A stretch of DNA of 23,303 nt, from the IMG/VR virus record IMGVR_UViG_3300032236_000706, positions 1 to 23,303 of that record, one strand, 5' to 3'. The notes under the pieces are model-generated. The model saw nothing but the letters and a program-made list of their open reading frames with translations. It ran no database searches and was not told the DNA's origin. Each line of letters starts with the position of its first letter. Position 1 is the stretch's first letter. Below are positions 1 through 23,303 of the stretch, piece after piece. The translations under genes were made by a program, and so were the position numbers. The stretch comes from a virus.

Positions 1-558
1 GCTTATGCAACAGGATATGACGGAATCCTTCCTACTCTCCTCGGATCATCAAGCGGATTTATCAACAATATCGCTGGCGCCTTCTCGAACACTAACCCTG
101 GAACAGAGTTCCAGACAGTATTCGCTGGTCTCTACAACTCTGTAAAGGCTGATCCAGACGCTATCCTCATCAACGGTTCAGATCGTAAGCAGCTCTCTGA
201 CTCAATCAAGGGTGCAGCTAACGCTAACTACCGTCTCAACATCACCCAGGACGAGACCACAGGAGCAATCCTCGGTTCTGTCGTCGGTGGTATCGTCAAT
301 GAAGTAACTGGCAAGTCAGTGGATCTAATCGTCCACCCTTGGCTCCCACAGGGCGTAGCTCCAGTTATCTCCTGGACACTCCCAATTCCTGACACAGAGG
401 TTTCAGACGTATGGTCTAACTACCTCGTCCAGGACTATATGGGTATCCAGTGGCCTGTAACTCAGTTCGCTTATGAGTTCAGCACCTACTTCCGAGGTAC
501 CTTCTTCTGTCAGGCTCCTGCTTGGAACGGTATCGTTTCAGGTATCACAGCTGCATAG
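1..558 (+). CDS. Major capsid protein, C-terminal part (5' end outside window)
   Basis: The reading frame is open from the first base to TAG at 556-558, giving about 185 residues of the C-terminal half. The product forms the icosahedral shell. It resembles the C-terminal region of HK97-fold capsid proteins of actinobacterial siphoviruses: a segment around ADPDAILINGSDRK, then SVDLIVHPWLPQGVAPVISW, then an aromatic-rich end (YEFSTYFRGTFFCQAPAW). The downstream order of zinc-ribbon protein, head-tail adaptor, tail terminator and tail tube fits this. A strong hairpin terminator follows at once, as expected for a very highly expressed structural gene. The family assignment rests on pattern and gene order, since no search was possible and the N-terminus is missing. 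Confidence 0.8.
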   Translation, partial: AYATGYDGILPTLLGSSSGFINNIAGAFSNTNPGTEFQTVFAGLYNSVKADPDAILINGSDRKQLSDSIKGAANANYRLNITQDETTGAILGSVVGGIVNEVTGKSVDLIVHPWLPQGVAPVISWTLPIPDTEVSDVWSNYLVQDYMGIQWPVTQFAYEFSTYFRGTFFCQAPAWNGIVSGITAA

Positions 559-579
559 TCGAAAACTGAATAAGATAGG

Positions 580-606
580 GGGAGGGAGCTTCGGCTCTCT
601 CCCTTT
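580..606 (+). terminator. Rho-independent terminator after the capsid gene
   Basis: A 10-bp stem (580-589 with 594-603, one G-T wobble) is capped by the very stable cUUCGg tetraloop (590-593) and followed by TTT. It sits 21 bases after the capsid stop and upstream of the next ribosome-binding site. It probably attenuates rather than abolishes read-through, because the next gene has no obvious promoter of its own. Confidence 0.85.
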
Positions 607-623
607 ATCACTTTGGAGGCAAA

Positions 624-944
624 ATGGCACGGTTAGTACCACGCGACGGTTTCGTTAAAGAGACAAACATCAAGAGTCAGTCAGGCGTTCGACGCTACAA
701 AGCTGACAAAGGTGGAATGTATGAAGTCTCAAACCCTAAAGATATTGCAGCTCTCAAGAGCCAGGGTTTCGTAGAAGAAAATCTATCTAGGCACACTCCA
801 GGCGACGCTCAACGCGGGTACACTTGTACCCAATGCGGTTTCGGCTCCTGGTTCAGAAAGTGCTCGCGCTGCGGGCATACCTACGAGTCCGCGCCTCGTA
901 CGGACGGAGAAATAGAGTATGACAACACCAGTAATAACGAATAA
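624..944 (+). CDS. Small zinc-ribbon protein of the head gene cluster
   Basis: 106 residues. The start is set by GGAGG at 615-619, five bases before ATG. The C-terminal third carries a zinc ribbon, C68-x2-C71 and C80-x2-C83, followed by an acidic tail (EIEYDNTSNNE). The N-terminal part is basic and has a small helical segment (NPKDIAALKSQGF) of the kind seen in short proteins between capsid and connector genes. It overlaps the next gene by 26 bases, so the two are probably translationally coupled. The role is unknown. Its position suggests a head accessory or assembly protein, but a nucleic-acid-binding role is equally possible from the zinc ribbon. Confidence 0.8.
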   Translation: MARLVPRDGFVKETNIKSQSGVRRYKADKGGMYEVSNPKDIAALKSQGFVEENLSRHTPGDAQRGYTCTQCGFGSWFRKCSRCGHTYESAPRTDGEIEYDNTSNNE

Positions 945-1809
945 CACTCCGTACTACCAGGACGACGAATATCTAAGCGTAGCTGAGTACAAAAACGCTC
1001 CTACAGCTATCGACTACAACAATCTAGTCGTCGGTGGCACCCAGGCTCAACAGGACGCTGAGCTTCTGACCGTTATCGGTCGCGCTAGCTCCTGGATCAA
1101 CACCCATCTCAACCAGTCGCTGATCGCTCGTAAAGTCACCGAGCAGAAGCGTACGCGTATGACTCCCCAGGGCAATCTCATTATCCGTCCAGAGATTAAC
1201 CCTGTTATCGCCTTTAACTCTTTGAGCTACGGCGCCACACCTACCAATTTAACGGTCGTAAATGACCTCACACCGATCTGGTTCGAGTCGGATAAGGTGA
1301 TCTATCCAATCGCCCAGACGAGCCTCTCATACAGCTCCCAGGGGCCTCTAGCGTTCGGTTTCCCACCTTCTTCTGGCTCTCAGATTTACGTCAATTACAA
1401 CTATACCTGCGGTTATGTCGATACAGTCGGCAGCGGTACAGCTGGATCGACCACAGTTACGGTTACTGACGCGACAGGTATTCTTCCTGGGCAGATCCTT
1501 AACTTCTACGACGGTCAGTACAGCGAGCGCCTCACGGTATCTCCTAGCTACAGTTACGGCTCAACCACTGTCACGGTGACAACACCTTTGCTCTACACCC
1601 ACACCAGCGTTACCTTCTCAGGTATGCCTGGAGCTGTTAAAGAAGCTGCGATCCTGGTGGTCACAGACTTCCTCAAGGTTCGCGGTGATAGCTCTATGAC
1701 TATGGCAGTGACGACTCGACCTACTTCTGGCCCTAGCGTCCAGGACATTATCGGCTCAGATCTTGCTATGGCTAAGGAGCTGCTGCGTCCATTCCGTAAG
1801 GTTCGTTAA
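919..1809 (+). CDS. Head-to-tail adaptor / connector protein
   Basis: 296 residues. The N-terminal half (about 1-110) has a helical region (LTVIGRASSWINTHL) and a RPEINPVIAFNSLSYG segment typical of connector proteins of the gp6/gp15 adaptor type, which sit under the portal. Residues about 168-235 form an inserted beta-rich domain with an internal near-repeat (GSTTVTVTDATG and GSTTVTVTTPLL). The C-terminal segment (GAVKEAAILVVTDFLKVRGD) is the helix expected of this family. It lies between the zinc-ribbon gene and the tail terminator candidate, and its TAA overlaps the next ATG by one base. The inserted repeat makes it longer than the usual connector. Function is inferred from order and fold pattern. 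Confidence 0.7.
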   Translation: MTTPVITNNTPYYQDDEYLSVAEYKNAPTAIDYNNLVVGGTQAQQDAELLTVIGRASSWINTHLNQSLIARKVTEQKRTRMTPQGNLIIRPEINPVIAFNSLSYGATPTNLTVVNDLTPIWFESDKVIYPIAQTSLSYSSQGPLAFGFPPSSGSQIYVNYNYTCGYVDTVGSGTAGSTTVTVTDATGILPGQILNFYDGQYSERLTVSPSYSYGSTTVTVTTPLLYTHTSVTFSGMPGAVKEAAILVVTDFLKVRGDSSMTMAVTTRPTSGPSVQDIIGSDLAMAKELLRPFRKVR

Positions 1810-2297
1810 TGGCAGGTCGCGCGGACGTACGAGCTACGCTCTACAACTATCTCAAGACAGCTGGGATCGAGCAACTTAACCAGGTCTTTACCTCGTTTCC
1901 TAAGCGCATTAACTACCAGGTCGGAGCTAAACCTGGTCAGCTTTCAAGAGCTGCAGCTGTAATCTTTATCCAGAGCGAGCGCGAAAAGCGTATCGCTATC
2001 GGTGGAGCTCATAACGGCTGGAAGCAAGTCGATTACACGGTAGTCCTACAGATCTTTCACCACTCAGTACAAAATAACGCTGAGGACTCTATGGCTGATT
2101 TTGATACACTTATAGACAACATCAAGGCAACGCTGCGAGCAGATCACAGGTTCGGTGATACGACTGGAAATCTGGTGTGGCAGGGTGCTGAGCCTGCGAT
2201 CGACACTCTCTACGGAGAGCCTGTCACGTCAGACAACGGCGCTACTGACACGTTCGCGGAGATCCGCTTTGACGTTACTGAGATGATCCAGGCATAG
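1809..2297 (+). CDS. Tail terminator / tail completion protein candidate
   Basis: 162 residues. The start codon overlaps the previous stop (TAATG). The pattern is a short N-terminal helix (RADVRATLYNYLKTAGI), then beta strands with a central VDYTVVLQIFHHS, a helix (DTLIDNIKATLR) and a final strand ending FAEIRFDVTEMIQA. This matches the tail terminator type of siphovirus protein (lambda gpU-like) that caps the tail tube and joins it to the head. Its place between the adaptor and the tail tube genes supports the call. Alternatives are another head completion protein of the same general fold. Confidence 0.65.
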   Translation: MAGRADVRATLYNYLKTAGIEQLNQVFTSFPKRINYQVGAKPGQLSRAAAVIFIQSEREKRIAIGGAHNGWKQVDYTVVLQIFHHSVQNNAEDSMADFDTLIDNIKATLRADHRFGDTTGNLVWQGAEPAIDTLYGEPVTSDNGATDTFAEIRFDVTEMIQA

Positions 2298-2304
2298 GAG
2301 AATA

Positions 2305-2511
2305 ATGGCAAGCTACACCTACACAGGCGACGCGGTTCGTGAGTTCCCTACGCTTGTACTGACAGTAAATCCAGGCGACACGTTCGACGCTCCAGCTGAC
2401 TTTACTGCAGCTGACGTAGTACCAGCTTCAGGCAAGAAGGCAGCACCAGTAACACCAGCAGTAGACCCAATAACACCGTCAGCCTCGTCTGACTCAACAG
2501 CAGGAGCGTGA
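2305..2511 (+). CDS. Small structural protein with Ala/Pro/Ser-rich tail
   Basis: 68 residues, preceded by AGGAG at 2297-2301. The N-terminus (YTYTGDAVREFPTLVLTVNPGDTF) looks like a small beta-barrel of the kind that recurs in short head or tail genes of actinophages. The last 30 residues are low-complexity Ala, Pro, Ser and Thr, which is typical of an exposed flexible tail. It lies directly before the tail tube gene, whose GTG begins five bases after this stop. A virion decoration or connector accessory role is plausible, but nothing in the sequence fixes it. Confidence 0.65.
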   Translation: MASYTYTGDAVREFPTLVLTVNPGDTFDAPADFTAADVVPASGKKAAPVTPAVDPITPSASSDSTAGA

Positions 2512-2515
2512 ATAA

Positions 2516-3496
2516 GTGTCAGTACAAAATACCCACCGTTCGTACGTCGGCATAGCCAAAGAGACAACTAAGGGAACTCCAGTCGCACCGACGACGTTTA
2601 TCCCTGTTCTAGCTACAAGCCTCAAGCCTATGGACAAGTACGGCCCACTCTATGATGAAGGCCTACGCGGATCACTCGTTAAGAATTACAACTATATCCA
2701 GGGTCGCGGTAACTCTACTTTTGACTTTGGTGGAGCTGCTTTTGCTGACACAATCGGGTTCCCAATCGCAGGTGTTCTCGGAGAAGATACCCTCACAGGT
2801 TCTGGCGCTCCATACACCCACACAATTTCGCTCAAAAACACCACAGCTACAGCGTCGGACGCACAGCCAGCTGCTTACACACTGACCGACTTCTATGCAG
2901 CTAACGTACGCGCTTACGCTGGTATCCAGTTCCACGATTTCTCACTGAAGTTCACCTCAGAAGGTCTCCTCGAGTACGACGCAAAGGGAACAGGCTGGCT
3001 CTCAACTACAGCTTCAACCCCTAGCCCTAGCTTCTCAACAATCTTGCCTACACCAGTCTGGTACGGCACAGTTTCAGTAGCTGGTTCAACAGTCTCAAAC
3101 GCTGTCACTGGAAACCTCGATATGAAGCGTCCAGTCACACCTATCTTTGGTATCGGCAATACTCAAAACCCTTACCAGGTATTCGTAGGAGCTCTTGAAG
3201 TTACAGGCAAGGTCACTTTCCTTATGGAAGCTGATACACAGCTCACTAACTACCTCACAAACACTCAGCCAGCTTTGGTCTTTAACTGGGCTCAAGGCAC
3301 AGGCGCTGCAGCTACTCAGATCCAGGCAACTCTTACAAAGGGTGCTTACACTGCAGCTGCTATCGAGCGTTCTAAGGAATATGTCGAAATCACAGTAGAC
3401 ATTAACGCTCAAGGTAATCTCACAGACTCAGGTACCGTCGGATACTCCCCTATCAAGTGGGTTATCCAAAACGCTAAGTCCACTTCTTACCTATAA
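2516..3496 (+). CDS. Major tail (tube) protein
   Basis: 326 residues starting with GTG at 2516. AGGAG at 2502-2506 gives normal spacing and no in-frame ATG lies nearby. The protein begins SVQNTHRSYVGIAKETTKGTPVAPT, the usual opening of actinophage tail tube subunits. It continues with a beta-rich body and ends with a strand-rich tail (VEITVDINAQGNLTDSGTVGYSP). It would polymerise into the tail tube around the tape measure protein. Length, the position just before the chaperone genes, and the strong hairpin that follows all fit an abundant tube subunit. It contains a small Ig-like stretch near residues 170-200 (VSVAGSTVSNAVTGN). Confidence 0.8.
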   Translation: MSVQNTHRSYVGIAKETTKGTPVAPTTFIPVLATSLKPMDKYGPLYDEGLRGSLVKNYNYIQGRGNSTFDFGGAAFADTIGFPIAGVLGEDTLTGSGAPYTHTISLKNTTATASDAQPAAYTLTDFYAANVRAYAGIQFHDFSLKFTSEGLLEYDAKGTGWLSTTASTPSPSFSTILPTPVWYGTVSVAGSTVSNAVTGNLDMKRPVTPIFGIGNTQNPYQVFVGALEVTGKVTFLMEADTQLTNYLTNTQPALVFNWAQGTGAAATQIQATLTKGAYTAAAIERSKEYVEITVDINAQGNLTDSGTVGYSPIKWVIQNAKSTSYL

Positions 3497-3507
3497 ACCC
3501 TGGTATC

Positions 3508-3564
3508 GAGTAGGGGGATCACGGCTGATTTGCCTCGCCGTTGATTCCCCTACTCGGCTTTTAT
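3508..3564 (+). terminator. Long hairpin terminator after the tail tube gene
   Basis: The outer arms GAGTAGGGG (3508-3516) and CCCCTACTC (3547-3555) pair perfectly. They continue inward through GATCACGGC and GCCGTTGAT with only small mismatches, leaving a loop of about 11 bases. CGGCTTTTAT follows. This is the second strong hairpin directly behind a very abundant virion protein gene in this window. The downstream gene has its own Shine-Dalgarno but no convincing promoter, so partial read-through is likely. Confidence 0.8.
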
Positions 3565-3598
3565 GCCCTAAGATAAGCGCAACCTATTAGGAGGCAAA

Positions 3599-3955
3599 AT
3601 GGCAAGCACAAAGATCACGCTCCCATCTGGAGCTACAGTTACTATTAAAGATCCATCTGGTCTACGCGTTAAAGATCGTAACCGTGTTATCAAGGCTGGC
3701 GACGGACTCACAGGCGAAATTGCTAAAGGTCTAGCGTTTAGCGAAGCTCTAATCGCCACAATCGTCGAGGACTGGTCTTTTGACCTCTTGATCCCTTCAG
3801 TTAAGTCAGATTCTCTTGAAGAGCTCGAGATCGCTGACTACGACGCTTTGGTTAAAGCTTCTGAAGATATTAGCTCGATCCTCTTCCCTACTCTTGCTAA
3901 AAATGAAAAGAATGAGGCCGACCCAAAAGCGACTACAGAAAGCTCCAGCGTCTAA
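3599..3955 (+). CDS. Tail assembly chaperone, short form
   Basis: 118 residues. AGGAGG at 3589-3594 sets the ATG. This is the short product of the two-part tail chaperone locus (lambda gpG equivalent) that binds the tape measure protein during tail assembly. The pattern is an N-terminal small beta region (TKITLPSGATVTIKDPSGLRV) and a helical C-terminal half ending in an acidic and serine-rich tail. The gene sits between the tail tube and tape measure genes, the standard place. A -1 frameshift near the end produces the longer form, listed separately. Confidence 0.85.
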   Translation: MASTKITLPSGATVTIKDPSGLRVKDRNRVIKAGDGLTGEIAKGLAFSEALIATIVEDWSFDLLIPSVKSDSLEELEIADYDALVKASEDISSILFPTLAKNEKNEADPKATTESSSV

Positions 3956-4158
3956 AAACAGCGCTTCTGGGCTTTCAACGCCACCCAGATCTGGATTACC
4001 CAGACGAGGAGTGGGCTTATTTTAAGTTCGCTGAACGGTTCGGCTGGACACCTAGCCAGGTAGACGATTTACCAGCTGCAAAGGCTGACTGGCTACTGGC
4101 GATCGCTGATACCCTAGACGAGGTAAGAAATGAGCAGATCGAGAAAGCGAGACAGTGA
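3599..4158 (+). CDS. Tail assembly chaperone, -1 frameshifted long form
   Basis: Ribosomes slipping back one base at C CCA AAA (3922-3928) continue in the other frame from 3928 to TGA at 4156-4158, giving a protein of about 186 residues. The extension contains LDYPDEEWAYFKFAERFGW and a final helix (LLAIADTLDEVRNEQIEKARQ), which read as genuine protein and resemble the second tail chaperone of actinophages (lambda gpGT equivalent). The extension frame has a stop at 3904-3906, so the shift must occur after that point. The zero frame stops at 3953-3955, so the window for slippage is narrow. CCCAAAA is the only XXXYYYZ heptamer I see in it. Confidence 0.85.
3922..3928 (+). promoter_or_regulatory. 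Programmed -1 ribosomal frameshift site (C CCA AAA)
   Basis: The heptamer fits XXXYYYZ in the correct phase. The zero-frame codons CCA (Pro) and AAA (Lys) re-pair as CCC and AAA after the slip. It lies 25 bases before the zero-frame stop, in the part of the chaperone gene where both frames are open. I did not identify a convincing downstream pseudoknot by eye. Confidence 0.8.
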
Positions 4159-4619
4159 GCGATAACTTTCCTGAGTTTCAGGCTGGTATGCAGCGGTGGC
4201 TCGGTCGTTTCGATCAAGCTGCTACTGCAGCTATGGGCTTGATAGCTCGCCAGGTTTATATCAACGCAAAGAAAAATGCTGACTCAGCTTCTAATCCACC
4301 AGTGCGGGTTACTTCTCGTAATGGTAATCAGTATTACCGATACAACCCGCATATCTCTCCAGGCGACGGTCGAGGCCCTAACAGAGGTACAGGAAACCTT
4401 CTTACTTCTATGACATACAGCTCAAGTCGTAAAGGTTTCGGTAGTTATACAGCTGAAGTCGGAGCTGGTGCTGTTTATGCTCGACAGCTTGAATTAGGCG
4501 GTGGCAGATGGCCTAGTGGGGTAAAATACCCATATATGGAGCCTGCGCTCACTGGACTGGTCACGTCAGGGCAGATCAGTCAGATTCTGGCGTATTCGTT
4601 TAGACCTTTGGGGGGATAG
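4155..4619 (+). CDS. HK97 gp10-like tail completion / minor virion protein
   Basis: 154 residues. GTG at 4155 overlaps the TGA of the frameshifted chaperone (GTGA), so translation is coupled. The sequence has the pattern of the HK97 gp10 family: an amphipathic helix (FDQAATAAMGLIARQVYINAKKNA), a central GTGNLLTSMTYSS, and a C-terminal ARQLELGGGRWPSGVKYPYMEPAL, where ELGG followed by a proline-rich PYMEPAL is characteristic. Members normally act at the head-tail junction and are encoded before the tail tube gene. Here the gene lies between the chaperones and the tape measure, which is unusual. An alternative is a tail-tube-associated protein that shares this fold. Confidence 0.65.
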   Translation: MSDNFPEFQAGMQRWLGRFDQAATAAMGLIARQVYINAKKNADSASNPPVRVTSRNGNQYYRYNPHISPGDGRGPNRGTGNLLTSMTYSSSRKGFGSYTAEVGAGAVYARQLELGGGRWPSGVKYPYMEPALTGLVTSGQISQILAYSFRPLGG

Positions 4620-4622
4620 CAA

Positions 4623-7535
4623 ATGGCAGGCGAGATTCCTCCACTAAATATCACCGTCAATCTTGAAACCTCTGGCGTACAAACTGGCGTCAATCAAGCT
4701 ACAGCCAGTATCAAAAATATCTCAGCTGCAGCTGAAGGAGCTAGTGGAAAGTTCACTGGGCTCAAGACCGTTATGCTCGGTACCTTTGCCAGCTCAGCTA
4801 TCCAAAAAGGTTTATCGGATTTCGAGGGCTTTCTTAAAGAGTCAGTAAAAGCAGCTGAAGAAGCTCAAGTCACAGTAGCTGCTCTCGGTACGGCTATGAA
4901 TAACGCGAAGGTCAATACCGACGCTAACCGTGAAGCCATTATGAAGTCCACCGAGGCTATGGGTAATCTCGGGTTCAAGGCTAACGACACACGAGCTGCC
5001 TTTACAAAGATGATTACGGCGACTGGATCAGTCACTGAGTCCCAGCGCTTAATGGGCGTAGCTGCCGATTATGCTCGCCTCAAGCACGAAGATTTAGCTA
5101 CAGCTGCAGCTACTCTCACACGCGGTACGACTGGCGCTATGCGAGCTTTTCGTGAGTTCGGTATTACCCTAGACACTCATATTCCTAAAAATGAAGCTAT
5201 CGCCAAAGCCTTTGACCAATTAAACGGAAAAATCGGCGGTCAAGCTGCAGCGTACGCTCAAACTTACGCTGGCAAAATGCAGGTTATCGGTGTTCAGACT
5301 GAGGATCTTAAAGAAAAGATCGGAAACCTTCTTCTCCCAATTTTGACAAAGCTCGAGAGCTGGTTTATCGGAGCTATGAAGTGGCTTAGTGAGCATAAAG
5401 CAGCTATGGAGGCTATAGCTTTCGTAGTGGGTACTGTTCTCACTGCAGTCGTAGTCAATTTAACTAAGCAGCTTTATGCTCAAGCTGCAGCGTGGCTGGC
5501 TGCTAATGCAGAAATCGTATTAGTTATTGCAGCTGTGGCTCTTGTAGCTGCAGGTTTCCTCTACCTTTGGAACCATTTTGAGGTCGTTCGTAAAGGTATT
5601 GTCGGTGGCCTTCAGCTAATCGTTCACGGTGTTGCCTTTGTTATTCGAGCTCTTGGAGAGTGGGCTAAGTTTCTTGAAAATACAGTGCTTCTGCAAGTAA
5701 AACTATTACTTGAAGCGTTATCTCACTTACCTAAAGTAGGTAAATACGCCAAAGAAGCTTTAGATCTATTTAAGGCTGTCCCTGAAGATTTAGGTAAAGC
5801 TGCTGACAGCGTAGATCACTTTGCAGACAAAATGGAAAATCTATCTAATAAAAAGATTGACATTAAGTTCCCTAACATTAAAGACGCGTTAGCCACAGCT
5901 GGCGGTCAAAGTTCAGGCGATTCTGTAGATATTACTGGCCTTGTCCCAGGTGGCAATATCGACAAGGGAGCTGCTAAAGCTGCAGCTGCAGCTAAGAAAC
6001 AAGCTGACGCGCTAGCTAAAGCTCAGACTGAAATGACAAAACTCCAGACTGATTATCAAACAGTTCTTCAAGATCGCCAGGACAAGATGGACGCTGCGTT
6101 AGCTACAAAACAAGACGCTGACGCTAAAGCCTATGACGCTTATTACTCAAAGATAGCTGACCTACAATCTAAACACGACGACGCTATGCAGGCAGCTCAG
6201 GACAATTTTGACACAGCTACGGCTAACGCTCACCAGGCTTACACCGACAAGATGACTCAGATCGACGCCGACTTCCAGCAGAAGCAGGACGATCTTCTCG
6301 CAGCTCATAATGACAAGATCGCTTCGCTTCAGCAAGCAGCTGCAGATAAAGCAGTCCAGCTTCAACAGGCTGCAGCTGATAAGCAGCAAGCTATCGTTCA
6401 GCAGTCGATCGACCTTCTCACTAGCTCCTGGGAAAGCGCCACAAAGATCGACGTCGGCAAGCTCTTCACCAGCTCTGGCTCAACAGCTGAGGGCCTTAAA
6501 TCTTCTCTTCAAGAGCAGCTCGACGCTGTTCTCAAGCTACAAAAAGACGCTGGACAGCTTGCAGCTGCAGGTTATACCCAGACCTTTATCCAGGAAGTCC
6601 TGGCTCAAGGCCCACAGGTGGGCGACCAGATGGCTCAGTCCGTCCTCAATGCCACACCTGAAACAGCTGCTCAGATCAAGTCTCTTTACGGTCAGATCCA
6701 AAACGTTTCTCAAAATGGCTTGGATTCACTAGCTACTCAAATGAACAGCGGTGCTCAGCTCGCTACTCAGAAGCTAATGGATCAGTACGCTCAGGTCGGC
6801 GTTACTCTTCAGCAGCAAATGACGGATAACGCGAAAACTCTTCAAGATTCGATCGCTAAGGAAAACGACACTTACGCTAAAGCCTTGGACGCAGCCACAG
6901 ACGCTCACACAAAGGCTGCAGCTGCAGCTCAGGATACGCTCGATAAAGCGCTTGCCAAAGCTCAAGACAATCTCACTAAGGCTCAAGACGCAGCTAATAA
7001 AGCGCTCGCTGACGGTACAGCAGCTGCTCAAGCTACTTTGACTTCTGCTTTGACTTCTGCTCAAGACGCTTACGATAAGTCAATCAAGGCAATTTCGGAC
7101 AGCACTGATAAACAGCTTACGGCTCTTATGGCAAAAATTGACGCTACAGCTGCAAAGATCCAGAGTCTCGGTGGCACGGTTTCAGGTATCGGCGCTGACT
7201 TTGCAAGTAACGGTTCGGCTGCTCTCGCTCAAGGCAACGCCACTGCAAGCGCAGCTGATATAGCTGCTATGAACGCTTATGCTCTTGCTCACGGACTACC
7301 TCTTATCGGCGCTACTGGCACTTCTAGCGCAGCTGATTTAGCGTATGCAGGATCTCTCAATTCAGGGACTTATACTGACCAGTCTGGTACTTCTACTTCA
7401 TATAATGCTGCTATGGCTGCTGCTATGAAACCTGTTTATGTAAATGTGACAAATAACGTCACAGGATCTCCCGATCCTCAAGCTACGGCTGCCTCAATAG
7501 TAAGCGCTACTAAGTTCGGAATGGCCTCCCTATGA
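4623..7535 (+). CDS. Tape measure protein
   Basis: 970 residues, the longest gene in the window, preceded by GGGGGGATAGCAA. It fills the tail tube, sets its length and helps DNA entry. Residues about 1-250 are helical (KAAEEAQVTVAALGTAM). Residues about 260-345 hold hydrophobic membrane-like segments (AIAFVVGTVLTAVVV, EIVLVIAAVALVAAGFLYLW, IVHGVAFVIRAL). Two long Ala/Gln/Asp/Lys coiled-coil regions lie at about 460-592 and 720-843, the second with an approximate AQDxLxKA periodicity. The end is Ala/Gly-rich. With about 0.15 nm per residue, a rule known for tape measures, a tail of roughly 145 nm is expected. The TGA overlaps the next ATG. Confidence 0.9.
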   Translation: MAGEIPPLNITVNLETSGVQTGVNQATASIKNISAAAEGASGKFTGLKTVMLGTFASSAIQKGLSDFEGFLKESVKAAEEAQVTVAALGTAMNNAKVNTDANREAIMKSTEAMGNLGFKANDTRAAFTKMITATGSVTESQRLMGVAADYARLKHEDLATAAATLTRGTTGAMRAFREFGITLDTHIPKNEAIAKAFDQLNGKIGGQAAAYAQTYAGKMQVIGVQTEDLKEKIGNLLLPILTKLESWFIGAMKWLSEHKAAMEAIAFVVGTVLTAVVVNLTKQLYAQAAAWLAANAEIVLVIAAVALVAAGFLYLWNHFEVVRKGIVGGLQLIVHGVAFVIRALGEWAKFLENTVLLQVKLLLEALSHLPKVGKYAKEALDLFKAVPEDLGKAADSVDHFADKMENLSNKKIDIKFPNIKDALATAGGQSSGDSVDITGLVPGGNIDKGAAKAAAAAKKQADALAKAQTEMTKLQTDYQTVLQDRQDKMDAALATKQDADAKAYDAYYSKIADLQSKHDDAMQAAQDNFDTATANAHQAYTDKMTQIDADFQQKQDDLLAAHNDKIASLQQAAADKAVQLQQAAADKQQAIVQQSIDLLTSSWESATKIDVGKLFTSSGSTAEGLKSSLQEQLDAVLKLQKDAGQLAAAGYTQTFIQEVLAQGPQVGDQMAQSVLNATPETAAQIKSLYGQIQNVSQNGLDSLATQMNSGAQLATQKLMDQYAQVGVTLQQQMTDNAKTLQDSIAKENDTYAKALDAATDAHTKAAAAAQDTLDKALAKAQDNLTKAQDAANKALADGTAAAQATLTSALTSAQDAYDKSIKAISDSTDKQLTALMAKIDATAAKIQSLGGTVSGIGADFASNGSAALAQGNATASAADIAAMNAYALAHGLPLIGATGTSSAADLAYAGSLNSGTYTDQSGTSTSYNAAMAAAMKPVYVNVTNNVTGSPDPQATAASIVSATKFGMASL

Positions 7536-8398
7536 GCACTGTAACCTCTCTAAATCCCTATTCCTTTGCCTTTAACGGCTTCGTATTCGGTGGGGCCAGC
7601 TCTCCATATCAGATCCTCTCTGTAGACGGCTTAAAAGCCCTTCCTAGCCTTCGTATCCAGGACTCAGATCGCGGATACCAGGACGGCACGATCAGCGGTC
7701 GAGATTTTCTCAACGCTCGTACCGTGACTATGACTATTCAGATTATGTCTGGTAACGGTCTTAGCGCCCAGGCTAACTACAACCTGCTTCAGGCAGCTCT
7801 TCAACCTCAACAAAGTGGCACCTCCCCGCTTCAATTCCAGCTTGCTCCTGGGGATAACTTTCAATATGTGAACGCTCGTGTCCGCAAAGCTATGGCGACG
7901 GTCGATCCTGACTACACCTACGGCAAGATCAAAGCTCAATACGAGTTCTATTGCCCAGATCCTCGTTACTACGATTACACCACTCAGACGGCAAATATGA
8001 CGCCTACACAGCCTCTTGGTCGTACTTACAACCGTACCTATAACCTGACCTTTGGTGGCGGTTCACAGACCCAGACAGCTACGGTGCTCAATAACGGCGA
8101 TACGACTACCTATCCAATTATTACGATCTACGGCCCAGTAACTAACCCAGTGGTCGGATCGACGACAAGCTCCCAGGCGCTTTCGTTTAATTACACAATG
8201 ATCCAGTCGGACGTTATTTCGATTAACCTCCAATATAGGACGGTACTGCTTAACGGCAACCCAGCTCGTAACCTGCTCAAAGGATCGTCTCAATGGTTCG
8301 CAGCTACGCCTGGCACAAATCTGTTCTACTTCACTGGATCTGCTACGACTGTCGGTCAAACTAACGCCACTGTACAATGGAACAATGCTTACGCTTAA
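7532..8398 (+). CDS. Distal tail protein (Dit-like)
   Basis: 288 residues. The ATG overlaps the tape measure stop (ATGA). The N-terminal half has the pattern of siphovirus distal tail proteins: FAFNGFVFGG, VDGLKALPSLRIQDSDRGYQ, then a strand (ARTVTMTIQIMSG), a helix (YNLLQAALQP) and FYCPDPRYYDYT at about residues 135-150. The C-terminal half is beta-rich, resembling a galectin-like domain (TTYPIITIYGPVTNPVV). It would form the hexameric hub at the tail tip, between the tape measure end and the tail-associated hub protein encoded at 12737-13828. The intervening fibre genes are inserted between these two partners. Confidence 0.8.
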   Translation: MSTVTSLNPYSFAFNGFVFGGASSPYQILSVDGLKALPSLRIQDSDRGYQDGTISGRDFLNARTVTMTIQIMSGNGLSAQANYNLLQAALQPQQSGTSPLQFQLAPGDNFQYVNARVRKAMATVDPDYTYGKIKAQYEFYCPDPRYYDYTTQTANMTPTQPLGRTYNRTYNLTFGGGSQTQTATVLNNGDTTTYPIITIYGPVTNPVVGSTTSSQALSFNYTMIQSDVISINLQYRTVLLNGNPARNLLKGSSQWFAATPGTNLFYFTGSATTVGQTNATVQWNNAYA

Positions 8399-8410
8399 AG
8401 AGGAGATCTA

Positions 8411-9235
8411 ATGGCATTACGCACCCCGCCTAGCTGGTTACAAAACGGCTCGCACCCAGCTGAAAACGATCGCCTTAGTATGCAGGCTCTTTACTCGACC
8501 ACTGGCACTATCGGCAGCTCTTCACTAGCTGTCACCCAAAGCGCTACCCCTGGTATGTCCGTTCAGGTGGCTTCTGGCTGGGCTGCGATCGTCGGTACTA
8601 CCCAGGCCAATATGGGTGTCTATGTTGCCTACAACGACGCAGCTGCTACAGCTGCAATCGCTACAGCTAACGCTACTAACCCTCGTATCGACCTTATCTG
8701 CCTTACCGTCAATGACGCTTACTACACAGGATCGACCAATAACGTCGTCATCAACGTCGTCACAGGCACGGCAGCTAGCTCGCCTACCGTCCCAGCTACA
8801 CCAGCTAACTCGATCGCTTTGGCTAAGGTCGCGGTCGCAGCTAACGCCACCTCGATCGTTAATGCCAATATCACTGATCTTCGCGTACCTGTAACCAGTA
8901 ACGTCCTTTCAGCTGTCAATATCGCGGTCAATGCTCAGACTGGTACGAGCTACACCACAGTCCTCTCAGATAACGGATCTCTCGTTACCCTGGCTAACGC
9001 CTCAGCTATCGGTGTAACTATCCCTCCTTACAGCTCAGTGGCTTATCCAATAGGAGCTCAGATCTCTTTGACTCAATACGGCGCAGGCCAGGTCACTATT
9101 TCTGGTGGAGCTGGCGTTACGATCGTCTCAACAGGCGCTACAGCTTCGACCCCGCTTCTACGCGCTCAATACTCCACAGCTACGGCTATTCAGACTTCTA
9201 CTAATACCTGGCTCGTGACAGGCGATATAGCGTGA
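8411..9235 (+). CDS. Minor tail protein / fibre protein with duplicated C-terminal domain
   Basis: 274 residues, preceded by AGAGGAGATCTA. The N-terminus (MALRTPPSWLQNGSHPAENDR) is a recurring opening of actinophage minor tail proteins that attach to the tail tip. Residues about 25-165 are beta-rich with many Ala, Thr and Asn. Residues about 172-274 form a separate domain (INAQTGTSYTTVLSDNGSLV in outline, ending LRAQYSTATAIQTSTNTWLV). That domain is repeated at the C-terminus of the protein at 9495-10136. It is probably part of the receptor-binding apparatus. The stop overlaps the GTG of the next gene. Confidence 0.65.
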   Translation: MALRTPPSWLQNGSHPAENDRLSMQALYSTTGTIGSSSLAVTQSATPGMSVQVASGWAAIVGTTQANMGVYVAYNDAAATAAIATANATNPRIDLICLTVNDAYYTGSTNNVVINVVTGTAASSPTVPATPANSIALAKVAVAANATSIVNANITDLRVPVTSNVLSAVNIAVNAQTGTSYTTVLSDNGSLVTLANASAIGVTIPPYSSVAYPIGAQISLTQYGAGQVTISGGAGVTIVSTGATASTPLLRAQYSTATAIQTSTNTWLVTGDIA

Positions 9236-9495
9236 GTAAGCTCGCTTTAGATCCTATAAACGTACCAGCTTTATCAGCTGCGCCTAGCACTCCTACGATT
9301 CGGACTGGCGACGTTTATTTTGATACCGTTCAGAATACTTTATTTGTCTATAACGGCAGCTCCTGGGTACAGCTATCCAGCACTAGCTCAAGCGTTTCAG
9401 CTATAGACGGCGGTATCTCAGATAGTATTGCTCCCTATACAGGTGGTCGTTCTACTACTACGTCCACTCAGACGGTTAATGGAGGTTCAGCCTAA
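9232..9495 (+). CDS. Small tail fibre-associated protein
   Basis: 87 residues starting with GTG at 9232, overlapping the preceding stop (GTGA). The centre (GDVYFDTVQNTLFVYNGSSWVQL) is the short beta motif often seen at fibre attachment points, G-D-x-x-x-x-T-x-x-x-x-L-x-V-x-x-G-S-S-W. A related motif occurs in the proteins at 9495-10136 and 13836-14051. The C-terminus is Ser/Thr/Gly-rich and probably flexible. The stop overlaps the next ATG (TAATG). It is likely a fibre connector or short fibre, with no enzymatic motif. Confidence 0.6.
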   Translation: MSKLALDPINVPALSAAPSTPTIRTGDVYFDTVQNTLFVYNGSSWVQLSSTSSSVSAIDGGISDSIAPYTGGRSTTTSTQTVNGGSA

Positions 9496-10136
9496 TGGCA
9501 GTCGTAACCCAGATTCAGTTTAGACGTGACCTAGCAGCTAACTGGACTTCTTCTAACCCTACTTTGGCAGCTGGTGAGTTCGGCTATGAGACCGACACTG
9601 GCAAAGCAAAGATCGGCAACGGATCGAGCACCTGGACAGCTCTTTCCTATGCTTTGACTGGCTCAGCTGGAACAGTGACCTCTGTAGCTGGCGGTACAGG
9701 TCTTACAGGTGGAACGATCACAACAAGCGGTACGCTCGCTATCGACACTTCTGTAGTTTCCACCCTTACTGGTGCTCAAACTCTTACTAACAAAACTCTT
9801 ACGGCTCCAGTTATTACTTACACAATCAACGCTCAAACTGCTTCATATACTCCTGTACTTTCAGACGCAGCAGCTATCGTTACTATGAACGTGGGATCAG
9901 CTAACACTTTCTCTATCCCTACAAATGCTTCAGTCGCTTACGCTGTCGGATCACAAATAACAGTTATTCAGATCGGTTCAGGCCAGACTACAATTCAAGC
10001 GGTTAATTCTGGTACGACAACTATCGCCTCAGTAGGCGGTACCTCAGCTGCGCCTAAGCTACGCGCTCAATACTCTTCAGCTACAGCGATCAAGGTCGCT
10101 ACGGACGTCTGGTACGTTGTAGGAGATATTGCCTAA
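9495..10136 (+). CDS. Tail fibre protein with fibre-attachment repeat and shared C-terminal domain
   Basis: 213 residues. The N-terminus (QIQFRRDLAANWTSSNPTLAAGEFGYETDTGKAKIGNGSSTW in outline) matches the repeat known from tail fibres and tropism proteins, R-R-x(2)-A-x(2)-W-x(3)-N-P-x-L-A-x-G-E-x-G-x-E-x-D-T-x-x-x-K-I-G-x-G. A middle region reads GTVTSVAGGTGLTGGTITTSGTLA, typical of fibre shafts. Residues about 110-213 form a domain closely similar to the C-terminus of the protein at 8411-9235 (TINAQTASYTPVLSDAAAIV, ending LRAQYSSATAIKVATDVWYV). It is probably a trimeric host-recognition fibre. Confidence 0.75.
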   Translation: MAVVTQIQFRRDLAANWTSSNPTLAAGEFGYETDTGKAKIGNGSSTWTALSYALTGSAGTVTSVAGGTGLTGGTITTSGTLAIDTSVVSTLTGAQTLTNKTLTAPVITYTINAQTASYTPVLSDAAAIVTMNVGSANTFSIPTNASVAYAVGSQITVIQIGSGQTTIQAVNSGTTTIASVGGTSAAPKLRAQYSSATAIKVATDVWYVVGDIA

Positions 10137-11575
10137 TGCCTATTATTCCTGGAATTGTCGCCTCTGGTAAAAGATCTGTCCCAGCTGCTCCTACTATTGG
10201 CACAGCTACCGACGTCGGTACTTCACGCGCTTACAACAATGGCGCAGCTACCGTCACCTTTACTGCGCCTACCTTCACTGGCGATTCTCCGATTACAAGC
10301 TACACAGTTACTTCTTCTCCAGGAGGCTACACAGCTACTGGATCTTCTTCTCCTCTTACCGTAACAGGCTTGCAGTCAAGCACCTCCTACACCTTCACCG
10401 TTACAGCTACTAACGCGATTGGTACTGGCCCAGCTTCTTCAGCTTCTAACTCGATCACAGCTACAACCGTCCCACAAGCTCCTACAATCGGCACAGCTAC
10501 AGCTGGAAATGCAAGCGCTACGGTCGCTTACACAGCAGGCGCTACTGGTGGAAAAACTGTATCTGCGTACACAGCTACTGCTTCTCCAGGTGGAGCTACT
10601 GGTACAGGTGCAAGCCCTATCACCGTTTCAGGCTTGTCTAACGGTACTTCTTATACCTTCACAGTCACAGCTACTAACGCTAACGGTACTTCTACAGCGT
10701 CCTCAGCTTCTAACTCAGTAACTCCTGTTAATCCAGCAGTTTCAGTTACTTATCTTGTCGTTGCAGCTGGCGGTAATGGTGGGTGGGGTGGCGTTAGTGG
10801 TGGTGCTATGGCTGGTGGTGGTGCTGGCGGTGTACTAAGTGGCACTATGTCTGCCAATATAGGCACTACTTATACAGTTACAGTAGCTGCAGCTCCCGCA
10901 ACTCCTTCAGTCGGAACAGCACAAATAGGTGCAAATGGCGGTAACTCTTCTTTTGACGTCAATACTGCAACAGGTGGTGGTGGCGGTGCTTGGAATAATA
11001 CTAGCCCATATTACATAGGGGGCGGTAATAGCGGTGGTTCTGGTGGCGGTGGTACTGGTTCTGGTGGATCAAATAGAGGTTCTGGCGGTACTGGCGTTTC
11101 AGGACAAGGTAATGCTGGCGGTGCTGGCGGTGCTAGCTCTCCTAGTGGCAGCGCAGTGGGTGCTGGTGGCGGTGGTGCTGGGTATGTTGGTGGTACTGGT
11201 ATTGCTGGTACCCCATATCCAACTGGCGGTGGTGGTGGTGCTGGTATAACAACTACTTTGACTGGCTCATCTATTAACTTAGGTGGTGGTGGCTCTGGTT
11301 TTGGTTATGGTACTTCTAGCGTTGCTCCTTATGATGGATACAATTATGGCGGTGCTAATGCTGTTACAGGTGCGGTTTATGCTCAAGCTAATACTGGCGG
11401 TGGTGGTGCTGGAGTTGGTGCTGGTGGAACTGTTGGTTATGTTGTAGCAGGATCTGGAGTAGTTATTATTAGCGCTTCAACAGCAGCAGCAGCGACTACT
11501 GGTTCTCCGTCTGTAACAACCAATGGAAGTAATACTGTTTATCGCTTTACTGGAAGCGGGAGCATAAGATACTAA
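10136..11575 (+). CDS. Fibre with two FN3 domains and a long glycine-rich tip
   Basis: 479 residues, starting in the TAATG overlap. Residues about 18-108 and 111-198 are two tandem fibronectin type III domains, each with an APTIGTA-like start and the strand S-Y-T-F-T-V-T-A-T-N-A. Residues about 205-455 are extremely glycine-rich (runs such as GGGGGAW and GGGGAGYVGGTG), starting with a hydrophobic strand VTYLVVAAGGNGG and closing with VVIISAS and NTVYRFTGSGSIRY. This layout matches glycine-rich adhesin-like phage proteins, in which polyglycine sheets support variable loops that touch the receptor. It is likely the receptor-binding tip. The glycine-rich part uses more GGT and AT-rich codons than the neighbouring genes, suggesting separate ancestry. 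Confidence 0.75.
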   Translation: MPIIPGIVASGKRSVPAAPTIGTATDVGTSRAYNNGAATVTFTAPTFTGDSPITSYTVTSSPGGYTATGSSSPLTVTGLQSSTSYTFTVTATNAIGTGPASSASNSITATTVPQAPTIGTATAGNASATVAYTAGATGGKTVSAYTATASPGGATGTGASPITVSGLSNGTSYTFTVTATNANGTSTASSASNSVTPVNPAVSVTYLVVAAGGNGGWGGVSGGAMAGGGAGGVLSGTMSANIGTTYTVTVAAAPATPSVGTAQIGANGGNSSFDVNTATGGGGGAWNNTSPYYIGGGNSGGSGGGGTGSGGSNRGSGGTGVSGQGNAGGAGGASSPSGSAVGAGGGGAGYVGGTGIAGTPYPTGGGGGAGITTTLTGSSINLGGGGSGFGYGTSSVAPYDGYNYGGANAVTGAVYAQANTGGGGAGVGAGGTVGYVVAGSGVVIISASTAAAATTGSPSVTTNGSNTVYRFTGSGSIRY

Positions 11576-12000
11576 TGGCACACTTCGCAGAAATTGACGA
11601 CAGTAATATCGTACTTCGAGTGATCGTAGTTCAAGATAACGAGCTGCTTGATGAAAATAACACACCACAAGAGCAAAAAGGTATAGATTTTTGCACTGAT
11701 CTTTTTGGTGGTAAATGGTTACAAACCTCTGTCAATACTTGGGGTGACACTCATTTTCACGGCGGTACCCCTTTTAGAAAAAATTACGCTGGCGTAGGTT
11801 ACAAATATGATCCAGACCGTGACGCTTTTATTGAGCCTCAGCCTTACCCTTCTTGGACGCTTAATGAAGATACCTGTCAATGGGATCCACCAGTACCTGC
11901 GCCTGTAAATCCTTATACGCCAGATCAGGCTGAGTATTGGAGTTACGGCGCAGTAGTATGGAATGAGTCAAGCAAATCCTGGGATCATATTCAGGAATAG
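11575..12000 (+). CDS. Small fibre accessory protein, cyanophage-like
   Basis: 141 residues, starting in a TAATG overlap with the fibre gene. The pattern is HFAEIDDSNIVLRVIVV, then FGGKWLQTSVNTWG, YAGVGYKYDPDRDAFIEPQPYPSW, and a closing segment with WDPPVPAP, YSYGAVVWNESSKSWDHI. Proteins of this design (PYPSW-x-L-x(6)-W-x-P-P followed by W-N-E-x(3)-W) are familiar beside fibre genes of T4-like cyanophages and other aquatic phages, where they may assist fibre assembly or form the tip. Function is not proven. Its last 10 bases overlap the end of the convergent reverse-strand gene. Confidence 0.7.
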   Translation: MAHFAEIDDSNIVLRVIVVQDNELLDENNTPQEQKGIDFCTDLFGGKWLQTSVNTWGDTHFHGGTPFRKNYAGVGYKYDPDRDAFIEPQPYPSWTLNEDTCQWDPPVPAPVNPYTPDQAEYWSYGAVVWNESSKSWDHIQE

Positions 12001-12710
12001 CTTTTTTTAGACCATATTTTTTTGGTGTAATGGTTGATAATGGTTGTACCAAAGTGTTTATCTTCTAGTCTTTGATATTGACCATCTTTAAGGTAAGAGT
12101 ATTCGGCCTTCCAGTCTGAACGCTTAAAAGGAATAACCTGCACCATAGGCGTACCCTTTTCAAGTATTCCCTCAAAATCTGACTTAAACCAGACTGGGGG
12201 TAAAACCTCGATAGCGTTATTATCGGTATCTACTACAGCTGGTATAGCTTGAACGCCAGTCTGACGATAACCAAAGGGCGGTACAAACAGGCACGAGTAA
12301 CCTTTGGGAGTAATAATTCTCCACTGGTTCATAAACTTAAATACTTGATCGTCATAACCAACAGACGTCTGTACTTCTCGCGCTTGATCTCCGTGCTCTT
12401 GAAATACGTCTTGCTGTACGCGCCAGGTAAGCAATTTACCTCGTTCAGTTTTACGCACTTGAACGTCAGCCCACAAAGGAATTATGTATCCGCTAGTCAT
12501 AGCGTCAAGCATAGGTACGCACTTTTTAGCAGTCGTATTAGCTCTGCGATTTTCTAAAAGAAACTTTTTACCGTCAAAGTTATCGGGTGTTTTAACGTAC
12601 GGAGTCATAGCTCTCCACCAGTCAGGGACGGCCTGGCTTGCAGGATATGGGCGCTCAGCTACCTCCCAGCCATACTCGTCTCTAGCCTCAAACTTGATAA
12701 TCTGTTTCAT
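11991..12710 (-). CDS. Reverse-strand protein of a cyanophage-associated family, function unknown
   Basis: 239 residues. On the reverse strand, GGAGGCAAT directly precedes ATG at 12710. Motifs include VPDWWRAM (near residue 30), TTAKKCVPMLDAMTSGYIIPL (about 60-79), FMNQWRIITPKGYSCLFVPP, IPAVVDTDN and GTPMVQVIPFKRSDW. This combination is familiar from uncharacterised proteins of cyanophages and other marine and freshwater phages (a DUF6065-like family, from memory and not checked). It is the only reverse-strand gene in the virion block. It converges with the fibre accessory gene without a terminator between them and diverges from the tail hub gene across 26 bases. The stretch is AT-richer than its neighbours. 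It may be a later insertion related to host recognition or takeover. Confidence 0.8.
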   Translation of the reverse strand: MKQIIKFEARDEYGWEVAERPYPASQAVPDWWRAMTPYVKTPDNFDGKKFLLENRRANTTAKKCVPMLDAMTSGYIIPLWADVQVRKTERGKLLTWRVQQDVFQEHGDQAREVQTSVGYDDQVFKFMNQWRIITPKGYSCLFVPPFGYRQTGVQAIPAVVDTDNNAIEVLPPVWFKSDFEGILEKGTPMVQVIPFKRSDWKAEYSYLKDGQYQRLEDKHFGTTIINHYTKKIWSKKSYS

Positions 12711-12736
12711 ATTGCCTCCTCGTGTAAAGTAGCTCT

Positions 12737-13828
12737 ATGGCTACCTATCGCTACCTCTTTGCTGACCTGCTGACTAACTCGATCCTGGCTGAGCTTCCGC
12801 TTACCTCGGTTCGCTTCTCTCAGCAGATTAACTCTCCTGGTAACTTTAGCGCGACTCTACAGCTTGCAGGCTTACAAGTAAATGACCTAAACGTGGCGAA
12901 CGCCACGATCCCAGCTCGGACGGCTATCTACGTCGATCGTGATGGCACTTTAGTCTGGGGTGGAATCCTCTGGAATCGAGAATATAGCTCCAAAGATCAG
13001 ACGCTCACGCTCAACGCTAACGAGTTCGAGTCCTACTGGAATCGTAGGCGCATTACGACCGATACGGTCTTTACCAACACGGATCAGCTCACAGCTGTCC
13101 AGACGATCGTGACTAACGCTAACGCAGCTACTAACGGCAATATCGGTATCGCGGTCGGAGCTGAAACCTCTGGCGTCCTGATTAACCGTACCTTTTACGG
13201 TTATGAGTACAAAACCGTCTTGTCAGCTATCCAGGATCTTTCTAAGTCAGCTACAGGCTTTGACTTTAATATCCAGGTTTATTACGACTCTAACGGAAAC
13301 CCAGCAAAGCTCCTACGCCTGGGCTACCCTCGCTACGGCAGAAAATACTCAACTACTTCTACCTCAGTGCCTGTATTCGAGCTTCCAGGCAATATCACCG
13401 AGTACACCTGGCCCGAGGACGGCTCAACTGCAGCTAACTATCTTTACACGCTCGGAGCTGGATCTAACCCTGGCAAGCTGATCGCTACAGCTTACGACGG
13501 TACAAAAACTGCAGCTGGCTGGCCTTTGCTAGAAGAGCAGGCTAATTACAGCGACGTCTCAGATCTGACCCTTCTTGCTAACCTGGCTACAGCTCAGGTC
13601 TCGATCGTTTCTTACCCACCGACCACTATCAAGATCACTATGCCACCTAGCTTAGATCCGATTTTTGGCTCGTACGAGGTAGGCGACGACGCTCGTATCC
13701 GTATCCTGGACGACCGCTTCCCTAACCAGCTTGATACCGTCTACAGGATTGTAGCTTTCTCTGTCCAGGCTGGCGAAAGTAATCAGCCTGAACTGGTTAC
13801 AATTTCGCTATCTCTGACGACGAACTGA
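12737..13828 (+). CDS. Tail-associated hub / minor tail protein
   Basis: 363 residues. The opening (YRYLFADLLTNSILAELPLTSVRFSQQINSPGNFSATLQL in outline) and the ARTAIYVDRDGTLVWGGILWNREYSS segment at about residues 53-80 are hallmarks of the minor tail protein that forms the tail-tip hub in actinophages (Gp37-like family). The C-terminus (DDARIRILDDRFP, then DTVYRIVAFSVQAGE) fits the same family. It would bind the distal tail protein at 7532-8398. No clear Shine-Dalgarno precedes ATG 12737 (AAAGTAGCTCT), which is odd for a virion gene here. The first 26 bases upstream are shared with the divergent gene. Confidence 0.75.
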   Translation: MATYRYLFADLLTNSILAELPLTSVRFSQQINSPGNFSATLQLAGLQVNDLNVANATIPARTAIYVDRDGTLVWGGILWNREYSSKDQTLTLNANEFESYWNRRRITTDTVFTNTDQLTAVQTIVTNANAATNGNIGIAVGAETSGVLINRTFYGYEYKTVLSAIQDLSKSATGFDFNIQVYYDSNGNPAKLLRLGYPRYGRKYSTTSTSVPVFELPGNITEYTWPEDGSTAANYLYTLGAGSNPGKLIATAYDGTKTAAGWPLLEEQANYSDVSDLTLLANLATAQVSIVSYPPTTIKITMPPSLDPIFGSYEVGDDARIRILDDRFPNQLDTVYRIVAFSVQAGESNQPELVTISLSLTTN

Positions 13829-13835
13829 GGCCTCT

Positions 13836-14051
13836 ATGCCATATCTAAACTTCCCGCCTAATATCAAGGATATGTTCGACGATATTTACGCTCGAATCCG
13901 TAAGCTAGAGACAGCTCAGCGCTTTACCGTCCCGATCGTAGCTACAGATCCGACTAACCGTCGTAATGGGGATATGTGGATTAACAGCACTACTAACACT
14001 CTCAAAGTCGTGGACTCAACAGGTACAATTAAGGTCGTTACCTGGTCTTAG
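13836..14051 (+). CDS. Small tail protein
   Basis: 71 residues, eight bases after the hub gene, with GAGG as a weak ribosome-binding site. The first 30 residues form a helix (IKDMFDDIYARIRKLETAQRF), likely a short coiled coil. The rest (RRNGDMWINSTTNTLKVVDS) carries the same G-D-x-x-x-x-x-x-x-N-T-L-x-V motif as the small fibre protein at 9232-9495. A helix plus this motif is the usual pattern of short actinophage tail-tip proteins that follow the hub gene. The exact role is unknown. Confidence 0.7.
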   Translation: MPYLNFPPNIKDMFDDIYARIRKLETAQRFTVPIVATDPTNRRNGDMWINSTTNTLKVVDSTGTIKVVTWS

Positions 14052-14058
14052 GAGCCCT

Positions 14059-14154
14059 ATGAAAGCATTACTAGCTTTACTTAATAAAGAGCTGGCAAGC
14101 ATTTTAGGGTATCTAAGACTCCTCCTAAATATGATCCGTCACTGGGTCTCATAA
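14059..14154 (+). CDS. 31-residue hydrophobic/amphipathic peptide
   Basis: ATG at 14059 follows TAGGAGCCCT (Shine-Dalgarno GGAG at 14051-14054) and the frame ends at TAA 14152-14154. The peptide is Leu-rich (MKALLALLNKELASILGYLR, then LLLNMIRHWVS) and could form one amphipathic or membrane helix. It lies between the last tail gene and the lysis genes. It might be an antiholin-like or other small membrane peptide. Without homologues visible it could also be chance, although the good ribosome-binding site and tight packing speak for it. Confidence 0.5.
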   Translation: MKALLALLNKELASILGYLRLLLNMIRHWVS

Positions 14155-14169
14155 CCCGAAAGGGCGCAA

Positions 14170-14487
14170 ATGAACTTATCAAACGCTGCTAACTGGACTC
14201 AAGTAATCTGGGGAGTAAGCACCTTATTCGTGTTTATCGTGACTATGGTGTGGGGCGGGTCAAAAATGTATTTTAAGTTTATGAGCGAGCTCAAAGAGAT
14301 CAAGAATTACACCTACAAGCGCAACGGTGGGGGTTCAATTATGGACGCCCTGGTAAGGATCGAAGCTCGTAACGAGAAGCAGGATCAGGCTATGCAGGAA
14401 AACACACGCCTAACCCTGGAGACGGTTAAAAGCCTGGCAAAGCTAGAAGGTCGTTTTAATAACCATATCGAAGAAGGCAACAAATGA
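14170..14487 (+). CDS. Membrane protein with coiled coil, lysis cassette (holin-like candidate)
   Basis: 105 residues. A single transmembrane helix covers about residues 10-32 (VIWGVSTLFVFIVTMVW), followed by a charged region and a long helix (IMDALVRIEARNEKQDQAMQ onward) that looks like a coiled coil. Proteins of this layout precede the endolysin in many actinophages and are called holin-like or DUF2746-like. The gene overlaps the amidase start by four bases (ATGA). A true two-helix holin candidate is encoded further down at 15439-15657, so this one may be a second holin, an antiholin or a spanin-like helper. Confidence 0.65.
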   Translation: MNLSNAANWTQVIWGVSTLFVFIVTMVWGGSKMYFKFMSELKEIKNYTYKRNGGGSIMDALVRIEARNEKQDQAMQENTRLTLETVKSLAKLEGRFNNHIEEGNK

Positions 14488-15020
14488 CATACCCTTTCGC
14501 TCAAGCTAAGCACTACACAGCTGGTCGAGGTGGCAAGGCTGTCCGTATGATCGTTATTCACACAATGGAGACCCCTGAGACAGCTGGACGCGCTCACCAG
14601 GTAGCTGACTGGTTCGCTGGCCCTACAGCTCCTCAAGCCTCAGCTCACTACTGCGTAGACAACCAATTTATCTACCAATGCGTCAAAGAGGCAGATACGG
14701 CCTGGGCCGTAGACGACTACGACCTTAACCAGCAGTCAATCTCGATCGAGCTTGCTGGCGCAGCTTCTCAGACGGTAGCTCAATGGAACGACGCCTACTC
14801 ACAGGCTGAGCTCAAGCACCTGGTCGATCTTTCTAAAGAGCTTTGCAAGACATACTCAATCCCAGCTGTACACCTAACCCCTGCCCAGATCCTCGACGGT
14901 AAGAGCAAAGGTTTCGCCTATCACTCCGACATAACAGCTGCAAAGAAGATCGCTGGGGGCCACACAGATCCTGGCGTCAATTTCCCCCTAGCTAACTTCC
15001 TTAAAGCGGTAAGCCAATGA
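14484..15020 (+). CDS. Endolysin, N-acetylmuramoyl-L-alanine amidase (Amidase_2 type)
   Basis: 178 residues. It cleaves the amide bond between N-acetylmuramic acid and the stem peptide to lyse the host. Zinc-site motifs are visible: H26 in MIVIHTMET, H147 in YHSDI (the HRDV position) and D162 in HTDPG. SAHYCVDN (about 53-60) and SISIELAG with E89 match the usual substrate-site positions. The protein is a single catalytic domain, with no recognisable cell-wall-binding domain. There is no signal peptide, so it needs a holin. The ATG overlaps the stop of the membrane protein, and the TGA overlaps the HNH start. Confidence 0.9.
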   Translation: MTYPFAQAKHYTAGRGGKAVRMIVIHTMETPETAGRAHQVADWFAGPTAPQASAHYCVDNQFIYQCVKEADTAWAVDDYDLNQQSISIELAGAASQTVAQWNDAYSQAELKHLVDLSKELCKTYSIPAVHLTPAQILDGKSKGFAYHSDITAAKKIAGGHTDPGVNFPLANFLKAVSQ

Positions 15021-15439
15021 CAGATGAACACGATCAAAAGATTACTAACTCGTATATCGTCCACTTTCCAGCGCACCCTGAGCGTACGGACGACCCGCAC
15101 TACAAAGACTTCAACGCCTACCGTGAGCGCACCAAAGCCACAGCAGTCTGCGCTATCGGAGGAGCTCGTAAAGATTTCTCTGATTGCTATGGAGGACTAG
15201 AGCTTCACCACTCACACGTCGAGTTCAGCCTCCAAAATGGAGTCGATCTCAAGTGGCTAGAAGCTGCGTACCCAGGAATCTCTAACCCAGATGAAGTCGG
15301 AGCCTGGGTAGAATCAGCAGACAACCTCGAGTGGCTATGCGAAAAGCACCACAGAGGCGTCGGTGGTATCCACCACGCTTCAGCTAGTGATTTTGAGGCT
15401 GAAAAGTACGTCCGTAACCTCATAGGGAAGAAGGAATAA
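15017..15439 (+). CDS. HNH endonuclease-like protein
   Basis: 140 residues, starting in the ATGA overlap with the amidase. The HNH signature is H64-H65 in LELHHSHVEF, N103 in ADNLEWLCEK and H111-H112 just after C108. A single C45 (AVCAIGG) stands where zinc-binding HNH proteins often have CxxC, so the structural zinc site may be incomplete. Similar proteins recur in actinophages at or near the lysis region. It may nick DNA as a free-standing homing-type nuclease or have a packaging-related role. The position between endolysin and holin, with overlapping starts, argues for a resident gene rather than a fresh insertion. Confidence 0.75.
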   Translation: MTDEHDQKITNSYIVHFPAHPERTDDPHYKDFNAYRERTKATAVCAIGGARKDFSDCYGGLELHHSHVEFSLQNGVDLKWLEAAYPGISNPDEVGAWVESADNLEWLCEKHHRGVGGIHHASASDFEAEKYVRNLIGKKE

Positions 15440-15657
15440 TGTTAGAAAAGCTCTCACCTCAACTACGCCACGCTTTGATCGCTCTCCTCGGAGCAGTTTT
15501 CGCTGAAGGCGTGAAGTATGTCCACAGCTTGCACCTATCAACACCAGTACAAGCTATCGTCGGCGCAGTAATCGCTTCGCTTACCCTAGTTATTAGCCCA
15601 CTTACAAATCAGTACGGCATTACCGAGCTCAACGCTGACGGTACGCCTAAAGCCTAA
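15439..15657 (+). CDS. Holin (two transmembrane helices)
   Basis: 72 residues, with AAGAAGGAATA upstream and a TAATG overlap. Two hydrophobic helices lie at about residues 10-30 (HALIALLGAVFAEGVKYV) and 35-57 (TPVQAIVGAVIASLTLVISP), with short polar ends and a hydrophilic C-terminus (ITELNADGTPKA). Size and topology match class II holins that permeabilise the membrane for the amidase encoded two genes upstream. It is the last gene of the late block. A large hairpin follows. Confidence 0.8.
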   Translation: MLEKLSPQLRHALIALLGAVFAEGVKYVHSLHLSTPVQAIVGAVIASLTLVISPLTNQYGITELNADGTPKA

Positions 15658-15664
15658 AAATAAT

Positions 15665-15713
15665 GGACACTCCAGTCACGGTATTGCTTCCGCTGTACCG
15701 TGACGTGGACTCC
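15665..15713 (+). other. Large imperfect hairpin after the lysis genes
   Basis: A perfect 9-bp stem GTCACGGTA / TACCGTGAC (15675-15683 with 15696-15704, 12-base loop) is extended outward by TCCA/TGGA and GGA/TCC with small bulges, about 16 bp in all. It lies eight bases after the holin stop and just before the promoter-like element at 15727. There is no U-run on either strand, so it is not a standard intrinsic terminator. It could be an RNase III or 3'-end processing site, or a protein-binding repeat. Confidence 0.6.
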
Positions 15714-15726
15714 CAGGTAGACACTT

Positions 15727-15756
15727 TTGACCTGGCGTATGAAGGTCTGCTATAGC
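15727..15756 (+). promoter_or_regulatory. Putative sigma70-type promoter for the block from 15802
   Basis: TTGACC (15727-15732) and TATAGC (15751-15756) are separated by 18 bases, matching 5 of 6 and 4 of 6 consensus positions. The predicted start near 15763 leaves a leader of about 40 bases before ATG 15802. A small inverted repeat, CTATC/GATAG (about 15769-15790), lies in that leader. It is the first clear promoter after the late genes. Confidence 0.5.
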
Positions 15757-15801
15757 GTGTCTTAACTCTCTATCTCATATTTAGGGATAGACTCCGCTGC
15801 T

Positions 15802-16032
15802 ATGGACTTAGAAGCAGCTCTCAAAAAAAAGGCAACTGTTAAGAATCAGTGTCGAATCAGCACTCTTTTAGCTTCATTAGATGATAAAAACCGTAAAGCT
15901 CTTGAAGCAGCTATTAACAGCAATTTAAGCCCCTATGTTATTGCTCGAGCAGTTAAATCCGAGGGATTATCTCTTTCCGAAAACACAATCTACAAACACC
16001 GACGGAATGAGTGTATATGCGCGACAAAGTAG
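15802..16032 (+). CDS. Small helix-turn-helix DNA-binding protein
   Basis: 76 residues. The pattern is CRISTLLASLDDKNRKALEAA, then a predicted helix-turn-helix SPYVIARAVKSEGLSLSENTIYKHRRNEC at about residues 43-71. Small proteins with this layout (C-x(3)-L-L-x-x-L and a final tail of the type SENTIYKHRR) are common in actinophages and are usually labelled HTH or small-terminase-like. No good Shine-Dalgarno precedes ATG 15802 (GACTCCGCTGCT), so translation may be weak. It is the first gene of the block and overlaps the next gene, so it is a candidate regulator of it. A packaging role cannot be excluded. Confidence 0.65.
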   Translation: MDLEAALKKKATVKNQCRISTLLASLDDKNRKALEAAINSNLSPYVIARAVKSEGLSLSENTIYKHRRNECICATK

Positions 16033-16277
16033 AAGAAATCCTAGAAGAGAGGCAAGACCACTATGGAGACGCTGAGCAAGCCTTTACAGCAATCGGCAGA
16101 ATCTGGGGAGCCCTCCTCAGAATCGACGACATACAAGCACACGAAGTCGCGCTCCTTATGGACGCTCTCAAGTCGGTTAGACTCTTCAACAATCCAGGTC
16201 ACGAAGATAGCTTTAACGATAAGTACGGATACCTACACCATTACAAAGAAATCGTAGATCGTGGATTTAGAGGGTAA
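16017..16277 (+). CDS. DUF6378-like protein
   Basis: 86 residues from ATG 16017. A GTG at 16011 in the same frame would add Met-Tyr and is an equally possible start. The sequence (ILEERQDHYGDAEQAFTAIGRIWGALL in outline, then HEVALLMDALKSVRLFNNPGHEDSFNDKYGYLHHY) fits the small all-helical phage family with Y-G-D-A-E, A-L-L-M-D-x-x-K-x-x-R and a final D-x-x-G-Y. That family is common in phage early regions and has no established function, although its helical layout recalls MazG-like nucleotide pyrophosphohydrolases. It overlaps both neighbours. Confidence 0.7.
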   Translation: MRDKVEEILEERQDHYGDAEQAFTAIGRIWGALLRIDDIQAHEVALLMDALKSVRLFNNPGHEDSFNDKYGYLHHYKEIVDRGFRG

Positions 16278-17319
16278 GTTCAACGATCTCCCAGAGGGGA
16301 TCGAATCAAACGACGTACGAGAGCTACGCCTGGCGCTTATGCGCGTCCAGCAGCAGCTTCTCCAGGCTAAACAGCGCACAAACGAGCTAGTCGAGGTAAC
16401 TCAGCAAGCAGCTCACGACGCTGTACTAGCTATGGGGCCGATCCTCCCAGTCCAGCCTAGAGACGCTGTTAAAAGCAAGAAGCGAGCTGAGGTAGCTCTT
16501 TGGCACCTTACCGACTGGCAGGGAGCGAAGAAAACTCCTAGCTATAACTCTCAAGTAATGCACCAGCGCGTTATGAACTTTGCTGAGAAAGCTGTCAGCA
16601 TTACCGACATTATGCGAGCTGACCACCCAGTCAATGACTGCGTGATTATGTTCGGTGGGGATATGATCGAGGGACTTTTCAATTTCCCTGGACAAGCGTT
16701 CGAGATCGACGCGACTCTCTTTGAGCAATATGTCACGGTATCTAAGCTGATCGTGGACGTCGTTCGATATGCCTTAACAAACTACAACAAGGTCACGGTA
16801 GTCCCAGAATGGGGTAATCACGGACGTATTGGCAGCAAGCGCGACAACGTGCCTCGCAGCGATAACTTTGATCGAATGTGCTACGAGCTGGCCCGACAGC
16901 TCCTGGCACAGGAGAAACGACTTACCTGGCAAGAATGTCCAGAAGATATACAGCGAGTTCATATTCCAGATCCCACAGGAAAAGGCCCAGGATACCGAGC
17001 GCTGTTAATTCACGGTGACGAGGTAGGTCGTAACGGCTTTGCTTCTCCTGGAGCGATCGTCCAGCACGTCGCTAGGTGGCAATCTGGCAGCTATCCCTGG
17101 GAGTTTAGAGATGTTTTTGTGGGTCACTATCACACCCATAACGAATGGGCCTTGCCTAACGGCTTAGGCTCGGTCTACCAGACAGGATCGACAGAAAGTG
17201 ATAATCGGTATGCAGGCGTAATGCTTGCAGCCAGCGCTACTCCGTCACAGCGCTTGCACTTCGTCGATCCTGTTAAGGGACGGACGACAGCTTCTTACAA
17301 AGTCTGGTTAGACAAGTGA
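16261..17319 (+). CDS. Metallophosphoesterase (calcineurin-like), DWQ variant
   Basis: 352 residues starting with GTG 16261, inside the end of the preceding gene. Residues about 20-60 form a coiled-coil-like helix (LALMRVQQQLLQAKQRTNEL). The phosphoesterase core then shows the ordered metal-binding motifs HLTDWQG, FGGDMIEG, PEWGNHGR, LIHGDEVG and VFVGHYHTH. The first motif has Gln where the family usually has His (DxH), and the second has Glu where GDxxD has Asp. The same DWQ variant is, to my recollection, found in phage relatives, so it is probably a functional subfamily. It could be a DNA end-processing nuclease (SbcD/Mre11-like) or a nucleotide phosphatase. The stop overlaps the next start (GTGA). 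Confidence 0.8.
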   Translation: MDLEGKFNDLPEGIESNDVRELRLALMRVQQQLLQAKQRTNELVEVTQQAAHDAVLAMGPILPVQPRDAVKSKKRAEVALWHLTDWQGAKKTPSYNSQVMHQRVMNFAEKAVSITDIMRADHPVNDCVIMFGGDMIEGLFNFPGQAFEIDATLFEQYVTVSKLIVDVVRYALTNYNKVTVVPEWGNHGRIGSKRDNVPRSDNFDRMCYELARQLLAQEKRLTWQECPEDIQRVHIPDPTGKGPGYRALLIHGDEVGRNGFASPGAIVQHVARWQSGSYPWEFRDVFVGHYHTHNEWALPNGLGSVYQTGSTESDNRYAGVMLAASATPSQRLHFVDPVKGRTTASYKVWLDK

Positions 17320-17699
17320 CCGAGCAAGAGCTGTTTAACTTCGTCCGAGAGCTGGGCTATGAAGATCTCACCCAGGCTACGGATCAGTATTCGGTCTGGG
17401 ACTGCTACTCAAAAAGCAGCAATATCTATGTCGAGCTTAAATGCCGACGGACGCACTACGACAAGCTCTTAATCGAGGAATTAAAGTTCGATCGCCTGGT
17501 TAAAGCTGCAGCTGATAAAAATATGATCCCTGTCTATATCTGCTCGACACCTAACGGCGTCTGGGCTTTTAATCTAGCTGGAGCTGAGCTTCCCTGGGTC
17601 GATCAGGAAATGCCGACGACGACAGACTTTGAGGACACCAGCAAGAAAATAAAGAGCGTGTCGTATCTTGATATTAACGAAGGTATGCAGCTCGCATAG
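17316..17699 (+). CDS. PD-(D/E)XK nuclease-like protein
   Basis: 127 residues from GTG 17316, overlapping the phosphoesterase stop by four bases. A core of the form WDCYSKSSNIYVELKCRRTHYDKLLIE in outline shows an acidic residue before the strand and E-x-K in VELKCR, followed by a helix (KFDRLVKAAADKN) and a strand (IPVYICST). This is the layout of small restriction-endonuclease-fold proteins (resolvase or Vsr-like sizes). The C-terminus (VSYLDINEGMQLA) is not informative. Tight coupling to the phosphoesterase suggests the two act on the same DNA substrate. The catalytic Asp is less certain than the E-x-K. Confidence 0.65.
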   Translation: MTEQELFNFVRELGYEDLTQATDQYSVWDCYSKSSNIYVELKCRRTHYDKLLIEELKFDRLVKAAADKNMIPVYICSTPNGVWAFNLAGAELPWVDQEMPTTTDFEDTSKKIKSVSYLDINEGMQLA

Positions 17700-17713
17700 T
17701 AAGTTTCGCCCAA

Positions 17714-17847
17714 TGCCAAAAGGCAGGACAAATAAATAGGTTCACCCCTGGAAACCCCCGAGAGTGCCAGGTGCGCGATATTGACCCTAAGCGCATAAAT
17801 CAAGCCTCCTTTTACGGCCCTAAAAACCGTATTACGAGGCTTTTTTT
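17714..17847 (+). ncRNA. Structured 3' region ending in a strong terminator
   Basis: After the nuclease stop there is no gene until 17990. The first part holds consecutive possible hairpins: TGCC-AAAA-GGCA (17714-17725), an imperfect 7-bp stem around CCTGG/CCAGG (17743-17773), and TGCGC/GCGCA (17772-17795). It ends with the terminator listed below. It may be a structured 3' untranslated region or a small RNA released from it. I matched it to no known RNA family. Confidence 0.35.
17802..17847 (+). terminator. Rho-independent terminator of the 15802-17699 block
   Basis: AAGCCTC (17802-17808) pairs with GAGGCTT (17836-17842), with an inner ACGG/CCGT pair (17814-17817 with 17827-17830), and is followed by a run of seven T (17841-17847). 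It cleanly separates this block from the isolated gene at 17990. Confidence 0.9.
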
Positions 17848-17905
17848 ATTTCTGAAGTCAGTGTTTTACGTTGTCAAGTATTTTTATTTAACGGCGTGTC
17901 ACGTC

Positions 17906-17923
17906 ATAACTACGCGTAGCTAT
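17906..17923. promoter_or_regulatory. 18-bp near-palindrome, candidate operator
   Basis: The sequence ATAaCTACGCGTAGcTAT is symmetric except for one pair. Its core CTACGCGTAG (17910-17919) is a perfect 10-bp palindrome. It lies about 50 bases upstream of the -10 element at 17958, a typical position for an activator site. GTCA-containing repeats flank it on both sides. Confidence 0.5.
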
Positions 17924-17957
17924 CGTCACAAATCTCTAACCTCAAAAACCCAAAAAG

Positions 17958-17963
17958 TATAAT
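17958..17963 (+). promoter_or_regulatory. Consensus -10 element (TATAAT) for the gene at 17990
   Basis: A perfect TATAAT precedes the gene by 27 bases. The expected -35 position (about 17935-17940, TCTAAC) is poor, which suggests dependence on an activator, possibly bound at the 17906-17923 palindrome. The leader then contains GGAGAGGAGGTGAT (17974-17987), an almost ideal Shine-Dalgarno. Confidence 0.6.
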
Positions 17964-17989
17964 TAGAGGTGTAGGAGAGGAGGTGATAT

Positions 17990-18391
17990 ATGAAATACAA
18001 AGTGACTATGAATTACACAATAGTCAATCAGCTAACTCCAATGCTGGAGTCGTGCGCGAATCCTGTCGAGGATAAACACTTTCACGGTTTCTGGACAGCT
18101 CTTTCCAAAAGCGCCTGGAATGTTAAAAACGCTGGTAAGAAACACTGGAAAATCTCTTTAACTCTCAAGCAGATTAAGGTCTGTAGGGAGCAAGCGTTTC
18201 GTCAGTGGGATTACGTCAGCTGGAATGATATGGAGACGATCAAAGCTGACTACCTCAACCGCTACTGCTCAGCTGAGGAGAAGGCCAGAGGTCGAGAGAT
18301 CCTGAAGGACTGCTACAGGGATCGAGCTGCGCTCAAGAAGTTGATGGACGAGTGTGACGAGATCTTGCAAAAGACCCCAGACGAGGCCTAG
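17990..18391 (+). CDS. Unknown protein, isolated strongly translated gene
   Basis: 133 residues, no family recognised. AGGAGGTGAT ends three bases before the ATG and is nearly the full complement of the 16S rRNA end, the strongest ribosome-binding site in the window. The protein is rich in Lys, Trp, Tyr and Cys. It has a FHGFWTALSKSAWNV segment (about 31-45), a basic middle (AGKKHWKISLTLKQIKVCRE) and a helical charged C-terminal half (EEKARGREILKDCYRDRAALKK). It stands alone between two terminators with its own promoter, which fits an early or accessory phage function such as host takeover. That is inference only. Confidence 0.75.
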   Translation: MKYKVTMNYTIVNQLTPMLESCANPVEDKHFHGFWTALSKSAWNVKNAGKKHWKISLTLKQIKVCREQAFRQWDYVSWNDMETIKADYLNRYCSAEEKARGREILKDCYRDRAALKKLMDECDEILQKTPDEA

Positions 18392-18405
18392 TCGCCTGGG
18401 ATCTG

Positions 18406-18435
18406 AGCCCCTGCCTAACGGTGGGGGCTTTTTTT
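18406..18435 (+). terminator. Terminator after the isolated gene
   Basis: AGCCCC (18406-18411) pairs with GGGGCT (18424-18429), with a partly paired inner segment (TGCC-TAAC-GGTG), followed by a T run reaching 18435. Just upstream another hairpin, CCCAGaCGA/TCGcCTGGG (18376-18400), spans the stop codon. The T run overlaps the end of the convergent reverse-strand gene. On the reverse strand there is no U-run, so it stops only the forward transcript. Confidence 0.85.
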
Positions 18436-18643
18436 AGTCGTCGTCTGGGTCGGCAAAATCGGTGTGGAGACTCATCACCGTAATATCTATGTCGTTAGCC
18501 TTTGCTGTCGCTACAGCTTCCTTAAACACGGAAAGAGTGCGAGCAGTCAGGTCGTCGAGACCGTCAGGATATGTCAGCTCGGTCTGGACGTTCACAGAAA
18601 GTCCACCCAAAATAATTTCTACAGATGAAAAGGCCATAGCCAT
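18434..18643 (-). CDS. Small acidic protein on the reverse strand, unknown
   Basis: 69 residues. On the reverse strand GTAAGGAGTGGGAGACT precedes ATG 18643, a good Shine-Dalgarno at normal spacing, and a second Met follows two codons later. The protein reads as genuine: two strand-like stretches (SSVEIILGGLSVNVQTEL and DIDITVMSLH), a helix (DDLTARTLSVFKEAVATAKA) and an acidic end (DFADPDDD). A forward frame over the same bases lacks a Shine-Dalgarno and protein-like composition. The gene converges with 17990-18391 and diverges from the replication operon, sharing with it the inverted repeat at 18692-18720. It could be a small regulator or an inhibitor. Confidence 0.65.
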   Translation of the reverse strand: MAMAFSSVEIILGGLSVNVQTELTYPDGLDDLTARTLSVFKEAVATAKANDIDITVMSLHTDFADPDDD

Positions 18644-18685
18644 AGTCTCCCACTCCTTACAGGACAGACACGCCCGACACGGTAG

Positions 18686-18714
18686 TTGCCAGGGTGTAAT
18701 TCTCGGGATAGATT
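18686..18714 (+). promoter_or_regulatory. Promoter of the replication/recombination operon
   Basis: TTGCCA (18686-18691) and TAGATT (18709-18714) are separated by 17 bases. The spacer and the -10 are overlapped by the inverted repeat at 18692-18720. The ten bases TTGCCAGGGT match the TTGACAGGGT of the promoter at 22858 at nine positions, so the two are probably used and controlled together. Confidence 0.6.
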
Positions 18715-18720
18715 ACACCC
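18692..18720. promoter_or_regulatory. Inverted repeat GGGTGTAAT-N11-ATTACACCC, candidate operator
   Basis: The 9-base arms are perfect complements (18692-18700 and 18712-18720) with an 11-base spacer. The repeat lies between two divergent genes (18643 reverse, 18760 forward) and over the forward promoter's spacer and -10. The half-sites recur at 22235-22249 and 22870-22884. A hairpin in the leader RNA is the alternative reading. Confidence 0.65.
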
Positions 18721-18759
18721 GACCGAGCCCAAAGGTGGCTCCTAAGAAATGAGGCAAAA

Positions 18760-19359
18760 ATGGCTCCAAACTACAAAGGCCCGCTGGACTATATCGACGT
18801 AGCTACACGGATCGTCGAGTTCCGCGAGAAGTTCCCTACTGGATCTCTCCAGCAAGTCAAGTACGAGTTCGTCCAGGTAGCAGGCAAAGACTGGATCGTC
18901 TACACAGCTGCAGCTTTCCGTACCCCAGACGATCTCCGTCCAGGAGTCGGCACAGCCTGGGAGCCAATCCCAGGGCCTACCAATTTCACCCGCGACTCAG
19001 AGGTGCAGAACGCGGAAACGGCTGCTTGGGGGAGGGCCATAGTTGCTGTTTTAGCAGCTGATACTCGTAAGGGTATTGCCAGCTCCGAGGAGGTTCGTAA
19101 CCGCCAGGAAAAGACAGCTGACGTTAAGCCAGCTCTGGCAGTAGTCCCAAAGCCTAAAGCTGCAGCTCGTACCTATACAGATGATGAACTGATCTACGGC
19201 GTGGCGATTATGGCTGAGATCGAAGTTACTACCGATCGCCAAAAGCTGCGTGAGCTCTGGACGCGGGAAAAAGATTTCCACGAAATGAAAGTCAATGGCA
19301 CCACAATTTTAGACGCGATCAACGCTAAGGCAGCGACACTTACAGAGGAGACAAAATGA
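18760..19359 (+). CDS. Putative single-strand annealing / Erf-like recombination protein
   Basis: 199 residues, with AAATGAGGCAAAA before the ATG. Residues about 10-115 read DYIDVATRIVEFREKFPTGS, then a strand region (IVYTAAAFRTPDD), WEPIPGPTNFTRDSEVQN and the helix AETAAWGRAIVAVLAADTRKGIAS. The A-E-T-A-A-W-G-R-A-I motif resembles the E-T-S-A-x-G-R-A-L helix of Erf/Rad52-type annealing proteins. A Pro/Ala/Lys linker (about 125-140) separates a short helical C-terminal domain. Its neighbours (Cas4-like nuclease, RusA resolvase, DUF1376 protein) fit a recombination role. Single-strand binding without annealing is a fair alternative. Confidence 0.55.
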   Translation: MAPNYKGPLDYIDVATRIVEFREKFPTGSLQQVKYEFVQVAGKDWIVYTAAAFRTPDDLRPGVGTAWEPIPGPTNFTRDSEVQNAETAAWGRAIVAVLAADTRKGIASSEEVRNRQEKTADVKPALAVVPKPKAAARTYTDDELIYGVAIMAEIEVTTDRQKLRELWTREKDFHEMKVNGTTILDAINAKAATLTEETK

Positions 19360-19598
19360 GCGACAAGCAAAAAAAGTTCGAGCCCTCAATGGGCTGGCTA
19401 GTAGCTATCCAGTATCAGCAGGTCGCAGTCGATCGTCTAGCTAAAGAGCTTAACCTCACTAACGTCGAAGTAGGCCAGGCGCTCGAGCGCTCTGGTTATC
19501 TACTTGAGCCAGATCCTTTCGGCTACAGCTCTGACACCTGGAAGGTGCTCGAGATCGAGAATCGTAAGCTCGCAGCTGTACCAGACGTCAATGAGTGA
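19356..19598 (+). CDS. Hypothetical protein
   Basis: 80 residues, ATGA overlap with the previous gene and AGAGGAGACAAA as Shine-Dalgarno. It is mostly helical (MGWLVAIQYQQVAVDRLAKE, LTNVEVGQALERSGYLL) and has no zinc or catalytic motif. The middle stretch (LAKELNLTNVEVGQALERSG) might be a small helix-turn-helix. Its role is unknown. It lies between the annealing-protein candidate and a coiled-coil protein and overlaps both. Confidence 0.7.
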   Translation: MSDKQKKFEPSMGWLVAIQYQQVAVDRLAKELNLTNVEVGQALERSGYLLEPDPFGYSSDTWKVLEIENRKLAAVPDVNE

Positions 19599-19959
19599 GC
19601 CAGTTACTACCCCTGGTGGGGTCGAGCGACAGCTAAAGAAGCTCAGCGATCTATTGGACGAGAGCCACACGGATCTAGTCGCAGCTGAGAATAACTACGC
19701 TATGACGAAATCGACGTACGAAATCGCACTAGCTAAATCTCGAATTGCACTAGCTTCTAAGTCAGCTCCTAACGGTAAGAATTACACCGTCCAGGAGCGA
19801 GAGGATATGGCGCTAATTGAAAACCAATTACTCCACGTCAAAATGGGAGAAGCTGACGCACTCGTCAAAGCTGCTCGAGCTAACTCGGTGAGGATTAAAA
19901 CTCAGATCGACTTAGCTCGATCAGTGGGGACTCTCGTACGAGCTGGTTTTGATTTATGA
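19591..19959 (+). CDS. Coiled-coil protein
   Basis: 122 residues from ATG 19591, which overlaps the previous gene's end. An in-frame start 87 bases upstream would lie deep inside that gene and adds an implausible N-terminus, so it is not used. The protein is almost entirely helical with heptad-like patterning (VERQLKKLSDLLDESHTDLV, AENNYAMTKSTYEIALAKSR, REDMALIENQLLHVKMGEA). This is typical of a small structural or adapter protein, perhaps binding a recombination enzyme from the same operon. No family was recognised. Confidence 0.7.
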   Translation: MSEPVTTPGGVERQLKKLSDLLDESHTDLVAAENNYAMTKSTYEIALAKSRIALASKSAPNGKNYTVQEREDMALIENQLLHVKMGEADALVKAARANSVRIKTQIDLARSVGTLVRAGFDL

Positions 19960-20111
19960 AGTTCAAGCGCGTCCGACGCAAAATGGAAAAGAAGCTCTCA
20001 AAGTTCGTCTGCGACAAATGCAAAGAGCGCTGGGCTGAAACAAAGAAAGCTAAACACGAGCCCTGCTTTGACTTTCTCGTAGCAATAGACATAGTTAGGA
20101 AAACAAAGTGA
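19956..20111 (+). CDS. Small zinc-finger protein (51 residues)
   Basis: The ATG overlaps the previous stop (ATGA) and the stop overlaps the next GTG. The protein is very basic at the start (MKFKRVRRKMEKKLSKF) and carries C19-x2-C22 followed by H34 and C37, a plausible C2HC zinc site. It could bind nucleic acid. Perfect coupling to both neighbours supports it despite the short length. Confidence 0.65.
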   Translation: MKFKRVRRKMEKKLSKFVCDKCKERWAETKKAKHEPCFDFLVAIDIVRKTK

Positions 20112-20365
20112 ATCAAATTGCTATGCACGATCAAGTTTTAACCTATATCCAAAATGACTCGCTGCACACAGAAATCGACGGTGGCCTGAGCTTTGAGATC
20201 CTGGCTCACCAGTTCGAGCATTACTGGCGCCAGCGGATCGCTCGAGAGCTCGACTTCTTAGAAGAGCCTACGAAGATCAGCTCCGATTATTACAACGCTG
20301 CTCGACGGACTAAGACAGCTGCAATAGCTATAGCTGCGAAAGGACTTCCTGGTGGACTTCTCTAA
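20108..20365 (+). CDS. Hypothetical protein
   Basis: 85 residues from GTG 20108, overlapping the preceding TGA. An alternative ATG five codons later would also work. The sequence (DQVLTYIQNDSLHTEIDGGL, then HQFEHYWRQRIARELDFLEE) is helical and charged, ending with an Ala-rich helix (ARRTKTAAIAIAAKGLPGG). It overlaps the nuclease gene by 14 bases. No function can be read from it. The helical layout would fit a small adapter or a regulator. Confidence 0.65.
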   Translation: MNQIAMHDQVLTYIQNDSLHTEIDGGLSFEILAHQFEHYWRQRIARELDFLEEPTKISSDYYNAARRTKTAAIAIAAKGLPGGLL

Positions 20366-21020
20366 CCTGCTTGCTAAGTCGCTGACGGCTTACGACAATT
20401 CCAGGGATCGTTCGACTCAGGTGGAAATCGGGCCATCACAAATCGGAGGCTGTCGGCGCCAGGTTTATCACCAGCTAGTCGGTACACCTGAGACCAATCC
20501 CAATACAGAAGCTCTAGCTGCGATCCTGGGTACTTTTATCCACGCAGGTATAGCTGAGGCCATCAAGCGAGAAGATCCGTTCGGTGACAACTTCTTAATC
20601 GAGCAGGAGTTCGCAGCTGGTGATCTCAAAGGTCACGTCGATCTCTATATCAAAGATCAGAAAACGATCGTGGACTGGAAAACGACAAAGCTCAAGTCGC
20701 TGCGTTACTTTCCGTCAGCTCAACAGCGTATGCAAGTACAGATTTACGGCTGGCTGTTATCAGCTAACGGCTACGAAGTAGAAAACGTAGCTCTCGTAGC
20801 TGTACCTCGTGACGGTGAAATGGCTCAGATCAAAACTCACGTCGAGATCTACGATCCAGAGATAGCTAAACAAGGCCTAGCCTGGTTAGCAGACGTTAAA
20901 GCTCTCGCTCTCTCCAGCGAGTCGCCACCAGCTCCAGAGAAGGACGCACTATTCTGCGTCAATTACTGCAGCTATTACGACGCGACAGGAGAAGTGGGTT
21001 GCCCGAGTACACGGAAATAA
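20352..21020 (+). CDS. Cas4-like PD-(D/E)XK exonuclease with Fe-S cysteines
   Basis: 222 residues from GTG 20352. Motifs in order: a first cysteine in IGGCRRQVYH (C34), H64 in GTFIHAGI, D97 in GHVDLYI, D108-W-K110 in IVDWKTT, and the QVQIYGW helix, then three C-terminal cysteines (C202, C206 and C217). One N-terminal and three C-terminal cysteines around a RecB-type nuclease core is the Cas4/AddB-type 4Fe-4S arrangement. It would resect DNA ends 5'-3', providing single strands for an annealing protein such as the one encoded at 18760-19359. No CRISPR genes are nearby, so this is a phage recombination nuclease. It overlaps the WhiB gene. Confidence 0.85.
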   Translation: MDFSNLLAKSLTAYDNSRDRSTQVEIGPSQIGGCRRQVYHQLVGTPETNPNTEALAAILGTFIHAGIAEAIKREDPFGDNFLIEQEFAAGDLKGHVDLYIKDQKTIVDWKTTKLKSLRYFPSAQQRMQVQIYGWLLSANGYEVENVALVAVPRDGEMAQIKTHVEIYDPEIAKQGLAWLADVKALALSSESPPAPEKDALFCVNYCSYYDATGEVGCPSTRK

Positions 21021-21331
21021 ACTGGAAAGACGCAGCCTGCGCTGGTATGGACGTCGAAGTCTTTTACAGGCTCGAGGAGATTAGATACCCAGATCCTGAG
21101 ATCTACATTAAACCTCTTAGAGCTCTATGCGCTTCTTGCCCATTATGGAAAAGCTGTTTATCGTATGCAGCTTCTCACGAGTTTTACGGCTGGTGGGGTG
21201 GTATGGATACGACGGAGCGCCAGGCGCTTATTAACGGTGGCAGGACAGCCACCAGGCTTAGGGTGTACGAGGACTTTGAGCAGCTAGGGATAACTCGGTC
21301 AATGATCCACGAGGCTTTGGAGGAAAGATGA
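20999..21331 (+). CDS. WhiB-family Fe-S transcriptional regulator
   Basis: 110 residues. The start is TTG 20999, supported by AGGAG at 20987-20991, with no in-frame ATG upstream or close by. Cysteines C14, C44, C47 and C53 form the WhiB 4Fe-4S set (ACAG, then CASCPLWKSC), followed by the G-W-W-G-G signature (64-68) and MDTTER. A basic helix-containing C-terminus follows. WhiB proteins are confined to actinobacteria and their phages, where phage copies can interfere with host WhiB regulators. It is also a candidate controller of the phage promoters nearby. The overlap with the Cas4-like gene is 22 bases. Confidence 0.9.
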   Translation: MPEYTEINWKDAACAGMDVEVFYRLEEIRYPDPEIYIKPLRALCASCPLWKSCLSYAASHEFYGWWGGMDTTERQALINGGRTATRLRVYEDFEQLGITRSMIHEALEER

Positions 21332-21453
21332 AGAATAAAAAAGAAATGTCGATTGACGAGGTTGCCTGGCTGATGTTTTTAGACACTCCTTTCGTCGAAG
21401 TAATCGGGTTTTTATCTACGATAGATTACAAAATTAAGATCGTAAAGAAATGA
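21328..21453 (+). CDS. Small hypothetical protein (41 residues)
   Basis: ATG overlaps the WhiB stop (ATGA) and the end overlaps the next ATG in the same way. GGAGGAAAG lies immediately upstream. The peptide (MKNKKEMSIDEVAWLMFLDT, then PFVEVIGFLSTIDYKIKIVKK) is hydrophobic in the middle with basic ends. Coupling and a strong ribosome-binding site support it. Function is unknown. Confidence 0.65.
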   Translation: MKNKKEMSIDEVAWLMFLDTPFVEVIGFLSTIDYKIKIVKK

Positions 21454-22220
21454 CGTCACTGCCATATATGCAGCTGTACACCTCGGACTACCTGGCTGAT
21501 ACAGCTCACCTCACCACAGAAGAGCACGGCGCTTACCTGCTGCTGCTAATGAATTACTGGCAACGCGGGAAACCGTTAGATAACACTGACGGTCGCCTGG
21601 CACACGTCGCTCGTTTATCAGCTGAACGCTGGAAAGCTGTTGAGCCAATCCTTGCTGAGTTTTTTATGATCGAGGGTACGACCTGGGTTCAAGCCAGGAT
21701 CGAGCGCGATCTTGACAAGATCCGAGACAAATCAAGCAAATTGGCAGCAAATGGTTCAATCGGTGGAAGCAAAAGGCAAGCAAATGCTAAGCAATTGCCA
21801 ATATATGAAGAAGAAGAGGAAGATAAAGAAGAAGATGAAGATAATAAAAAGACTTCTTCATTCGACGCTTTCTGGACTGCTTATCCACGCAAGACTGCTA
21901 AAGGCGCTGCTACTGCTGCCTGGGTTAAAGCTCTTAAGAAAGCTACAGCTGAGGAAATCATCAAAGCTGCACACGCCTACCGTGACGACCCTAACCGTGA
22001 CGAAGGTTTTACGGCTCACGCAAGCACCTGGCTCAATCAGGAGAGATGGCTAGATGGCCCTTTGCCTCAAAAAAGCCTTCCAGCAGGGTCTAGAGGCTCT
22101 GACACGAGGCCGACAGTGTTACCACCTCGGTATAGCGCAGATGAGGCTCCTAAAGGCTCTCCAATGCCAGAAAATATCCGACAGCTTCTCGGTGTGTCTG
22201 AGCGCACACAGATTACTTAA
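21450..22220 (+). CDS. DUF1376-type replication protein
   Basis: 256 residues. The N-terminal domain (about 1-90) matches DUF1376: MQLYTSDYLADTAHLTTEEHG-like start, AYLLLLMNYWQRGKPLDN, then RLSAERWKAVEPILAEFF. An acidic linker rich in Glu and Asp (about 118-132) follows. The C-terminal domain opens FDAFWTAYPRKTAKGAA and ends FTAHASTWLNQERWLDGP, the usual pair in phage replication-organiser proteins. It probably recruits the replicative helicase or marks the origin. The ATG overlaps the preceding small gene. A candidate operator (22235-22249) separates it from the next gene. Confidence 0.8.
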   Translation: MTSLPYMQLYTSDYLADTAHLTTEEHGAYLLLLMNYWQRGKPLDNTDGRLAHVARLSAERWKAVEPILAEFFMIEGTTWVQARIERDLDKIRDKSSKLAANGSIGGSKRQANAKQLPIYEEEEEDKEEDEDNKKTSSFDAFWTAYPRKTAKGAATAAWVKALKKATAEEIIKAAHAYRDDPNRDEGFTAHASTWLNQERWLDGPLPQKSLPAGSRGSDTRPTVLPPRYSADEAPKGSPMPENIRQLLGVSERTQIT

Positions 22221-22234
22221 ATGCTGTACCCTTA

Positions 22235-22249
22235 CAGTAATCATTACAC
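22235..22249. promoter_or_regulatory. Second copy of the GTAAY-C-RTTAC palindrome
   Basis: CAGTAAT-C-ATTACAC contains the perfect 11-base palindrome GTAATCATTAC. It aligns with the site at 22870-22884 at 11 of 15 positions, including the central C. It lies 15 bases before ATG 22265. The -35 and -10 around it are weak. Confidence 0.5.
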
Positions 22250-22264
22250 CCAGACGGAGGAATA

Positions 22265-22447
22265 ATGACAAAGCTCGTAGCTCCAGCAGCTGTTCAGTAC
22301 GGCGACCAGGTGTCTATCAACGGACACGCCTGGATCGTCAAAGAAGTCTCAGGCCCAGACAGTATCGGCACCTACGATTTCTACCTCACTGACGGTCAAG
22401 CTGAAAAGCACGAAGTCGTCGCTGACGTGGTGACACTCGTACTTTAA
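22265..22447 (+). CDS. Small hypothetical beta-rich protein
   Basis: 60 residues with CGGAGGAATA just before ATG. The sequence (VQYGDQVSINGHAWIVKEVS, then GTYDFYLTDGQAEKHEVVAD) alternates strands and turns and looks like a small SH3-like barrel. No catalytic motif is visible. The second candidate operator lies directly upstream, so its expression may be controlled separately from the operon before it. Confidence 0.7.
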   Translation: MTKLVAPAAVQYGDQVSINGHAWIVKEVSGPDSIGTYDFYLTDGQAEKHEVVADVVTLVL

Positions 22448-22464
22448 CCTGCAATACTTACGCG

Positions 22465-22833
22465 GTGATTAGCTTCCGCGTAGACGGCCTTCCAGTCCCC
22501 CAGGGGTCTATGAAGGTTATTCACGGACGCGTAATCCATAGCCAGGGCTCAGCTCTGGCTGTCTGGCGCTCTACTATTGGCTATGCAGCTAAAGCTCAAC
22601 ACGCAAAGCTGATCGAAGGCCCAGTAGCTATGAAGCTTGATTTTTATATGCTCAAGCCACGCACGGTAAAGCGCGATACGCCGACCGTCCCACCAGACCT
22701 CGATAAGCTGATCCGAGCAGTATTAGACGCTTTAACTGGAATTGTCTATCTTGACGACGCCCAGGTGGTCGAGATCCACAGCTCTAAAAGCTACGGCGAG
22801 CCTGGCCTGGATCTCACAATCTCCCAAAAATAA
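22465..22833 (+). CDS. RusA-family Holliday junction resolvase
   Basis: 122 residues from GTG 22465. No good Shine-Dalgarno is seen, so expression may be low. The family motifs are clear: FRVDGLPVPQGSMKV at the start and PDLDKLIRAVLDALTGIVYLDDAQVVEI in outline, with D78, D80, K81, D88 and D98 in the catalytic positions. RusA proteins are dimeric endonucleases that cut four-way junctions made during phage recombination and replication. Length (about 120) is normal. With the Cas4-like nuclease and annealing candidate it completes a recombination pathway. Confidence 0.9.
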   Translation: MISFRVDGLPVPQGSMKVIHGRVIHSQGSALAVWRSTIGYAAKAQHAKLIEGPVAMKLDFYMLKPRTVKRDTPTVPPDLDKLIRAVLDALTGIVYLDDAQVVEIHSSKSYGEPGLDLTISQK

Positions 22834-22857
22834 ATTAAAAAATATCTTGCAACCTGC

Positions 22858-22885
22858 TTGACAGGGTAGGTGTAACCGTTACACT
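22858..22885 (+). promoter_or_regulatory. Strong promoter for the genes from 22929
   Basis: A perfect TTGACA (22858-22863) and TACACT (22880-22885, fitting the actinobacterial TANNNT) are separated by 16 bases. The palindrome GTGTAAC-C-GTTACAC (22870-22884) covers the spacer and most of the -10, so a bound protein would block the polymerase. The bases before it are AT-rich (about 22827-22846). Confidence 0.75.
22870..22884. promoter_or_regulatory. Operator palindrome GTGTAAC-C-GTTACAC
   Basis: This is a perfect 7-bp inverted repeat around a single C, overlapping the -10 of the promoter above. It is the best of the three related sites in this window and has the geometry of a repressor operator. 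Confidence 0.7.
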
Positions 22886-22928
22886 TAGAGACGTAGGGGC
22901 AGGAACCCCGACAGAAAGCAGGAAAAAA

Positions 22929-23096
22929 ATGGCTAAGGTAGCTAAGAAAGTTCAGTTAAAAATCGTTGAAAAACAATTCTTTTTTGAGGTCGAGCTTGTA
23001 AATGCTGTTGTCAGTGAAGCTCGTGCTAAAGCTCTTGTGAAGCAGTACGAAAAGGCTTTCCAGGGAATCAAAGTCGAGATGAAGGTGGCTGCATAA
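22929..23096 (+). CDS. Small basic hypothetical protein (55 residues)
   Basis: AGCAGGAAAAAA precedes the ATG. The product starts very basic (MAKVAKKVQLKIVEK) and continues with a strand and helix (FFFEVELVNAVVSEARAKAL, then KQYEKAF). It is the first gene downstream of the strong promoter and operator and overlaps the next gene (TAATG). This is consistent with a small early protein, but no function is visible. Confidence 0.7.
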   Translation: MAKVAKKVQLKIVEKQFFFEVELVNAVVSEARAKALVKQYEKAFQGIKVEMKVAA

Positions 23097-23221
23097 TGTT
23101 CTGTAAATACTGCCAGGCAGAAGTCAAAGTAAGTCAGTATGAAAATCTAGGTTATTTAATTACAAAGTCAGTCTGCGTTAATTGTGAGTCCACTGTTTCT
23201 AAGTTAGAGGAGATCAAATAA
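23096..23221 (+). CDS. Small zinc-ribbon protein (41 residues)
   Basis: The ATG overlaps the preceding TAA and the stop overlaps the next ATG (TAATG). It has two CxxC pairs, C3-x2-C6 and C27-x2-C30, the classic minimal zinc ribbon. A nucleic-acid-binding or protein-adapter role is likely. The strict coupling on both sides supports it as real. Confidence 0.7.
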   Translation: MFCKYCQAEVKVSQYENLGYLITKSVCVNCESTVSKLEEIK

Positions 23222-23303
23222 TGAGCCAGGTATTAGAAGCTAAGAAAATCGAATCTATGGCAGACGTCGAGATCGGACATATTCTCAGTGCGAGCTGGGG
23301 CTA
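23221..23303 (+). CDS. Protein of unknown function, 5' part (truncated by window end)
   Basis: Starts in a TAATG overlap and GAGGAG precedes it. The first 27 residues (MSQVLEAKKIESMADVEIGH, then ILSASWG) are visible. The ASWG-type segment recalls a short phage protein family seen in actinophages, but too little remains to be sure. Confidence 0.6.
   Translation, partial: MSQVLEAKKIESMADVEIGHILSASWG

Follow-up and report, generated by a model that had tools for sequence, protein, structure and literature searches.

We find that a short palindrome, GTAA-N3-TTAC, is kept upstream of one small gene across a family of actinophages in which the flanking sequence has diverged. We put at about 70% the probability that it serves as operator for a dimeric repressor which the phages encode and which times early or middle transcription, with a small HTH_17 protein as the likeliest binder; the case is built on comparison of sequences, and from it we infer protein binding, repression and the action of one protein at all sites.

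The DNA analysed, referred to here as the window, is an actinophage record of 23.3 kb whose right half carries an exonuclease-like gene and the genes for phrog_23738 (gene 18760), WhiB, DUF1376, a 60-aa protein and RusA (Table 1). Homologues of the phrog_23738 protein occur in 19–20 genomes of the family, and it may be of the single-strand annealing/recombination type. Three queries, namely the 18760 protein, RusA and an alignment made from 60-aa proteins, served to gather relatives, and upstream regions were grouped into clusters that are < 70% alike, of which there are 22 for the 60-aa gene. The family would consist of ∼39 kb, mostly virulent actinophages.

Table 1. Positions in the window of the sites, promoters and genes discussed.
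Feature	Position	Strand	Basis or remark
HTH-like protein, 76 aa, phrog_1738; rival regulator	15802..16032	+	PHROG; 20 genomes, variable recognition segment
Promoter TTGCCA-N17-TAGATT, with site 1	18686..18714	+	Hexamer scan; TAnnnT kept in relatives
Site 1, GTGTAAT-N11-ATTACAC	18694..18718	.	Dyad confined to close clade
phrog_23738 protein, 199 aa (gene 18760; annotated unknown)	18760..19359	+	PHROG match E 2e-57; heads the operon that follows site 1
WhiB-like protein; rival regulator	20999..21331	+	Pfam WhiB E 1e-11; in 20/21 genomes compared
DUF1376-type replication initiation/primosomal protein	21450..22220	+	Pfam DUF1376 E 9e-25; PHROG primosomal protein E 7e-44; immediately 5' of site 2
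Probable -10, TACCCT	22227..22232	+	Read from sequence; operator would then lie at roughly +1 to +11
Site 2 core, GTAAT-C-ATTAC (register O2)	22237..22247	.	17 nt upstream of the 60-aa start codon
SH3-like beta-barrel protein, 60 aa	22265..22447	+	ORF; first gene after site 2
RusA-like Holliday junction resolvase	22465..22833	+	PHROG 140, E 7e-27; same operon as the 60-aa gene
Promoter TTGACA-N16-TACACT, with site 3	22858..22885	+	10/12 consensus positions, sigma-70-like
Site 3, GTGTAAC-C-GTTACAC	22870..22884	.	Overlaps the -10; present in window sequence

A conserved palindrome before the 60-aa gene

The original prediction described three inverted repeats, each lying between genes and ahead of a start codon. 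All three are present in the window and so placed (Table 1; site 2 in full, CAGTAAT-C-ATTACAC, spans 22235–22249). The window has two occurrences of GTGTAAY N1-11 RTTACAC, compared with 0.00 in 100 shuffles, and 13 of RTTACAC, for which 4.5 ± 2.1 are expected. The 11-mer core is not rare in a single genome (4 matches at ≤ 1 mismatch vs 2.0 expected), and it is therefore conservation in relatives that carries the finding. By that measure the three sites are not equivalent in sequence comparisons: site 2 is well conserved, site 3 is probable and site 1 is conserved as a half-site only.

Site 2 is symmetrical only over its inner 11 bases, GTAATCATTAC, the outer arms being imperfect (CAG vs CAC). 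When relatives were searched for conserved sites, GTAA-N3-TTAC was found upstream of the 60-aa gene, behind which a RusA gene comes next, in 21 of the 22 divergent clusters, vs a shuffle rate of 0.0039 (0.4%). It stands at the orthologous position between diverged flanks, and its centre varies (TCA, GCA, CTG, CGG, TGA or TTA) around a consensus of YGTAAKCATTACR. The lone exception, the 22nd cluster (L094), has one-mismatch copies at both of the two fixed registers used in the relatives, which lie at −43 to −49 and −24 to −31 relative to the start codon. Tandem copies 18 or 20 bp apart occupy the two registers in relatives of the L058–L079 type and in L087–L089, L093 and L095. Many ∼39 kb relatives (G019, G020, G021, G024, G025 and G027) hold a single GTAA-N3-TTAC in the entire record, and in those whose record or locus was inspected this lone copy adjoins the 60-aa gene. 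We conclude that site 2 is very likely a deeply conserved operator.

The position of the palindrome with respect to the promoter is not fixed. In the window and some other lineages it lies just 3' of a −10-like TACCCT, TATCCT or TACAAT, and in others, such as L172 (TTGCTC-N17-TACACT), it lies on the −10 itself; words resembling a −10 (TAACCT, TATCAT, TATCCT and TACAAT) recur at a similar offset in relatives. This variation points to occlusion, and hence to a repressor rather than an activator. Steric repression tolerates shifts in the position of a site, while activation usually does not.

The predicted promoters behind rusA and before gene 18760

Site 3 is the same palindrome as site 2 and a probable operator, lying within a sigma-70-like promoter. 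The palindrome is intact in close relatives only, with its core kept in L082, L084–L086 and G004. The promoter that it overlaps appears in these relatives with TTGAC(A/T) and with TACACT, TACATT or TACAGT; GGTGTAACCRTTACA is kept there, and the spacer differs in its 5' portion. One genome, G007, has a second copy of this promoter 0.75 kb further on. Behind rusA, distant relatives have half-sites only.

Site 1 and site 3 were both predicted to lie in promoters beginning TTG(A/C)CAGGGT. Both do overlap promoter-like hexamers, but the longer word is not conserved, relatives having TTGACTCTGG and TTGACACTAG in its place. Promoters, counted as consensus matches, are not in excess in the region (8 vs 6.6 in shuffles).

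The N11 dyad of site 1 had been taken, with the N1 sites, as evidence of spacers one helical turn apart that would be bound on the same face of the helix. That idea has no support from the relatives: the dyad is found at the gene-18760 promoter in 1 of 12 divergent clusters and is already broken among close relatives, the left half being lost in L007 and the right half mutated in L008–L012, and we rejected it as a second conserved spacing class. The TAnnnT −10 is kept throughout these close relatives, in every one of which at least one site 1 half-site persists. Site 1 might be a plain promoter whose −10 region contains ATTAC by accident, its dyad having arisen by chance. The pattern of loss, with the −10 as the part that is kept, favours this somewhat unlikely reading. 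Against it, a half-site in either orientation occurs at the gene-18760 promoter in 11 of the 12 clusters, compared with 15% in shuffles.

The half-site said to be common to the three promoters is indeed shared by them. It forms full palindromes before the 60-aa gene and rusA; at the gene-18760 promoter the count given above compares with a shuffle rate of 0.154 (P = 1e-8), and behind rusA a full or half site is present in 9 of 14 clusters, vs 8.8% in shuffles (rate 0.088; P = 4e-7), these binomial P values being optimistic because they treat clusters as independent. Control words at the gene-18760 promoter gave P values of 0.19 and 0.02. Of the intergenic 6-mers of the family, words containing GTAAT rank with the most over-represented, beside those of ribosome-binding sites. 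The half-site is only 6 bp long and the RTTAC signal could stem in part from −10 elements (TACACT); many half-sites are oriented opposite to the RTTAC of a −10. A three-promoter regulon is therefore plausible at the level of half-sites. Of the proposal that a single dimeric regulator serves all three sites, the plausible part is one factor acting on three operons; the scheme of N1 and N11 dyads is the part that fell.

Candidate binders and other readings

We propose that full palindromes, single or as tandem O1/O2, overlie the −10 or transcription start of the SH3-like/RusA promoter, where a dimeric repressor would time early or middle transcription. The same half-site at the 18760 and post-rusA promoters would attract the same factor, through weaker or single-half binding. 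The likeliest binder would be a 60–63-aa HTH_17 (MerR/Xis-like) protein co-translated with SSB. It was found in 15 genomes, is basic (pI 9.7) and is encoded by a gene that overlaps the SSB gene. This gene lies 3' of promoter 3, and thus beyond the end of the window. A segment of the protein, NNLRQ(I/L/M)Q(H/Y)R, is near-invariant. This parallels the invariance of GTAA/TTAC, a correlation only, whereas the helix of phrog_1738 varies. The candidacy of HTH_17 rests on presence across genomes together with conservation, and WhiB matches it on presence; WhiB, the phrog_1738 HTH protein and a host factor are its rivals as the putative binder. The dyads or direct repeats to which domains of the MerR type usually bind have other spacings. 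The dyad in a 19–20-bp promoter spacer that would be expected of MerR is not matched here, where the spacers are 16–17 bp and the site is an inverted repeat.

We rejected a CI-type immunity operator. A search for CI/Cro-type HTH_3 domains in 13 long relatives found none, and a search for integrases of the tyrosine type found one in 2 of the 13 (11 without). With HTH_3 lacking and tyrosine integrases scarce, the control appears to be one of lytic timing and not of immunity.

Host factors often act at phage early promoters, and a short symmetrical site of this kind resembles host operators, so that a host transcription factor might bind the sites, with the phage exploiting or sensing it. We consider this improbable. 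In the order of the one MAG with a relative phage contig (L201), 1 of 166 genomes contained GTGTAAYNRTTACAC and 3 of 99 contained CGTAATNATTACG, with one of the latter sites within the phage contig itself, and the counts of both were at or below those of a reversed control pattern. The lack of enrichment in this single actinobacterial order, which may not host all relatives, speaks against a host regulon within that order.

The site lies directly 3' of the gene for the DUF1376 replication initiator, in the window as in its family, and usually at one locus per genome, as might be expected if it were an element of a replication origin used by that initiator and not a transcriptional operator. 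This is highly improbable: there are one or two copies only and no iteron array, seven long relatives show no consistent reversal of GC skew there, and the palindrome recurs inside a sigma-70-like promoter 0.6–1.4 kb away in close relatives, twice in G007.

Least probable of all is that the 60-aa protein regulates itself through the operator upstream of its own gene, to which the site is strictly linked, often being found nowhere else; being acidic and of SH3-like fold, the protein is unlikely to read DNA. It is acidic in all 31 aligned members (pI 4.2–5.8, median 4.6; net charge −2 to −6). Its predicted structure is a confident SH3-like barrel (AlphaFold2 pLDDT 96.2) that matches EF-P/eIF5A-like folds (best E 6e-3) and has neither a helix-turn-helix nor a ribbon-helix-helix. 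The window protein had no match in a Pfam search and, by tblastn, none among 50,697 phage records when compared with named phage isolates.

Returning to the phage-encoded repressor, a more specific version can be formulated, in which a family of mostly virulent actinophages relies on an orphan HTH_17 protein, produced along with SSB, as its dedicated repressor with no part in lysogeny, and a single ancient, often tandem operator gates the resolvase and recombination genes. We regard this version as doubtful. Its extreme form, in which the acidic SH3-like protein shares in its own repression despite having no known DNA-binding fold, is unlikely. Very little is known about the timing of genes in uncultured freshwater-type actinophages; the cultured Planktophila phages (PMC10202952) are comparable in size to the family and also carry WhiB. 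If the repressor reading is true, a dedicated switch is maintained before the resolvase operon of a phage family that carries WhiB and mostly lacks integrases. With a well-conserved site at between one and three promoters in each genome and few phage-encoded candidate binders, the proposal is directly testable.

Comparison with known operators

The arrangement resembles lambda-type OR/OL operators in that short palindromes, tandem in several lineages, lie over the −10 or start of what is predicted to be a promoter. It differs from them in having no HTH_3 match, an 11 bp core and mostly one locus per genome. The Fur-family box has a 7-1-7 format, which is also that of GTGTAAC-C-GTTACAC; unlike such boxes, the sites here are not conserved in their outer bases but only over a 4-3-4 core, and no Fur-like protein was noticed on inspection of the genes of the window and relatives. 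MtrA-type sites are GTAAC-like direct repeats. We rejected them as a model, the conserved form here being inverted, and a literature search turned up no GTAAC palindrome.

That no known operator has this form agrees with our literature search, in which none of the tested strings was found as a phage operator. As far as titles and abstracts indicate, the three papers in which GTAATCATTAC appears are on unrelated subjects, and its degenerate forms gave no hits.

The stoperators of cluster A mycobacteriophages (PMC9283540, PMC6550527) are likewise actinophage operators found at more than one promoter. In PMC9283540 they are described as asymmetric, genome-wide and bound by a monomeric immunity repressor. 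Here, by contrast, the site is palindromic and confined to one to three promoters, with a single copy in many long relatives. Among proteins of the same type as the preferred candidate, BldC has been studied most; its multimers bind cooperatively to direct repeats (PMC5859096), whereas the repeat conserved here is inverted. The candidate binder is nevertheless like BldC and other small MerR-like (HTH_17) actinobacterial proteins in that, at 60–63 aa, it is too short for the coiled coil and effector domain of MerR.

Leader hairpins behind the two promoters

Short hairpins lie in the 5' leaders of the site 3 promoter, downstream of the RusA gene, and of the gene 18760 promoter. In the relatives, a short hairpin occurs at the equivalent place in both leaders with differing sequence, its arms reading GGGG-CCCC, GAGCC-GGCTC, GAGCT-AGCTC or GGGCT-AGCCC, and this sequence comparison therefore suggests a conserved leader stem-loop behind both promoters. 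Single-sequence folds of the leaders gave z-scores from +0.5 to -3.9, three of the folded stretches being cut at or off the hairpin. In the relative G007, the promoter-operator-leader module is present in two copies, separated by ~0.75 kb and preceding different small genes.

Features and their positions
Feature	Position	Remarks
5'-leader hairpin	22896-22909	behind site 3 promoter
5'-leader hairpin	18725-18741	behind gene 18760 promoter
GACACGC/GCGTGTC motif	18666-18681; 17893-17900; 15755-15761	also in gene 18760 promoters of relatives
Inverted repeat	15680-15707	TCACGGTA...TACCGTGA, arms ~8 bp each
Duplicated module promoters	12160 and 12916	relative G007 (L132), reverse strand
SH3-like gene	22265-22447

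A second intergenic motif

Besides GTAA-N3-TTAC, a second motif, GACACGC/GCGTGTC, was found between genes, with CGAC[A/T]CGCC variants in relatives. Across the phage family the density of GACACGC is ~3.6-fold higher in intergenic than in genic DNA. At the gene 18760 promoter the motif stands immediately upstream of the -35 element, and GAC[A/T]CGC is present there in 5 of 12 clusters of divergent relatives, compared with 1.9% in shuffles. Within the motif lies GACAC, which in Streptomyces is the WhiA motif (PMC3781837); WhiA and WhiB act together in that genus (PMC4850268), and these phages encode their own WhiB.

The SH3-like family and an inverted repeat

The SH3-like gene belongs to a family of acidic 60-62-aa proteins found in all 21 genomes compared. 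The family is predicted to adopt an EF-P/eIF5A-like SH3 barrel; a Pfam search with it returned no match above the cut-off. The inverted repeat is intergenic: one gene ends before it at 15657, and the HTH gene starts after it at 15802. The repeat is partially changed among relatives.
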